In this document: piece by piece, positions 1 through 64,000 of the stretch | Numbering within the stretch: the first letter of the stretch is position 1 | How the letters are laid out: every line of letters begins with the position of its first letter | Origin: Alloyangia pacifica | GTDB taxonomy: Bacteria; Pseudomonadota; Alphaproteobacteria; Rhodobacterales; Rhodobacteraceae | Direction: 5' to 3' | Assembly: GCF_020524285.1 (NCBI RefSeq) | Contig: NZ_JAIVKX010000004.1 | Span: forward strand, 186,001 to 250,000 | Length of the DNA stretch: 64,000 nt | Position numbers and translations under genes: made by a program | The notes under the pieces: generated by a model | What the model was told of the DNA's origin: nothing | Database searches by the model: none | The model's input: the letters and a program-made list of their open reading frames with translations, nothing else

Positions 1-2
1 CC

Positions 3-644
3 GAGGAGCCGGCAGTCATCATCTACAACACCGAGGCGCTCGCCGCCGAGGATGTGCCGCGCACCCGCTTCGCCCTGCTCGACCTGATGCGCAAGAAACC
101 CGAGCTGCTGCGCAGCCGCATCGCCACCTACGACATCGAGGACTCGGGGCTCGGCTATCTCTTCGCCCATGCCGACAGCCTCGAGGCCACCACCTTCGGC
201 GCCATGCTCGAAGCCTTCTCGCGGGTCGGGGCGATCGCCACCTGCTGCTCGCTGACGATCATCGAGGGCGTCTCCGAGGGGCGCTACCACATCGCCTACA
301 ACGTGCTCGGCTCCTACGCCGAGGCCCGCGCCGCGCCCAATGTCGGGATCATCCTGCCCGAGGATTACACGCTGATGATGTCGCGCAGCCTCATGATCCC
401 GCGCAACGCCCCGCACGCCGAGGCCGCGCAGCGGCTGCTCGACTTCCTGCTCTCGCCCGAAGCGCAGGGTCAGTTGGCCGAGCTCGGCCTGATCGCCGCC
501 ACCGACCCGGCCGAAACCAGCCTGCTGCCGAGCGCCCGGCGGCTGATCCCGCTCTCGCCGCCGCTGCTGCTGGCGCTCGACCGCAGCACCCGCGAACGGC
601 TGTTCCGGCTCTGGGACGAGGCCTTCTCGCCGGACGCGGGCTGA
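3..644 (+). CDS. ABC transporter substrate-binding protein, C-terminal part
   Basis: The reading frame is open from the first bases of the window, so the gene starts upstream and only about 213 C-terminal residues are present. A GTG at 54 lies inside the frame and is probably not the true start. The fragment reads like the second lobe of a periplasmic iron-type or family 1 extracellular solute-binding protein: a segment around SLTIIEGVSEGRYHIAYNVLGS followed by a run ending in LLDFLLSPEAQGQLAELG, which is the usual end-of-fold helix in these proteins. The role would be to capture a ligand for an ABC importer or a sensor; the ligand cannot be told. Partner genes lie outside the window. Confidence 0.6.
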   Translation, partial: EEPAVIIYNTEALAAEDVPRTRFALLDLMRKKPELLRSRIATYDIEDSGLGYLFAHADSLEATTFGAMLEAFSRVGAIATCCSLTIIEGVSEGRYHIAYNVLGSYAEARAAPNVGIILPEDYTLMMSRSLMIPRNAPHAEAAQRLLDFLLSPEAQGQLAELGLIAATDPAETSLLPSARRLIPLSPPLLLALDRSTRERLFRLWDEAFSPDAG

Positions 645-727
645 TGCCCTACATGCGCTTGCAATCCCGCGCGGCGCTTGCAATCCCCCGGGCTCTGGGG
701 CTTCATCAAGGAAACGAGGACCGCGCC

Positions 728-895
728 ATGATGCGACTTGCCACCCTCGGCGCCGTGCTGCTTGGCCTGGCGGCCTGCGCCGCGCCACCACCACCGACCG
801 AGGCCGAGGTGCTCACCGTCGCCTGCTCGGCGGGCATAAACGAGGCCTGCGGCTATCTCTCCCGCGGCATGTCGGTCTCCGGCCGGCCGCTCTGA
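728..895 (+). CDS. small lipoprotein, 55 aa
   Basis: A short frame starting at the ATG at 728, with a purine-rich GAGGA ribosome site about 10 bases upstream. The product begins MMRLATLGAVLLGLAAC, a signal peptide with a lipobox LAAC, so Cys17 should be lipidated. After a short proline run the mature part is only about 38 residues and contains two further cysteines that could pair. A longer in-frame start at 644 exists but adds a stretch with no signal character. It lies 83 bases after the binding-protein gene on the same strand. Function unknown. Confidence 0.55.
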   Translation: MMRLATLGAVLLGLAACAAPPPPTEAEVLTVACSAGINEACGYLSRGMSVSGRPL

Positions 896-932
896 GAGGT
901 GCCGGACGCGCGGCAGGACCGCGCCTCCGAAT

Positions 933-990
933 TCGTCTAGGCAGAAATATCCCGGGGGAGTCCGCGCAGCGGACGGGAGCAGAGCCCCCT
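933..990 (+). repeat. REP-like intergenic element, copy R1
   Basis: This copy shares TTCGTCTAG, then AATATCCCGGGGGAGTCC and GCGCAGCGGAC with copy R2 at 6648-6703. It contains a short stem GTCCGC/GCGGAC and a second weaker G-run/C-run stem (GGGAGCAGAGCCCC). It lies between the convergent lipoprotein gene and the M20 hydrolase gene, at both 3' ends. Confidence 0.65.
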
Positions 991-1131
991 GCAACCTTGG
1001 CCGCAGGTCGTTCCCGCGCGGCAGGCAGAGCCCCTATCACCCTCGGGCGCACGCCGTCGGCGCGCGGAGGACAAGGCCCTTCGCTGCGCCGGACATTGCA
1101 CGGGGCGGCCTGCGCCGCCCCGCATCGCTCC

Positions 1132-2295
1132 TCAGGCCGCCGGCATGCGCCGTTCGATGATCTCGGCCCACCACGAGCAGCCCGCCGGGATGGCCTCGTC
1201 GTTGAAGTTGTACTGCGGGTGGTGCACCGCCGCCGTGTCGCCGTTGCCGACGAGAATATAAGCGCCGGGGCGCTCCTCGAGCATGAAGGCGAAGTCTTCG
1301 CCGCCCATGACCAGCGGCGCGTCGGCGCAATCGCCCGAGACCGCGCGGGCCACGTCGGCGGCGAACTCGGTCTGCTCCTCGGAGTTCACCATCACCGGGT
1401 AGTTGCGGGTGTAGTCCACCGTGGCGACGCAGCCGAGCGCCGCCGCCATGCCGGTGCAGATCTCGGAAATGCGGGACTCGGCGAGGTCGCGGTTCTCGGG
1501 CGCCAGCGTGCGCACGGTGCCGCGCATCGTGACCCGCTGCGGGATCACGTTGAACGCCTTGGAGGAGGTCTCGAAGCTGGTCACCGAGACCACGATCTGC
1601 GTCACCGGGTCGGCGTTGCGCGCGGCGATGGTCTGCAGCGCCGTGACGATCTGCGCCGAGGCGACGGTGGGGTCGATGGTCTCATGCGGCTTGGCGGCGT
1701 GCCCGCCGCGGCCCTCGATAGTCACCTCGAAAACGTCGGTGGCGGCGAAGAAGGCGCCGGGACGAATGGCAAACTGGCCGACCGGCACGCCGGGCCAATT
1801 GTGCATGCCGTAGACCTCCTGGATGTTCCAACGCGCCATCATGCCGTCGTCGCACATCTCCTTGCCGCCGCCGCCGCCCTCCTCGGCGGGCTGGAAGATC
1901 ACCACGGTGGTGCCGTCGAAGTTGCGGGTCTCGGCGAGATACTTGGCGGCGCCGAGCAGCATGGCGGTGTGGCCGTCATGTCCGCAGGCGTGCATCGCCC
2001 CGGGCGTCTTCGAGGCATAGTCGAGCCCGGTGTCCTCGAGAATCGGCAGCGCGTCCATATCGGCGCGCAGGCCGATCACCTTGCCCGAGGCATCGGTCTT
2101 GCCCTTGATCACGCCGACGACGCCGGTGCGGCCGATCCCCTCGACCACCTCGTCGCAGCCGAACTCGCGCAGCTTCTCGGCCACCAGCGCCGAGGTGCGG
2201 TGGGTCTCGAAGAGGAGTTCGGGGTTCTCGTGCAGGTCGCGGCGCCAGTCGGTGATCTCGGACTGGAGCTCGGCGAAGCGGTTCTTGACGGGCAT
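1132..2295 (-). CDS. M20 family amidohydrolase (hippurate/aminoacylase type)
   Basis: A 387-residue metallopeptidase-family amidohydrolase that would hydrolyse N-acyl amino acids or related amides in the cytoplasm. The start at 2295 (MPVKNRFAELQSEI) is chosen over longer in-frame starts because it gives the normal family length and begins directly at the first helix. Visible metal-binding and catalytic motifs are DMDALPI, then HACGHDGHTAMLLGAA, and QPAEEGGGGG, all in the usual order, followed by the lid domain (FEVTIEGRGGHAAKPHETID). It is 318 bases downstream of the FAD oxidoreductase/deacetylase pair on the same strand, which suggests a shared theme of acylated amino acid breakdown. The exact substrate is not visible. 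Confidence 0.85.
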   Translation of the reverse strand: MPVKNRFAELQSEITDWRRDLHENPELLFETHRTSALVAEKLREFGCDEVVEGIGRTGVVGVIKGKTDASGKVIGLRADMDALPILEDTGLDYASKTPGAMHACGHDGHTAMLLGAAKYLAETRNFDGTTVVIFQPAEEGGGGGKEMCDDGMMARWNIQEVYGMHNWPGVPVGQFAIRPGAFFAATDVFEVTIEGRGGHAAKPHETIDPTVASAQIVTALQTIAARNADPVTQIVVSVTSFETSSKAFNVIPQRVTMRGTVRTLAPENRDLAESRISEICTGMAAALGCVATVDYTRNYPVMVNSEEQTEFAADVARAVSGDCADAPLVMGGEDFAFMLEERPGAYILVGNGDTAAVHHPQYNFNDEAIPAGCSWWAEIIERRMPAA

Positions 2296-2613
2296 GGAAG
2301 TGCGTCCCTGTGGTTTGATCATATTTCGCGGAGAGCCTGCCACCGGCGCCGGGGCGTGGCAAGCTGCGGTGCACCCTGACCCGAGGGAAAACGCGCGACC
2401 GGCCCCTCCAAAGGGCGCAGCCCGCACCGGGCGCGCGGCTTCCCTGCGGCTGGCGCCGCACGCGTGGTCTGTGCGTTCCATGCCTGCCATGTTCAGACAC
2501 CATTCAAGCGCCTCCCCGCCGGGACGGCGCCGACCATCGGGCCCGACCCGATGGTGCCACACGAGACGACCGCACGCCCGGCGGCTTCGACGTGACGCGG
2601 GAAAGGGAGCCCC
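2296..2613. other. intergenic stretch with a 9-bp inverted repeat
   Basis: This 318-base gap separates the M20 hydrolase from the upstream FAD oxidoreductase. No gene is supported. The one clear structure is an inverted repeat ACCATCGGG/CCCGATGGT at 2533-2541 and 2547-2555 with a five-base loop. It has no T-run and so is a poor intrinsic terminator. The promoter of the hydrolase is probably here but no convincing hexamers were found. Confidence 0.4.
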
Positions 2614-3963
2614 TTACAGGTTCGGCCCCGGCACCAGCTTGCTGCCATCGGAAAAGCGCGACAGGCGGAAGCGCGTCAGATCGTGGCCCGGGTCCCTGCC
2701 CTGCGCCATGTCCGCGACCACCCGGCCGAACCCCGGGCCGATGCCGAAGCCATGGCCGCACATGCCCGTCGCCACGATCAGCCCCGGGATCTGCGCCACG
2801 TGATCCACCACCGGCACCACGTCGGGCATCACGTCGATCATTCCCGCCCAGCTCGCCTGCAGCGGCACGTCGCCCATCTCGGGGAAATGCTGCGCGAACT
2901 GCGCGCGGGTCGCGGCGACCTTGCCGGCGTTGGGCTCGGGCGAGAGGATGCGCATCCGCTCGAAGGGGGTCTCCTCCTCGTCGCGCCAGCTCCGCGCCGT
3001 GCCCCAGGCGTCGGGATAGCCCGCCGGGGCCTTGACCCGGAAGTGCACGTCGAAGCTGCCCTGCCGCGCCAGCGTCAGGTAGGGCCGCGCGTGGCGCACC
3101 GCATCGGGGCCGAGGAACAGCTCTGAAAAAGCCGAGGGTGCCAGCGTGTAGCCGCCATCGGCCCGCGGGCGGAAGGCCAGCACGTCGTCCACGGCGGCCT
3201 TGTTGACCAGCTGCGGCAGCGGCGCGGTGGCCATGGCGGTCGAGCGCACGGAAAGCTGCGGCAGGGTCACCCCGTGCCGCTTGAGGAAGAGTCCCGACCA
3301 GGCGCCACCCGCCAGCACCGCCTGCGCGCAGCGCACGGTCCCGGCCTCGGTCACCACGCCGGTGACCCGGCCAGCGCTGCGTTCGAGCCCGCGCACCGCG
3401 CAGCGCTCGCGCACGATGACGCCTTCCGAGGCCGCCAGCCGCGCCAGCTCCGGCACCGCGTGCCAGGGCTCGCCCTTCATGTCGGTGGGCGTGTGCAGCA
3501 TGCCGACCCAGGGGCTGTCAGTGGCGCCAAGCTGTGCCTTGGTCTGCGCGGCATCCAGCAGTTCAGAGCTGACGCCGAGCGGCTTCGCCTCCTCCAGCCA
3601 GCCCGCGAAATTCTCCATCTCGGACTTGCTCTTGGCCAGGTAGCCGACGCCCACGGTGCGCGTGCCGAGCCGCCCGTCGCAAAGTCCGTCCAACTCCTGC
3701 CACAGCCGCTGCGCCTCGAGCGCCACCGGGATCTCGGCCATGTCGCGGCCCTGCACCCGGATCCAGCCCCAGTTGCGCGAGCTTTGCTCGGCGGCAATGC
3801 GGCCCTTTTCCAGCAACACCACCTTGAGCCCGGCACGGCTCGCGAAAAGCGCCGTGCAGGTGCCGATGACGCCGCCGCCGATGACAACGAGATCAGCGGC
3901 CTCGGGCAGATCACCGCCGTGCTCGGCGGGGATCACCTCGCGGAAGGGAAAGGTCACGCTCAT
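2614..3963 (-). CDS. FAD-dependent amino acid oxidoreductase (DAO family)
   Basis: A 449-residue flavoprotein of the DAO/glycine oxidase/DadA fold. Near residue 22 it has the dinucleotide-binding motif VVIGGGVIGTCTALFASRAG followed by the strand VVLLEKG, and near the C-terminus the second FAD segment GLIVATGMCGHGFGIGPG. Such enzymes oxidise an amine or amino acid with FAD in the cytoplasm or at the membrane face. The start at 3963 overlaps the stop of the acetylornithine deacetylase-like gene by four bases (ATGA), so the two are translationally coupled. The substrate is not readable from sequence; the neighbours suggest amino acid breakdown. Confidence 0.85.
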   Translation of the reverse strand: MSVTFPFREVIPAEHGGDLPEAADLVVIGGGVIGTCTALFASRAGLKVVLLEKGRIAAEQSSRNWGWIRVQGRDMAEIPVALEAQRLWQELDGLCDGRLGTRTVGVGYLAKSKSEMENFAGWLEEAKPLGVSSELLDAAQTKAQLGATDSPWVGMLHTPTDMKGEPWHAVPELARLAASEGVIVRERCAVRGLERSAGRVTGVVTEAGTVRCAQAVLAGGAWSGLFLKRHGVTLPQLSVRSTAMATAPLPQLVNKAAVDDVLAFRPRADGGYTLAPSAFSELFLGPDAVRHARPYLTLARQGSFDVHFRVKAPAGYPDAWGTARSWRDEEETPFERMRILSPEPNAGKVAATRAQFAQHFPEMGDVPLQASWAGMIDVMPDVVPVVDHVAQIPGLIVATGMCGHGFGIGPGFGRVVADMAQGRDPGHDLTRFRLSRFSDGSKLVPGPNL

Positions 3964-5138
3964 GCCAAACGCTCCAGCAGCTTCTCCATGAAGTCCTGCC
4001 CCGCCTGCAGCTGCGAGACGGCGATCGACTCGTCCGGCTGGTGCGCGATGCCGATGTCGCCCGGCCCGCAGACCACCACGTCGTAACCGCCGTTCTGGAA
4101 GTGGCTGGCCTCGGTGCCGTAGCTGACGTGGCGCTTGGCGTTGTCGCCGGTGATCTGGCGCACCAGCTCCTCGGCGCGGTTGTCGGCGGTCGGTGCGAAG
4201 GGCGGCAGGTTGAAGGCTTCCCTGACCTCGATCCATGACTCGGGGCGCACCGCCTGCATCTGCGCGGTGAGCTCGGCGACCTTGTCCATCAGCCGGCCGG
4301 TCCAATACTCGGGATCCTCGCCCGGCACCACGCGGAAGCCGAGCGGGAACTTGCAGTCCTTGGCGGTGATGTTCTGCGCCGTACCGCCGCGGATCTGCCC
4401 GACGTGAACATTGGTGTGCGGCGGCGTGAAGAGCGCGGCCACCGGGCCCGGCTCGGCGGCGGCGCATTCGGCGTTGATCTCGTTGCACCAGTCGATCAGC
4501 TTGGCGCCCCACATGATCGCCGAGACGCCGGTCTCGAGGATCGAGCTGTGCACCTCGACGCCGTGCACATGGATCTCGAAGCTGCGCCCGCCCTTGTGGC
4601 CGGTCACCGGCTTCAGCATGGTCGGCTCGCCGACGATCACCGCGCTGGCCTTGGGCACGACGCCCTGCATCGCCGCAACCAGGTCGATCGCCCCCTCGCA
4701 GCCGATCTCCTCATCGTAGCTGAAGGCGAGCTGCAGCGGCCGTGTCACGCCGCGGTGCTTGGCCTCGACCAGCGCCCAGAGCGCCAGCGCGTCAAAGGCC
4801 TTCATGTCGGTGGAGCCGCGCCCGTAGAGCCGCCCTTCGCGCTCGGTCAGCACCCAGGGGTCGGAGCTCCATGCCTGCCCTTCCACCGGCACCACGTCGG
4901 TGTGCCCCGACAGCACGACGCCGCCCTCGACCTCGGAGCCGACATGGGCAAAGAGCGCTGCTTTCAGCTCGGGTTCGGAGGGTTTGGCGTGGCGGTGGCT
5001 CTCGATGCCGTGACTGGCGAGGTACTCTTCGGTCCAGCCGATCAGGTCGAGGTTGCTGCCGGTGCTGACGGTGGGAAAGGCAACGAGCTGCGCCAGAAGC
5101 TCGCGCGGGGTAAGCCGGGGGGTCATCCGGGAGGTCAT
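3960..5138 (-). CDS. argE: acetylornithine deacetylase, M20 family
   Basis: A 392-residue M20 deacetylase of ArgE type, which removes the acetyl group from N2-acetylornithine. Metal-ligand motifs are visible in order: SGHTDVVPVEGQAW, YGRGSTDMKAFDAL, SYDEEIGCEGA and a C-terminal YGTEASHFQ. The start at 5138 (MTSRMTPRL) is favoured by an AAGGACG ribosome site seven bases upstream; an internal ATG at 5126 is possible. It is coupled to the FAD oxidoreductase, so here it may serve catabolism rather than arginine synthesis, which many bacteria carry out through ArgJ instead. That last point is inference. Confidence 0.8.
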   Translation of the reverse strand: MTSRMTPRLTPRELLAQLVAFPTVSTGSNLDLIGWTEEYLASHGIESHRHAKPSEPELKAALFAHVGSEVEGGVVLSGHTDVVPVEGQAWSSDPWVLTEREGRLYGRGSTDMKAFDALALWALVEAKHRGVTRPLQLAFSYDEEIGCEGAIDLVAAMQGVVPKASAVIVGEPTMLKPVTGHKGGRSFEIHVHGVEVHSSILETGVSAIMWGAKLIDWCNEINAECAAAEPGPVAALFTPPHTNVHVGQIRGGTAQNITAKDCKFPLGFRVVPGEDPEYWTGRLMDKVAELTAQMQAVRPESWIEVREAFNLPPFAPTADNRAEELVRQITGDNAKRHVSYGTEASHFQNGGYDVVVCGPGDIGIAHQPDESIAVSQLQAGQDFMEKLLERLA

Positions 5139-5295
5139 GGGGCGTCCTTGGTCTGTCTTCGCGGCAGACCTAAACGCGCCTTGCTTCCGACCACAAGGGG
5201 GCGGCGCGGCACGGCCCCGGCATTCGCGCCCGCAAAGGCGCAACTGCACGGTGTTCAGTCTTCGAACTTCAGCCTGCGGTCTTCAGTCTTCGTCT

Positions 5296-6570
5296 TCAGC
5301 CGCGCGCGATGCCCCGGCCCGAGGCCGCCCAGGCCAGCCCGTCGACAACCGCCGTGAACGCCTCGGAGCGGCGCAGCGCGGCGCCAGGACAGACCGCCCG
5401 TGCCTCATCCGCCACCAGCGCCATCAGGCTCGAGCCGCCGACCAGCACCACGCTGTCCACCTGCGCCGGCGCGACCTGCGCCAGCATCAGCGTCTCGTAG
5501 ATCGCCATGCGTAGCGCCTCGCGCGCCTCCGAGAGCGCGGCGTTGAGCGTGCCCGGCGTGACCCGCGCGCCGAGCCCGGGCTCGATCATCGCCATGCCGA
5601 TCTCGGCCCCCGAGGCGCCGGAGTTGGCCTCGATCTTGCCGCGCTCCACGGCAAAGGCCAGTTCGTGCCCCAGCTCGTCGGTGATCACCGTCTGCAGACG
5701 CGCCATCGGCTGCGGCTCGACGGCGTGGCGCAGCATGTCCTCCACCGCCCGCTCGGTGTCGCGGTTGTAGAGGAAGGGAATCTTCGCCCAGGTCGACAGG
5801 TCCACGTAGAGCGCGTTCGGCACCGGCAGCAGCCCGTCGCCGAAGTCGCGCCGCAGCTCGCCGCCGAGACCGAGCAGCGGCATGGCGTGGCGCATGGAAA
5901 CCGCATGGTCGAAATCCGTGCCGCCGAGGCGGATGCCGTGGCTGGCGGTGATGGCGATGCCGTCACCCGCGCTGCGGAACACGGTGAAGTCCGAGGTGCC
6001 GCCGCCGATGTCGACGATGAGCCCGATGCCGCCGGTGCCCTCGGCGATGCGGCTCGCGAGCGCCGCCGCCTCCGGCTCGAACATCATCTCGATGCTCTCG
6101 AAGCCCGCGGCGAGATAGCAGCCGCGCAGGTCTTCCTCGGCCTTCGCGTCGCGCTCGGCGTCACCGCTGTGGAAATGCACCGGCCGCCCGGAGAGCGCGC
6201 GGGTGAACGCCCGCCCCGCCTGCGCCTCGGCCCGGGTCTTCATCTCGACCAGAAACGCCGTGACGATCTCGGCGAGCGTCCGGCGCTTGCCGCCGATCAG
6301 CCGCTTCTCGTGAAAGAGCGCGGTGCCGAGCACACTCTTCAGCGCGCGCATGTAGCGCCCCTCATCGCCGGCGATCAGCGCCTCCGAGGCCGCGGCGCCG
6401 ATGCGCATGCCGCCCTCTTCGGGAAAGAACACCGCGGTGGGCAGGGTCTCGGCCCCGGCCTCGATCTCCAGCAGGCGCACCGCGCCGCCCTCGACGATCC
6501 CCGCCGCCGAGTTGGAGGTTCCGAAATCGATCGCCAGACAGTCGCCGGAAATCTCGCCCTTCGCAGCCAT
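5296..6570 (-). CDS. Hsp70-family protein, YegD-like
   Basis: A 424-residue protein with the actin-like ATPase fold of Hsp70. The phosphate-1 motif is LAIDFGTSNSAAGI at residues 12-25, the phosphate-2 motif is VDIGGGTSDFTVF, and the adenosine motif is VVLVGGSSLM. The length equals the nucleotide-binding half only; no substrate-binding domain follows, as in YegD-type proteins. It would act as a cytoplasmic ATPase of unknown client. It stands alone, with a repeat element on its 5' side. The confidence is high for the family and low for the role. Confidence 0.85.
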   Translation of the reverse strand: MAAKGEISGDCLAIDFGTSNSAAGIVEGGAVRLLEIEAGAETLPTAVFFPEEGGMRIGAAASEALIAGDEGRYMRALKSVLGTALFHEKRLIGGKRRTLAEIVTAFLVEMKTRAEAQAGRAFTRALSGRPVHFHSGDAERDAKAEEDLRGCYLAAGFESIEMMFEPEAAALASRIAEGTGGIGLIVDIGGGTSDFTVFRSAGDGIAITASHGIRLGGTDFDHAVSMRHAMPLLGLGGELRRDFGDGLLPVPNALYVDLSTWAKIPFLYNRDTERAVEDMLRHAVEPQPMARLQTVITDELGHELAFAVERGKIEANSGASGAEIGMAMIEPGLGARVTPGTLNAALSEAREALRMAIYETLMLAQVAPAQVDSVVLVGGSSLMALVADEARAVCPGAALRRSEAFTAVVDGLAWAASGRGIARG

Positions 6571-6647
6571 GACACGCTCCCCAAGGATGGAAAGACGCCC
6601 GGCTACCGAAAACGCGAAACGGGAACAAGCGCAAAACGCCCGCCCCT

Positions 6648-6703
6648 TCGTCTAGATGAAGATATCCCGGGGAGTCCGCGCAGCGGACGGGGGCAGCGCC
6701 CCC
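6648..6703 (+). repeat. REP-like intergenic element, copy R2
   Basis: Nearly identical to R1 (933-990): TTCGTCTAG, then ATATCCCGGGGAGTCCGCG and CAGCGGACGGGGGCAGCGCC. It forms two stems, GTCCGC/GCGGAC and GGGGGC/GCCCCC. It lies downstream of minE and upstream of the Hsp70 gene, so relative to minE it is a 3' element. Confidence 0.65.
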
Positions 6704-6820
6704 GAAACCCTGGCCCGCCGCGCGGGCCGCGCCGATTGACAACGCCCGCACATGGCGGTCAGGCCACAGTCAACGGGCCCGCGCCGTCTACAGCGTGACG
6801 GCGGCCTCGCGGCGAGGGGC

Positions 6821-7117
6821 TCAGCCCTTCGCCGCGGTTTTCTTGTTGGCCTTGGCCGCGTCCTTCTGATCCACCGGCAGCTCGATGTTGATCTCGAGAC
6901 TGGAGACGTCGCCGATGGAATCCATTCGGATTCCAACGGCATCGTCGCTCACCTGCACGTAACGCTTGATCGCTTCGACGATGTCGCGCTGGAGCATCGG
7001 CAGGAAGTCGGCGCTGGGGCCCGACCCGCGCTCATGCGCGAGCAGGATCTGCAGCCGCTCCTTGGCCTGGGTCGAGGACTTGGGCTTGCGGTTGAAGGTG
7101 AACCCGAAAAGATTCAT
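6821..7117 (-). CDS. minE: cell division topological specificity factor MinE
   Basis: A 98-residue MinE, which stimulates the MinD ATPase and drives pole-to-pole oscillation so that the Z ring forms at midcell. The N-terminal MNLFGFTFNRK is the amphipathic membrane/MinD-contact segment, followed by the contact helix AKERLQILLAHERG. The C-terminal dimerisation part is present and ends in a Lys/Ala-rich tail. The start overlaps the minD stop by four bases (ATGA). Normal family length. Confidence 0.95.
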   Translation of the reverse strand: MNLFGFTFNRKPKSSTQAKERLQILLAHERGSGPSADFLPMLQRDIVEAIKRYVQVSDDAVGIRMDSIGDVSSLEINIELPVDQKDAAKANKKTAAKG

Positions 7118-7932
7118 GCGCTCCTCCCGAAGAGACGTGACATCAGGCCGGGGACCTTCTCGCCCTCGATCTTCATCGGAAGGTCCTCGCCGTCGAGGCG
7201 CGCTACGGCTTCCTCGTAGGCGGTGGCGGCGCGGGACTTCTCGTTGAGGATCACCGGCACGCCGACGTTGGAGGCGCGCAGGACCGCGGGGCTTTCCGGG
7301 ATCACACCGAGCAGCGGGATCGCGAGGATTTCCAGCACGTCCTCCACCGACATCATCTCGCCGTCGCCCGAGCGGCGCGGGTCGAAGCGGGTGAGCAGCA
7401 GGTGGCTCTTGATCTGGTCTTCCTCGCCGCGCTCGGCGCGGGCGGTCTTCGAACTGAGCAGGCCGAGCATGCGGTCGCTGTCGCGCACCGAGGAGACCTC
7501 CGGGTTGGTGACCACCACGGCCTCGTCGGCGTAGTACATGGCGAGCTGCGCGCCGCGCTCGATGCCCGCCGGGCTGTCGCAGATGATGTAGTCGAACTCC
7601 TCGCGGAGCTCGTTCAGCACCTTCTCGACGCCTTCCTGCGTCAGCGCGTCCTTGTCGCGGGTCTGCGAGGTCGGCAGCACGTAGAGGTTGTCGAGCCGGC
7701 GGTCGCGGATCAGCGCCTGGTTCAGCTTGGCATCGCCCTGGATCACGTTGATGAAGTCGAAGACCACGCGGCGCTCGCAGCCCATGATCATGTCGAGGTT
7801 GCGCAGACCCACGTCGAAGTCGATCACGACGGTGCGGTGCCCGCGCGAGGCGAGACCGGCGCTGATGGCGGCCGAGGACGTGGTCTTGCCCACGCCACCC
7901 TTGCCCGAGGTCACAACGATTACTTTGCTCAC
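7114..7932 (-). CDS. minD: septum site-determining ATPase MinD
   Basis: A 272-residue ParA-type ATPase that recruits MinC to the membrane and is released by MinE. The deviant Walker A motif is GKGGVGKTTSSAA at residues 10-22, and the switch region has VIDFDVGLRNLDMIMG. The C-terminus ends in PGLMSRLFGRSA, a short amphipathic membrane-targeting helix. Translation starts at a GTG at 7932. It is the middle gene of minC-minD-minE, 25 bases after minC. Confidence 0.96.
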   Translation of the reverse strand: MSKVIVVTSGKGGVGKTTSSAAISAGLASRGHRTVVIDFDVGLRNLDMIMGCERRVVFDFINVIQGDAKLNQALIRDRRLDNLYVLPTSQTRDKDALTQEGVEKVLNELREEFDYIICDSPAGIERGAQLAMYYADEAVVVTNPEVSSVRDSDRMLGLLSSKTARAERGEEDQIKSHLLLTRFDPRRSGDGEMMSVEDVLEILAIPLLGVIPESPAVLRASNVGVPVILNEKSRAATAYEEAVARLDGEDLPMKIEGEKVPGLMSRLFGRSA

Positions 7933-7957
7933 TGGCGGCTCCTGTTGAATGCCGAGG

Positions 7958-8812
7958 TTATCCGAACGGCGCGACGATCAGCCGCTCGTCCTCGAGGTAA
8001 ATCTGCACCATCTTGTGGCGGACATCGGCGCCGAGGCTGTCCGAGGTCCGGTAAAGTCCGGCGATCGCCAGCAGCTCGGCGTCGAGCGACTGGCAGAAGA
8101 TCCGGGCGTTCTCATCGCCGTCGATACCGGCGAAGGCGCGGCCGCGCATGCGCCCGTAGACGTGGATGTTGCCGGCGGCGAAAAGCTCGGCACCCGAGCT
8201 GACCGGGCCGACCACGGTCAGATCGCCCTTGTCGGCGATCACCGTCTGGCCCGAGCGCACCGGCATGGTGACGATCTTGTTCTCCGGCGCGACCCGCTGC
8301 GGGACCGGCGCGGGTTCGGGCGCAGGGTTGGGTTCCGGCGCCGGGGCCGGGGTCTGTGCGGGGGCCGGCTGCGCCTCGGGCATCGGCGGGCGTTCCTGGA
8401 ACACCCGCTGCGGCCGCTTCTGCTCGGAACTCGGCAATGCCCCGCGCAGCGGCGCATCGCGCCCGCCGGTCACGGAGATCAGCCCCAGCCCCGCCGCAGC
8501 GGCGCGCAGCGCCTCGTCCCCGCCCTGCACGCCGAAGACCGCAAGCTCTCGGCGGCGCAGGTCGGCGACCAGTTCGGACAGCGCCTCGGGCGTCACCTCG
8601 GCCTGGGATTGTTCAAGGTCGATGATCACCGGCGCGTCGGTGAAGAAGTTCGGAGTCTTCTCCAGCCGATCGGCCAGCATCTCGTAGAACCGGGCATCGG
8701 GCGCCGTGCTCAAACGCAGGGCCAGAGCGGTCAGGAACCGCCCCCGGAACTGGAAGGGTTTCAGTGTCGTCCCGACACCATCGATGTTGCCGCTGGCGAC
8801 GTCTGTCTGCAC
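7958..8812 (-). CDS. minC: septum site-determining protein MinC
   Basis: A 284-residue MinC, the FtsZ-polymerisation inhibitor carried to the membrane by MinD. The N-terminal domain begins at LKPFQFRGRFLTALALRL, a Pro/Ala/Glu-rich linker follows at about residues 130-170, and the C-terminal beta-helix (DLTVVGPVSSGAELFAAG, RMRGRAFAG) is complete. I choose the GTG at 8812, with an AGAAGG ribosome site about ten bases upstream; a longer frame to an ATG at 8911 adds 33 residues that precede the folded domain and look unlike the family. First gene of the min operon. Confidence 0.9.
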   Translation of the reverse strand: MQTDVASGNIDGVGTTLKPFQFRGRFLTALALRLSTAPDARFYEMLADRLEKTPNFFTDAPVIIDLEQSQAEVTPEALSELVADLRRRELAVFGVQGGDEALRAAAAGLGLISVTGGRDAPLRGALPSSEQKRPQRVFQERPPMPEAQPAPAQTPAPAPEPNPAPEPAPVPQRVAPENKIVTMPVRSGQTVIADKGDLTVVGPVSSGAELFAAGNIHVYGRMRGRAFAGIDGDENARIFCQSLDAELLAIAGLYRTSDSLGADVRHKMVQIYLEDERLIVAPFG

Positions 8813-8963
8813 GCTTGTTCTTAGCCTTCTGCTCTCGGGCCTGGCACAGATTCGTGTCTGTGCTTCGTTGCATCGTGCATAATCATCCCACGTCTGGGGA
8901 TCCACCTCCAAGCCCTAATTTTCTCGTCATCGGCAGAGAAATGCCGTGACGAGACCACAACCC

Positions 8964-10784
<1,821 letters not shown>

Positions 10785-11021
10785 TTCGGCCTCTCCGTCT
10801 GTATCAGTGCAAACGCTAAAGGCAGCTTGCTCAAACTGTCAAACCCAAGCGCCACCTGACCCAAAGGCAATGCTTGCATTTTGCGCGTGTTCTGCTTCGA
10901 TGGCCCGCAAGCGGGATGAGAGTGATCTTAATGTCTGGCTCCAAGAGGCCGGATAGACTTCATTTTCCGCTGATACAAAGAAGAGACCAACCGGTCTTAG
11001 GTCGATAACAGGGAGTGACCT

Positions 11022-12731
11022 ATGAAAATGAAAACCCTTCTGCTCGGGGCCGCAGCCAGCTTTGCGCTGGCCCCCGCCGCTGCCATGGCGGAGCGCGGCT
11101 CGGACGGGCACGTGAACATCATCTACTGGCAGGCGCCGTCGATCATGACGCCCTATCTGTCGAGCGGTACCAAGGACATCGAAGCCTCCTCGCTCGTGCT
11201 CGAGCCCCTCGGCCGCTACACCGAGACCGGCGCGCTGGTGCCCTTCCTGGCCGAAGAGATTCCCACCGTCGAGAACGGCGGCGTGTCCGAGGACCTGAAG
11301 TCGATCACCTGGAAGCTGAAAGAGGGCCTGCTGTGGTCCGACGGTTCGCCGGTGACCTCGGCCGACGTCAAGTTCACCGCCGACTACTGCATGAACCCCG
11401 AGGGCGGCTGCGCGCAACTGGCCAAGTTCGACCACATCGCCTCGATCGACACCCCTGACGATCTGACCGTCGTGGTGAACTTCGACGAGGCCATGCCGAA
11501 CCCCTACGGCCCCTTCATGGGTGGCCAGTCCCCGATTCTGCAGAAGGCGCAGTTCGAAAACTGCGTGGGCGCCGCGGCGTCGACCTGCACCGAGGCCAAC
11601 TTCAACCCGATCGGCACCGGCCCCTTCGTGGTCGACGAGTTCAAGCCGAACGACGTGATCTCGCTCTCGGCGAACCCCAACTACCGTGACCCGGCGAAGC
11701 CCGCCTTCGCGACCGCCACGCTGAAAGGCGGCGGCGATGCGGAATCCGCGGCCCGCGCGGTTCTGCAGACCGGCGAGTTCGACTACGCCTGGAACCTGCA
11801 GCTGGCGCCCGACGTCCTTGCCTCCATGGCAGAAGGCGGTCAGGGCACCCCGGTCTCGGCCTTCGGCACCCTGGTTGAACGCCTCGAGATGAACATGACG
11901 GATCCCTCGCCGAACCTGCCCGAGGGCGAGCGCGCCACCGTGGCGCATCCGCACCCGATCCTGTCCGATTTCAACGTCCGCAAGGCCCTGTCGATGGCCA
12001 TCGACCGTCCGCTGCTGACCGAGATCGGCTACGGCCAGGCCGGCCGTCCGACCTGTAACCTCGTGCCCGCGCCCGAGCTCTACGCCTCGGACAACACCGA
12101 GTGTCTGACCCAGGACCTCGAAGGCGCCAAGGCGCTGCTCGAGGAAGCCGGCTGGACCGACAGCGACGGTGACGGCATCCGCGAGAAGGACGGCGTGAAG
12201 CTGAGCCTGCTCTACCAGACCTCGACCAACGCCGTCCGCCAGGACTTCCAGGCGCTGATCAAGGATTGGTGGCGCCAGATCGGCGTCGAGACCGAACTGC
12301 GCAACGTCGACGCCTCGGTGTTCTTCGGCGGTGACCCGGGTTCGCCCGACACCTTCCAGAAGTTCTACGCGGACGTCGAGATGTACGCGAACAACTTCGA
12401 CGGCACCGACCCGCAGTCCTATCTGCAGATGTACCGCTGCGGCAACGAGCCGAAGCCGTCCTCGCAGTGGCAGGGTGAGAACATCAACCGCTTCTGCAAC
12501 GAAGAGTACGACGCGCTCCTCGACGAGCTTGCCAAGACCGGCGAGCTGAGCAAGCGCGGCGAGATCGCCAAGAAGCTGAACGACATCATTACCAAGGAAA
12601 CGATGACCATCGTTCCGCTGGTCGACCGTGGTCGTGTCTCGGCGCATTCCAACACGCTCGGCGGTGTCATCCTGAACACCTGGGACAGCGAACTGTGGAA
12701 CGCGGCCGACTGGTACCGCATCGAAGGCTGA
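11022..12731 (+). CDS. peptide ABC transporter substrate-binding protein
   Basis: A 569-residue family 5 solute-binding protein of the peptide/nickel type. It begins with a cleavable signal peptide (MKMKTLLLGAAASFALAPAAAMA, cleavage after AMA), so the mature protein is periplasmic. Family landmarks include WKLKEGLLWSDGSPVTSADV and NVRKALSMAIDRPLL. A good AGGGAG ribosome site lies eight bases before the ATG. It is followed by a hairpin at 12744-12770 and then by the two permease genes, which fits the common pattern of higher expression of the binding protein than of the membrane parts. Substrate unknown, probably oligopeptides. Confidence 0.92.
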   Translation: MKMKTLLLGAAASFALAPAAAMAERGSDGHVNIIYWQAPSIMTPYLSSGTKDIEASSLVLEPLGRYTETGALVPFLAEEIPTVENGGVSEDLKSITWKLKEGLLWSDGSPVTSADVKFTADYCMNPEGGCAQLAKFDHIASIDTPDDLTVVVNFDEAMPNPYGPFMGGQSPILQKAQFENCVGAAASTCTEANFNPIGTGPFVVDEFKPNDVISLSANPNYRDPAKPAFATATLKGGGDAESAARAVLQTGEFDYAWNLQLAPDVLASMAEGGQGTPVSAFGTLVERLEMNMTDPSPNLPEGERATVAHPHPILSDFNVRKALSMAIDRPLLTEIGYGQAGRPTCNLVPAPELYASDNTECLTQDLEGAKALLEEAGWTDSDGDGIREKDGVKLSLLYQTSTNAVRQDFQALIKDWWRQIGVETELRNVDASVFFGGDPGSPDTFQKFYADVEMYANNFDGTDPQSYLQMYRCGNEPKPSSQWQGENINRFCNEEYDALLDELAKTGELSKRGEIAKKLNDIITKETMTIVPLVDRGRVSAHSNTLGGVILNTWDSELWNAADWYRIEG

Positions 12732-12743
12732 TCCTGTGACACG

Positions 12744-12778
12744 CACGCCCCCGCCCGACGCGGGGGCGTGCCCCTTTT
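12744..12778 (+). terminator. intrinsic terminator or attenuator after the binding-protein gene
   Basis: An 11-bp perfect stem, CACGCCCCCGC at 12744-12754 and GCGGGGGCGTG at 12760-12770, with a five-base loop and then CCCCTTTT. It begins 12 bases after the stop codon. The permease genes continue in the same direction 227 bases later, so it may terminate only part of the transcripts. Confidence 0.7.
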
Positions 12779-13004
12779 CGGAAGGTCTGCCCGTGACCTC
12801 ACCTCTCCGGAACCCCGACCTCGGCCCGCGCGGCCGGTCTCCCGCCCCGGCCACCGCCGCTTCCCGGCGACAGCCGGCGCCGCAGCACGGGCCCAACACC
12901 AAAGACACGGAATACATGACGCACACAGCCCGTATCCCCGCGCCGTGCCGGCCGCTGCCCCTGCAGCCGCAGCGCCGCCGCTCCCCCGCCCGCGAGGTCC
13001 GCCC

Positions 13005-14042
13005 ATGCTAACCTATGCGATCCGCCGCCTCGTCCTTTCGATTCCGACGCTGCTGTTCATCAGCTTCGTGATCTTCATGCTGCTGCAGCTCGCGCCGGGC
13101 GATCCCATGGCGCAGGTGCCGCTGACCGTGCCGCCCGAGGTGAAGCAGAAGATGCGCGAGGCGCTCGGCGTCGGCGAGCCCGCCCTGGTGCAATACTGGA
13201 AATGGCTGGTGCAGGTCTTCTGGACCGAACCCAAGATCTTCATCGACTGGCTGACCAACGACAGCTTCCTGCTCGGCTGGCTGCCCGACACGCATCTCTA
13301 CAACGGCGAGCTGCGGGTGATCTCGTGGCAGACCCGCTCGCCGGTGATGGACATCGTGCTGCAGCGTATCCCGCAGACCCTCTGGGTCGTCGGCCTGAGC
13401 TACATCGTGGGCGTGCTGATCGCCCTGCCCATCGGCATCTACTCGGCCTACCGGCAGTACTCGGTCTTCGACCAGGCCGGCACCTTCATCACCATGGTCG
13501 GCTTCTCGATCCCGCCGTTCTTCACCGGCCCGCTGCTGATCGTGATCTTCTCGGTCTACCTCGGCTGGTTCCCGTCGATCTACGACACCACCCACGTGGT
13601 GAATGACTGGGAGAGCTTCAAGTTCCAGCTGATGCAGATGATCATGCCGGTCATGGTGCTGGCGCTGCAGACCACGGCGCAGCTGTCGCGCTACATGCGC
13701 GCCTCGATGCTCGACAACCTCAACCAGGACTACGTGCGCACCGCCCGTGCCAAGGGCCTGTCGGAAGCCGTGGTTGTGATGATCCACGTGCTGCGCAACT
13801 CGATGATCCCGGTGATCACCGTGATCGCGCTCGGCGTGCCGGCGATCTTCGGCGGCGCGATCATCACCGAGAACGTGTTCAAGGTGAACGGCATCGGCCA
13901 GCTTCTGATCACCGCGCTCTTCGCCAACGACCTGCCGATGGTGATGACGCTGACCTTCATCTTTGCCGTGCTGATCGTGGCCTTCAACCTGATCGCCGAC
14001 ATCCTCTATGGCCTTCTCGACCCGAGGATCCGCTATGACTGA
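13005..14042 (+). CDS. peptide ABC transporter permease (DppB type)
   Basis: A 345-residue inner membrane permease. The N-terminus MLTYAIRRLVLSIPTLLFISFVIF is the typical first membrane helix of DppB/OppB proteins, and the EAA loop that docks the ATPase is visible as RTARAKGLSEAVVVMIHVLRN near residue 245. The start at 13005 is preceded by GAGG nine bases upstream; a longer frame reaching back to 12768 is low-complexity and is rejected. It pairs with the next permease, whose start overlaps its stop by eight bases. Confidence 0.92.
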   Translation: MLTYAIRRLVLSIPTLLFISFVIFMLLQLAPGDPMAQVPLTVPPEVKQKMREALGVGEPALVQYWKWLVQVFWTEPKIFIDWLTNDSFLLGWLPDTHLYNGELRVISWQTRSPVMDIVLQRIPQTLWVVGLSYIVGVLIALPIGIYSAYRQYSVFDQAGTFITMVGFSIPPFFTGPLLIVIFSVYLGWFPSIYDTTHVVNDWESFKFQLMQMIMPVMVLALQTTAQLSRYMRASMLDNLNQDYVRTARAKGLSEAVVVMIHVLRNSMIPVITVIALGVPAIFGGAIITENVFKVNGIGQLLITALFANDLPMVMTLTFIFAVLIVAFNLIADILYGLLDPRIRYD

Positions 14043-15015
14043 GCCCGTTCCCGCCTCCCCCGCCCCGATCGAGGCCCTGCGCGACAAGGGCCCCGACAAG
14101 CCGCCGCGCTCCAAGTGGAAGGATGTCTGGGCGCAGTTCCGCAAGCACAAGGGTGCCATGGTCGGGGCCTTCTTCCTGATCTTCATCACCCTCGGCGTGC
14201 TCATCGGTCCCTACATCTGGACGCTCGATCCGCAGGCGCTGGACATCCGCGCCAAGGACATGCGGCCGGTCTACACCGCGCTCTGGGACAGCACGGCCAA
14301 GACCGGCTGGGCGCACCCGCTGGGCTCGGACCAGCTCGGGCGTGACAACCTCGCGCAGCTGATCGCCGGCGGGCGGGCCTCGATGGCCGTGGGCTGGGCG
14401 GCGATGATCCTGTCGCTGGTGATCGGCGCCGGCATCGGCGTTCTGGCGGGCTACTTCAAGAAGCTCGACGGGCCGCTGATGCGTCTCACGGACCTGTTCC
14501 TGAGCCTCCCGATCCTGCCGCTGCTGCTGGTCGCGGTGACGCTGTTCCGCCAGCCGCTGCGCGCCAACTTCGGCCCCGAGGGCGGCATGTTCATCCTCAT
14601 CGTCACCGTGGTCGGCATCACCTCGTGGATGCCCACGGCGCGCATCGTGCGCGGCGACGTGCTGGCGCTGAAGGAACGCGAGTTCGTGCTGGCGGCGCGC
14701 TCGATCGGCACCAAGCCGTTCCAGATCATCAAGCGCCACCTGCTGCCCAACGTGCTCTCGCCGATCATGGTCTCGGCGACGCTGGGCCTCGCCACGGCGA
14801 TCATCACCGAGAGCGCCCTGTCGTTCCTCGGCGTGGGCTTCCCGTCGGACTTCCCGACCTGGGGCAAGATGCTGGCCGACGCGGTGGCGCGGATGGAGGA
14901 CTTCCCCGAGCGGGTGATCCTGCCCGGCATCGCGATCTCGCTCACCGTGCTCGGCGTGAACTACCTCGGCGACGGCCTGCGCGACGCGCTCGACCCGCGC
15001 ATCCGCGGCCGCTGA
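14035..15015 (+). CDS. peptide ABC transporter permease (DppC type)
   Basis: A 326-residue DppC/OppC-type permease, the second membrane subunit of the importer. A short cytoplasmic N-terminal region rich in Pro and Lys is followed by the helix GAMVGAFFLIFITLGVLIGPYIW, the family region HPLGSDQLGRDNLAQLIAGG and an EAA loop LAARSIGTKPFQIIKRHLLPN. The ATG at 14035 lies inside the end of the upstream gene (ATGACTGA), showing translational coupling. The transcript ends at the strong terminator at 15044. Confidence 0.92.
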   Translation: MTEPVPASPAPIEALRDKGPDKPPRSKWKDVWAQFRKHKGAMVGAFFLIFITLGVLIGPYIWTLDPQALDIRAKDMRPVYTALWDSTAKTGWAHPLGSDQLGRDNLAQLIAGGRASMAVGWAAMILSLVIGAGIGVLAGYFKKLDGPLMRLTDLFLSLPILPLLLVAVTLFRQPLRANFGPEGGMFILIVTVVGITSWMPTARIVRGDVLALKEREFVLAARSIGTKPFQIIKRHLLPNVLSPIMVSATLGLATAIITESALSFLGVGFPSDFPTWGKMLADAVARMEDFPERVILPGIAISLTVLGVNYLGDGLRDALDPRIRGR

Positions 15016-15043
15016 GCGGCACGCCAGCGGGGTCCGCCATCTG

Positions 15044-15074
15044 GGGCGGGAGGCATCGGCCTCCCGCCCTTTTT
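15044..15074 (+). terminator. intrinsic terminator of the peptide transporter operon
   Basis: Perfect 11-bp stem GGGCGGGAGGC (15044-15054) and GCCTCCCGCCC (15059-15069), loop ATCG, then TTTTTC. It lies 29 bases after the last permease gene. Confidence 0.9.
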
Positions 15075-15125
15075 CTTGCGCACTCCGCCTGCGCCCATCG
15101 CTGTGCAGGCGGCGCTGCCGGAGGT

Positions 15126-15199
15126 GCGTATTTGGAAAGAGAAGAAGACCCGGGAGCCCCAAGGCCGCGCGCGGTCCCTTCTTCTCTTTGAAAATACGC
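15126..15199. repeat. long-armed inverted repeat, copy R3
   Basis: Left arm 15126-15147 reads GCGTATTTGGAAAGAGAAGAAG; right arm 15178-15199 is its near-perfect reverse complement, ending in AAAATACGC. About 30 GC-rich bases separate them. The arms recur at 34237-34319, and the left arm alone recurs at 28670-28690. It sits between the convergent permease and mrcA genes. Confidence 0.75.
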
Positions 15200-15300
15200 C
15201 GGGGTGAATTGGCCAACGGGACGCCAAGGTGCGCCACCGGTCCAAGCGCCGATGGCGACGAGGGGCGGCGCCCCTCCGCCCCTCGCCACAGAGCCTTCGC

Positions 15301-15331
15301 AAAAGAAAAGGCGGAGGGTTTCCCCTCCGCC
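15301..15331 (-). terminator. intrinsic terminator of mrcA
   Basis: On the minus strand a 9-bp stem GGCGGAGGG/CCCTCCGCC (15310-15318 and 15323-15331) with loop GAAA is followed by TTTTCTTTT. It begins 30 bases after the mrcA stop. Confidence 0.85.
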
Positions 15332-15360
15332 TCGTCGATCTCACTAACCCGTAGCGCCGC

Positions 15361-17898
15361 TCAATAGAGCCCGCCCGAGCTGAGTGTGCCGAAGGAGGCC
15401 TTCGGACCCACCGTCGCCTTGCGCCCGGTGGAGGTGGTGACCTCGCGCGGGCGGGTCGAGCCGTCGGGCTGGATCATGTCGAAGTTGCCCGACATCGCCC
15501 AGCCGCCGTCGAGCTGCACGCCGAAGAGCGGCTCCTCGCCCGAGCGGAAGCATTCCGCAACGACGTTCGGACCCGTGGCGTCCGGCCCCAGCCGCGCGCC
15601 GGTGAAGCGGTCCATGTTGAGGAAGTTGCACGCGGGCGGCACCTTGAACTGGCCGCCGCCGTATTTCTCGACCGCCTTGAGCATGAACCGGTTGAACACC
15701 GGTCCGCACATGCCGCCGCCCGAAGCGCCCCGGCCCAGCGGCCGCGGCGTGTCGTAGCCGATGTAGCAGCCCGCCACGATGTTCGAGGTGAAGCCAAGGA
15801 ACCACACGTCCTTGGCATCGTTGGTGGTGCCGGTCTTGCCGGCGGTGGGCACCGGCAGGTTCACCGTCCGCGAGGCGGTGCCGCGTTCGACCACGCCGCG
15901 CATCATCGAGGTGAGCTGGTAGGCGGTGACGCCATCCATGATCCGGTCGCGGTTGTTGCGGATGTCGGGGCCCCGGCCTGGCGGCAGGTTCGGATCGGCG
16001 CAATCGAGGCAGGTGCGCTCGTTGCCCTTTTCGTACTCGTGGTTGTAGACGGTGCGGCCGTAGCGGTCCTGCACCCGGTCGACCAGCGTCGGCTCGACCC
16101 GTTCACCGCCGTTGGCGAACATCGCGTAGGCCGAGATCATCTTGTAGAGCGTGGTCTCGTCGGCGCCGAGCGCATTGGCCAGCACCCGCCCCATGTGATC
16201 GTAGACGCCGAATTTCTCGGCGTAGCGCGCCACCGTGTCCATGCCGATCTCCTGCGCGAGGCGGATGGTCATCAGGTTGCGCGACTGCTCGATCCCGGTG
16301 CGCAGCGGCGTCGGGCCGTAGTAGGTGTTCGAGGCGTTCTTCGGGCGCCACACGCCCTGCGGCGTGTTGATCTCGATCGGGGCGTCGATGATGATCGTCG
16401 AAGGCGAGAAGCCCGAGTCCAGCGCCGACGCGTAGACGAAGGGCTTGAAGCTGGAACCCGGCTGGCGCAGCGCCTGGGTGGCACGGTTGAACACCGAGTT
16501 CTGGTAGCTGAAGCCGCCCTGCATGGCGATCACCCGGCCGGTGTTCACATCCATCGCCATGAAGGCGCCCTGCACGCGCGGCACCTGGCGCAGCGTCCAG
16601 CGGATGAAGTCGCCGGTCTGATCCTCGGTCATGGCGCGCACGTGCACCACGTCGCCGCGCGCGAAGTTGTCGCGGAAGCTGCCCGAGATCCAGCTGATGT
16701 CATTGCGCGGCACCACCGTGGGGCGCTCTGCGGTGTCCTCGACGCCTTCGATGCCGAGCCGCATCTGCTGGTCGCCGACCTCGAGCACCACCGCCGGGTA
16801 CCATTGGCTGTCGAGGTCGATGTCGCGCGCCACGGCCACGGAGGCCAGCGCGTCGCGCCAGGCCTGTTCCGAGCCGAGCTGCTCTTCGGGGATGGTCTTG
16901 CCGGTGCCGCGCCAGCGGCCCAGGCTGCGGTCGTAGTCCTCGAGCGCGGTGCGCAGCGACTTGGCCGCCTCGACCTGCATCTCGGGGTCCAGCGTCGCGC
17001 GCACCGACAGGCCGCCCGAGAAGAACTCGCCCTCGCCGAACTGGTCGGTGAGCTGGCGGCGGATCTCGTCGGTGAAATAGTCGCGCGGCGGCAGCGCGTC
17101 CTGGTACGGCGGGTAATCCCCGTTCTGCACCGATTTCAGCGGCTGCGCGACGCTGTACTCGAAGGTCGCCTCGTCGATGTAGCCGTTCTCGAGCATCTCG
17201 CGCAGCACGTAGTTGCGGCGCTGGGTGACCCGCTCCTTGGCGCGCACCGGGTGATAGCGGCCCGGCGCCTGCGGCATCGAGGCCAGCATTGCGGCTTCGT
17301 GCGGCTCGAGCTCCGTGAGGGTCTTGTTGAAATAGGTCTGCGCCGCGGCGGTCACCCCGTAGGAGTTCTGGCCGAGAAAGATCTCGTTCAGGTAGAGCTC
17401 GAGGATTTTGTCCTTGCTCAGCGTTTCCTCGAGCCGCGAGGCAAGGATGATCTCCTTGATCTTGCGCTCGATCTTGCGGTCGCCCGACAACAGGAAGTTC
17501 TTCATCACCTGCTGGGTGATGGTCGAGGCGCCGCGCACCTCGCGGCCGCGCGTGCGCACTGCCTCGACCACGGCGGCGGCGATGCCGCGCACGTCGTAGC
17601 CGTGGTGCTCGTAGAAGTTCTTGTCCTCGGCCGAGATGAAGGCCTGCTTCACCATGTCGGGGATCTGGTCCGCCGGGGTGAACAGCCGCCGCTCCTGGGC
17701 GAACTCGTCGATGACCTGGCCTTCTTGCGAGTAGATGCGGCTGATCGTCGGCGGGGTGTATTGTGCCAGGCTCTCGTGGCTCGGCAGGTCGCGGCCATAG
17801 ATCCAGAACACCGCGCCGATGGACAGCGCGATCGCCATCAGCCCGAGGGTGATGACGCTGAAGATGGCTCCGAAGAAGGAGAAGATGAACCTGATCAC
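15361..17898 (-). CDS. mrcA: penicillin-binding protein 1A, class A
   Basis: An 845-residue bifunctional peptidoglycan synthase: glycosyltransferase plus transpeptidase. One membrane helix at the N-terminus (FIFSFFGAIFSVITLGLMAI) is followed by the family 51 transferase domain with ISAEDKNFYEHHGYD (catalytic Glu) and GASTITQQVMKNFLL, an OB-like insert, and the transpeptidase with SSFK and KTGTTNDAKDVWF. I choose the GTG at 17898, which has a GAGAGG ribosome site eight bases upstream, over an in-frame ATG at 17928. It stands alone with a plausible promoter just upstream. Confidence 0.93.
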   Translation of the reverse strand: MIRFIFSFFGAIFSVITLGLMAIALSIGAVFWIYGRDLPSHESLAQYTPPTISRIYSQEGQVIDEFAQERRLFTPADQIPDMVKQAFISAEDKNFYEHHGYDVRGIAAAVVEAVRTRGREVRGASTITQQVMKNFLLSGDRKIERKIKEIILASRLEETLSKDKILELYLNEIFLGQNSYGVTAAAQTYFNKTLTELEPHEAAMLASMPQAPGRYHPVRAKERVTQRRNYVLREMLENGYIDEATFEYSVAQPLKSVQNGDYPPYQDALPPRDYFTDEIRRQLTDQFGEGEFFSGGLSVRATLDPEMQVEAAKSLRTALEDYDRSLGRWRGTGKTIPEEQLGSEQAWRDALASVAVARDIDLDSQWYPAVVLEVGDQQMRLGIEGVEDTAERPTVVPRNDISWISGSFRDNFARGDVVHVRAMTEDQTGDFIRWTLRQVPRVQGAFMAMDVNTGRVIAMQGGFSYQNSVFNRATQALRQPGSSFKPFVYASALDSGFSPSTIIIDAPIEINTPQGVWRPKNASNTYYGPTPLRTGIEQSRNLMTIRLAQEIGMDTVARYAEKFGVYDHMGRVLANALGADETTLYKMISAYAMFANGGERVEPTLVDRVQDRYGRTVYNHEYEKGNERTCLDCADPNLPPGRGPDIRNNRDRIMDGVTAYQLTSMMRGVVERGTASRTVNLPVPTAGKTGTTNDAKDVWFLGFTSNIVAGCYIGYDTPRPLGRGASGGGMCGPVFNRFMLKAVEKYGGGQFKVPPACNFLNMDRFTGARLGPDATGPNVVAECFRSGEEPLFGVQLDGGWAMSGNFDMIQPDGSTRPREVTTSTGRKATVGPKASFGTLSSGGLY

Positions 17899-17926
17899 GA
17901 GCAATGCCTCTCTGGATTGCAGCCCC

Positions 17927-17953
17927 ATTATACTGCGAGGGGCTTCAGGTCAA
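17927..17953 (-). promoter_or_regulatory. candidate mrcA promoter
   Basis: On the minus strand TATAAT occupies 17927-17932 and TTGACC occupies 17948-17953, a 15-base spacer, ending 29 bases before the mrcA GTG. A perfect -10 hexamer is unusual in this GC-rich region; the spacer is short, so the -35 assignment is weak. Confidence 0.45.
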
Positions 17954-18197
17954 AACACATAGGTGCCAAGAGCCGGAGACAAGCGCCAGGCTGCCTTTGG
18001 GCAGCAAACTGCGGTCGCACAGGCGGGGTGCTGGCGGGCTGCGGGCGGGGTGGCGGAATACCTTACACCTCTCGCGATGGATTTTTTCGCCAATTCGCGC
18101 TAGGGTGGTGAGGATTTTAGACGAATTGATTGCACTGCTCACCGGCTTCGCGCCGGGAGACCTTGTCTTGTTGCTCTGCCGTTCCGCGGGGGGTCCG

Positions 18198-19928
18198 ATG
18201 CGTGTTTATGAAGCCATTGTCGAGGCACTCGAAGATATCGGGGTCGACGCGGCCTTTGGCGGTGCCGGAGAGAATGCCGCTGGCCTCATGCTGGCGCTGG
18301 ACGCCTCGAAGACCATCCGCCCCATCCTGGCCAAGAACGAGCAGGCGGCGGCCTTCATGGCCTGCGGCTACGCGATGTTCTCCGACCGGCTGGGCGTGTG
18401 TTTCGCCACCGCCGGTCCCGGGGCGTTCAACCTGATTTCCGGGCTCTGCGTGGCGCTGACCGACAGCTATCCCCTGCTGGCGATCAGCGGCTATTCCACA
18501 GTGGCCTGGGAGGGACGCGGCGGGCTCAACGAGACCTCGGGCCGCGCCCGCACGCCCAATTCGCACATGATGTTCGACGCCTGCTGCAAGACCGATCCGG
18601 GCACCGGCAAGCCCGCCAACTACCTGGTGACCGATCCCGCCAAGCTGATCGACACGCTGGAGCACGCCGTGCGCGTCGCCTTCGAGGGGCGTCCGGGCCC
18701 GGTGCACCTCGCCATCGCCGAGGACATCACCGCGCGCAGCGTCACGGTGCCGAACTTCCGCCGCCTCGAGGTGCGCCCCGATCCGGTGCCGCCCGACCCG
18801 GCGCAGCTCGAGGCCGCTGGGAACCTGCTCGAAGATGCGCTGGAACGCGGCGACAGGGTCTGCGTGCTGGCGGGCTTCGGGGCGATCCGCGCGGGGGCCG
18901 GCGATGCGCTGCGCCGCTTCATCGAGCGCTTCGAGCTGCCTTTGCTGACCACGATGGACGGCAAGGGCATCGTCGACGAGCAGCACCGCCTGGCCATCGG
19001 CATCTTCTGCGACAGCGGCCACAAGGCGGCGCGCGATATCTGGGAGGACAGCGACCTGGTGCTCGCCATCGGCAATTCCTTTGCCCAGCACGCGACCTTC
19101 GACTTCAACGAGGAGCTCTTCGAGGGCAAGCAGCTCATCCATGTCAACATCGACCCCGGCGAGATCGACAAGGTCTACCGGGTGGATGCGGGCGTGGTCG
19201 CCGATGCGAAACTGGCCATCACGGCGCTGCACGCGCGGCTCGACAAGAACGTCGGCCCCCGCCCGGAGATCGACTACCGGCCCAAGGACTACGACGAGCG
19301 CTTCGTCATAGGTCTGCACAAGGGGCTGCACCCGGGGCGCATGGTGCAGGCGATCTCGCGCAACCTGCCGCCGCGCGGCGTGGTGTTGACCGACGCCGGG
19401 GCGCATGCCGCCTGGTGCGGCTACTACCTCGAGATGCGGGACGGTCAGAACTTCCGCAAGCCGGGCACCTACGGGCCGATGGGCATCGGCGTCTGCGGCG
19501 CGCTGGGGGTGAAGTTCGGCGATCCCTCGCGCCCGGTGGTCGCCGCGGTGGGCGACGGCAGCTACCTGATGATGGGCTTCGAGCTGATGACCGCCGTCGC
19601 CCATGACATCCCGGTGGTCTGGGTGATCTTCAACGACGGCGAGTTCAAGCTGATCAAGCTCTACCAGCTCTCGGCGTTCTTCGACACGGCGCTGACGGAG
19701 TTCGAGAACCCCGACTGGGTGGCCTACGCCCATGCCTGCGGCGCCGAGGGCTACCGCGCCGACGACGAGGACGAATTCGAGGAGGCATTCCGCAGGGCCA
19801 TCGCCTCCGGCAAGCCGACGCTGATCGACGCGCGGATCACCCGGCTCGCCCTGCCCCACTACAGCCCGGACCCCGAGGGCATCCTCTCGGCGCTCTGGAA
19901 CGGCATAAGGGAGAGGATCGGTGTCTGA
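18198..19928 (+). CDS. thiamine diphosphate-dependent enzyme (ALS/2-hydroxyacyl lyase-like)
   Basis: A 576-residue ThDP enzyme with the PYR, central and PP domains in order. The catalytic Glu is Glu48 in AKNEQAAAFMACGYA, and the cofactor motif is GDGSYLMMGFE at 452-462 with Asn479-Asp480 27 residues on, so both sites look intact. The superfamily includes acetolactate synthase, benzoylformate decarboxylase, oxalyl-CoA decarboxylase and 2-hydroxyacyl-CoA lyase; I cannot assign one. The ATG at 18198 starts exactly at the usual first helix; the frame is open upstream but that part is unlike the family. Its stop overlaps the next start by eight bases, coupling it to the dioxygenase-like gene. Confidence 0.8.
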   Translation: MRVYEAIVEALEDIGVDAAFGGAGENAAGLMLALDASKTIRPILAKNEQAAAFMACGYAMFSDRLGVCFATAGPGAFNLISGLCVALTDSYPLLAISGYSTVAWEGRGGLNETSGRARTPNSHMMFDACCKTDPGTGKPANYLVTDPAKLIDTLEHAVRVAFEGRPGPVHLAIAEDITARSVTVPNFRRLEVRPDPVPPDPAQLEAAGNLLEDALERGDRVCVLAGFGAIRAGAGDALRRFIERFELPLLTTMDGKGIVDEQHRLAIGIFCDSGHKAARDIWEDSDLVLAIGNSFAQHATFDFNEELFEGKQLIHVNIDPGEIDKVYRVDAGVVADAKLAITALHARLDKNVGPRPEIDYRPKDYDERFVIGLHKGLHPGRMVQAISRNLPPRGVVLTDAGAHAAWCGYYLEMRDGQNFRKPGTYGPMGIGVCGALGVKFGDPSRPVVAAVGDGSYLMMGFELMTAVAHDIPVVWVIFNDGEFKLIKLYQLSAFFDTALTEFENPDWVAYAHACGAEGYRADDEDEFEEAFRRAIASGKPTLIDARITRLALPHYSPDPEGILSALWNGIRERIGV

Positions 19929-22764
19929 CGGAGGAGATGGCGGCCTGCAGGCCGGAACCGCGAAGTGGAAGGAAACCTACCGCGGCGGCTCGCCCGAGGC
20001 GGAGCGGGCGGAGTTCGTGGCATTGACCGACCTGATGCTCGACGCGCAGCTCAAGTCGCGCAAGGCGGCCAAGGCGCGGCGCGTCGACCGCGCCTTCCAT
20101 GCCAAGTCGATCGCCGCCTTCTCCGGCGCGACCCTGCGCTTTGCCGACACGCTGCCCGACGAGCTGCGCGTCGGCTTCGCCCAGCCTGGCGCCAGCTATC
20201 CGGCCAGCGTGCGCTTCTCCAACGCCGCCTCTGTCCCCAAGTCCGACGAGGAGAAGGACCTGCGCGGCCTTGCGGTGCGGGTGAGCGTTGCGGACGACGA
20301 GCAGCACGACCTGCTGGCCACCAACTGGCCGGTGCCGCACGCCCGCGACGCGCATCAGTTCGTGCATTTCGCCCACGCCGTCTCGGGCGGCACCCTGTCA
20401 AAGGCCTTGGGGCTGGCGGGGCTCTGCCGCAGACTCGGGCTCGGCGAGGTCCGGCGGATGCTGGCCAACGTGCGCGAGGCACTGCGCACCTGCGACAGCG
20501 TGGCGCTGGAAAGCTACTGGAGCCGCGGCGCCATCCGTTGGGGGAACGAGGCCGTGCGCTATGCCTTCAAGTCCGCGCGCGGCACGCCCGGCGCCTTTCC
20601 CGCCACCGGGGCGGCGCGGCTTTCCAGCGAGTTCGCGCAGCGCATTGCCGCGGCGGATGTCACCTTCGAGCTCTACGTGCAGCGCTTCGTCAGCGAGCAC
20701 CTCACCCCCATCGAAAACGCCGCGCAGGAATGGGCGGAGCGCGACAGCCCGGCCATTCTCGTCGCCACGCTCATCCTGCCGAGGCGCGACCTCACCAGCC
20801 CGGACGCGATCGCCGAGCAGCGGGCGCTGGACGACGGCGGCTTCAACCCCTGGAACACCACCGAGGACTTCCGCCCGCTCGGCCACCTCAACCGCGCGCG
20901 CAAGGCGGTCTACGACGGCTCGCTGCATCATCGCACGGCGCTGCGCTGGCGCGCCGAGCGTCCGCCGCTGCAGAACCGGGTTTTCGGCAGCGGCGCCCGC
21001 TGGGCGCTGCGGCAGGCCAACACGCGCGTGCCCTGGCACCGCATGCCGCTGCTTGTGAGCCTGCTGAACCTCGACGCGCTGCGCCACGACCTGCGGGTGA
21101 AGAACCTGATCGACACCGAGCCGCGCGAGGCCCCGCCCAGCGCCCGCTCCCTGCCCCCGGCGAGCCCGCCGGAAGAGCTGTCGTTCCGCACCTACGACGG
21201 GCGCGCCAACGACCTCAGCGATCCGCAGATGGGCGCGGTGGGCGCCGCCTTCGGGCGCAACATGCCGCTCGAGACCATCCCGCCCGACGAGCCCAATGCC
21301 GTCACCGTCTGCCGCGAGCTGATGGACCGCAAGACCTTCATCCCGGCGCGCACGCTCAACATCCTCGCCGCGGCGTGGATCCAGTTCCAGGTCCACGACT
21401 GGGTGGCACACCAGCGCCGCAAGCTGGGCGAGCAGGACCTCGTGGTGCCGATCCCCGGCAAGTATCCCGACTGGACCTCGCGTCCCGGTGGCGAGATGGG
21501 CCGCGAGATGCGCATCTCGGGCAATGTCCCCCACCCGCGCGCGACCGACCCTTGGGTCTTTGCCAATACCACCTCGCACTGGTGGGACGGCTCGGAGGTC
21601 TATGGCGCGGACAGCGCGCGCGCCCGCTCGCTGCGCGACGGCGCGAAGATCCGGCTCAACGATGCGGGCTACCTGCCCGAGGGCGTCGATGGCATGTCGA
21701 TGACCGGCTTCAACGAGAGCTGGTGGATGGGACTGTCGGTCATGCACACGCTCTTCGCCCGCGAACACAACGTGCTGGTGGACGAGCTGCGCCGCGCCTA
21801 CCCGCATTGGGACGACGAGCGGCTCTACCAGACCGCCCGGCTGATCGTCTCAGCGCTGATCGCCAAGATCCACACCGTCGAATGGACCCCGGCGATCCTC
21901 GGCACCGAGGCGCTGGACATCGGCATGAAGACCAACTGGTACGGCCCACCGTCTGGCGATTGGCTGACCAGGCTCGGCATCTGGCTGACCGACGTGCATG
22001 CGCTCAAGGGCATTCCCAAGACCATGCCCGACCACCACGCCGCGCCCTACTCGCTAACCGAGGAGTTCGCCACGGTCTACCGCATGCACCCGCTGATCCC
22101 GGACGACTACATCTTTTACGACTACGCCACCGGCAAGGAGAGGCAGCGCAAGGGGTTCCTCGACATCCAGGGCGCACAGGCCGACAACGAGATGCGCGAC
22201 ATCGGCATGCGCGATGCGCTCTATTCCTTCGGCACCGCCCATCCCGGCGCGATCACCCTGCACAACTTCCCGAGATCGCTGCAGCATTTCGAGCGCGAGG
22301 GCGAGGTGATCGATCTCTCGGTGGTCGATATCATGCGCACCCGCGTGCGCCGGGTGCCGCGCTACAACGGCTTCCGTCGCGGGCTGCATATGCCAGAGAT
22401 CAAGTCCTGGGACGATCTCACGCCCGATCCCGGCACGAACCGCCTGTGCCGCGAGATCTATGGCAAGCTCGACAATGTCGACACCGTGGTCGGGCTGCTG
22501 GGCGAGGCGCCGCCCACCGGCTTCGGCTTTTCGGACACGGCCTTCCGCATCTTCATCCTGATGGCCTCGCGCCGGTTGCAGTCGGATCGCTTTCTCACGG
22601 TGGACTTCCGCCCCGAGATCTATTCGCCGCTCGGCATGGACTGGATCGCGCGCAATTCCATGACCAGCGTGATCCTGCGCCATTGCCCCGAACTGGGACC
22701 GGTGCTGCCACGCGATGCCACCGCTTTTGCACCCTGGCGGACCGTGCCGGGAATGGGAGGCTGA
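19921..22764 (+). CDS. catalase-like / alpha-dioxygenase-like haem peroxidase fusion
   Basis: A 947-residue two-haem-domain protein starting at a GTG. Residues 1 to about 380 look catalase-related: His60 in FHAKSIAAFSGA matches the distal His, RFSNAAS and DLRGLAVRV match the core, and Arg327-Tyr331 in RARKAVY match the RxxxY proximal ligand. Residues from about 415 resemble animal haem peroxidases, closest in wording to plant fatty-acid alpha-dioxygenases: distal His492 in QVHDWVAHQ, HWWDGSEVYG, MHTLFAREHNVLVDEL, HTVEWTPAIL, and YRMHPLIPD giving catalytic Tyr720 and proximal His723 (as Tyr385/His388 of cyclooxygenase). A dioxygenase joined to a hydroperoxide-processing haem domain would make and convert fatty-acid hydroperoxides. 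Substrate and product are inferred. Middle gene of a coupled trio. Confidence 0.82.
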   Translation: MSDGGDGGLQAGTAKWKETYRGGSPEAERAEFVALTDLMLDAQLKSRKAAKARRVDRAFHAKSIAAFSGATLRFADTLPDELRVGFAQPGASYPASVRFSNAASVPKSDEEKDLRGLAVRVSVADDEQHDLLATNWPVPHARDAHQFVHFAHAVSGGTLSKALGLAGLCRRLGLGEVRRMLANVREALRTCDSVALESYWSRGAIRWGNEAVRYAFKSARGTPGAFPATGAARLSSEFAQRIAAADVTFELYVQRFVSEHLTPIENAAQEWAERDSPAILVATLILPRRDLTSPDAIAEQRALDDGGFNPWNTTEDFRPLGHLNRARKAVYDGSLHHRTALRWRAERPPLQNRVFGSGARWALRQANTRVPWHRMPLLVSLLNLDALRHDLRVKNLIDTEPREAPPSARSLPPASPPEELSFRTYDGRANDLSDPQMGAVGAAFGRNMPLETIPPDEPNAVTVCRELMDRKTFIPARTLNILAAAWIQFQVHDWVAHQRRKLGEQDLVVPIPGKYPDWTSRPGGEMGREMRISGNVPHPRATDPWVFANTTSHWWDGSEVYGADSARARSLRDGAKIRLNDAGYLPEGVDGMSMTGFNESWWMGLSVMHTLFAREHNVLVDELRRAYPHWDDERLYQTARLIVSALIAKIHTVEWTPAILGTEALDIGMKTNWYGPPSGDWLTRLGIWLTDVHALKGIPKTMPDHHAAPYSLTEEFATVYRMHPLIPDDYIFYDYATGKERQRKGFLDIQGAQADNEMRDIGMRDALYSFGTAHPGAITLHNFPRSLQHFEREGEVIDLSVVDIMRTRVRRVPRYNGFRRGLHMPEIKSWDDLTPDPGTNRLCREIYGKLDNVDTVVGLLGEAPPTGFGFSDTAFRIFILMASRRLQSDRFLTVDFRPEIYSPLGMDWIARNSMTSVILRHCPELGPVLPRDATAFAPWRTVPGMGG

Positions 22765-22765
22765 G

Positions 22766-24145
22766 ATGAAGGATCACGATCACGCCCGCTCCGGCCTCGC
22801 GGCCTTCCTGCAGGAGCCGCTCGCCAGGGTGCTCTGGTCGCGCCGCACGCGCCGGGTGCCGCGCGGCTACAGCGTGCCGGCTGGCTCAGCCTCCTACAGC
22901 TCAAAGAACGAGCCCCTGCCGCTCAGCAAGCTCGAGGAGGCAATCCTCATCGCCGCCACCGGGGCCACCGGGCTCACCATGCCCGACCGCCCGTGGCAGG
23001 ACGATCAGACCGGCGATCCCATCATGTCGAAGCCGAACCTCGTGATGGAGGGGCGCACCGCCGGCAGCCCCGACAATGCGCAGGGCACCTATTTCTTCAT
23101 GATCAACGACGAGGGCACCTATTTCATCCGCCACCTGCCGCCGCCGGACCCCGGCACCGACCCGTGGTCGGAAGAGCTGCTGCTGGCCCGCGCCGAGGCT
23201 GCCAAGGTCCGCATCCTCGACCGCCGCATCGACGTGCCCTCCGGGATGCGCGACTTTCCGGCCTATCTCGATTCCAACCGCTTCCTGTCGAACCGCCCCG
23301 GCACGACCGTCTTCTTCCCGGTCGTGGACCTGTCGCACCAGTACATCAACGGGCTGATGTACCTGCTCACCCAGCCGGAAAAGGCCCGCCCCGCGCTGAT
23401 CGACGACCGCAACTTCTACCGGCCCGCCGGCACGAAAAAATGGATCAAGAACGGCTTTCTCAACAAGGACATCAAGCTGCCGCTCGGCGTGGTCTACCAG
23501 ATGCGCACCGAGATCGAGGCGAGCCTGCTGGTGCAGAACCTCTTCCTGGTCACCGAGGCGCTGGGGCTCGGCGCGTGGATCCACGGCGCGATCTCTCCGC
23601 CGGTGCTGATGGGCGATCCCAAGTTCCGCGGCACCTTCGGCACCATGCTCGGCTTCGACTACGTCTCGCCGAAATGGCGGTTCATGGACCTGCTGCGCTG
23701 GCACACGCTGCCGGTCAGCGCGATGAAACACGTGCGCAGCCATGCCATCGGGCTGCGCCACCACGGCGAGGCGCTGATCAAGTGCAAGTGCCCGCCCAAT
23801 TACGCCTCGATGGCCGAGGCGGTCGACGCCGTGGTTGATGGCAAGTTCGGCCCCGGCGGGCTCTACAAGGATCCCGCCGTTTTCGAGCGCATCTACAAGG
23901 GCGATTTCGGCGCGCGCTACCTGTCGGAGGCGGCGGAATATGAGGCGGATGTGATCGCCTGTTGCCGCGACATCTGCAGCTACATCCACGACACCCACGG
24001 CCGCTTCCCGGCCCATTGCGAGGCCATCCACGCCCCCGGTATCTTCTTGCAGGCCCATCACGTCGAGGAAGAGTACTACGAGCAGGTCTTCCGCAATGGC
24101 ATGACGGATCGGCAGGCGGAGCACATGGCGCGCTGGCATTCCTGA
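22766..24145 (+). CDS. nitroreductase-like protein of unknown function
   Basis: A 459-residue protein starting one base after the stop of the dioxygenase fusion (TGAGATG). I do not recognise a named family for the whole. Two parts resemble nitroreductase-fold flavoproteins: the N-terminal SYSSKNEPLPLSKLEEAILI (residues about 46-65, a phosphate-loop and dimer helix pattern) and SLLVQNLFLVTEALGLGAWI further on, which is the usual FMN-side helix. The C-terminal part has a cluster of Cys and His (KCKCPPNY, ACCRDICSYIHDTHGRFPAHC, QAHHVEEEYYEQVF) that could bind metal. Coupling suggests it works on the same substrate as the two genes before it. Confidence 0.55.
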   Translation: MKDHDHARSGLAAFLQEPLARVLWSRRTRRVPRGYSVPAGSASYSSKNEPLPLSKLEEAILIAATGATGLTMPDRPWQDDQTGDPIMSKPNLVMEGRTAGSPDNAQGTYFFMINDEGTYFIRHLPPPDPGTDPWSEELLLARAEAAKVRILDRRIDVPSGMRDFPAYLDSNRFLSNRPGTTVFFPVVDLSHQYINGLMYLLTQPEKARPALIDDRNFYRPAGTKKWIKNGFLNKDIKLPLGVVYQMRTEIEASLLVQNLFLVTEALGLGAWIHGAISPPVLMGDPKFRGTFGTMLGFDYVSPKWRFMDLLRWHTLPVSAMKHVRSHAIGLRHHGEALIKCKCPPNYASMAEAVDAVVDGKFGPGGLYKDPAVFERIYKGDFGARYLSEAAEYEADVIACCRDICSYIHDTHGRFPAHCEAIHAPGIFLQAHHVEEEYYEQVFRNGMTDRQAEHMARWHS

Positions 24146-24205
24146 GCATGCGGTAGCGGGGATTTGGGGCTGCGCGTCGGCAGTGGCGGAGCTGCGCGAT
24201 GGTCG

Positions 24206-24295
24206 TGGCGGAGGCTCAGGGATTCGAACCCTGGGGACGCTCTCACGCCCAACGGTTTTCAAGACCGCCGCATTCGACCACTCTGCCAAACCTCC
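24206..24295 (-). tRNA. tRNA-Ser (anticodon UGA)
   Basis: A 90-base gene including an encoded 3' CCA. The acceptor stem GGAGGTT pairs with AGCCTCC (one G-U pair), with discriminator G. The anticodon loop CTTGAAA gives anticodon TGA (plus-strand 24259-24261), the T loop GGTTCGAATCC is canonical, and the long variable arm GGGCGTGAGAGCGTCC is typical of serine tRNAs. Confidence 0.95.
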
Positions 24296-24634
24296 GGTTC
24301 GACCGACCTAGCCTGCTTCTCGCGATTCTAGAACAGGCTTTCCGGGAAAAACCGCCGATCACGGCTTTGATGGCTTTTCTTGATCTACGCCACCCGTTAC
24401 GATCCGCGAAAAAGCCGGGACGTTTCGCTCCACTTTCCAGCGCCGGTGGCGCAGCCCTCCGACCGCCAAGGCCCATGCGCCGCGGCCGGTCAGGCACGGC
24501 AAGCCCCGCCCCAGTGCGACACGGCAGAGGAGCGCGCCCCGCAGATCAAGGACCGGGCGCAAGCCGTCCGGAAGAAGGGACATCCGGCAAGGCGCGACAG
24601 ACGCCACCGGTCAGGCGGGAATGCAGGGGGCATT
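24296..24634. other. gene-free stretch upstream of the SPOR lipoprotein gene
   Basis: This 339-base gap is bounded by the tRNA-Ser 5' end and the lipoprotein gene. It must hold the promoter of both. A long overlapping plus frame here is an open GC-rich stretch and not convincing. No repeat or terminator was found. Confidence 0.4.
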
Positions 24635-25570
24635 ATGGCCAGAGCAAGGAAAACGCGGCCCATGAACGCGAATGGGGCCGTACGTGGGGCAATGGTGGCG
24701 ATGCTGGCAACGCTCGCCGTCGGCGCCTGCAGCGAGTCGCAGATGCCGGGCTTTCTGAAGAGCAGCGGCGATGCCGGGACTTCCGGCGCAGAGGTCTCGC
24801 GCGGGACGGCCACGGTCGAGCGCGACATCGAGGCCCCCGAGGTCTTCCAGACCACAGAAGCCGGTCTCTGGGACGGACGCCCGTCTCTGGGCGGTGTCTG
24901 GGTCGCGCATCCTGACGTCAGCGAGCCCGAACGGGTGATCATCCGCAACGAGAAGAACGGCCAGTTCGTCATCGGCGCGCTGTTCCGCCGCGAGCGCATG
25001 AGCCCCGGCCCGCGCCTGCAGGTCTCCTCCGATGCCGCCGCCGCCATCGGCATGCTGGCCGGCGAGCCGTCGAACCTCAACGTGGTCGCGCTGCGCCGCG
25101 AGGAAGGCCCCGCCGAACCCGAGGCGGGCACCGGCCCCGCCGGGGTCGAGGCCGAGACGCTGTCGAACGTGCCCGAGGTCGAGGAAAGCGCGCTCGATCC
25201 GGTGACCGCCTCCGCCGCGGCGGCGATCGAGGCCGCGCCGGCCACCCCGGCCGCGCCTGCGGCCTCTGCCGAAACCTCCGCCGAAGCGGCGACCCCGGCA
25301 CCCGCACCCGCGCCGCGTCCGACGCAGGCGACGAGCCTGTCGCGCCCCTACGTGCAGATCGGCATCTTCAGCGTCGAGCAGAACGCCGAGAACACCGCCA
25401 CCGCGATGCGCCAGGCCGGCATGGTGCCGACCGTCAAGAAGCAGAGCAGCTCGGGCAAGACCTTCTGGCGGGTGCTTGTCGGCCCCGCTTCCGACAAGGC
25501 CGAGCTCGACGCGCTGCTGAGCAAGATCAAGGGCACCGGCTTCTCCGATGCCTACGCCGTCAAGAACTGA
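24635..25570 (+). CDS. SPOR-domain lipoprotein
   Basis: A 311-residue envelope protein. After a basic N-terminus a hydrophobic stretch ends in the lipobox LAVGAC, so the mature protein should be a lipoprotein. The middle is Ala/Pro/Glu-rich and probably disordered (about residues 160-230). The C-terminal 75 residues, from YVQIGIFSVEQNAENTATAM to FSDAYAVKN, are a SPOR domain, which binds glycan strands lacking stem peptides at the septum. An ATG at 24635 follows an AGGGGG site; MNANGAVR nine codons later is an alternative. It is 25 bases before the carboxypeptidase gene, which trims peptides and so fits a shared septal role. Confidence 0.85.
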   Translation: MARARKTRPMNANGAVRGAMVAMLATLAVGACSESQMPGFLKSSGDAGTSGAEVSRGTATVERDIEAPEVFQTTEAGLWDGRPSLGGVWVAHPDVSEPERVIIRNEKNGQFVIGALFRRERMSPGPRLQVSSDAAAAIGMLAGEPSNLNVVALRREEGPAEPEAGTGPAGVEAETLSNVPEVEESALDPVTASAAAAIEAAPATPAAPAASAETSAEAATPAPAPAPRPTQATSLSRPYVQIGIFSVEQNAENTATAMRQAGMVPTVKKQSSSGKTFWRVLVGPASDKAELDALLSKIKGTGFSDAYAVKN

Positions 25571-25595
25571 CCGGATCCACAGAGAGGAGCCGCCC

Positions 25596-26798
25596 ATGCG
25601 CCGCCTGAAGAGCCCCCTTTCGAGCCTCACCCTGCGCCGCCTGCTGGCCGGCGCGGCCACCGCCGCGATGCTCGCCGGCGGGGCACAGGCCTTCGACACC
25701 AGCGCCCGCACCGCCTTCGTGCTGGACTACACCACCGGCACCGTGCTGATGGCCAAGGACGCCGACAAGGCCGTGCCGCCCGCCTCCATGTCGAAGCTGA
25801 TGACGCTCTACATGGCCTTCGAGGCGATCCGTGACGGCCGCCTCAAGCTCGACGAGACCCTGCCCGTCTCCGAACACGCCATGTCCTACGGCGGTTCGAC
25901 CATGTTCCTCGACACCACCGACCGGGTGAAGGTCGAGGATCTGCTGCGCGGCATCATCGTGCTATCCGGCAACGACGCCTGCGCGGTGATCGCCGAGGCG
26001 CTCTCGCCCAACGGCACCGAGGCCGGCTTCGCCGACCTGATGACCCGCCGCGCGCAGCAGCTCGGCATGACCAGCTCGAGCTTCGCCAATGCCTCCGGCT
26101 GGCCGGCGCAGGGCCACGTGATGTCGATGCGCGACCTGACGCTGCTGGCCCGGCACATCATCGAGGACTTCCCCGAGTTCTACCCGATCTTCTCGGAGCG
26201 CCGCTTCGAGTTCGACGGCCGCGCGCCGCAGAACGTCAACAACCGCAACCCGCTGCTGCGCCTCGACATCGGCGCCGACGGGCTGAAGACCGGGCACACA
26301 TCCGAGGCAGGCTACGGCCTCGTCGGCTCCGCCAAGCAGGGCGACCGCCGGGTGATCTTCGCCATCGCCGGGCTCGACAGCGAACGCGCCCGCGCCGAGG
26401 AGAGCGAAGCCATCGTCAACTGGGCCTTCCGCCAGTTCGCCGAGCGCAAGCTGGTCGAGAAGGGCAAGGAAGTCGCCCGCGCCGAGGTCTTCCTCGGCAA
26501 CAAGGAGACCGTCGGTCTCGTGGCCCGCGACGACATCGAGATGCTGATCCCGGTGACCCCGGGCACCGAGCTTGGCGCCGAGGTGGTCTACACCGGCCCG
26601 CTGCAGGCGCCGATCACCGCCGGGCAGCAGCTCGCCGAACTGATCATCACGCCCGAGGGCCTGCCCGAGCACCGCGTGCCGCTGTTTGCCGCCGAGGACG
26701 TGCCCTCGGGCGGCTTCGTCAAGCGCATGATGGTGGTCAGCACCAACCTGATCGGACGCCTGCAGACCCCCGCTGCGACCTCCGCGGAGGCCATGTGA
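25596..26798 (+). CDS. dacC: D-alanyl-D-alanine carboxypeptidase (PBP5/6 type)
   Basis: A 400-residue class C penicillin-binding protein that removes the terminal D-Ala from peptidoglycan stem peptides in the periplasm. A signal peptide ends at GGAQA. The three serine-peptidase motifs are SMSK near residue 67, SGN and KTG (ADGLKTGHT), followed by the beta-rich C-terminal domain and an amphipathic end for membrane attachment. GAGGAG before the ATG is a strong ribosome site. The stop overlaps the tmk start (GTGA). The symbol is by type; a dacA/dacF name is equally usual. Confidence 0.92.
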   Translation: MRRLKSPLSSLTLRRLLAGAATAAMLAGGAQAFDTSARTAFVLDYTTGTVLMAKDADKAVPPASMSKLMTLYMAFEAIRDGRLKLDETLPVSEHAMSYGGSTMFLDTTDRVKVEDLLRGIIVLSGNDACAVIAEALSPNGTEAGFADLMTRRAQQLGMTSSSFANASGWPAQGHVMSMRDLTLLARHIIEDFPEFYPIFSERRFEFDGRAPQNVNNRNPLLRLDIGADGLKTGHTSEAGYGLVGSAKQGDRRVIFAIAGLDSERARAEESEAIVNWAFRQFAERKLVEKGKEVARAEVFLGNKETVGLVARDDIEMLIPVTPGTELGAEVVYTGPLQAPITAGQQLAELIITPEGLPEHRVPLFAAEDVPSGGFVKRMMVVSTNLIGRLQTPAATSAEAM

Positions 26799-27457
26799 CG
26801 CAAGCGGCAGGCCAGGCGGGGGCGAAAGGCCTCTTCGTCAGCTTCGAAGGCATCGACGGCTCCGGCAAATCCACGCAGGCGCGGCGGCTGCACGCCGACC
26901 TGCGCGCCGAAGGGCGGCAGGCGGTGCTCACCCGCGAGCCCGGCGGCTCGCCGGGGGCCGAGGAGATCCGCGCGCTGGTGCTGCAGGGCGACCCCGACCG
27001 CTGGTCTGCCGAGACGGAACTGCTTCTGTTCACAGCTGCCCGCCGCGACCATCTCGAGCGGCTGATCTGCCCCGCCCTCGCGGAGGGCAAGATGGTGATC
27101 TGCGACCGCTTCGCCGACAGCAGCCGCATGTACCAGGGGCTGTCGCGCGGCGATCTGCGCGACAAGGTCGACGCGCTGCACGCGTTGATGATCGGCACCG
27201 AGCCCGACCTGACGTTCCTCATCGACATGGACCCGGCGGCCGGCCTCGCCCGCGCCAAGGCCCGCGCCACCGAAGAGGAACGCTTCGAGGATTTCGGCGT
27301 CGCGCTGCAGGAGCGGATGCGCGCGGGCTATCTCGCGCTGGCCGAGGAATTCCCCGAGCGCTTCATCGTGATCGACGGCAACCGCCCGCAGGACGAGGTG
27401 GCCGCCGACATCCGTGCCCAACTGGACGCCCGGCTCGACGCGCGGAGCCCGGCATGA
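26795..27457 (+). CDS. tmk: thymidylate kinase
   Basis: A 220-residue kinase converting dTMP to dTDP with ATP. P-loop FEGIDGSGKSTQARRL at about residues 14-29, the DR motif in VICDRFADSSRMYQG, and a lid region after LIDMDPAAGLARA. A GTG start overlaps the dacC stop by four bases. The stop overlaps the holB start in the same way, so the three genes are one coupled unit. Confidence 0.95.
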   Translation: MTQAAGQAGAKGLFVSFEGIDGSGKSTQARRLHADLRAEGRQAVLTREPGGSPGAEEIRALVLQGDPDRWSAETELLLFTAARRDHLERLICPALAEGKMVICDRFADSSRMYQGLSRGDLRDKVDALHALMIGTEPDLTFLIDMDPAAGLARAKARATEEERFEDFGVALQERMRAGYLALAEEFPERFIVIDGNRPQDEVAADIRAQLDARLDARSPA

Positions 27458-28572
27458 GTGCCGAGGAGGACATCCCCGAGGCCGACCGGATCGAAGGCGC
27501 CCCGCACCCGCGCGAGACCTTCACCATCTATGGTCAGGACCGCGCGCAGGAGGATCTCCTCTCGGCCTTCAATTCGGGGCGCCTGCACCACGGCTGGCTG
27601 ATCACCGGGCCGCGCGGGCTCGGCAAGGCGACGCTTGCCTGGACCATCGCGCGCTTCCTGCTCGCCACCCCCGAGGACGACGGCGGGCTCTTCGGCGCGC
27701 CGCCCCCGCCCACCGACCTGCGCATCGACCCCGAACATCCGGTGGCGCATCGCGTGCACGCGCTCTCGGAGCCGCGATTGCACCTGCTGCGCCGGGGCTG
27801 GGATGCCAAGACCAAGAAGCTGCGCTCCGTCATCACCGTGGAAGAGGTGCGCGCGCTGAAACGCTTCTTCTCGCTGTCCTCGGCCGATGGCGGACGGCGC
27901 GTCGTGATCATCGACAGCGCCGACGAGATGAACCCCAACGCCGCCAACGCCATCCTCAAGCTGCTCGAGGAGCCGCCCGCGAACACCGTGCTGCTGATGG
28001 TCAGCCACCAGCCCTCGCGCCTGCTGCCGACGATCCGCTCGCGCTGCCGCGAGCTGCGGCTCTCACCGCTGGAGCCCGAGGCCATGGCCCGCGCGCTCGA
28101 CCAGGCCGGGGCGCAGGTGGCGCCGCAGGAGGCCGCGGCGCTGGCCGAGCTTTCCGCCGGCTCGGTGGGCGAGGCGCTGCGGCTGCTGAACCTCGACGGG
28201 CTGAAGCTCTATGCCGATCTGGTGTCGCTGGCCGGCACCCTGCCCCGGCTCGACCGGCCGCGCGCCATCGCACTTGGCGAAAGCACCGCCGGCAAGGGCC
28301 GCGAAGCGCGGCTCGACCTGATGCTGACGCTGACCGACCGGCTCATGGCGCGGCTTGCCCGCGCCGGGGTCACCGGCATGGCGCCCCGCGCCGAGGCGGC
28401 GCCGCAGGAGGCCGAGGTGCTGCAACGCCTCGCCCCCCATCCCGCCGCCGGGCGGGCCTGGGCGCAGCTGGCGCAGGATGCCGGGGAGCGCGCCCGCCAC
28501 GCACGGGCGGTGAACGTCGACCCGGCGGCGCTGGTGCTCGATCTGCTGCTGCAGATGCGCAAGGCGGGCTGA
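27454..28572 (+). CDS. holB: DNA polymerase III subunit delta'
   Basis: A 372-residue clamp-loader subunit. The AAA+ domain has GPRGLGKATLAWTIARFL at the P-loop position, a sensor region (MNPNAANAILKLLEEPP, then TIRSRCREL), and the C-terminal collar part. The P-loop differs from the ATPase consensus, as expected for delta', which does not hydrolyse ATP itself. It follows tmk with a four-base overlap, as in many bacteria. Downstream the next gene is convergent (mrp). Confidence 0.92.
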   Translation: MSAEEDIPEADRIEGAPHPRETFTIYGQDRAQEDLLSAFNSGRLHHGWLITGPRGLGKATLAWTIARFLLATPEDDGGLFGAPPPPTDLRIDPEHPVAHRVHALSEPRLHLLRRGWDAKTKKLRSVITVEEVRALKRFFSLSSADGGRRVVIIDSADEMNPNAANAILKLLEEPPANTVLLMVSHQPSRLLPTIRSRCRELRLSPLEPEAMARALDQAGAQVAPQEAAALAELSAGSVGEALRLLNLDGLKLYADLVSLAGTLPRLDRPRAIALGESTAGKGREARLDLMLTLTDRLMARLARAGVTGMAPRAEAAPQEAEVLQRLAPHPAAGRAWAQLAQDAGERARHARAVNVDPAALVLDLLLQMRKAG

Positions 28573-28630
28573 CGCCTGCGGCGTGAGGGGCTTCGCCCCA
28601 ACGTGGCACGCTCACATATGTCCCGAGAGT

Positions 28631-28690
28631 GGGGGCGCTGCCCCCGCCCGCTGACGCGGACTCCCTCGGCGTATTTGGAAAGAGAAGAAG
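28631..28690 (-). repeat. REP-like intergenic element, copy R4
   Basis: Read on the minus strand it carries the A-rich/T-rich arm CTTCTTCTCTTTCCAAATAC, then GGGAGTCCGCG and GCGGGGGCAGCGCCCCC. It therefore joins the two types of element: the core seen in R1 and R2 and the arm seen in R3 and R5. It lies between the convergent holB and mrp genes. Confidence 0.65.
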
Positions 28691-28740
28691 GGCGCGGCGC
28701 GCCCTCCCCTCATCTTCGTCACTAAGAATGGAAGCGCGGC

Positions 28741-29805
28741 TCAGACCGCACCCTGGGCGATCAGTTCCTGCGCCAGCTTGGCGTAGGCCTGCGCCATCAC
28801 GCCCTCTCCCAGCGCCACCGGCGCGCCGCTGTCGCCGGCGAGGCGGGTCTCGAGGTCGATCGGCAGCTGCGCCAGCACCGGCAGGTTCAGCCGCGCCGCC
28901 TCGGCCGCGACGCCGCCCTGGCCGAAGATATGGCTCTCGCGCCCGCAGTCCGGGCAGACGAAGACCGACATGTTCTCGATCATCCCCAGCACCGGCACGT
29001 TCAGCGTGGCGAAGGCGTCGAGCGCCTTCTTCGCGTCGATCAGCGCCACGTCCTGCGGCGTGGAGACCACGATGGCGCCATCCACCTCGGATTTCTGGCC
29101 GAGCGAGAGCTGCACGTCCCCGGTGCCCGGCGGCAGGTCGATCAGCAGCACGTCGAGCTCGCCCCATTCCACCTGCATCAGCATCTGCTGCAGCGCGCCC
29201 ATCAGCATCGGCCCGCGCCAGACCACCGCCTTGTCCTCGGGCAGCATGACGCCGATCGACATGAGCGTGACGCCATGCGCCTCGAGCGGGATGATGGTCT
29301 TGCCGTCGGGGCTGGCCGGCCGTTTCGAGACACCGAACATACGCGGCTGCGACGGGCCGTGGATGTCGGCATCGAGCAGGCCGACCTTCTTGCCCGCGCG
29401 CGCGAGCGCGACCGCGAGGTTCGACGAGACCGTCGACTTGCCGACCCCGCCCTTGCCCGAGCCGATGGCAATGAGCTTCTTCACCCCCGGCGGGATCATC
29501 CGCCCCTGCTGCGGCTTGGCGTGGCCGCCGAGCTTCAGCGAGGGCGCCTTCGGCGACTGGGTCGGGGCCGAGAGCACGACCGCGGCACTCTCCACCCCCG
29601 GCAGTTCGGCCACCTTCGCCTCGACCACCGCGCGGAAGCCATCCATCTGGCGGGCGATCTCGGGGCTCGGCGCCTCGATCACGAAGCTCACCTTGCCGCC
29701 GTCGACACGCATCGCTCGAATCATATCGCGCGAGATCAGGGTGCCTCCACCGGGCAGATCGAAGCTCTCGAGCAGCTTCGTGATAGCGTCGGACAATTGG
29801 GTCAT
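28741..29805 (-). CDS. apbC: iron-sulphur cluster carrier protein Mrp/ApbC
   Basis: A 354-residue ParA-type P-loop protein that carries [4Fe-4S] clusters to target enzymes. An N-terminal MIP18-like domain (residues 1-90) precedes a Walker motif GKGGVGKSTVSSNL, and a CxxC (FVCPDCGRE) supplies the cluster ligands. The start at 29805 (MTQLSDAI) has an AAGGAAG ribosome site; an in-frame extension to 29862 is rejected. Normal family length. It is divergent from the DUF1127 gene. Confidence 0.93.
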   Translation of the reverse strand: MTQLSDAITKLLESFDLPGGGTLISRDMIRAMRVDGGKVSFVIEAPSPEIARQMDGFRAVVEAKVAELPGVESAAVVLSAPTQSPKAPSLKLGGHAKPQQGRMIPPGVKKLIAIGSGKGGVGKSTVSSNLAVALARAGKKVGLLDADIHGPSQPRMFGVSKRPASPDGKTIIPLEAHGVTLMSIGVMLPEDKAVVWRGPMLMGALQQMLMQVEWGELDVLLIDLPPGTGDVQLSLGQKSEVDGAIVVSTPQDVALIDAKKALDAFATLNVPVLGMIENMSVFVCPDCGRESHIFGQGGVAAEAARLNLPVLAQLPIDLETRLAGDSGAPVALGEGVMAQAYAKLAQELIAQGAV

Positions 29806-29971
29806 GGTTACTTCCTTTCCCTGGACGCATGGTGCCCTTGCGTCATCTTGCGCCCCGCGCAAACCGCAGACACGGTGCGCCTAAATCTTGTGCATAAGCC
29901 CCCGAGAACGCGCAATCCAAAGGGGTTTTCCCCATGCATTTTCCGCATAGCGGCATTGAACCCTCCCGGGA

Positions 29972-30001
29972 TTGTGCACCCGCAGCAACTGGCCCATCTA
30001 T
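29972..30001 (+). promoter_or_regulatory. candidate heat-shock sigma (RpoH-type) promoter for the DUF1127/CcsR locus
   Basis: TTGTGC at 29972-29977 is followed after 15 bases by CCCATCTA-like sequence at 29993-30000, resembling the RpoH -10 pattern CCCCATnT. In Rhodobacter sphaeroides the matching locus is driven by RpoH-family sigma factors; this assignment here is inference, since both boxes are only partial matches. Confidence 0.4.
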
Positions 30002-30052
30002 GGGTCAACGAAAGACAGACGCAACCATCCAGCCAGACGGGCACAGACGCAC

Positions 30053-30256
30053 ATGGCATACGCAACCGACACCACCCGCATCGCAGGCCGCTCCGAAGGA
30101 TTCGTCGAGCGCTTCCGCACTGCCCTCGCACGCCGCCGCCTGTACAAGCAGACCTTCGGCGAGCTCGCATCGCTGAGCAACCGCGAACTGAGCGACCTCG
30201 GGCTGCACCGCTCGATGATCCGCCGGATCGCCTACCAGGCCGCCTACGAGGCATAA
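30053..30256 (+). CDS. DUF1127 small basic protein (CcaF1-like)
   Basis: A 67-residue, arginine-rich protein. The C-terminal half FGELASLSNRELSDLGLHRS is the DUF1127 signature. The known homologue beside CcsR RNAs in Rhodobacter sphaeroides, CcaF1, is an RNA-binding protein that affects maturation of the RNAs in the same transcript. Here the gene also stands directly before such an array: the first stem-loop begins 15 bases after the stop. The ribosome site is weak. It is too short for a confident call by homology alone, but the context is strong. Confidence 0.85.
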   Translation: MAYATDTTRIAGRSEGFVERFRTALARRRLYKQTFGELASLSNRELSDLGLHRSMIRRIAYQAAYEA

Positions 30257-30270
30257 GATTTCGAACACGT

Positions 30271-30343
30271 CCCGGCTCTCTCCTCCTCCCTGAGCCGGTT
30301 CGTTAAGGCGGTGACCTCTCTCCTCCTCCCTGAGGTCACCGCC
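30271..30343 (+). ncRNA. CcsR/cuckoo-like small RNA, unit 1
   Basis: Two stem-loops with the same 13-base loop TCTCCTCCTCCCT. Hairpin 1 has a 7-bp stem CCGGCTC/GAGCCGG (30272-30278, 30292-30298). Hairpin 2 has a perfect 12-bp stem GGCGGTGACCTC/GAGGTCACCGCC (30307-30318, 30332-30343). The loop contains CCTCC, the anti-Shine-Dalgarno sequence. Confidence 0.82.
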
Positions 30344-30371
30344 ACAAAGACACGGGCCGCAAGGTCCAGAC

Positions 30372-30445
30372 ATCGACAGCCCCTCTCCTCCTCCCTGGGG
30401 CATCGATACAGCGGCGATCTCTCTCCTCCTCCCTGAGATCGCCGC
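30372..30445 (+). ncRNA. CcsR/cuckoo-like small RNA, unit 2
   Basis: First hairpin: GCCCC/GGGGC closing the loop TCTCCTCCTCCCT at 30384-30396, extended below a bulge by ATCGA/TCGAT. Second hairpin: perfect 11-bp GCGGCGATCTC/GAGATCGCCGC with the same loop at 30422-30434. Confidence 0.82.
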
Positions 30446-30492
30446 ACCAAATACCGGGGCCTCCTCCAAGAGGTCGCCCCCAGAGCTTCGGA

Positions 30493-30559
30493 GCCCCTCT
30501 CCTCCTCCCTGGGGCAACGATGCAGCGGCGGTCTCTCTCCTCCTCCCTGAGACCGCCGC
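30493..30559 (+). ncRNA. CcsR/cuckoo-like small RNA, unit 3
   Basis: First hairpin GCCCC/GGGGC with loop TCTCCTCCTCCCT at 30498-30510, with TCG/CGA continuing below a two-by-two internal loop. Second hairpin 11-bp GCGGCGGTCTC/GAGACCGCCGC, loop 30536-30548. The unit is almost the same as unit 4. Confidence 0.82.
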
Positions 30560-30605
30560 ACCAGATACCGGGGCTTCCTCCAGGAGGTCGCCCCAAAGTT
30601 TCGGA

Positions 30606-30672
30606 GCCCCTCTCCTCCTCCCTGGGGCAACGATGCAGCGGCGGTCTCTCTCCTCCTCCCTGAGACCGCCGC
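30606..30672 (+). ncRNA. CcsR/cuckoo-like small RNA, unit 4
   Basis: First hairpin GCCCC/GGGGC with loop at 30611-30623; second hairpin 11-bp GCGGCGGTCTC/GAGACCGCCGC with loop at 30649-30661. Its loops lie 113 bases after those of unit 3, a near-exact tandem duplication. Confidence 0.82.
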
Positions 30673-30718
30673 GCCAGATACCGGGGCACAGAATTCAGGT
30701 GCCTCCAGAAGCTTCGGA

Positions 30719-30785
30719 GCCCCTCTCCTCCTCCCTGGGGCGTCGATGCAGCGGCGATCTCTCTCCTCCTCCCTGAGATCGCCGC
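30719..30785 (+). ncRNA. CcsR/cuckoo-like small RNA, unit 5
   Basis: First hairpin GCCCC/GGGGC with loop at 30724-30736; second hairpin 11-bp GCGGCGATCTC/GAGATCGCCGC with loop at 30762-30774. The second stem matches unit 2 rather than units 3 and 4. Confidence 0.82.
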
Positions 30786-30821
30786 ACCCTACATAGGGCC
30801 TCCCTCGGGCCCGACCGGATC

Positions 30822-30909
30822 GGAAGCCCTTCTTCTCCTCCTCCTCGGGCTTTCGTGACACGGAACGGCGGTGCCTCTCCTCCTCCCTGGCACCGCCGTT
30901 TTTCTTTTC
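30822..30909 (+). ncRNA. CcsR/cuckoo-like small RNA, unit 6 (variant, ends in terminator)
   Basis: The first hairpin is divergent: about six paired bases (AAGCCC/GGGCTT) around a 17-base loop at 30830-30846 that still carries repeated CTCCTC. The second is the 12-bp stem AACGGCGGTGCC/GGCACCGCCGTT with the standard loop at 30876-30888, running into a T-rich tail. Confidence 0.75.
30864..30909 (+). terminator. intrinsic terminator of the DUF1127/CcsR transcript
   Basis: The last stem-loop of the array (30864-30900) is followed by TTTCTTTT, so the final small RNA is also a Rho-independent terminator. It separates the array from valS. Confidence 0.85.
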
Positions 30910-31046
30910 CAGCCATCAGCCTCGCTGCGTCCCCTCGCAAAGCCCGCCCCGTGAAGCCTCCCCTGCGCAAGCGGCGCTTTCCCTTTGCCGAGCCTTTCGG
31001 TAGGAGGGTCCGGACAACAGCACAAAGCAGGCATGGGAACGCAGCC

Positions 31047-34000
31047 ATGGCGATGGAAAAGACCTTCAACGCGGCCGAGGCCGAGGCGCGCATCTACAAG
31101 GCGTGGGAAGACAGCGGAGCCTTCAAGGCCGGGGCCAATGCCTCGCGCGACGAGAGCTTCTGCATCATGATCCCGCCGCCGAACGTGACCGGCTCGCTGC
31201 ACATGGGCCACGCGTTCAACAATACGCTGCAAGACATCCTCGTGCGCTGGCACCGGATGCGCGGCTTCGACACGCTCTGGCAGCCGGGGCAGGACCACGC
31301 GGGCATCGCCACGCAGATGGTCGTCGAGCGCGAACTGGCCAAGGACAAGAACAATGCCACCCGTCGCGAGATGGGCCGCGAGGCCTTCCTCGAGAAGGTC
31401 TGGGAATGGAAGCAGCAGTCCGGCGGCACGATCATCAACCAGCTCAAGCGCCTCGGCGCCTCCTGCGACTGGTCGCGCAACGCCTTCACCATGTCGGGGG
31501 CCGAGGGTGCCCCCGCGGGCGAGGAGGGCAACTTCCACGACGCGGTGATCAAGGTCTTCGTCGACATGTACGAGAAGGGCCTGATCTACCGCGGCAAGCG
31601 GCTGGTGAACTGGGACCCGCATTTCGAGACCGCGATCTCTGACCTCGAGGTCGAGAACATCGAGGTGCCGGGCCACATGTGGCACTTCAAGTACCCGCTC
31701 GCCGGCGGCGAGACCTACACCTACGTCGAGAAGGACGAGGACGGCAACGTGCTCTTCTCCGAGGAGCGGGACTACATCTCCATCGCCACCACCCGCCCCG
31801 AGACCATGCTCGGTGACGGCGCGGTCGCGGTGCACCCCTCGGATGAGCGCTACGCGCCGATCGTCGGCAAGCTCTGCGAGATCCCCGTGGGCCCGAAGGA
31901 GCACCGCCGCCTGATCCCGATCATCACCGATGAATACCCCGATCCGACCTTCGGCTCGGGCGCGGTGAAGATCACCGGCGCGCACGACTTCAACGACTAC
32001 GGCGTGGCCAAGCGCGGCGGCATCCCCTGCTACCGCCTGATGGACACCCGCGCCACCATGCGCGAGGATGGTCATCCCTACGCCGAAGCCGCCGAGATCG
32101 CCCAGCAGGTTGCCCGCGGCGAGCTGACGCTCGACGAGCACGAGGCCGACAAGCTCAACCTCGTGCCCGACCACCTGCGCGGCCTCGACCGTTTCGCGGC
32201 GCGTGAAGCGGTGATCGCCGAGATCACCGCCGAGGGTCTCGCGGTGATGACCGAGGCCACCGACCCGCGCCTCGGCAAGGCGGCGGCCAAGGCGCCGCCC
32301 GCCCCCGAGGAAGGCGGCGAGGCGCTGGACGAACCGGAACAATGGGTGCCGCTGGTCGAGGCCAAGCCCATCATGCAGCCCTTCGGCGACCGCTCGAAGG
32401 TGGTGATCGAGCCGATGCTCACCGACCAGTGGTTCGTCGACACCGCGCAGATCGTCGGCCCGGCGCTCGACGCCGTGCGCGAGGGCCGCGTGCGGATCAT
32501 GCCCGAGAGCGGCGAGAAGACCTATTACCACTGGCTCGAGAACATCGAGCCCTGGTGCATCTCGCGCCAGCTGTGGTGGGGCCACCAGATCCCGGTCTGG
32601 CACACCCCGGGCATGGGCGACGAGTGGCGCTCGTTCTGCGCCGCCTCGGAAGGCGAGGCCATCGAGCAGATGAAGGCGGTCTTCGGCGAGGACGCCGAGT
32701 TCCTGATCGTCGAGGATGCCGCCGCCGCCGAGGACCATCTCGCCGCGCTGCTGCAGCAGGGCACCGATTTCACCGGTGTCGACCAGCGCCGCCGCCCGCA
32801 GGCGATCCCGGTCTTCCGCGACCCCGACGTGCTCGACACCTGGTTCTCGTCGGGCCTCTGGCCGATCGGCACGCTGGGCTGGCCCGAGCAGACGCCGGAG
32901 CTGAAGAAGTACTTCCCGACCGACGTGCTGGTCACCGGGCAGGACATCCTGTTCTTCTGGGTCGCCCGGATGATGATGATGCAGCTCGCCGTGGTGGACG
33001 AGATCCCCTTCAAGGACGTCTACCTGCATGGCCTTGTGCGCGACGCCAAGGGCAAGAAGATGTCGAAGTCGCTCGGCAACGTCGTAGACCCGCTGGAGAT
33101 CATCGACGAGTACGGTGCCGATGCGCTGCGCTTCACCAATGCCGCCATGGCCTCGCTCGGCGGCGTGCTGAAGCTCGACATGCAGCGTATCGCCGGCTAC
33201 CGCAACTTCGGCACCAAGCTGTGGAACGCCGCCTCCTACGCGCAGATGAACGGCGTGTTCGAGCTGTCCCATGCGGATGCCGTGCCCGAGACCACCCTGC
33301 CCCTCAACCGCTGGATCAAGGGCGAGGTCGCCAAGACCCGCGAGACGGTGGACGCAGCGCTGGCTGACTACCGTTTCAACGACGCGGCGCAGGCGCTCTA
33401 TGCCTTCGTCTGGGGCACCTTCTGCGACTGGTACCTCGAGTTCACCAAGCCGGTGTTCCACGGCGAGGACGAGGCCGCCAAGGCCGAGACCCGCGCCACT
33501 TACGCCTGGGCCTTCGACCAGTGCCTGATCCTGCTGCACCCGATCATGCCCTTCGTCACCGAAGAGCTCTGGGCGCAGCGCGAACGTCCCAAGATGCTGA
33601 TCCACGCCGACTGGCCGGAGTACAGCGCCGCCGAGATGGTCGATCCGCAGGCCGACGCCGAGCTGAACTGGGTGATCCGGATGATCGAGGCGATCCGCTC
33701 GGCCCGTGCGCAGATGCACGTGCCCGCCGGCGCCTACGTGCCCTGCGTGGTCAAGGGCATGACGCCCGACGCGAAGGCCGCCTACGAGACCAACGAAGCC
33801 TTCGTGAAACGCTACGCGCGGATCGAGGGCCTGACCGAGGTCGAGGAAATGCCCAAGGGCACCGCGGCGCTGGCGCTGAGCGGTGGCACCTTTGGCCTGC
33901 CGCTGGCGGGGATCATCGACGTCGCCGAGGAAAAGGCCCGGCTCGAGAAGGCCCTGCAGAAGCTCGCCAAGGAACTCGGCGGGTTGCGCGGCCGTCTGAA

Positions 34001-34127
34001 GAACCCGAAGTTCGCCGAGAGCGCGCCGGAAGAGGTGGTCCAGGAGACCCGCGACAACCTCGCCGCACGCGAAGAGGAAGAGGCGAAGCTCAAGGAAGCG
34101 CTGGCACGGCTCGCAGAGCTGGGCTGA
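31047..34127 (+). CDS. valS: valine-tRNA ligase
   Basis: A 1026-residue class I aminoacyl-tRNA synthetase that charges tRNA-Val. The HIGH-type motif is [15 protein letters not shown] near residue 47, the KMSKS motif is in [15 protein letters not shown], the editing domain lies between ([16 protein letters not shown], then [14 protein letters not shown]), and the C-terminal arm from about residue 950 is a coiled coil ([18 protein letters not shown]). The ATG at 31047 gives MAMEKTFN; a longer frame to 30855 runs through the small RNA array and is rejected. A strong terminator follows. Confidence 0.96.
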
Positions 34128-34151
34128 CGCCCCGAGACGCCTGAACACGAA

Positions 34152-34185
34152 GGCCCGCCCGGAGACGCTCCGGGCGGGCCTTTTT
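34152..34185 (+). terminator. intrinsic terminator of valS
   Basis: Perfect 13-bp stem GGCCCGCCCGGAG (34152-34164) and CTCCGGGCGGGCC (34168-34180) with loop ACG, then TTTTTC. It begins 25 bases after the valS stop. Confidence 0.92.
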
Positions 34186-34236
34186 CATTGCGGGCGCCTC
34201 TCCCCGGCGCGGCGCGGGTGGCAGACGGTGGGCCAT

Positions 34237-34319
34237 GCGTATTTGGAAAGAGAAGAAGCGCACAAGGGAAGAGCGGGAAGGCGCGCCGCGCCAGCCCCTT
34301 CTTCTCTTCTCAAATACGC
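34237..34319. repeat. long-armed inverted repeat, copy R5
   Basis: Left arm 34237-34258 is identical to the left arm of R3 (GCGTATTTGGAAAGAG and on). Right arm 34298-34319 is the near reverse complement, ending CAAATACGC. The spacer contains its own stem GGCGCG/CGCGCC. It lies between the convergent valS and recN genes. Confidence 0.75.
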
Positions 34320-34345
34320 AAAATGCCGAGGGGACCGCCCGCGCC

Positions 34346-35998
34346 TCAGCCGACCAGGAGCGCCCGCGCCGCCGCCCGCGCCTCGGGGGTGACCGTGTCG
34401 CCCGCCAGCATGCGCGCGATCTCGTCCTCGCGCTCGTCCTCGCCGAGCGGCGTGACCGACGACAGGGTGATATCGTTCTCCACCCGTTTCGCCACGCGCC
34501 AGTGATGCGCACCGAGCGCCGCCACCTGCGGCGAATGGGTAACGACCAGCACCTGCCCGCCCTCGGCCAGCGCCGCGAGGCGGCGGCCCACGGCGGCGGC
34601 GGTCGCGCCGCCAACGCCCCGGTCGATCTCGTCGAAGATCATCGTCACCTCACCGCCCTGTTCTTCCGACAGGCAGACCTTGAGCGCCAGAAGGAACCGA
34701 GACAGCTCGCCGCCCGAGGCGATCTTGTTGAGCGGCCCGGACGGCGCGCCGGGGTTGGTGGCGACGGTGAAGGCCACGGCGTCGCGCCCCTCGGGGCCTT
34801 CGGGCGCCCCGGTGATCTCGGTGCGGAAGACGGCGCGTTCCATCTTCAACGGCGCCAGTTCGGCGGCGACGGCGGTGTCGAGCCGCGCGGCGGCCTCGCT
34901 ACGCGCAGCGGTCAGCGCGGTCGCGGCGGCGTCATAAGCTTTCTCGGTGCGGCGCACCTCGGCGTTCAGCGCCTCCAGTTCTTCGGCGGAATGGTCCAGC
35001 GCCGAAAGCCGGGCCGAGAGCGTCTCGCGCAGCGGCGCCAGCTCATCGGGCAGCACGTTGTGCTTGCGGGCAAGGCCGCGGATGGCAAAGAGCCGCTCCT
35101 CGGTGTCTTCCAGTGCACGGGGATCGAAGTCGAGGGCGTCCAGCGTGTCCTCGACCTCGCGCGCGGCCTCGTCGAGCTCGGCCATGGCGCGGGTCAGCGC
35201 AGAGATCGCCGCGTCCAGACGCCCTTCGGCGCCGTCCGAGGCGCCCTCGAGCCAGCGCAGCGCATCGGCCATGGCGCCCTCTGCCCCGTCGTTGCCCAGC
35301 GTGTGACCGGCGCGGGCGATGTCGGCGCGAATGCGCTCGGCGGCCTGCATCATGCGGCGCTTCTGGTCGAGCTCGGCCTCTTCCCCGGCCTCGGGAGCGA
35401 GCTTGTCCAGCTCGGCCACGGCGTGGCGCAGGAAGTCCTCCTCGGCGCGCACGGCCTCGAGCGCCGTCTCGGCCTCCGACAGGCGCTTGCGGGCGCTACG
35501 CTGGTCGGCCCAGGCCGCGCGGGCGGTCGCGAGTTCCGCGGTCAGCGCCGCGTAGGCGTCGAGGATGTCGCGGTGGCCCGAGGGGTTCAGCAGACCTCGG
35601 TCGTCGTGCTGCCCGTGCAGTTCCACGAGTGTCTCCGACAGGCGGCGCAGCACCTCGCCGCTGGCGCGGCGGTCGTTGATCCAAGCGGTCTTGCGGCCGT
35701 CGGCCGTGTTCACCCGGCGCAGGATCAGCTCATCCGACACCGGCAGCCCAACGTCCTCCAGAACCGCGCGCGCGGCATGGCCCGGCGACAATTCGAAAAC
35801 GGCGGTGACCTCGCCCTGCGCGGCGCCGGCGCGCACCAGTTCGGCGCGGCCGCGCCAGCCGAGTACGAATCCGAGGCTGTCGAGCAGGATCGACTTGCCC
35901 GCGCCGGTCTCGCCGGTGAGCACGTTGAGGCCCGGCTGGAAGTTCAGGTCCAGCCGGTCGATAATCAGCAGATCTCGGATTTCAAGCGCTCGGAGCAT
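34346..35998 (-). CDS. recN: DNA repair protein RecN
   Basis: A 550-residue SMC-like ATPase for double-strand break repair. Walker A is GETGAGKSILLDSLGFVLG near residue 31, then long coiled-coil arms (about residues 150-370, Ala/Glu/Leu-rich), and the C-terminal ABC half with LNKIASGGELSRFLLALK (signature) and MIFDEIDRGVGGATA (Walker B). Length is normal. It lies 27 bases downstream of bamD on the same strand. Confidence 0.95.
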   Translation of the reverse strand: MLRALEIRDLLIIDRLDLNFQPGLNVLTGETGAGKSILLDSLGFVLGWRGRAELVRAGAAQGEVTAVFELSPGHAARAVLEDVGLPVSDELILRRVNTADGRKTAWINDRRASGEVLRRLSETLVELHGQHDDRGLLNPSGHRDILDAYAALTAELATARAAWADQRSARKRLSEAETALEAVRAEEDFLRHAVAELDKLAPEAGEEAELDQKRRMMQAAERIRADIARAGHTLGNDGAEGAMADALRWLEGASDGAEGRLDAAISALTRAMAELDEAAREVEDTLDALDFDPRALEDTEERLFAIRGLARKHNVLPDELAPLRETLSARLSALDHSAEELEALNAEVRRTEKAYDAAATALTAARSEAAARLDTAVAAELAPLKMERAVFRTEITGAPEGPEGRDAVAFTVATNPGAPSGPLNKIASGGELSRFLLALKVCLSEEQGGEVTMIFDEIDRGVGGATAAAVGRRLAALAEGGQVLVVTHSPQVAALGAHHWRVAKRVENDITLSSVTPLGEDEREDEIARMLAGDTVTPEARAAARALLVG

Positions 35999-36025
35999 CC
36001 ATTCAGGCGGGCGAGCCGCTCTCCC

Positions 36026-36880
36026 TCAGATCCACTGGCCCTTGATCATCTGGCGGTACACCTGGGCCAGCCAGCTGTCGCCCGCGGCTTCCAGTTCCAG
36101 CCCGCGGCCGGTGAGCAGCTTGTAGCTGTCCTCGTACCATTGCGTGCCGCGGTAGTTGTACCCCAGGATCGCCCCGGCGCTCTGCGCCTCTTCCACCAGC
36201 CCCAGCGAGAGATAGGCCTCGACCAGCCGGTGCAGCGCCTCGGCGGTGTGCGTGGTGGTCTGGAAGTCCTCGACCACGACACGGAAGCGGCTGATCGCGG
36301 CGCCGTAATTCTCGCGCTTGAGATAGTAGCGCCCGATCTCCATTTCCTTCGCCGCGAGGTGGTCGAAGGCGAGATCGAACTTGAGGATCGAGCTGCGCGC
36401 GTATTCGCTGTCGGGGTAGCGTTCGATGACCGTGCGCAACGCCTGCAGCGCCTGGAATGTCAGCCCCTGGTCGCGGCCGACTTCCTCGATCTGGTCATAA
36501 TACGACAGCGCCAGAAGATACTGCGCGTAGGCGGCATCTTCGTCGCTGGGATAGAAGTCGATGTAGCGCTGTGCCGCCGAGCGCGAATTCTCGTAATCCT
36601 TCGCCCGGTGGTAGCTGTAGGCCTGCATGATCAGCGCACGCTTGGCCCAGTCCGAATAGGGGTAGAGACGCTCCACCTCGCCGAAATAGAAGGCGGCGCG
36701 CTCGGCGTCGCTGCGCTCCATTTCGAACTCGCCGCGCTCGAAGATCTGCTCGGCCGTGTAATTCTCGATCGGAACCCCGCCTGGGCCGGTTCCGGGCAGT
36801 TCCTGCGCTCCGCAGCCTGCCAGAAGAATCGCGGAGAAAGCCGCCCCGATCACTGCATTTCGCGATCTGCCGCCTGCCAT
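36026..36880 (-). CDS. bamD: outer membrane assembly factor BamD
   Basis: A 284-residue lipoprotein of the BAM complex, which inserts beta-barrel proteins in the outer membrane. The signal peptide ends in the lipobox LLAGC (Cys22). The mature part is a run of TPR-like helices (AERAAFYFGEVERLYPYSDW, AKRALIMQAYSYHRAKDYEN, YAQYLLALSYYDQIEEVGRD). It sits between lpxC and recN, a common order in this group. Confidence 0.93.
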   Translation of the reverse strand: MAGGRSRNAVIGAAFSAILLAGCGAQELPGTGPGGVPIENYTAEQIFERGEFEMERSDAERAAFYFGEVERLYPYSDWAKRALIMQAYSYHRAKDYENSRSAAQRYIDFYPSDEDAAYAQYLLALSYYDQIEEVGRDQGLTFQALQALRTVIERYPDSEYARSSILKFDLAFDHLAAKEMEIGRYYLKRENYGAAISRFRVVVEDFQTTTHTAEALHRLVEAYLSLGLVEEAQSAGAILGYNYRGTQWYEDSYKLLTGRGLELEAAGDSWLAQVYRQMIKGQWI

Positions 36881-36993
36881 GCCCGACTTACCTCACATTC
36901 CTTGCCAAGCCCCCTCCGGGGCCTTGGCTCGGTCCTAGCACAGAAATTTCCGGGGCAAAACGCCTTAACGGCGATTTGAGCGCGGGGCCGCTG

Positions 36994-37923
36994 TCACGCA
37001 ACCGCGGGGATCTCATCCCGTTCGACACCGGCTCCGGGCAGGCGCGCAGCCATCTGCGCATCGCACACCGTCAGGCGGAACGCATCCGGCGTGGTGAACA
37101 GCGCATGCAGCAGCTTGTTGGTGATCGCGTGGCCGGCCTTGAAGCCGGTGTAGTGGCCGATGATCGGCGCGCCGGCGGTGTAGAGGTCACCCAGGGCGTC
37201 GAGCATCTTGTGGCGCACGGCCTCGTCGGCGTGGCGCAGGCCACCCGGCGAGAGGATCTTGTCGCCATCGACGACAACCGCGTTCTCATAGGTGCCGCCG
37301 AGCGCCTTGCCGTTGGCCTGCATCGCGTCGACGTCGGCCTGGCGGCAGAAGGTGCGACTGTCGCAGAGTTCGCGCACGAAGCTGCCGTTGGCGAGGTTGA
37401 TCGCCTTGTCCTGGGAGCCGATGGCGGCATCGGCGAAATCGATGTGGAACTCCATCGTGGTACCCTGCCCCGGCGAGAGACGGGCCCAGCCACCGGGGGT
37501 TTCGACCTCGATGGTCTTCAGCACTTCGATGGCGCGGACAGGGGCGCGCAGTTCGCGCACTCCGCGGGCGAGGATCGCGCGGACGAAAGGCGCGGCCGAG
37601 CCGTCGACGATCGGAACCTCGGGGCCGTCGATCTCGATCAGCGCGTTGTGGATGCCGCAGCCGGCAAGCGCGGCCATCACGTGCTCGATGGTCGAGACGG
37701 AGACGCCGGCGCGGTTCTTGATGAGGGTGCAGAGCGGCGAGATCTCGACCGCGTCAAAGCGGGCGGGAACGAGGGCGTCGCCGATTTCGATGTCCGTGCG
37801 CTTGAACCAGATGCCGTGCTCGGCGGCAGCCGGGCGAATGGTCATCCGGACAGGCGCGCCGGAATGAAGGCCCACGCCCTGGAAGCTCACTGCACTGCGG
37901 ATCGTCGTTTGCACTTTGGTCAC
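36994..37923 (-). CDS. lpxC: UDP-3-O-acyl-N-acetylglucosamine deacetylase LpxC
   Basis: A 309-residue zinc deacetylase, the committed step of lipid A synthesis. The zinc-site motifs are visible: EHVMAALAGCGIHNALIEID, then HKMLDALGDLYTAG with the HxxxD pair, and the late catalytic His in GHAITNKLLHALFT. The N-terminus MTKVQTTIRSAVSFQGVGLH is typical. It follows ftsZ but is separated by a terminator, so it probably has its own promoter in the 257-base gap. Confidence 0.96.
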   Translation of the reverse strand: MTKVQTTIRSAVSFQGVGLHSGAPVRMTIRPAAAEHGIWFKRTDIEIGDALVPARFDAVEISPLCTLIKNRAGVSVSTIEHVMAALAGCGIHNALIEIDGPEVPIVDGSAAPFVRAILARGVRELRAPVRAIEVLKTIEVETPGGWARLSPGQGTTMEFHIDFADAAIGSQDKAINLANGSFVRELCDSRTFCRQADVDAMQANGKALGGTYENAVVVDGDKILSPGGLRHADEAVRHKMLDALGDLYTAGAPIIGHYTGFKAGHAITNKLLHALFTTPDAFRLTVCDAQMAARLPGAGVERDEIPAVA

Positions 37924-38092
37924 CTTTGTCTGGAGCGCCCCTCCTCATGGCGCGCGTCCTTTGTTGTCAGGGAGATACTCACAGGGGGGCCAGTTCTCAA
38001 ATCAAGTATTGCAACGAAATGAAACATGCAGGTTTCCTAATGGGCGGATGCGTGCCGGGCCGCTCAAGAGAACCTCCAACTAACTGCTTTAC

Positions 38093-38128
38093 AAAGAAAA
38101 ACACCCTCTCTTCCGAGAGGGTGTTTTT
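38093..38128 (-). terminator. intrinsic terminator downstream of ftsZ
   Basis: On the minus strand a perfect 10-bp stem ACACCCTCTC/GAGAGGGTGT (38101-38110, 38115-38124) with a four-base loop GGAA is followed by TTTTTCTTTG. It begins about 57 bases after the ftsZ stop. T-runs on both sides make it look bidirectional. Confidence 0.85.
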
Positions 38129-38180
38129 GCTCAAGTGACGCAGATCGTGCACCCGCGCGAGGCCGCGCGGGCGATTTGTG

Positions 38181-39860
38181 TCAGTTTGCCTGGCGGCGCA
38201 GGAAGGCCGGGATCTCGATCCGGTCCTGCTCGGGTGCCTCTTCCGGGGCCGGCGCGGGAGCCGCTGCCGGGCGCTGCGCCTGCATCGGCGGCTGGCGGCG
38301 GGCCTGCGGCTGCTGCGGCGCCGCCGGAGCGGCGGGTGCCGCGGGCTGTGCCTGCTGCTCGTGACCGTGGTGGCCGGTCATGCGGTTGATCAGCGAGTTG
38401 ATCCCGAAGCGCGGCTTCTCACCTTCCGGCGCGCGCTGCGGGGCGGCCGGCTGCTGCGGACGCGCCCCCGCGGCGGGCTGGCCCGGGCGGTTGTTGCGGG
38501 CGGCAGCGGCATGCAGGCGCTTCATCGTATCCGCCGAAGGCTGGCCGGGCGCGCGCGGGGCAACGAAGCTCTCGGGCGCGGCGTCGAGCGGCGCGGCCTC
38601 GGCCTGGCGCTGTGCCGGCTGCGGGCGGTAGGCGGGCGGCGGCAGGCCGTCGTCGGTCTCGGCCGCCTCTTCCTCGTAGCCCTGCTGGCCAGCGGACATG
38701 CCGCCGAAGAGCGAGGGTTCTTCCTCTTCGTACTGCGGCTGAGCGGCGGCCGGAGCCTGCTGCGGCGCGACCTGTGCGGCCACCGGCTGCGGCGCCGCGG
38801 CGGGCTGCGGTGCAGCCTCGACGGCCTGCTCTTCCGGCTGGGTCAGCGGCTGCGCCAGCGGGCGGCGCGGCACGGGGATTTCGCCGTGCGAGGCCGAGGC
38901 GTCGATGCCGGTCGCGACGACCGAAACGCGCATCCGGCCTTCCATCGTGTCGTCGAGGGTCGAGCCGACGATGATGTTGGCGTCCGCGTCGACCTCCTCG
39001 CGGATGCGGTTGGCCGCCTCGTCCAGTTCGAACAGGGTGAGATCGTGGCCACCGGTGATGTTGATGAGCACGCCCTTGGCGCCCTTGAGGCTGATTTCGT
39101 CGAGCAGCGGGTTGGCAATCGCCTTCTCCGCGGCCTGGATGGCGCGGTCTTCGCCGTCCGCCTCGCCGGTGCCCATCATCGCCTTGCCCATCTCGTCCAT
39201 CACGGCGCGGACGTCGGCGAAGTCGAGGTTGATCAGGCCCGGGCGGACCATCAGGTCGGTCACGCCCTTGACGCCCTGGTAGAGCACGTCGTCGGCAAGC
39301 GAGAAGGCCTCGGTGAAGGTGGTCTTCTCGTTGGCCAGACGGAACAGGTTCTGGTTCGGGATGATGATCAGCGTGTCGACCACCTTCTGCAGGTGCTCGA
39401 CGCCCTCTTCCGCCTGGCGCATGCGCTTGGCGCCTTCGAACTGGAAGGGCTTGGTCACCACGCCGACGGTCAGCACGCCGAGCTCACGCGCGGCCTGCGC
39501 GATGATCGGGGCCGCGCCGGTGCCGGTGCCGCCGCCCATGCCGGCGGTGATGAAGCACATGTGCGCGCCTGCGAGGTGATCGACGATCTGCTCGATGCTC
39601 TCCTCTGCGGCGGCCGAGCCGACCGACGGGCGGGCGCCCGCGCCGAGACCTTCGGTCACCTTCACGCCAAGCTGGACCTTGGCGGTGGAGAGGCTCTGCT
39701 GCAGAGCCTGCGCATCGGTGTTGGCAACCACGAAGTCCACGCCTTCGAGCTGCTTGGTGATCATGTTGTTGACTGCGTTGCCACCGGCTCCGCCGACGCC
39801 GAATACGGTGATCCGGGGCTTCAGCTCTTCCTGTCCGGGCATCGAGAGATTGAGTGCCAT
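38181..39860 (-). CDS. ftsZ: cell division GTPase FtsZ
   Basis: A 559-residue tubulin homologue that forms the division ring. The GTP loop is [18 protein letters not shown] and the T7 region with [11 protein letters not shown] is present. The globular part ends near residue 320, then a long Gln/Pro/Ala-rich linker of about 220 residues leads to the conserved C-terminal tail [14 protein letters not shown] that binds FtsA and other partners. It is 382 bases after ftsA, so it is likely to have its own promoter or promoters. Confidence 0.97.
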
Positions 39861-40242
39861 GTGATGTTCCGCCTGTCGTTATGACTTGTTTCGCGCCTGT
39901 CCTGCGCCTTGGGTTAATTATTACCGAGATACTAGGGCTCGGTCACGTAAAAAACACAGATCCACCACGAAATATGGCTTGCGGATTGACTATCCGCGCG
40001 AGATTTCGCCCGTTTCCACCAAGTCTTGCGCATTGCGCCGCCGGTAGCACAAAACGACCCGTGGCGCCCCCTGCCCCGCAGAAGCCGCACGCGAATCTCT
40101 TCATCTATGTCCGGAGATGCCTGCTCGCCTCTCCACTGCCCGCATCTTCCGTGCGGGACTGCCTATTCATACTCAAATCGCCCCGGCCCCGTCACCCCGA
40201 ACTCTTCGTGAACACGGGGTTATCTGCGGCCGGGCCAAGCCT
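39861..40242. promoter_or_regulatory. ftsA-ftsZ intergenic region, probable ftsZ promoter region
   Basis: This 382-base gap is long for a dcw cluster. It contains TTAATTATTA at about 39913-39922, an AT-rich patch that recalls but does not match the CtrA site TTAA-N7-TTAA, and a small stem GCGGAT/ATCCGC at 39981-39997. No gene is supported. Promoter hexamers could not be assigned. Confidence 0.4.
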
Positions 40243-41574
40243 TCACCAGTTGTCGCGGAACCACTTCACTGCCTTCATGATCGAGCGCGAGGAATAGCGT
40301 TCGATCGGGATCTCGAAGTCCCACCATTCGTCCTGCGGATGCGCCGCGAAGAGGCACATGCCGACCGCCGAGGCAAAGCCCGGCCCGGTCACAGCCTGCG
40401 GCAGCCCGTGCACGCGCATCGGTCGGCCCAGCCGGACCTGGCTGCCGAGGATGCGGCTCGCCAGCCCGTCGAGGCCGGGAATCTGGCTCGCGGCGCCGGT
40501 CAGCACGATCTGCTGGCTCGGCAGGTGCTCGAAGCCGGCCGCGTCGAGGCAGGCGCGGACTTCCTCGAGGATCTCCTCCACCCGCGGGCGCATGATGCCG
40601 ATCAGTTCGGCGCGGCTTACCTGCCGCCGGTCGTGGTGCCAGTCGCCGGTGTCGCCGGAGATCTCGATCATCTCGCGGTCGTCCATGCCGGTGGCCACGA
40701 CGCCGCCGTAGAAGGTCTTGATGCGCTCGGCCATGGCCATGGGGATCTGCAGCCCCATGGAGATGTCGCCGGTGACGTGATCGCCGCCCATCGGCACCGC
40801 GTCGCCGTAGATCATGTGCTTCTTCATGAAGATCGACACGCCGGTGGCGCCGCCCCCCATGTCGATGCAGGCCGCGCCCAGCTCCTGCTCGTCCTCGACC
40901 AGCGCCGCCACGCCGGACACGTAGGCCGAGCTGGCAATGCCCGCGAGTTCGAGGTCGCAGCGCTTGACGCAATGCGCGAGGTTCTGGATCGCCTGGGCGT
41001 TCACCGTCAGCATGTGCATGTCGCAGGTCAGCTCGCGGCCGATCTGCCCGCGCGGATCGCTGAGGCCCGAGCGGTGGTCCAGCGCGAAGTTCACTGGCTG
41101 CGCGTGCAATACCTCGCGGCCATGGCCGACGTCGGGCACGTCGCAGGCGGAGAGCACCCGCGCCACGTCCTGCTCGGTCACCATGCTGCCGTCGATGCTG
41201 ACCTGGCCGTCGAGCCCGTAGCTGCGCGGCTCGGCGCCGGAGAAACAGGCCAGCACGTGGTCGACCCGGATGCCCGCCATCTTCTGCGCCGCCTGCACCG
41301 CGGTGCGGATCGCGCGCTCGGTCTCGGTCATCGCGGCGATCTCGCCGAAGCGCACCCCGCGCGAGCGGGTGGTGGCGGCGCCGATGACCCGGAAGCCGGC
41401 CTGCCCGGCCAGCGAGCCGACGCCGCTATCGGTGCCGCGCTCGGTGCCGTCGAAGCGGAGCACCAGGCAGGCGATCTTCGAGCTGCCCACATCCAGCACC
41501 GCAACGACACCGCGCTGCATCGCCGCCTTGCGCATGTTGCGCATCGCGCGCTGGGACTCGTAAAGCTCGAACAT
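40243..41574 (-). CDS. ftsA: cell division protein FtsA
   Basis: A 443-residue actin-like ATPase that tethers FtsZ to the membrane. Phosphate-1 motif VVAVLDVGSSKIACLVL near residue 23, phosphate-2 ACIDMGGGATGVSIF and adenosine motif IVLTGAASQIPGL are visible, with the inserted 1C domain between. The C-terminus SIMKAVKWFRDNW is an amphipathic membrane helix. The start overlaps the ftsQ stop by one base (TAATG on the minus strand). Confidence 0.95.
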   Translation of the reverse strand: MFELYESQRAMRNMRKAAMQRGVVAVLDVGSSKIACLVLRFDGTERGTDSGVGSLAGQAGFRVIGAATTRSRGVRFGEIAAMTETERAIRTAVQAAQKMAGIRVDHVLACFSGAEPRSYGLDGQVSIDGSMVTEQDVARVLSACDVPDVGHGREVLHAQPVNFALDHRSGLSDPRGQIGRELTCDMHMLTVNAQAIQNLAHCVKRCDLELAGIASSAYVSGVAALVEDEQELGAACIDMGGGATGVSIFMKKHMIYGDAVPMGGDHVTGDISMGLQIPMAMAERIKTFYGGVVATGMDDREMIEISGDTGDWHHDRRQVSRAELIGIMRPRVEEILEEVRACLDAAGFEHLPSQQIVLTGAASQIPGLDGLASRILGSQVRLGRPMRVHGLPQAVTGPGFASAVGMCLFAAHPQDEWWDFEIPIERYSSRSIMKAVKWFRDNW

Positions 41575-42494
41575 TATCGTGTTTCCCCGGTCTCGATGGA
41601 CTTGATCCGCCAGTATTCCTGTGCCGCCGCATCGTGCAGCCGCAGTGTCGGACGCTGCGCCAGCCGCAGGTCCACCGCCGCGATGTCGCGCGACAGCATG
41701 TCGACCGCGCCATCCATCGCCATCGCCCGTTCGAGCGCCTGCACGGCGCCCTCCTCGGGCAGCATGATGCGTTGCCCGCCGTCCAGGACCACGTCCCAGC
41801 GGCGATTGCCGATGCGCTCCAGGCCGCGCAGCCGCGCGGCCATCGGCGCCGCGGCCGCGAAGAGCTCCAGCGCCTCGGGCACGCGGCTCTCGGCCCCGGC
41901 CCCGGCGATGACCGGCAGATCGACATGCGCCGCCCGCGTGCCCGCCGGACCGACCAGCACGCCGCTATCGTCCAGCAGCTCCAGGCCGCGCAGCCCGCGC
42001 CAGAGCACCACCGGCACGCGCTCGACGATGGACACCTCGAGCACCCCGCCCTGCTTGATCCGCAGGCTGGCCGACTTCACCGCGTCGAGGCCCGCAACGA
42101 TGCCGCGCATCTCGTCGAGATCGAGGTCGAAGGAGCTGAGCGGGAAGTCGAGCGACAGGATCTCGCGAACGTCCTCGGCAACGCCGTCGCTGGCGCCGTC
42201 GATGGCCATGAGGTCGACGCGGAACTCCGGGCGGCTCTCGATCTGATCCCGGATCGAGTTGACCGCGCCGAAGAACGCCTCGCGGTTGCTGTCGATGGCG
42301 AAATACCAGCTCGCGCCGCCGACACCGATCAGGAAGGGTAGACCGAAGCGCAGCGAGAAGCGGAAGAGCGGCGTCAGCATGAGCCGCTCGAGCCGGTACT
42401 TCAGCCGCGAGGGCGCGGGATCGGAGCGGAAGACCTGGGCACGCGCGCCCTGGCCCTGCGGTGCGCGTGTCGGCGCGGCGCCTACCTGTCGCAT
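41574..42494 (-). CDS. ftsQ: cell division protein FtsQ
   Basis: A 306-residue bitopic divisome protein. A cytoplasmic tail of about 45 residues rich in Arg/Gln/Pro is followed by a membrane helix ([18 protein letters not shown]), a POTRA domain ([20 protein letters not shown]) and the beta domain ending in [13 protein letters not shown]. The start lies 13 bases inside the ddlB end, so the genes are coupled. It links the FtsZ ring side to FtsL/FtsI in the periplasm. Confidence 0.92.
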
Positions 42495-43402
42495 GAGGCA
42501 TCCTCCACCATCCAGCGGCAGAGCGCGCCGAACTCCATGCCGCAGGCCTGCGCCTGCTCGGGCGCCAGCGAGGTCGGCGTCATACCGGGCTGGGTGTTGG
42601 TCTCGAGCAGCACCAGCCCGTCAAGGCCGCGGCTCTCGTCCCAGCGGAAATCGGTCCGGCTCAGGCCACGGCACCCGAGCGCGCGATGGGCGCGCAGCGC
42701 GTAGTCGAGGCAGGCGTCGAAGATGTCCTGCGGAATCTCCGCGGGCACCACGTGGCGCGATCCGCCCGCCTTGTATTTGGCGTCGTAATCGTACCAGCCG
42801 TCGGTGAGGATGTCGGTCACGGTGAGCGCACGGTCACCGAGCACCGTCGTGGTCAACTCGCGGCCCGGCGCATAGGTCTCGACCATCACCGTCTCGGGCA
42901 TCTCGTCAGAAAGCTGCGGCGGCTGGTTGGCCCCATCCATCACCAGGTAGACGCCGACCGAGCTGCCCTCGTTGTAGGGTTTCACCACGTAGGGCGGCGG
43001 CAGCATGTGGCTGGCGGCCACCTCGGACTTGGACGCCAGGACGCTGTCGACCACCGGCAGCCCGGCCGCGCGGTAGACCTGCTTGGAGCGCTCCTTGTCC
43101 ATGGCGACGGCCGAGGCCAGAACGCCGGAATGGGTGTAGGGAAGCCGCATCCACTCGAGCAGGCCCTGCACGCAGCCATCCTCGCCCCAGCGGCCGTGAA
43201 GTGCGTTGAAAACAACGTCGGGAGACAGGTCCGCAAGCCGCACGGCCAGGTCCGGCCCCGCGTCCAGTTCGATCACCTCAAATCCCTCATTCCGCAAAGC
43301 GGCGGCACATTCCCGACCGGAACTCAGCGAGACCTCGCGCTCAGCCGAAGGTCCGCCCATCAATACCGCCACTTTGGGAGCTGCCCTGCTCGACATCCCC
43401 AA
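42482..43402 (-). CDS. ddlB: D-alanine-D-alanine ligase
   Basis: A 306-residue ATP-grasp enzyme that joins two D-Ala for the peptidoglycan stem peptide. N-terminal [19 protein letters not shown] binds the first D-Ala, [16 protein letters not shown] is the ATP loop, and [18 protein letters not shown] carries the metal and second-substrate residues. The start is MGMSSR at 43402, with MSSR six bases later as an alternative. A 201-base gap separates it from murB. Confidence 0.95.
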
Positions 43403-43603
43403 AACCGCCTCGTTGCGCGGGCCATGCCCGCCATGCCTGCCGCCGGGGTTTGCCCCGGTCAGCCGCCCGCGTGCCGCTCAATTCGGCGCGCGAACCTGAT
43501 TCACCACGGCGCGCGACCCTGAGTTGATTCTGGGAAGACTGCCGCCTCGTTCATCGCACCCTGCCTGGGGGTGCTGCTTTTATCGTTGGGGCGTGTAACG
43601 CCC

Positions 43604-44533
43604 TCAGTTTTCAAGCGGATCGCCGACCCGCATGATTTCCCACTGTAGCTGCAAACCACTGTGTTGGAAAACCCTTTTTCGAACTTCCTCGCCGAGACCT
43701 TCAAGATCGGCGGCACTTGCCTCACCGGTGTTCACCAGGAAGTTGGAATGCATCGGGCTCATCTGCGCCCCGCCCCGCGTGGCGCCGCGCATTCCGGCCT
43801 CGTCGATCACCTTCCAGGCCTTCAGGTCATGCGTGTCGTCCGCGCGCCCGGTCGAGCTGAATCCCGCCGGGTTGCGGAAGGTCGAGCCCGCGGTGCGGTC
43901 CTTCGTCGGCTGGGTTTCGTCGCGCTTTTTCAGCTGCGCGTCCATCCGCGCCGCGAGCTCTTCGGGATCGCCCTGCGGCCCCTCGAAGACCGCTTCGACG
44001 ACCACCGCGCCCTCGGGCAGCTCGGACTGACGGTACTGCAGCTTCAGCTCGGCGGCCGGCAGGGTCAGCAGCGCACCGTGCCGGGTCACCACGCGCACCT
44101 CGACCAGGTGATCGGCGACATAGGTGCCGTAGCATCCCGCGTTCATCCGCACCGCCCCGCCGATCGAGCCGGGAATCGTACGCAGGAAGGTCAGGTCCAC
44201 CCCAGCCTGCGCCGCGCGCCTCGCCACATGCGCGTCAAGCGCCGCGCAGCCTGCGGTGACGCGGGTGCCTTCGGTCTCGATGCCATTGAAGCCGCGCCCC
44301 ATGCGGATCACCACCCCGCGCATGCCGCCGTCGCGCACGATCAGATTCGAGCCGACGCCCATCGGAAAGACCGGCACCTCCGCCGGCAGCGCGGCGAGGA
44401 AATCCTGCAGATCCTGCAGATCGGCGGGCTGGAACAGCACCTCGGCGGGCCCGCCGACGCGCAGCCAGGTGAGTTCGGAAAGCGGGCGGCCTTCGGTCAG
44501 GCGGCCCCGGACGGGAGGGAGCTGGTCAATCAT
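43604..44533 (-). CDS. murB: UDP-N-acetylenolpyruvoylglucosamine reductase MurB
   Basis: A 309-residue FAD enzyme that reduces enolpyruvyl-UDP-GlcNAc to UDP-MurNAc. FAD contacts are [16 protein letters not shown] and [20 protein letters not shown]; the proton-donating Ser lies in [12 protein letters not shown]. Type I length. A small 6-bp hairpin (43589-43603) directly abuts the stop codon on the minus strand. It sits downstream of two small membrane-protein genes. Confidence 0.96.
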
Positions 44534-44584
44534 GTGCAGCGTTCTGACGCGTTCCGCGGCGCGGGTAAAGGCCCCGCGACAGGA

Positions 44585-44830
44585 TCAGGATACGCGCCCG
44601 CGCAGCCAGCGCAGAAGGTAGAGCACCGGCCAGCGCAGCACGCTCGCCCCGGCGATCAGCACCAGCAGCGCCACCCAGGGGCCGTTCTGCCACCACACCC
44701 AGCCAAGCAGCGGCAGGCCGAGCGCGATCAGCACGTAAGCGCGGCTCCAGTGATTGTCACGCGAGGGGATCATCGCCAGCACATTGGCCAGCACCAGCCA
44801 GAGACAGGCGAGAAAGAGCGATAGGGTCAT
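44585..44830 (-). CDS. DUF2484 family membrane protein
   Basis: An 81-residue protein with two or three hydrophobic segments (LFLACLWLVLANVLAMI, AYVLIALGLPLLGWVWW, WVALLVLIAGASVL) and a basic C-terminus LLRWLRGRVS. It matches the DUF2484 family, which in Rhodobacteraceae sits between murC and murB. No function is known; conserved position suggests a role linked to wall synthesis. Confidence is high that it is a gene. Confidence 0.8.
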   Translation of the reverse strand: MTLSLFLACLWLVLANVLAMIPSRDNHWSRAYVLIALGLPLLGWVWWQNGPWVALLVLIAGASVLRWPVLYLLRWLRGRVS

Positions 44831-44953
44831 GCGGCAACTCCGGCAGCTCGGGCCAGAGTGGCGCAGGTATGGGCAAGTCGCAAGCTAGCCGCGCGTTGAG
44901 TGACCGCCCGGCCCCAAAACGAAATCGCTCGGCGAGCGCTGACCCGCGTCACC

Positions 44954-45181
44954 TCAGATCAGCATCCCGGTGAGGAAGCGCCGCACCGGCCAGGCCACCA
45001 GCAGCCCTCCCCCGGTGCTGGCGATGAGCGCCGCGCTGCCCGAGGGGTCGTGATGGATCTGCAGCGCCAGCCCCGCGAAGAAAGCCAGCGCGAAGAAGAA
45101 GACGAGGCGGCGCAGGATCCCCAGCACCGCCACCGCCGAGAGCAGGACGATCACGCCCGCGATGGCCCAGAGCACGCTCAT
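44954..45181 (-). CDS. small membrane protein, 75 aa
   Basis: A 75-residue protein starting MSVLWAIAGVIVLLSAVAV. It has two clear membrane segments (residues about 3-24 and 27-44) and a third weaker one near the end, with a basic turn RR between the first two. It lies 13 bases after murC and ahead of the DUF2484 gene. I do not recognise a family. Its place inside the cluster makes it a likely real gene. Confidence 0.65.
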   Translation of the reverse strand: MSVLWAIAGVIVLLSAVAVLGILRRLVFFFALAFFAGLALQIHHDPSGSAALIASTGGGLLVAWPVRRFLTGMLI

Positions 45182-45194
45182 GGCCAGCCCCGAC

Positions 45195-46628
45195 TCACGT
45201 CTCCAGCCGCGCGGGCAGATTGTTGGCCCAGGCCGAGATCGTCCCCGCGCCGAGGCAGACCACCATGTCACCCGGACGCGCCTGCTCGCGCACCAGCCGC
45301 TCGAGATCGTCCTCGGAGAGGATCGCGCGGGCGTGGCGGTGGCCGTGACGGATCAGCCCGGCGACGAGATCGTCGCGGCTCGCGCCCTCGATCGGCTCCT
45401 CGCCCGCGGCGTAGACCTCGGCGATGGCGACCACGTCGGCCTCGTTGAAGCAGGTGCAGAAATCGTCGAACAGCGTGTGAAGCCGCGAGTAGCGGTGCGG
45501 CTGGTGCACCGCGATCACCCGGCCTTCCGAGGCCTGCCGCGCCGCCTTCAGCACCGCAGCGATCTCCACCGGATGGTGGCCGTAGTCGTCGATGATCGTC
45601 ACCCCGTTCACCTCGCCGACGCGGGTGAAGCGGCGGTTGACGCCACCGAAGCCCGCCAGCGCCGCGCGGATCTCGTCGGCGGTCATGCCAAGGTGATGCG
45701 CGATGGCGATGGCCGAGAGCGCGTTCGAGACGTTGTGATCGCCGGGCATCGGCAGGGTGCAGCCCTCGATCACCGTGTCCTCGGCCTGGAAGGCGACGTC
45801 GAAATGCGCCACGCCCTTTTCATAGCGCAGGTTGACCGCGCGCACGTCGGCCTGGGCGTTGAACCCGTAGGTGATCACCCGGCGGTCGGTCACCCGGCCC
45901 ACCAGCGCCTGCACCTCGGGGTGGTCGGTGCAGCAGACGGCGACGCCGTAGAAGGGAATGTTCGAGACGAACTGGTAGAAGCCGTCGCGCAGCTTCTCGA
46001 TCGAACCCCAGTGCTCCATGTGCTCGGGATCGATGTTGGTGACGATGGCGATGGTCGCCGGCAGGCGGTTGAAGGTGCCGTCGCTCTCGTCGGCCTCGAC
46101 CACCATCCACTCGCCGAGACCGACGCGGGCGTTCGAACCGTAGGCGTGGATGATGCCGCCGTTGATCACCGTGGGATCGAGATCCCCGGCATCCAGAAGC
46201 GTCGCGACCATGGTGGTGGTCGTGGTCTTGCCGTGGGTGCCCGCCACCGCGATGTTCGACTTGAGCCGCATCAGCTCGGCCAGCATCTCGGCCCGGCGGA
46301 CCACCGGCAGGCCGCGCCGCCGCGCCTCGTCGAGCTCGGGGTTGCCCGGCTTGATCGCCGAGGAGATCACCACCACCTGCGCGTTCTCGAGGTTCTCGGC
46401 GCGCTGGCCCTCGAAGACCACCGCGCCCAGCGAAACCAGGCGCTCGGTGATCTTGGAGCACTTGAGGTCCGACCCCTGCACCGCGTAGCCGTGGTTGAGC
46501 AGCACCTCGGCGATGCCCGACATGCCGATGCCGCCGATGCCGACGAAGTGGATCGGGCCGACATCGCCCGGTAGCTTGGTCGCCGGGCTCATGCGCGCGC
46601 CTTCCTCGGTGAATTTCTCATCTTTCAT
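45195..46628 (-). CDS. murC: UDP-N-acetylmuramate-L-alanine ligase MurC
   Basis: A 477-residue Mur ligase that adds L-Ala to UDP-MurNAc. The N-terminal UDP-binding motif is [18 protein letters not shown], the ATP loop is [16 protein letters not shown], and [10 protein letters not shown] and [16 protein letters not shown] are typical later motifs. The start at 46628 overlaps the murG stop by four bases; MSPATKLP at 46592 is an alternative. Coupled to murG. Confidence 0.96.
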
Positions 46629-47830
46629 CTCTGCCCCGTCTCCTGCTCATACGCCTGCTCTTTTTCTTCGCCGGAGTAATAGGCATCCGGCTCTTCTTCG
46701 TATGTATCCTCGGATCCGAACCCTGCCAGTTCCTCGACCATCTGCGCCAGACCGAGCGCGGCGTCAGGATGCGAGATCGACAGCGCCGCGCGCGACATTT
46801 GCGCAGCGCCCTCGGGGTTGCAGAGCACCGCCATCATCGCCTCGGTCATCGCCTCGACCGAGAGCTTGCTTTCCGGAATGCGGATCGCGGCGCCGGCATC
46901 GACCAGCCCCTGCGCATTGACCGTCTGGTGATCCGCAAGCGCGGCCGCGTAGGGGATCAGGATCGAGGGCCGCCCGATCACCGAGATATCGGCCACCGAG
47001 GACGCGCCCGAGCGCGAGATCACCAGCTGCGCCTCGGACATGCGCGCGGGCACGTCGTTGAAGAAGGGCTGCACCTCGGCATCGATGCCGTGCTCGTAGT
47101 AGAACTTCGCCACCCGCTCGCCGTCCTCGTCGCGCGCCTGGTGGCTGATCCGCAGGTGGCGCAGGATCTCCATCGGCAGGCGTTCGATGGCGGGCGGCAC
47201 CACGTCCGACAGGATGCGCGCGCCCTGCGAGCCGCCGATCACCAGCAGCGACATCGGGTAGTCGCCCGGCGGGATGTAGCCCGCCCCCGCCCGCTCGCGC
47301 ACGGCGTTGCGCACCGGGTTGCCGACAGGGATGCCCTCGACCCCTTCGGGCAGGCGCGTCGGCCAGGTGCCGCAGGCCACGGCATCGACCTTGCGGGCGA
47401 ATTTCTCGTTCACCTTGCCCAGCACGCCGTTCTGCTCGTGGATCATCGAGGGCAGCTTCAGCAGCCGCGCCGCGCCAAGCGCCGGGATCGACGGGTAGCC
47501 GCCGAAGCCCACCACCACGTTCGGACGGTCGCGGCGGAAGCGCCGGGCCATGGACAGCACGCCCTTCACGATGCGCAGCGGCACCATCGCCTTGGAGACG
47601 ATGCCGCCCCGCGCGAAGGTGGCCGAGGAGACCTCTTCGATCTCGGTGGAATGCGGAAAGCCGCCGGTGTAGCGCGCCCCGCGGGCATCGGTCGAGAGCT
47701 TCACCCGCCAGCCGCGGCGCAGCATGATCTCGGCCAGCGCCTGCGCCGGAAACATGTGCCCGCCGGTGCCGCCCGCCGCGATGACCAGAAGGGGCTGCTT
47801 GCCTTGGTCCGGCCCGCCGTGTTGCGCCAT
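46625..47830 (-). CDS. murG: lipid II synthase MurG
   Basis: A 401-residue GT28 glycosyltransferase that adds GlcNAc to lipid I at the inner face of the membrane. N-terminal [20 protein letters not shown], the middle loop [20 protein letters not shown] and the donor-site region [19 protein letters not shown] are present. An acidic, Tyr-rich tail of about 30 residues ([20 protein letters not shown]) after the folded domain is longer than usual. It is followed at a four-base overlap by murC. Confidence 0.96.
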
Positions 47831-47984
47831 GTGCTCGACCTCGTTCCTGCGCGGGGTCTTGTGCCCCGCTGCCTCAATTCATCACCGCACCGACTCGTCT
47901 CGTGACCCGGGCGCGCTGACACGGTTTCGCGCCCGTCTAACGCAGCCGGGCACGGCGCGAAAGCGCCGCATCCCGGGCCCCGGA

Positions 47985-49151
47985 TCAGCGCATCCTTGCG
48001 CGCAGGATCTCGCCGATCTCGCCCTGCGGGCGAGTGCGGGTGAAGGCCAGCAGCATGCCGACGGCAATGCCGCCCGCGATCAGCGACGAGCCGCCGTAGC
48101 TGACGAAGGGCAGCGTCATGCCCTTGGCGGGCAGCAGGCGCACGGCGACGCCCATGTTGATCATCGCCTGCACGCCGAACATCGCGGCAAGGCCGGTCCC
48201 GGCGAGACGGATGAAGGGATCGCGCTCGCGCATCAGCCGCAGCATCGAGCGCACCACCACCGTGGCGTAGAGCGCGATGATCACCATGACCAGCACCAGC
48301 CCGTATTCCTCGGCGGCGACGGCGATGATGAAGTCGGTATGGGCGTCCGGCAGCGACCATTTCACCTGCCCCTCGCCAACGCCGACGCCGAAGAAGCCGC
48401 CCTCGCGGATGGCGTTGGTGGCGTAGCCGAGCTGGGTGGTGGGGTCGACGTCGGGCGTCAGGAAGCCGTCGATGCGGCGGGCGAAATGCTCGGAGTTGTT
48501 GTAGGCAAAGGTGCCGCCCAGGACCACCAGCCCGGCAAGGCCGAGCAGCAGGACCATCGGCGCGCCGCCGACGAACCACATCACGCCCCAGCCGAAGAGC
48601 ACGAGGCAGGCCTGCCCGAAGTCGGGCTGCAGCGCGAGGGTGATGACGATGGCGCAGGTCAGGCCGAAGGACCAGCTCTTGCCCGGCGGGCCGCCGATCT
48701 CCTGGCTCGCAGCCATCAGCCATGCGGCGACCACGGCGAAGACCGGCTTGAGGAACTCCGAGGGCTGCACCGAGGCAAAGCCCAGCGAGTACCAGCGCAC
48801 CGCGCCCTTGCCGAAGTCGGTCCCCAGGACGGGCAGCGCCAGCAGCGAGGCGAAGGCGAAGGCAAAGCCGATCACCGCCGCGCGGCGCACCATCACCGGG
48901 GTCATCATCGAGGTCAGGAACATCGCGGTCAGCGCCAGCCCACCGAAGAAGGCCTGCCGCTGCACGTAGTGGAAGGGCGCGAAGCCGTTGCGCTCGGCCA
49001 GCGGCGGCGAGGCCGCGAGCCCCAGCAGGATGCCGACCCCGAAGAGCATCAGCACGCAGGACAGCGACCACCTGTCCACCGTCCGCCACCATTTGGGCAG
49101 GACAGGTTCGCCATCGCGCACGGAGACCGCGCCGTAGACCATTTCCGTCAT
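47985..49151 (-). CDS. ftsW: septal peptidoglycan polymerase FtsW
   Basis: A 388-residue SEDS-family membrane protein that polymerises glycan at the septum together with FtsI. About ten membrane helices are visible; conserved loops include QRQAFFGGLALTAMFL, FASVQPSEFLKP and KGMTLPFVSYGGSSLIAGG. The start is taken at the ATG at 49151 (MTEMVYGAV); an in-frame TTG five codons earlier is possible. It precedes murG with a 154-base gap that contains a GC-rich hairpin around a GAAA/TTTC core. Confidence 0.95.
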   Translation of the reverse strand: MTEMVYGAVSVRDGEPVLPKWWRTVDRWSLSCVLMLFGVGILLGLAASPPLAERNGFAPFHYVQRQAFFGGLALTAMFLTSMMTPVMVRRAAVIGFAFAFASLLALPVLGTDFGKGAVRWYSLGFASVQPSEFLKPVFAVVAAWLMAASQEIGGPPGKSWSFGLTCAIVITLALQPDFGQACLVLFGWGVMWFVGGAPMVLLLGLAGLVVLGGTFAYNNSEHFARRIDGFLTPDVDPTTQLGYATNAIREGGFFGVGVGEGQVKWSLPDAHTDFIIAVAAEEYGLVLVMVIIALYATVVVRSMLRLMRERDPFIRLAGTGLAAMFGVQAMINMGVAVRLLPAKGMTLPFVSYGGSSLIAGGIAVGMLLAFTRTRPQGEIGEILRARMR

Positions 49152-49373
49152 GGGAATACCGCTCAATTTGCCTGATAGCCCGGGTTTTCCCGGGTCTTGC
49201 GGCAGAGGCTAGCACCTGCGGTGCCTTTTGGGAAGGGTCACGGCGGCGGCCTCCCCGCGCGTCCGCCGCAGGTGCACGCCGGCGCGGCAGGCCATCTGAC
49301 GACCGTGCGGCCCAAGGCCTGACGCCCCTTGCGACGTCGAGAGCGGGCAGCGGCTGCGCCCGCTCCCGGGGGC

Positions 49374-49682
49374 TCACTTCTTGCCGAGGAACTGGCCGAC
49401 GATCGCGGTCAGCACGCCGCCCCCGGCCGCGCCGCCAAGAAGCTGCCCGATCAGGGCACCGATATCCATGCCGCCCGCGGCGGTGGCCGCATCGGCCGCC
49501 GCCGTCGGATCGCCGCCGCCGAGAAGCGCGCCGATCGCCGAGCCGCCGAGGATGCCGCCGACCGCGCCCGACAGAAGCTTCGGAAGCACCGCCATGCCGA
49601 CGGTCTTGACCACCTGCCCCGCGACGCCCCCGCCGACCATCCCTGCAATTGCCTGAACAATGAGTGCTGCAATACCTTCCAT
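49374..49682 (-). CDS. glycine/alanine-rich protein, 102 aa, unknown
   Basis: A 102-residue protein, MEGIAALIVQAIAGMVGGGV and on, almost all Gly/Ala/Val/Ile/Leu with GxxxG-type spacing and hardly any charge. It could be a membrane or amphipathic-helix protein. The start at 49682 has an AAGGA site ten bases upstream; a longer frame to 49727 is less likely. Downstream is an 8-bp GC stem (49341-49348/49358-49365) without a T-run. It lies inside the dcw cluster between the HI0933 flavoprotein and ftsW. No family recognised. Confidence 0.6.
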   Translation of the reverse strand: MEGIAALIVQAIAGMVGGGVAGQVVKTVGMAVLPKLLSGAVGGILGGSAIGALLGGGDPTAAADAATAAGGMDIGALIGQLLGGAAGGGVLTAIVGQFLGKK

Positions 49683-49905
49683 GAATGCATTCCTTATGGT
49701 TGCGCCGAAAAATATCGGTCGCCTCATGATAGCGTGATGCCGCGGATGCCGTTAGGTAAATTTTGCGCTGTTCATCCCCGGACCGGGAGCGGCGTCAAAG
49801 CCGCCGTCTGGCAGAATGGGAGAGACAGGGGACGACACGTCCCATGCCTTCGCTGCCTCCGGGAAGGTCCACGCCTAGCGCAACGCCCCGGACTGCCTGC
49901 GCCGT

Positions 49906-51078
49906 TCAGCCCGCGCGGCGTTCGGCGATCGCGGTGCCCGCGGCCCAAGCGGAAGACCAGGCCCATTGGAAATTGTAGCCACCCAGCCAGCCGGTGACAT
50001 CGACCGCCTCGCCGATGGCATAGAGCCCCGGGACCGTCTTCGCCTCCATGCTGCGCGAGGACAGCGCCGCGGTCGAGATCCCGCCCGCCGTGACCTCGGC
50101 CTTGGCGTAGCCCTCGGTGCCCGTCGGGTGGAAGGTCAGCTGCGTCAGTGCGCCCGCGACCCGCTCGAGCTCGGCGTCGGAGCTGTTGCCGAGCTCCTTC
50201 TCCAGCACGATCCGGGTCGCCAGCACCTCGGCCAGGCGGTTCGGGAGATGTTCGCTCAGCGCCGCGCGCAGGTGGCTGCGCGGGGCGCGCCGCCGGGCCT
50301 CGCGCAGCAGGTCCATGGCATTGTCGAGCAGCGACAGCACGACGGGCTCGCCCGGTTGCCAGTAGGACGAGACCTGCAGGATCGCCGGCCCCGAGAGGCC
50401 CTTGTGGGTGAACAGCGCGGCCTCGCGGAAGGAGGCCGTGCCGACGCGCGCGGTGACCGGACAGGAGACGCCGGAGATGTCGCGGAAGGCCTGTGCGTCC
50501 GCCCCCAGCGTGAAGGGCACCAGCGCGGGGCGCGGCGTGACGAGAGGCAGGCCGAACCGCTCGGCGATCTGGTAGGCGATGCCGCTCGCCCCCATCTTCG
50601 GGATCGACGGCCCGCCGGTGGCGATGACCATCTGCGGTGCACGGGCCCCGGCAACGCGGAAATGCCCGTCCGCGTGACCGACCTCGCCGATCTGCGTCGA
50701 CAGGCGGATGTCGACTCCGCCGCGGGCGCATTCCTCGAGCAGCATCGCCACCACCTGCCGAGCCGAACCGTCGCAGAAGAGCTGGCCCAGGGTCTTCTCA
50801 TGCCAGGCGATGCCGTAGCGCTGGATCAGTCCCAGGAAGTCCCATTGCGTGTAGCGCGCGAGCGCGGACTTGGCGAAATGCGGGTTCTCCGACAGGAAGC
50901 ACTCCGGCCCGGCGCCCATGTTGGTGAAGTTGCAGCGCCCACCGCCCGAGATCAGGATCTTCTTGCCCGCCTTGTCGGCATGGTCCAGCAGGAGCACGCG
51001 CGCCCCCGCCTGCCCGGCGGTTGCGGCAGCCATCAGACCGGCAGCCCCGGCACCCAGCACGATCACGTCATATTCCAT
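49906..51078 (-). CDS. HI0933-family NAD(P)/FAD-dependent oxidoreductase
   Basis: A 390-residue flavoprotein of the HI0933/YhiN family. N-terminal DVIVLGAGAAGLMAAATAGQ binds FAD, KILISGGGRCNFTN is the family signature, and MVIATGGPSIPKMGASG and LYAIGEAVDVTGWLGGYNFQ are the later cofactor segments. Its physiological reaction is unknown in the family. It lies among dcw genes but shows no link to wall synthesis beyond its location. Confidence 0.9.
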   Translation of the reverse strand: MEYDVIVLGAGAAGLMAAATAGQAGARVLLLDHADKAGKKILISGGGRCNFTNMGAGPECFLSENPHFAKSALARYTQWDFLGLIQRYGIAWHEKTLGQLFCDGSARQVVAMLLEECARGGVDIRLSTQIGEVGHADGHFRVAGARAPQMVIATGGPSIPKMGASGIAYQIAERFGLPLVTPRPALVPFTLGADAQAFRDISGVSCPVTARVGTASFREAALFTHKGLSGPAILQVSSYWQPGEPVVLSLLDNAMDLLREARRRAPRSHLRAALSEHLPNRLAEVLATRIVLEKELGNSSDAELERVAGALTQLTFHPTGTEGYAKAEVTAGGISTAALSSRSMEAKTVPGLYAIGEAVDVTGWLGGYNFQWAWSSAWAAGTAIAERRAG

Positions 51079-51247
51079 GCCCGTCCTCTACGACTCGCGG
51101 ACGGGGGAGAAAAGAGGGCATCGTGGTCCCCTGCCCCCGCGCCCTGCCGGTCGCGAGGGTCACAACACCGCCGACGCGCGCGAGGACTCTTGAAATCGTC
51201 ACCCTTCCGTTACATTTTGTCATGCGATTGTCACATCAGGCAGCCTC

Positions 51248-51916
51248 ATGGCCTTCACCGACCACCCGACGCTCTATCCCAGCAACTGGCTCCGGGACCT
51301 GCACGCGCAGGTGCCGCGCAAGGCGCTGCGCGACATGTGGAACCGGCTGCGCTACGGGCCGGGCGCGCCGCTGTCGGACGAGTTGATCCGGGTCGATGCC
51401 CGCGACGTGAACTACATCTACGCCGGCAAGCGCCCGCTGCGCCGCCAGCAGAGCGGCATGATCCTCGGTGGCAACTGGGACCAGCAGCGCCGCTCGGTCG
51501 AGGACAACCGCAAGCTGCTGAGCTGCCGCATGCATTTCGAGGGCGGCACGCCCTGGCGCGACACGCCGCTGTTCCAGAAGCTGCTGGCCGAGATCGCCCA
51601 GGGCAAGACCCCCGACGAATGCGCCACCGAAGAGCAGCTCGTGGCCCGCTACAAGCGGCTCGACGAGGTCTTCGAAGAGACCCGCCGCCGGGGCCGCCTG
51701 CTGACCCGGGCCGAACTGCCCGAGTATTTCCGCCGCGAACACGGCGGCATCCTGCTGCACGTCGGCCGCGACGGCACGCTGTTGCGCACCGGAGGCGGGG
51801 CACACCGCTTCGCCATCGCCCGCATCCTCGACCTGCCGAAGATCCCCGCGCAGCTCGGCGTGGTGCACCCGCAGGCGTTCTACGGCGGGCTGCTGGCGCC
51901 GATGCGCGACACCTGA
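51248..51916 (+). CDS. unknown protein with a ParB-like motif, 222 aa
   Basis: A 222-residue soluble protein on the opposite strand to the rest of the cluster. I do not recognise a named family. It has an N-terminal YPSNWLRDLHAQVPRKALRD region, a YWD-like region (MILGGNWDQQRRSVEDNRKL) and a C-terminal GRDGTLLRTGGGAHRFAIAR followed by ILDLPKIPAQ, which resembles the G-x-H-R substrate loop of ParB/sulfiredoxin-fold proteins. No signal peptide or membrane segment. It may be a nucleotide- or sugar-related enzyme, but this is a guess. Confidence 0.6.
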   Translation: MAFTDHPTLYPSNWLRDLHAQVPRKALRDMWNRLRYGPGAPLSDELIRVDARDVNYIYAGKRPLRRQQSGMILGGNWDQQRRSVEDNRKLLSCRMHFEGGTPWRDTPLFQKLLAEIAQGKTPDECATEEQLVARYKRLDEVFEETRRRGRLLTRAELPEYFRREHGGILLHVGRDGTLLRTGGGAHRFAIARILDLPKIPAQLGVVHPQAFYGGLLAPMRDT

Positions 51917-51938
51917 CGGCGTGCCGCCGCGCGAGGTC

Positions 51939-53342
51939 TCAGAGCCCCGCGCGCACCTTCTCGGCGAAATCCTCGCCGCGCTTCTCGAAACTGTCGTACT
52001 GGTCGAAGCTCGCCGCCGCGGGCGCCAGCAGAACGACGTCGCCCGGCTGCGCCTCGGCCCGCGCCTGCGCCACCGCGGTGGCCATGTCGGTGCAGACCTC
52101 GGCCTCGACGCCCGGCAGGCCAAGCGCGAAGGTCGCGGCCTCGCGGCCGATCACATAGGCCTTGGTGACATGGGCCAGCCCCGGCGCGAGCCCGGAGAGC
52201 CCGCCCTCCTTCATCAGCCCGCCGCAGATCCAGCGGATGTTCTTGAAGGCCAGCAGCGCCTTCACCGCCGCATCGACATTGGTTGCCTTGCTGTCGTTGA
52301 CGAAGGTCACGCCGCCGGCCTCGGCCACGATCTGGCTGCGGTGCGGCAGACCCTCGAAGCTGTGGAAGGCCGCCTCGATCTGCCGCGGCGCCACGCCGAG
52401 CGCCCGGCAGGCCGCATAGGCGGCGCAGGCATTCTGGTGATTGTGCGCCCCCGGCAGCCCCCTGACGGTGCGCAGGTCGATCGAGGCCACCTGCCGTCCC
52501 TTGCGCCACTCGGTGAGAAAGCCCTTGCGCGCATAGACCAGCCAGCCCGGCCCGGCGAGCTTGGTGCCCGACGACACGCGGATCACCCGGTCGTCGGTCG
52601 GCGCCTCGGAGAGCTGGTTTGCAAGGTAGAGCCCCTCGTGCTCGTCCACGCCGATCACGCAGCGGTCCGGCCCGCCCTCGGCGAAGAGCCGGCGCTTGGC
52701 GGCGAAATAGCCGCCCATGCCGCCGTGCCGGTCGAGGTGGTCGGGCGAGAGGTTGGTGAAGACCGCCACGTCCGGGGTCAGCGACCGCGCAAGATCGGTC
52801 TGGTAGCTCGACAGCTCCAGCACCACGACGCCGCCGTCACCCGGCGGGTCGATGTCGAGCACGCCGCGGCCGATGTTGCCCGCGAGCTGGCTCTCGCGCC
52901 CGGCGCTCTGCAGGATGTGGTGGATCAGCGCCGAGGTGGTCGACTTGCCGTTCGAGCCGGTCACCGCCACCACCCGCGGCGGGGAATCGTACATGTCCCA
53001 ATCCGACCCGGGGCTGGCCAGCGAGCGGAAGAACAGGCCGATGTCATTGTCCACCGGCACGCCCGCCGCCCAGGCGGCGACAATCACCGGGTTCGGCGCG
53101 GGGTAGAGATGCGGGATGCCCGGCGAGACCACCAGCCAGTCGACGCCGTCGAAGCCGCCCGCCCTGGCCAGTTCGCGGCTCTCGAAACCCTCGGCCTCGG
53201 CGGTCTCGCGCGCAGAGGCGTTGTCGTCCCAGACCAGCACCGAGGCGCCGCCCTCGCGCAATGCCCGCGCCGCCGAGAGGCCCGAGCGGCCAAGTCCCAG
53301 CACCGCGACGGTGCGCTCCTCAAAGCCGGATACCGGAATCAT
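51939..53342 (-). CDS. murD: UDP-N-acetylmuramoyl-L-alanine-D-glutamate ligase MurD
   Basis: A 467-residue Mur ligase adding D-Glu. N-terminal [19 protein letters not shown] binds UDP, the ATP loop is [20 protein letters not shown], and [17 protein letters not shown] and [19 protein letters not shown] are late conserved blocks. It converges with the plus-strand unknown gene, 22 bases from its stop. Upstream is a pair of perfect palindromes before mraY. Confidence 0.96.
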
Positions 53343-53414
53343 GCTACTGCCCTCATGCCTGCGATTGCCCTCGCCTCACGGCTAGCGCATCGGCGCGGCA
53401 CGCACCAGAGCGCG

Positions 53415-53460
53415 GCAAATCTCTTCGAAGAGATTTGCACCCTCCTTCGAAGGAGGGTGC
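53415..53460. repeat. two adjacent perfect palindromes between mraY and murD
   Basis: Palindrome A, 53415-53438, has half-site GCAAATCTCTTC; palindrome B, 53437-53460, has half-site GCACCCTCCTTC. Each is 24 bases, perfectly symmetrical, with core CTTCGAAG, and they share two bases. In RNA each can form a stem capped by UUCG. No T-run follows on either strand. Confidence 0.85.
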
Positions 53461-53476
53461 CGCTGCCCTGAGCGCC

Positions 53477-54559
53477 TCAGCGCAGCTTCAGCGTGGCGAG
53501 CCCGATCAGCGCGAGGATCAGCGAGATGATCCAGAAGCGGATGACGATCTGCGGCTCGGCCCAGCCCTTCTTCTCGTAGTGGTGGTGGATCGGCGCCATC
53601 AGGAACACCCGCTTGCCGGTGCGCTTGAAATAGAGCACCTGGATGATCACCGAGAGCGCCTCGACCACGAAGAGACCGCCGACGATGGCCAGCACGATCT
53701 CGTGCTTGGTGGCCACGGCGATGGCGCCGAGCGCACCGCCGAGGGCCAGCGAGCCGGTGTCGCCCATGAAGACCGCCGCGGGCGGGGCATTGTACCACAG
53801 GAATCCGAGCCCGCCGCCGATCAGCGCGGCGGTGAAGATCAGGATCTCGCCGGTGCCGGGCACGTAGTGCACGTCGAGATACTCGGTGAAGTCGGTGCGG
53901 CCCACGGCATAGGCGATGATGCCCAAAGTGCCGCCGGCGATCATCACCGGCATGATGGCCAGCCCGTCGAGCCCGTCGGTCAGGTTCACCGCGTTGGCGG
54001 CGCCGACGATGACGATCATCGCGAAGGGCACGAAGACCCAGCCCAGATCCAGCAGCGCGTTCTTGAACACCGGGAAGGCCAACTGCCCGGTCAGATCGGC
54101 CGGGTGCAGCCAGGCCGCCCAGGTCGCCGCGATGGCGGCGATGGCGAAACCGATCAGCAGGCGGACCTTGCCCGAGACGCCGTCGGTGTTCTGCTTTTTC
54201 ACCTTGGCATAGTCGTCGGCAAAGCCGATGGCCGCGTAGCCCATGGTGACGAAGAGCACCATCCAGACGAAGCCGTTGTCGAGCCGCGCCCAGAGCAGCG
54301 TCGAGGTGAGCAGCGCGCCGACGATGAGCAGCCCGCCCATGGTGGGGGTGCCGGCCTTGACGAAATGCCCCTCGGGACCGTCGGTGCGGATCGGCTGGCC
54401 CTTGCCCTGCCGCTTGCGCAGCACGTCGATCAGCGGACGCCCGAAGAGAAAGCCGAAGATCAGCGCGGTCAGGAACGCGCCACCCGCCCGGAAAGTGATG
54501 TAGCGGAAGAGGTTGAAGACATCGCCGCCGTCACTCAATCCAGTCAGCCAGTAGAGCAT
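53477..54559 (-). CDS. mraY: phospho-MurNAc-pentapeptide transferase MraY
   Basis: A 360-residue integral membrane enzyme that attaches the UDP-MurNAc pentapeptide to undecaprenyl phosphate to form lipid I. About ten membrane segments; catalytic blocks [26 protein letters not shown] and [16 protein letters not shown] with the Asp pair, and [15 protein letters not shown] are clear, as is [15 protein letters not shown]. It follows murF by 18 bases. Confidence 0.96.
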
Positions 54560-54577
54560 GAGCCCCGGTCCTTCTTG

Positions 54578-56008
54578 TCAGATAGTGGCGGGCGCATGAC
54601 CCATTTTGTGGATCGCGTCAACCACGCGCGCCAGCGCCATCGACAGCGAGCCCTTCACCAGCACGACATCGCCAGCATCCAGGTCATGCCGCACCCGCTC
54701 GGCCATGGCAGCGCTGGTCTCGGCCCAATGGCCGCGTTTTTCCGGCGGCAGCGCCTGCCAGAGATCGCGCATCAGCGGGCCGACGCAATGCACGATGTCG
54801 ATCTTGGCCATCGACGGGTGCTCGGCCAGCGCCGCGTGCAGCGCGTGCTCCTGCGTGCCCAGCTCCTTCATGTCGCCGAGGTAGGCAATGCGGCGCCCGT
54901 GGTCGACCCGCCCCACCCCGTCCTTCGGTTTCGCCCCGGCGAGCACCTCGAGCGAGGCGCCCAGCGAGGCCGGGTTGGCGTTGTAGGCGTCGTCGATGAG
55001 CTCGAGCGTCAGCTGCGTCTCGACCGGGTCGAGCGTGATGACCTCGCGCAGGCCGCGGCCCGCCCCGGCCTCCCATTGCCCCAGCGCGGTGATCGCCATG
55101 GCCCGGTCGAGCCCCAGCGCGTGCACCACCGCCAGAACACCCATGCCGTTGACGGCAAAGTGACGGCCCGGCACCGCGACCTTGTAGAGCACATGCGTGC
55201 GCCAGGCCCGGCCCTGCGCCACGGTGGTCGCGTCGCAGATGGTGACCTGCTCGACGCGGTGGTGGTTGCCCGCCGCCTCGCCGAAGGTGATCACCTGATC
55301 GGCCTTTGCCTCGGCCATTTCGATGAGCAGCGGCGAGACCTCGAGGTCGCCGTTGACCACGGCGATGCCGCCGGGCTCCAGCCCTTCGAAAATGGCCGCC
55401 TTTTCGCGCGCGATGCCCTCGAGGCTCTCGAAGGCCGCGAGGTGCGCCGGCGCGACGATGGTGATCATCGCCACATGCGGCCGCGCCATGCGCGACAGCG
55501 GCGCGATCTCGCCGGGGTGGTTCATGCCGATCTCGATGACGGCGAAATCCACGTCGGCGGGCATCCGCGCCAGCGTCAGCGGCACGCCCCAGTGGTTGTT
55601 GTAGCTCTTCTCGGCGGCGTGGACGGTGCCCTGCGCGCTCAGAACGGTGCGCAGCATCTCCTTGGTCGAGGTCTTGCCGACCGAGCCGGTTACCGCCACC
55701 ACCTGCGCCCGGGTGCGGGCGCGTGCGGCGCGTCCCAGCGCCTCGAGCCCCTGCAGCACGTCGTCCACCAGCAGCAGCGGCGCATCCTCCGGCACGCCCT
55801 CGGGGATGCGGCTGACGAGGGCAGCCCCCGCCCCCTTCTCGAGCGCCTGCGCCACGAAGTCATGCGCGTCGCGCGCCGCGGTCAGCGCCACGAAGAGATC
55901 GCCCTTCTCCAGCGTGCGCGTGTCGATCGAAACGCCGCTGACGGTCCAGGTGCCGATGGCGCGCCCGCCGGTGGCGCGCGCCGCGTCTTCAGATGTCCAG
56001 AGGGTCAC
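54578..56008 (-). CDS. murF: UDP-MurNAc-tripeptide-D-Ala-D-Ala ligase MurF
   Basis: A 476-residue ligase that adds D-Ala-D-Ala. ATP loop VVAVTGSVGKTSTKEMLR, FAVIEIGMNHPGEIAPL and DDAYNANPASLGASLEVLAG are all typical. Near the C-terminus VLVKGSLSMALARVVDAI is conserved in place. The start overlaps the murE stop by four bases. Confidence 0.96.
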   Translation of the reverse strand: MTLWTSEDAARATGGRAIGTWTVSGVSIDTRTLEKGDLFVALTAARDAHDFVAQALEKGAGAALVSRIPEGVPEDAPLLLVDDVLQGLEALGRAARARTRAQVVAVTGSVGKTSTKEMLRTVLSAQGTVHAAEKSYNNHWGVPLTLARMPADVDFAVIEIGMNHPGEIAPLSRMARPHVAMITIVAPAHLAAFESLEGIAREKAAIFEGLEPGGIAVVNGDLEVSPLLIEMAEAKADQVITFGEAAGNHHRVEQVTICDATTVAQGRAWRTHVLYKVAVPGRHFAVNGMGVLAVVHALGLDRAMAITALGQWEAGAGRGLREVITLDPVETQLTLELIDDAYNANPASLGASLEVLAGAKPKDGVGRVDHGRRIAYLGDMKELGTQEHALHAALAEHPSMAKIDIVHCVGPLMRDLWQALPPEKRGHWAETSAAMAERVRHDLDAGDVVLVKGSLSMALARVVDAIHKMGHAPATI

Positions 56009-57498
56009 AGGCCTCTCCCGTCCAGGGCTGCCACGGCGACGCTCGCCTGCTCGACATCGTCGAAGGGGTAGATGGTGTCGCCGACGATCTGGCCGGTCTC
56101 ATGGCCCTTGCCGAGGATCATCAGCGCATCGCCGGGCTGCAGCAGGTCGACGCCGCGCAGGATCGCCTCGGCCCGGTCGCCAACCTCCAGCGCGCCGGGC
56201 GCGCCCTCGAGCACCTGCGCGCGGATCGAGCCCGGATCTTCCGAGCGCGGATTGTCGTCCGACACGATCACCATGTCGGCATGTTCGGTGGCCGCCGCGC
56301 CCATCAGCGGGCGCTTGCCCGGATCTCGGTCGCCGCCGGCGCCGACGATGGCGATGAGACGACCCATGACGTGCGGGCGCAGCGCCTGCAGCGCGGTCGA
56401 GACCGCATCGGGGGTATGGGCGAAATCGACATAGACCGCCGCGCCATTGTCGCGGGTCGCGGCGAGCTGCATGCGCCCGCGCACGGTCTCCAGCCGTTCC
56501 AGCGCCGGGAACACCTGCTCGGGCTCGGCGCCGCAAGCCAGGGCGAGGCCCGCGGCGAGCGCCGCGTTCTGCCCCTGGAAGCCGCCGATGAGACCGAGGC
56601 GCAGCTGCTGCACGGCCCCGCGCCAATCCAGCCGCAGGTCCTGCCCCGTGGCGTGGAACCGCTGGCCGAGAATGCGCAGGTCGCTGCCCGTCGCCTCGCC
56701 GACCGAGATCACCTCCTGGCCGCGGGCCCGGGCGATGGCCATCATGTCGACGCCGCGGGCGTCATCGATATTGATCACCGCCACGCCCTCGTCGGGCAGC
56801 ACGCGCGCGAAGAGACCGGCCTTGGCCGCGAAATACTCTTCGAAATCCGCGTGATAATCGAGGTGATCCTGGGTGAAGTTGGTGAATCCCGCAGCCTTCA
56901 GCTGCACGCCGTCGAGGCGGCGCTGGTCGAGCCCGTGGCTCGAGGCCTCCATGGCGCAGTGATCGACCCCTGCCTCGGCGGCACCGGCCAGCGCACGGTG
57001 CAGGGTGATCGGCTCGGGGGTGGTGTGCTTGAGCGGCGCCTGCCAGTCGCCCTCGACCCCGGTGGTGCCGAGGTTGATGGCGCGAAAGCCCATGTCCTGC
57101 CAGATGTGGCGCAGGAAGGTGGCGACAGAGGTCTTGCCGTTGGTGCCGGTCACCGCGACGGTGACCTCGGGCTGCCCGCCGAACCAGAGCGCGGCGGCAT
57201 AGGCCAGCGCCTGCCGCGGGTCGGCGGCGATCACCAGCGCGGCCTCGGAGCCGGCCAGCGCCTCGGCGGCCAGCGCCGCGCCCTCGGCATCGGTGAGAAT
57301 GGCGGAGGCGCCCTGTTCCAGCGCCGTGGGGATGAAGGCCGCGCCGTGCACCTTGGTGCCGGGCAGCGCCGCAAAGAGATGTCCCGAGGTCACCTCGCGG
57401 CTGTCGACCGACAACCCCGTCACCCGCGCCTCGCGACCACCCCGTGCGGTCAGTCCCAGCTCGCTGAGGTTCTTGCCCTCTCCAATGACGGCGCCCAT
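56005..57498 (-). CDS. murE: UDP-MurNAc-tripeptide synthetase MurE (meso-DAP adding)
   Basis: A 497-residue ligase that adds the third residue. ATP loop VAVTGTNGKTSVATFLRH; the specificity block VSDDNPRSEDPGSI has the DNPR pattern associated with meso-diaminopimelate rather than lysine. It lies 69 bases after ftsI and overlaps murF. Confidence 0.96.
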   Translation of the reverse strand: MGAVIGEGKNLSELGLTARGGREARVTGLSVDSREVTSGHLFAALPGTKVHGAAFIPTALEQGASAILTDAEGAALAAEALAGSEAALVIAADPRQALAYAAALWFGGQPEVTVAVTGTNGKTSVATFLRHIWQDMGFRAINLGTTGVEGDWQAPLKHTTPEPITLHRALAGAAEAGVDHCAMEASSHGLDQRRLDGVQLKAAGFTNFTQDHLDYHADFEEYFAAKAGLFARVLPDEGVAVINIDDARGVDMMAIARARGQEVISVGEATGSDLRILGQRFHATGQDLRLDWRGAVQQLRLGLIGGFQGQNAALAAGLALACGAEPEQVFPALERLETVRGRMQLAATRDNGAAVYVDFAHTPDAVSTALQALRPHVMGRLIAIVGAGGDRDPGKRPLMGAAATEHADMVIVSDDNPRSEDPGSIRAQVLEGAPGALEVGDRAEAILRGVDLLQPGDALMILGKGHETGQIVGDTIYPFDDVEQASVAVAALDGRGL

Positions 57499-57567
57499 GA
57501 CGGCCCTTTCATCTTTGTATTTCGGATATGCACGGCCCCGAAAAACGGGCCGGAGGCCAGCGCCGGA

Positions 57568-59361
57568 TCAGTTGCGAACCAGCGTGACCTCCTCCTGTTC
57601 TGGCACATCGTAGTCCGGACGCAAGCCCAGAAGCGGCGCGATCCTGCCGATCATCTCGGCGGCCACCGGCACCGCGGTCCAACCGGCGGAGCGGCGCGGA
57701 CGGCTGCCCGAGGTCTCGACCGGCTCGTCGAGCGTCACCACCAGCGCGTACTTGGGATCATCCGCCGGGAAGACCGAGCTGAAGGTCGCGATCACCTTGT
57801 CCTTGTAGTAGCCGCCGCCGCGCTCCTTGGGCTTGTCGGCGGTGCCGGTCTTGCCGGCCACCTTGTAGCCCGGCACGTCACCGAAGCTGGCGGTGCCGTC
57901 GGTCACAACCAGCCGCAGCATGTGGGTGGCCTCGGCCGCGACCTGCTCGGACATCACCGTGGGGCCGTAGTGCGGGCCATCCTGCTTGAGCAGCGTCGGG
58001 CTGACCTTGTGGCCGCCGTTGGCGATCGCGGCATAACCCGCCGCCAGGTGCAGCGGCGAGGCCGACAAACCGTGACCGTAGGAGATGGTCACCGTGCTGA
58101 GGTCGGTCCAGCGCGACGGCAGCAAGGGTTTGCCGCCCGAGGCTTCGGTCAGCTCGACCCCCGTGGGATCGAAAAAGCCCATGGATTTCAGGAACTCCTG
58201 CTGGCGCTCCGGACCGATCGCCAGCGCGATCTTGCCGGTGCCGCGGTTGGAGCTGTGCTGGATGATGCCCTCGACGGTCTGCTTGCCGTAGTTGTGGCCC
58301 TCGAACTCGCCGATGCGGAAGCCGCTGACCTTCATCGGCGGCGAGGTGTCGATCACCGTGTCGGGCCGCACCAGCCCCAGATCGAGCGCCTGCGCGGCGG
58401 CAAAGATCTTGAAGGTCGAGCCCAGCTCGTAGACCCCCTGCACCGCGTGGTTGAACAGCGGGCTGTCCGAGGGGCGGCCGGAAACCGGCGGGTTCGGGCG
58501 GTCGTTCGGATCGAAATCGGGCAGCGAGACCATGGCGAGGATCTCGCCGGTGTGCACGTCGAGCAGCACCGAGGCCGCGCCCCGGGCGTTCATCAGCTTC
58601 ATGCCCGAGGACAGCACGCGCTCGGTGGCGGCCTGCACCGTCAGGTCGATGGACAGCTCCAGCGGCGCGCCGCCGCGGGCCGGATCGCGCAGCTCCTCGT
58701 CGAAGTAGCGCTCGATCCCCGCGGTGCCGATGACCTCGGCCGAGGCGACGCCTTCGCGCCCGAAGCTGGCGCCTCCAAGGATATGCGAGGCGAGCTTGCC
58801 GTTGGGATAGAGCCGCATCTCGCGCGGGCCGAACAGAAGCCCCGGCTCGCCGATGTCATGCACCGCCTGCATCTGCTCGGGGCTGATCTTCTTCTTGACC
58901 CACATGAACTTGCGCTTGGGGTTGGTGAAGTCCTTCACCAGCCGTTCGTGGTCGAGATCGGGGAAGATCTTCATCAGCTCGTCCGCCGCGCGCACCGGCT
59001 CGATCATCTGGTGCGGGTGGGCGTAGAGCGAGTGGGTCTCCATGTTGGTGGCGAGCACCCGGCCATGGCGGTCGACGATGTCGGCGCGCGAGGCGATGAT
59101 CGACGCGCCCGAGGCCGCGGCCCGGGGCTCCTCGGCCTGCGATTGCGCCAGCATGCCCATGCGCAGGCCGATCACGATGAAGGCGCAGAAGAACACGAGG
59201 CCGAGCACCAGCAGCCGGCCTTCGGCCCGGGTCCGGGCCTTGTCGCGCATCTGTTCGTGCCGGATACGGAGGTTTTCGCGTTCGATCGCATCCGGGTTTT
59301 CGCCGCGGCGTCGGGCGTCGAGGACGCGGGCCAGCGGGCGAAGCGGGATGCGGCCGTTCAT
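57568..59361 (-). CDS. ftsI: septal transpeptidase FtsI (PBP3)
   Basis: A 597-residue class B penicillin-binding protein that cross-links septal peptidoglycan. One membrane helix (RLLVLGLVFFCAFIVIGLRM) follows a basic cytoplasmic tail; the pedestal region leads to the transpeptidase motifs STFK in YELGSTFKIFA, SSNRG, and KTGTADKPKERGGG. The start at 59361 (MNGRIPLRPL) overlaps the ftsL stop by four bases; a longer frame to 59559 runs through ftsL and is rejected. Confidence 0.96.
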   Translation of the reverse strand: MNGRIPLRPLARVLDARRRGENPDAIERENLRIRHEQMRDKARTRAEGRLLVLGLVFFCAFIVIGLRMGMLAQSQAEEPRAAASGASIIASRADIVDRHGRVLATNMETHSLYAHPHQMIEPVRAADELMKIFPDLDHERLVKDFTNPKRKFMWVKKKISPEQMQAVHDIGEPGLLFGPREMRLYPNGKLASHILGGASFGREGVASAEVIGTAGIERYFDEELRDPARGGAPLELSIDLTVQAATERVLSSGMKLMNARGAASVLLDVHTGEILAMVSLPDFDPNDRPNPPVSGRPSDSPLFNHAVQGVYELGSTFKIFAAAQALDLGLVRPDTVIDTSPPMKVSGFRIGEFEGHNYGKQTVEGIIQHSSNRGTGKIALAIGPERQQEFLKSMGFFDPTGVELTEASGGKPLLPSRWTDLSTVTISYGHGLSASPLHLAAGYAAIANGGHKVSPTLLKQDGPHYGPTVMSEQVAAEATHMLRLVVTDGTASFGDVPGYKVAGKTGTADKPKERGGGYYKDKVIATFSSVFPADDPKYALVVTLDEPVETSGSRPRRSAGWTAVPVAAEMIGRIAPLLGLRPDYDVPEQEEVTLVRN

Positions 59362-59720
59362 TGCAGCGCCCCCGATTGCGCCTTGGCGCCGGCGCTTGTC
59401 ACGTCGACGAGATCGTTGAAGACCAGCGCGCGGTTGTCGGGGTAGTTCACCTGGTCGATGCGGCCGAACTGCTCGGGACGCATCGGCAGCAGGCCCAGCC
59501 GCTCGAAGTTCAGCTCGGCAAGGTCGCGCAGCCGGTCGGGGCGGTTGAGATAGGCCCATTCGGCGCGCAGGATCGCCAGGCGGGCGCGGGCATCGCCGAT
59601 GTCGCGCTGCAGCTCGCGCACGTGGTCGAGCGAGGCCTGGGTCTTGTAGTTCTCGTGGTAGGCCCAGAAGGCCAGCCCGATCACCGCCATGAAGGTGGTC
59701 ACGTAGAGAAGCGTTCGCAT
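59358..59720 (-). CDS. ftsL: cell division protein FtsL
   Basis: A 120-residue bitopic protein: [20 protein letters not shown] is the membrane helix, followed by a coiled coil (VRELQRDIGDARARLAILRA) and the LNRPDRLRDLAELNF region that contacts its divisome partners. It is coupled on both sides, sharing one base with rsmH and four with ftsI. Family length is about 110-130. Confidence 0.88.
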   Translation of the reverse strand: MRTLLYVTTFMAVIGLAFWAYHENYKTQASLDHVRELQRDIGDARARLAILRAEWAYLNRPDRLRDLAELNFERLGLLPMRPEQFGRIDQVNYPDNRALVFNDLVDVTSAGAKAQSGALQ

Positions 59721-60709
59721 CAGCTCTTTCCTCTCAGCTGGGGCATGGAAAGCACCCCCGACTCGATATCTCCGGCCTCGGCCGTGGTCCGCCGCCCGAC
59801 GCGCAGCCGGGCCGAGCGCGCGCGCGGGTTCCGCGCCAGTTCCTCGTCGTCCGGCCCCACCGCCTTGCGGGTGACCAGATCGAAGCGCGGCTGTTCGGTT
59901 TCGACCTGCGGCTCGTAGCGGCTGACCGAGGACAGCCGGCCCGAGCGCGCCTGCAGGAAGCGCTTGACCATGCGGTCCTCGACCGAATGGAAGGTCACCA
60001 CGGCCAGTAGCCCGCCGGGCTTCAGCGCCCGTTCGGCGGCCATCAGACCGCGCCACAGCGCGCCGTACTCATCGTTCACCGCGATGCGCAGCGCCTGGAA
60101 GGAGCGGGTCGCGGGGTGGGATTGGCCGGGCTTGGGACGCGGCAGGCAGGCCTCGACGATCGACGAGAGCCGCGCCGTGGTCTCGATCGGCTCCACCGCG
60201 CGTTCGCGCACGATGGCCTTGGCGATGCGCCGCGAAGCGCGCTCTTCGCCGAAGGTGTAGAGAACGTCCGCCAGCGTGGTCTCGTCGAGCCGCTTCACCA
60301 GGTCGGCGGCGGTCTCGCCCGACTGTTCCATGCGCATGTCGAGCGGGCCGTCCTTCTGGAAGGAAAAGCCGCGCTCCGCCCGGTCCAGCTGCATCGACGA
60401 CACGCCCAGATCGAGCACCACGCCGTCGACGTTCTGCGCGTGGGCGTCCATGTTGGCGAAATTGTCTTCGACCAGCTCGAGCCGCCCGCCGTATTCGCCG
60501 ATCCAGCTTGCCGCCATCTGGTGCGCCAGCGGGTCGCGGTCGATGCCGATCACCTTGTCGGCGCCCGCCTCGAGCAGTCCGCGCGAATAGCCCCCTGCCC
60601 CGAAGGTGCCGTCGATCCAGGTGCCGTGCACCGGGGCCACGGCCTCCAGCAGCGGCCGCAGCAAGACGGGAACATGCGGAGCGGCGTTGGGGTCCTTGGG
60701 CGCCGCCAT
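59720..60709 (-). CDS. rsmH: 16S rRNA (cytosine-1402 N4) methyltransferase RsmH
   Basis: A 329-residue SAM-dependent methyltransferase (formerly MraW). The SAM motif is [20 protein letters not shown] near residue 33, [20 protein letters not shown] is the family signature, and [20 protein letters not shown] is conserved near residue 240. It lies three bases after mraZ and shares a base with ftsL. Confidence 0.96.
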
Positions 60710-60712
60710 GGC

Positions 60713-61231
60713 TCAGGCCTCCTCGGTTTCGTCGTCTTCGTCGAGAAGCTCGAGCGGATCGAAGTCCGGCGGCATCTCGTCGAGGAATTCTTCGGTTCCG
60801 CCCAGTTCGATCTCCTCGAAGGTCTCGGGCTTCCAGATCTGGAAGGTGTCGACGTTGGAGGCGAAATAGGCCCAGTCTTCAAGGCCGATCTTATCACGCA
60901 GCTTGGCCGGAAGCACGATGCGCCCGGTTTCATCAACGCTGGTGGTGACGGATTGGGTCGAGAAGAGACGCTCCAGAAGGCGGCGCTTCTGCGAGCCGCG
61001 CTTCATCGCCGAGATGCGGTCCTCGACGGCCTCCATCTCCTCGATCGTGTAGCATTCGAGATATTTGCGGCGATGATCGCCGTAGACGATCACGAAATTC
61101 GGGTTAATGCCCTGGGTCCAGTCGGGATCACCAGCTTCGAGCACACGGCGAAAAGAGGCTGGGATCGACACCCGCCCCTTACTATCCACCTTGTTGCGGC
61201 TCTCGCCTCTGAACCTAAGCCTGCGGCCCAC
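60713..61231 (-). CDS. mraZ: dcw transcriptional regulator MraZ
   Basis: A 172-residue protein with two AbrB-like halves: FRGESRNKVDSKGRVSIPAS at the start and VDETGRIVLPAKLRDKIG near residue 95. The acidic C-terminal tail (PDFDPLELLDEDDETEEA) is extra. MraZ binds upstream of its own operon; candidate sites are described below. I take the GTG at 61231, with AGGGA five bases upstream, since the family begins just before FRGE; longer frames reach 61285. Confidence 0.93.
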   Translation of the reverse strand: MGRRLRFRGESRNKVDSKGRVSIPASFRRVLEAGDPDWTQGINPNFVIVYGDHRRKYLECYTIEEMEAVEDRISAMKRGSQKRRLLERLFSTQSVTTSVDETGRIVLPAKLRDKIGLEDWAYFASNVDTFQIWKPETFEEIELGGTEEFLDEMPPDFDPLELLDEDDETEEA

Positions 61232-61263
61232 TGTCCCTACTCTCACCCCGTTTGAACGAAATA

Positions 61264-61299
61264 CGGCGGGTTGATCTGCTGCCACCGATCAACCCGCCG
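61264..61299 (-). promoter_or_regulatory. 13-bp leader hairpin upstream of mraZ
   Basis: Perfect inverted repeat CGGCGGGTTGATC (61264-61276) and GATCAACCCGCCG (61287-61299), ten-base loop, 33 bases before the mraZ GTG. Only TATTTCGTT follows it on the mRNA strand, so terminator activity would be weak. A second stem CCCGT/ACGGG lies at 61306-61318. Confidence 0.7.
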
Positions 61300-61494
61300 C
61301 CTTGACCCGTGTTACGGGCTGGTCCAGCTACGCACGCCACCTGGGGGGATGTCTGCTCGCTCACGCGCTGGATTCTTCATGTCAACGAAGGGCGGGTGCC
61401 TGTATGAACCTGCTCGTTTTATATTTCTGGGATGTTCGCCGGGGTCGTTTGCTGCCCCTTATCCCGTCCCTTCGTCGTGATTAACGGTATGTCA

Positions 61495-61509
61495 TGGGAT
61501 TTCATGGGA
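61495..61509 (+). promoter_or_regulatory. TGGGA-N5-TGGGA, candidate MraZ site
   Basis: Two TGGGA boxes at 61495-61499 and 61505-61509, ten bases apart, matching the spacing of the known Escherichia coli MraZ boxes (TGGGN repeats with five-base spacers). The orientation is opposite to mraZ, and the pair lies 264 bases upstream of its start. Confidence 0.45.
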
Positions 61510-61812
61510 AGCAATAGAAATTTGAGGGAGAATCCCCCTGCATGTTGTTCCACAGACCCCTGTAGAACAACATATTGAGGCAGTTTTGCCCCTGAATCAC
61601 GAATATGTGGTAAGCGGGAACCCACCCATCACAAGATGTGGTAACGCTGCCGTGACAGAAAAAACTTCCACGAATTCCCAAAAAAATTTGTACGGCGGGC
61701 GGAATCGCGGGTCTGTGAGCATTTCTCACGCCAGCGAGATCGCATCAACCCTTGAATCGGAACAGGAATGCTTGCCGTGACGACCTGCGCCCGGAAGGCC
61801 ACGCCACTCCCG

Positions 61813-61871
61813 CCCATCCCCGTCCCACGAATTCCCATGCCGCCCATGAATTCCCATCCCATGGTTTCCCA
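61813..61871 (-). promoter_or_regulatory. seven-box TGGG array, candidate MraZ operator
   Basis: On the minus strand TGGG occurs seven times, with plus-strand CCCA starts at 61813, 61824, 61834, 61843, 61853, 61858 and 61868, mostly 9-11 bases apart. The boxes point the same way as mraZ but are about 580-640 bases upstream. They are also 145-200 bases upstream of the plus-strand VanZ-like gene. Confidence 0.45.
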
Positions 61872-62015
61872 CCGCGGCCGCGAGAGATGTCGTCCTGCCT
61901 GCAAGCGGCGCGACGGACCGCTTCACTGCCGCGCAGCCGGGCATTGACGTGAACGTGTAGCCGCGCCGCCGGCTCTGCGCTGGCTTTCGCACGCGCAGCA
62001 TGATCTCTGGTCTAA

Positions 62016-62378
62016 ATGGATCGCATTTCGCTTCTCACCCTCGCCCTCGTCCTCGGTCTCGCCACGCTGGTCACCGCGCTCACCGTGGGCCCGCGGCTGC
62101 CGCTCGCGGATGCCCTGATGAATGACAAGCTGCAGCACGCGCTCGGCTTCGGCGCGATCATCGCGCCCGCCGCCTTCCTGCGTCCGCGCTGGCTCTGGGT
62201 GCTCGCCCCGGCGGCGATCGCCTTCGGCGGGATGGTCGAGGTCGTCCAGGCCTATGTCGGGCGTGATGCGGAGCTGAGCGATTGGGCCGCCGATATCGTC
62301 GGTGTCATGGCTGCCTCGACGCTGGCGATCCTGCTGCGCGGCCAGTTGCACCGGCGCGGACTGCTGCGCGGCCTCTGA
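62016..62378 (+). CDS. VanZ-like membrane protein
   Basis: A 120-residue membrane protein with four hydrophobic helices. MNDKLQHALGFGAIIAPA and VGRDAELSDWAADIVGVMAA are the conserved VanZ-like blocks (the DKLxHxxGF and DxxDxxxNxxG patterns, the latter slightly altered). Function is not known for these stand-alone forms. It is divergent from mraZ and convergent with the glycosyltransferase gene. Confidence 0.82.
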   Translation: MDRISLLTLALVLGLATLVTALTVGPRLPLADALMNDKLQHALGFGAIIAPAAFLRPRWLWVLAPAAIAFGGMVEVVQAYVGRDAELSDWAADIVGVMAASTLAILLRGQLHRRGLLRGL

Positions 62379-62390
62379 TCCGGGGCTCCT

Positions 62391-63170
62391 TCAGCGCGCT
62401 GCCTCGAAGCCCTCGAACAAAGTGCAGTAGTGAGCGTAGGCCGCCGGATCGAGCCGCCAGAGATTGCGGTACTGAGGCATGAACCCCGCGCCGCCCCCGG
62501 CCTCCAGCGCGCGGATGTTCTCGGGCTTCGGCCCGTGGAAGTGCACGATGGAGACATCCCGACCGATGCCCCAGTAGGGCTTCCAGTTCATCCCGTGCGG
62601 CAGCCGCGCATGCCGCCAGCGGAAGACGCTGTTGTAGCTCACCTGGTCGTGCCCCGGCGGCGACCAGGGCTCGCGGAAGCGGCGCGCGACCGAGGCGGCG
62701 AAGGGCTCGGCCAGCGCCCGCAGCTTTGGCACGTTCATCACCAGCACCCCGCTGTTGAAATGCGGGTAGCGCCAGCGGTAGCGCTCGGGCGCGGCGGCGA
62801 GCGGCTTGCTCAGGCGCGGCGGTGTCGGGTGGGCGAGGAACATCACGTCGACATCGGTGTAGAGAACAAAGTCGTCCTCCTGCTCGAGCGCGGGAATGTC
62901 GAGGCGCAGCCAATGTCCCGAGAAGGTGTCATAGGCCTCGCCATAGGCGCGGCGCAGCAGCGGCTCGAGCGAGCTGCGGTGCCCGATGACCTCGACGCCA
63001 AGCGCGCGCAGCCGCGCCACATGCGCCTCGGAGGCGCCGTTATAGAGGCAGATCGGGCGCAGCCGGGTCTTCGCGAGACAGGAGGCCACGGCGACCCGCA
63101 CCTGCACCAACACCTGCTCGAAGCCCTTTTCGTTCAGGCAGAAATACCACTTGCGAAGTTCCGTCGTCAT
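62391..63170 (-). CDS. glycosyltransferase, family 8-like
   Basis: A 259-residue protein with a GT-A fold pattern: LRPICLYNGASEAHVARLRA in the first strand region, DDFVLYTDVDVMFLAHP with the metal-binding DxD, YPHFNSGVLVMNVPKLRALA and GHDQVSYNSVFRW, all as in family 8 retaining transferases. The late His in IVHFHGPKPEN fits the third metal ligand. Start taken at ATG 63170 (MTTELRKWYF); a GTG at 63191 is in frame. Sugar donor and acceptor unknown. Confidence 0.75.
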   Translation of the reverse strand: MTTELRKWYFCLNEKGFEQVLVQVRVAVASCLAKTRLRPICLYNGASEAHVARLRALGVEVIGHRSSLEPLLRRAYGEAYDTFSGHWLRLDIPALEQEDDFVLYTDVDVMFLAHPTPPRLSKPLAAAPERYRWRYPHFNSGVLVMNVPKLRALAEPFAASVARRFREPWSPPGHDQVSYNSVFRWRHARLPHGMNWKPYWGIGRDVSIVHFHGPKPENIRALEAGGGAGFMPQYRNLWRLDPAAYAHYCTLFEGFEAAR

Positions 63171-63371
63171 TCCGCCCACGCGTCCAGTCACCTAGGGCGC
63201 CGTTAAAGGCCATGCCCGGGCGGCCATCAACCCAATTCCCCGCAGATTCCCCGCAGCGCGCCAGGATTGCCCGCACATCCGGCAACCGCGCCACGCCGCC
63301 CTTCCGCCAAGGCGCCGCCGCCTTGACCCTGCCCCGCGCATGTCTGATACCTGCGCGCAAAGGACGAACCC

Positions 63372-64000
63372 ATGACCACTCCCCTGATCACCGACAGCCA
63401 CTGTCACCTCGACTTCCCCGATTTCGACGAAGAGCGCCCCGAGATCATCGCCCGCGCGCTCGAGGCCGGGGTGCATCGCATGGTCACCATCTGCACCCGC
63501 CTGCGCAACGAGCCGCAGGTGCGCGCCATCGCCGAGGCGAACGAGCCGGTGTTCTACGCCGCCGGCACCCACCCGATGAGCGCCGCCGAAGAGCCCCTGG
63601 CCTCGGTCGACGAGCTGGTGGCGCTGGCGCAGCACCCGAAGTTCGTCGGCATCGGCGAGACCGGGCTCGACTACCACTACACCGCCGAGAGCGCCGAGGT
63701 TCAGAAGGTCTCGCTGGGCATCCACATCGAGGCGGCGCAGGAAACCGGCCTGCCGCTGATCATCCATGCCCGCGCCGCCGATGACGACATGGCCCGCATC
63801 CTCTCCGAGGCCCACGCGCGCAAGCCCTACGCCTGCGTCATGCATTGCTTCAGCTCCTCGCCCGAGCTGGCGCGTGCGGCGCTGGACTGCGGCTTCTACA
63901 TGTCGATGTCCGGCATCGCCGCCTTCCCCAAGTCGAAGGACCTGCGCGAGATCTTCGCCGCCGCTCCGCTCGAGCGCATCCTGGTGGAAACTGACAGCCC
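63372..64000 (+). CDS. TatD family metal-dependent DNase, N-terminal part
   Basis: The gene runs off the window end; 209 of about 265 residues are present. MTTPLITDSHCHLDFPDF gives the first metal pair (HxH), GIGETGLDYHY the Glu/Asp region, PLIIHARAADDDM and CVMHCFSSSPE the later His residues, and ILVETDSP is just reached at the edge. It has a GGACGAACC ribosome region before the ATG. Such proteins are exonucleases or D-aminoacyl-tRNA hydrolase relatives acting in the cytoplasm. Confidence 0.92.
   Translation, partial: MTTPLITDSHCHLDFPDFDEERPEIIARALEAGVHRMVTICTRLRNEPQVRAIAEANEPVFYAAGTHPMSAAEEPLASVDELVALAQHPKFVGIGETGLDYHYTAESAEVQKVSLGIHIEAAQETGLPLIIHARAADDDMARILSEAHARKPYACVMHCFSSSPELARAALDCGFYMSMSGIAAFPKSKDLREIFAAAPLERILVETDS

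Follow-up and report, generated by a model that had tools for sequence, protein, structure and literature searches.

The window, the whole 64,000-nucleotide stretch of DNA analyzed here, harbors a tight unit of three genes (Table 1), the middle one of which encodes a 947-residue protein (the window protein) that is predicted to fuse two haem domains. The single frame of this length anticipated by the original prediction is indeed present, with a GTG start, just 5' of which lies GGGAGAGG. The fusion gene overlaps the preceding gene, coding for a ThDP-dependent enzyme, by 8 bp, and the ATG of the succeeding gene, coding for a conserved partner protein that we call NRL, lies one base past the fusion stop. 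A search of the stretch for sigma-70-type promoters gave no match, where chance alone would yield 0.4.

Table 1. Features of the three-gene unit and its downstream flank in the window
Feature	Coordinates	Strand	Remarks
ThDP-dependent enzyme, 576 aa	18198..19928	+	ATG at 18198; mechanical ORF from 17904
Catalase-related domain/alpha-dioxygenase fusion, 947 aa	19921..22764	+	GTG start
Catalase-related haem domain, residues ~1-345 (predicted)	19921..20955	+	R57, F59, H60, R98, N135, R327, Y331, R338
Alpha-dioxygenase domain, residues 367-947 (predicted)	21019..22761	+	R388, H492, H651, W655, T656, Y720, H723, R885
NRL, conserved partner protein, 459 aa	22766..24145	+	Weak nitroreductase-like signature
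tRNA-Ser (TGA anticodon)	24206..24295	-	Downstream flank, outside the three-gene unit

Pfam searches recovered two domains alone in the window protein, namely An_peroxidase over residues 422-925 (E 2e-93, 314 bits against a cut-off of 25) and Catalase over residues 35-154 (E 1.8e-9, 37.6 bits against a cut-off of 25). A lipoxygenase or a P450 as the partner domain was rejected, as Pfam found neither in the fusion. The top PDB matches of residues 367-943 are plant alpha-dioxygenases (4hhr, E 1.3e-97; 4kvj, E 2.1e-97), which bears out the assignment of the C-terminal part to this type. Because these alignments cover residues 367-943, the second domain starts at around 367, not at 415 as first proposed, and the C-terminal half includes the N-terminal part of the stand-alone alpha-dioxygenases. 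The claim that the N-terminal part is catalase-related likewise holds: in addition to the Pfam match, a profile made from 20 of the N-domains retrieved 3e4w as its best PDB match (E 1.1e-17), with haem catalases next. The former entry, listed in the PDB as a 'putative uncharacterized protein', is in all likelihood the mycobacterial MAP-2744c, which we take to be an organic-peroxide-dependent peroxidase; unlike the window's N-domain it stands alone, without a dioxygenase. By these profile and structure-database matches, one bacterial frame joins a catalase-like haem domain to a complete alpha-dioxygenase. A chance or shadow ORF is ruled out by the Pfam and PDB matches together with conserved full-length relatives in several phyla.

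All six residues named in the original prediction as ligands (His60, Arg327, Tyr331, His492, Tyr720 and His723) are present in the window protein. We aligned 85 fused proteins, comprising that of the window, four from plasmid loci and 80 from genome loci; they form a mutually dependent sample, in which some members are identical (e.g. L035 and L087). In the alpha-dioxygenase domain R388, H492, H651, W655, T656, Y720, H723 and R885 occur in each of the 85, the conservation of H492 being partly conditioned by the use of WIQFQVH as one retrieval pattern for the genome relatives. Counted on the alignment, they correspond respectively to R57, H157, H311, W315, T316, Y379, H382 and R559 of the rice alpha-dioxygenase, as named in the excerpted text of PMC8720084. 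Thus, the distal and proximal histidines and the catalytic tyrosine of the rice enzyme (H157, H382 and Y379) are retained as H492, H723 and Y720, and its carboxylate and C2-positioning residues (H311, R559 and T316) as H651, R885 and T656, without exception.

In the catalase-related domain R98, R327, Y331 and R338 are found in all 85 proteins, with R327 and Y331 constituting the R-x-x-x-Y proximal motif of the catalase superfamily. The distal side shows more variation: R57 and H60 are each seen in 81 proteins, with Gln replacing H60 in the other four, and the distal N135 is kept in 63 and replaced by Ser in 21 and by Gly in one. The residue beside His60, Phe59 in the window protein, is F in 71, Q in 7, V in 3, L in 3 and I in one. 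The four proteins that lack H60 (L071, L081, L105 and L110) are also those with Ala in place of R57; they belong to one Actinoplanes clade and are among the 19 fused loci with neither the ThDP nor the NRL partner. This joint loss is only a hint, as it amounts to a single evolutionary event. Overall, the N-domain is the more variable, with a median identity to the window of 49.4% against 62.2% for the C-domain.

The ThDP enzyme contains all three of the TPP_N, TPP_M and TPP_C domains above the Pfam cut-off. Its nearest solved structure in the PDB search is BbmA (8xod/8x3x, E 8.4e-77), with BbmA and CsmA being the closest solved ThDP enzymes. In the fusion-linked homologues, a conserved Glu, which we take to be the ThDP-site Glu, is seen in 42 of 43 (the remaining one having a gap) and the GDG motif in all 43. 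NRL weakly resembles the nitroreductases, as suggested by marginal profile matches: Pfam Nitroreductase has no match above its cut-off in the window NRL but matches 27 of 38 NRL members weakly (best E 0.0033); the NCBIfam nitroreductase model matches one of the 38 (E 0.049), beside unrelated weak matches; and a local hhalign comparison with nitroreductases gave 58.7% over a 30-residue helix, against at most 0.7% for two negative controls and 0.2% in global mode. Profile searches found no solved structure for NRL.

Across the 85 fused loci, NRL is encoded in 65, and in 62 of these it follows the fusion in the same orientation. A ThDP gene of the window type is present in 43: on the strand of the fusion, it lies upstream in 30 and downstream in 10, and three loci have it on the opposite strand. 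Hence, this type of ThDP gene is missing from 42 loci and NRL from 20, counts that include some contigs ending nearby. Another kind of ThDP gene lies no more than 4 kb away in at least five further loci (L086, L090, L092, L099 and L112), and a RoxA-like cytochrome c gene of the L035 type occurs, without a ThDP gene, in four. Patatin-type genes match in 12 loci, with 10 of the matches being strong and upstream and two weak and distant.

The linkage of NRL to the fusion extends to other replicons: among 72,556 plasmids a close NRL homologue is found in 16 records, which are exactly the 16 that carry the fusion over at least 80% of its length. Three more plasmid records have distant homologues (28-30%), and no neighbors common to these three were found. 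Close homologues (63-64%) are seen in two of 296 actinomycete genomes (G531 and G613), both of them fusion carriers; the fused centre genome (G385) has no such close homologue, and distant ones (29-34%) occur in five other actinomycete genomes. At the DNA level, in a comparison with eight loci chosen from 80, six (L041, L042, L043, L045, L067 and L080) match the window from 18193/18198 to 24081/24108 and then stop, i.e. at the unit borders. A Nitrococcus contig (L040), which is without the window-type ThDP gene, matches 19857-24015, up to the contig end, and the Salipiger mangrovisoli locus (L039) is collinear with window DNA from 9917 to 24146. In eight genomes of the same family compared over the PBP1A region, DNA similarity ends at ~17900 or earlier and no tRNA was found within flanks of ~1.5 kb.

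A tblastn search of the same 72,556 plasmids with the fusion matched 57 records, 16 of them covering 80% or more of the query at a single location; these 16, at 54-60% identity, belong to Rhizobium, Phyllobacterium and Nonomuraea. We also scanned the contigs of 84,980 species genomes (by the dataset description) with two patterns, one per domain, both of which favor the window-type fusion. This yielded 202 confirmed relatives, of which 80 were kept, all matching nearly full length, starting no later than residue 22 and reaching at least residue 939, and coming from Pseudomonadota, Myxococcota and Actinomycetota. The nearest named relative among the 80 kept of 202 is from Salipiger mangrovisoli (89%). 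A fusion private to this genome is ruled out by these plasmid and genome relatives, the architecture being a common one in the databases.

Sampling by clade pointed to a patchy distribution, as expected for horizontal transfer. Of 20 genomes of the genus, three have the fusion, which in one of them contains an internal TAG, and two have a stand-alone relative that is 44-45% identical. In 385 genomes of the window's class, a full-length match occurs in the window's own genome only; in its phylum, six of 398 genomes have an alpha-dioxygenase at E <= 1e-60 and the window's is the only one so fused. A 954-aa frame in G1016 carries a C-terminal extension that is not catalase-like. In a draw of actinomycete genomes, 28 of 394 have an alpha-dioxygenase at the same threshold, and in six of the 28 a catalase domain lies in front (59-63% identity, frames of 960-1120 residues), although these six include the draw's centre genome, G385, which was picked for being fused. 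The other matches in this draw are 43-49% identical, one of them (G567) being a fusion in the reverse order. The domain check in this draw covered the six frames with the catalase domain in front; a further open frame, G744:C12, is 942 aa long.

Phylogenetic trees were built for the two domains. The C-domains of 37 fused proteins, taken as representatives, part from those of 24 stand-alone alpha-dioxygenases on a single branch with 100/100 support. In the N-domain tree, the same number of fused representatives form one group (100/100) that leaves out 17 other catalase-like domains, whether free, LodA-linked or reverse-order, although a warning of the tool notes that the joining of the fused group with the LodA group may be a long-branch artefact. 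Distances within the N- and C-domains are correlated (r 0.90, permutation maximum 0.33, n=37). The simplest reading would be one fusion event followed by transfer between phyla.

A second pairing of the two domains, in the opposite order, came from a survey of 201 genomes of one actinomycete family drawn around G567. An alpha-dioxygenase gene is followed immediately by a catalase-like gene in seven of these (G537, G1311, G1273, G1245, G1293, G1164 and G1216, with the alpha-dioxygenase in two pieces in the last), and the two are fused in the order alpha-dioxygenase-catalase in two (G567 and G1296, with open frames of 989 and 1004 aa). With three genomes having the catalase-like gene alone at this cut-off and 10 the alpha-dioxygenase alone, a total of 22 of the 201 show any match. 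In G537 and G567 the catalase-like part shows 29-30% identity to the window N-domain, and in the N-domain tree both cluster with free catalase-like proteins, apart from the window type. As read from these comparisons, the reverse-order pairing is independent of the window-type fusion. Since adjacent genes together with a reversed fusion are its classical sign, a functional couple is indicated.

We also compared the neighborhoods of 24 stand-alone alpha-dioxygenases, one of which (L166, from G537) is an adjacent catalase-like case. FAD-linked oxidases of two types are encoded in eight of them (L036, L164, L165 and L168; L038, L171, L172 and L173), a benzoylformate-decarboxylase-type ThDP gene in five (L036, L156, L164, L165 and L168), and a RoxA-like/di-haem cytochrome c gene in four (L038, L119, L174 and L175). 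At L036, the oxidase resembles GlcD, a glycolate oxidase, with a score of 394 bits where the curated cut-off is 568, and the ThDP enzyme exceeds the cut-off for benzoylformate decarboxylase (634 against 493). At L038, the oxidase looks closer to the sugar-lactone oxidases than to the 2-hydroxyacid oxidases, and the cytochrome exceeds the cut-off for di-haem cytochrome c peroxidase (195 against 150). Both FAD oxidase types and the P450 type of L036 are found in none of the 85 fused loci; these comparisons with the stand-alone loci, including the contrast of 0/85 with 8/24 for the oxidases, involve related genomes and unequal flank lengths and count in the loci that supplied the queries. The cytochrome type of the stand-alone loci is present in four of the fused loci. 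These contexts suggest a shared plan, in which C2 oxygenation would lead to a 2-oxo acid and thence to a ThDP enzyme, and further suggest that the fused catalase domain may perform a step for which other loci use separate redox proteins.

In light of the above, we propose that the window protein might be a two-haem enzyme of fatty-acid alpha-oxidation, which would convert its 2-hydroperoxide in cis and feed the product to the ThDP enzyme, a proposal that we hold to be evenly poised. Its individual steps differ in their likelihood. Going by family membership and residue conservation, the fusion very probably has alpha-dioxygenase activity, with a Y720 tyrosyl radical in the C-domain oxygenating C2 of a fatty acid to yield the 2(R)-hydroperoxide. 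The N-terminal haem, with Tyr331 as its ligand and His60 and Asn135 on the distal side, would accept the hydroperoxide in cis, and we lean towards the N-domain acting on it productively. Heterolysis of the O-O bond might then give Compound I and a 2-hydroxy acid. Catalases oxidize small alcohols through Compound I, and for this reason the conversion of a 2-hydroperoxide to a 2-oxo acid is chemically reasonable: we prefer the option that the 2-hydroxy acid undergoes two-electron oxidation in the same pocket, with release of the 2-hydroxy acid as the fallback, though a 2-oxo acid as the product is a tentative suggestion. Decarboxylation of the 2-oxo acid by the ThDP enzyme would leave an acyl-anion equivalent, from which a Cn-1 aldehyde or an acyloin would arise, and NRL could conceivably be a flavin-type redox partner.

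Context, namely the operon, the independent second pairing and the absence of the FAD oxidases from the fused loci, favors a division of labor in which a 2-hydroperoxide would be made by one half and converted by the other. The last of these arguments is weakened by one FAD type looking nearer the sugar-lactone oxidases, by the relatedness of the genomes, by the unequal flanks and by the inclusion of the query loci. The proposal as a whole draws further support from the domain identities, the conserved residues, the 100/100 clades, the correlated domain distances and the loss of H60 and R57 solely in an Actinoplanes clade without either partner. Against it stand the absence of the ThDP gene from 42 and of NRL from 20 of the 85 loci, the replacement of the distal Asn in 22, and the four fused loci with a RoxA-like cytochrome c gene in place of the ThDP gene.

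A different role for the catalase-like domain would be to guard against H2O2 or stray peroxide near the alpha-dioxygenase, an enzyme both activated by peroxide and sensitive to it, without productive processing of the 2-hydroperoxide. The catalase fold with its distal His and Asn is consistent with such a role, as is the presence of the same domain family N-terminal to LodA-type oxidases in three loci (L015, L025 and L030), since LodA-type oxidases produce H2O2. However, in both aligned LodA-joined proteins (L015 and L025) the distal His is a Phe, and we accordingly rejected these proteins as a model for H2O2 removal. Moreover, the tight linkage to the ThDP and NRL genes, and the loss of His60 only where both are missing, suggest a pathway step, and the residue beside His60 is mostly Phe (71/85), neither the Thr found in cAOS, the catalase-related allene oxide synthase of corals, nor the Val of the T66V variant of that enzyme. 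We consider a purely protective function rather unlikely.

It is also conceivable, if still less probable, that the N-domain is a lyase, which would split the 2-hydroperoxide into CO2 or formate and a Cn-1 aldehyde that serves as the acceptor for the ThDP enzyme. 2-hydroperoxides lose CO2 unaided, so little would be gained by such an activity, and the decarboxylating ThDP enzyme would require another 2-oxo acid. On the other hand, catalase-related hydroperoxide lyases fused to lipoxygenase are described from corals in the quoted part of PMC5617202, and a Nostoc catalase-related lyase encoded by a separate gene acts on the product of a 10S-dioxygenase according to the sections seen of PMC13049297. 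Finally, the natural substrate might be something other than an ordinary fatty acid, such as a polyketide or an aryl-alkyl carboxylic acid, with the unit belonging to specialized metabolism. The patchy spread across phyla, with many Streptomyces and rhizobial plasmids, would fit this; however, the carboxylate-binding residues of the alpha-dioxygenase are intact in all 85 proteins and 10 of the loci have strong matches to patatin-type phospholipases upstream, making it quite improbable.

Returning to the in-cis conversion that we prefer, the joining of a fatty-acid dioxygenase to a hydroperoxide-handling haem domain is of a kind already known. The plant and cyanobacterial alpha-dioxygenases (At/Os alpha-DOX, CalDOX and LepDOX) resemble the full-length C-domain in ligands, catalytic Tyr and carboxylate residues; however, they stand alone, whereas the window protein has a catalase-related domain in front. 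The coral cAOS/hydroperoxide lyase-8R-lipoxygenase also combines an N-terminal catalase-related haem domain with a C-terminal fatty-acid dioxygenase (PMC5617202, from its partial text, also for what follows). By motif and spacing, R64, H67, R102, N137, Y353 and R360 of cAOS correspond to R57, H60, R98, N135, Y331 and R338 of the window protein, which are retained in 81, 81, 85, 63, 85 and 85 of the fused proteins, respectively, and Thr66 to Phe59. The fusion partner of cAOS is a lipoxygenase and its hydroperoxide 8R, in contrast to the cyclooxygenase-superfamily alpha-dioxygenase and the expected 2-hydroperoxide of the window protein. The Nostoc punctiforme 10S-dioxygenase and its catalase-related 10S-hydroperoxide lyase likewise bring together a bacterial cyclooxygenase relative and a catalase-related protein, but as separate genes, with another dioxygenase and another position of oxygenation (PMC13049297, parts available). 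In the fungal DOX-P450 proteins (linoleate diol synthases) the dioxygenase, again of the cyclooxygenase superfamily, is joined to another haem domain by which the hydroperoxide is turned over; this second domain is a C-terminal P450 rather than an N-terminal catalase-related domain (PMC13049297 and PMC4420034, in the portions at hand).

As far as the literature was searched, the catalase/alpha-dioxygenase combination, its operon and its spread are undescribed: no report of such a fusion was found among the matches listed, in open-access titles and abstract openings, which agrees with the suggestion in the original prediction that no bacterial enzyme with this pairing had been described. For the family tree of Kim et al. 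the N-terminal alignment columns 0-368 were trimmed, with the nature of the removed extensions left unstated, and the main text of that paper nowhere uses the word catalase (PMC8720084). The few assayed bacterial alpha-dioxygenases named in the literature, so far as its partial texts go, are all cyanobacterial.

Bacterial alpha-oxidation of fatty acids is hardly explored, and the same fusion in a conserved gene cluster of many unrelated bacteria suggests an uncharacterized route of fatty-acid oxidation and shortening or rebuilding. With an operon of this spread and apparent mobility, centred on a catalase/alpha-dioxygenase fusion, 2-oxygenation in bacteria would become directly testable in the culturable genera Ruegeria, Rhizobium and Streptomyces. 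The operon could also supply enzymes for odd-chain aldehydes or acyloins, and would offer a further natural example of the catalase fold having its chemistry adapted to an organic hydroperoxide. A more speculative extension, which we think unlikely, is that of a self-contained, horizontally transferred pathway leading from fatty acids through 2-oxo acids to long-chain acyloin signals or volatiles, in which a dedicated ThDP carboligase would couple the acyl unit left by decarboxylation with an aldehyde, the pairing having arisen at least twice and in both orders; if true, this would make the catalase domain the first known dehydratase of 2-hydroperoxides, forming a 2-oxo acid. Where the fusion is annotated in the databases, it is labeled a 'peroxidase family protein'.

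Four actinomycete loci (L036, L164, L165 and L168) encode a stand-alone alpha-dioxygenase in a compact cluster with a benzoylformate-decarboxylase-type ThDP (thiamine-diphosphate-dependent) enzyme, a FAD-linked oxidase, which is GlcD-like in L036, and a hydrolase; two of the four (L036 and L164) additionally carry a P450. These gene neighborhoods are candidates for a complete alpha-oxidation cluster. In another locus, L155, the alpha-dioxygenase is extended C-terminally by about 300 residues, and this extension showed neither a significant Pfam match nor any likeness to catalase.

Catalase-like domains were also found at the N-terminal side of LodA-type oxidases in three loci from the window's class (L015, L025 and L030). 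In both rows that were aligned (L015 and L025), the distal His, the counterpart of His60 in the window fusion, is replaced by Phe; judging from this substitution, the catalase-like domain joined to LodA-type oxidases in these two loci may have a structural role.

The unit itself shows variation across the fused loci. Four rhizobial loci with the fusion (L035, L079, L087 and L117) lack the ThDP gene; in them two genes, one coding for a RoxA-like cytochrome c and the other small and uncharacterized, separate the fusion from the gene for the weakly nitroreductase-like partner (NRL). In Phyllobacterium sp. A18/5-2 (L032), the ThDP and NRL genes are each split into two annotated frames, hinting that the unit is decaying there or that the sequence contains errors. 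Separately, a fusion copy from the window's own genus (L239) has a TAG inside its frame. Immediately 3' of the three-gene unit in the window lies a tRNA-Ser gene, and similarity to Salipiger mangrovisoli ends at 24146; this downstream border is possibly an integration edge.

Coordinates of features in the window and the compared loci
Feature	Locus	Coordinates
C-terminally extended alpha-dioxygenase	L155	286-3147
Genes between fusion and NRL gene	L035	12822-15084
Split ThDP and NRL genes	L032	8183-9891 and 13138-14254
Fusion copy with internal TAG	L239	G1327:C1:2133202-2136024
tRNA-Ser gene	window	24206-24295
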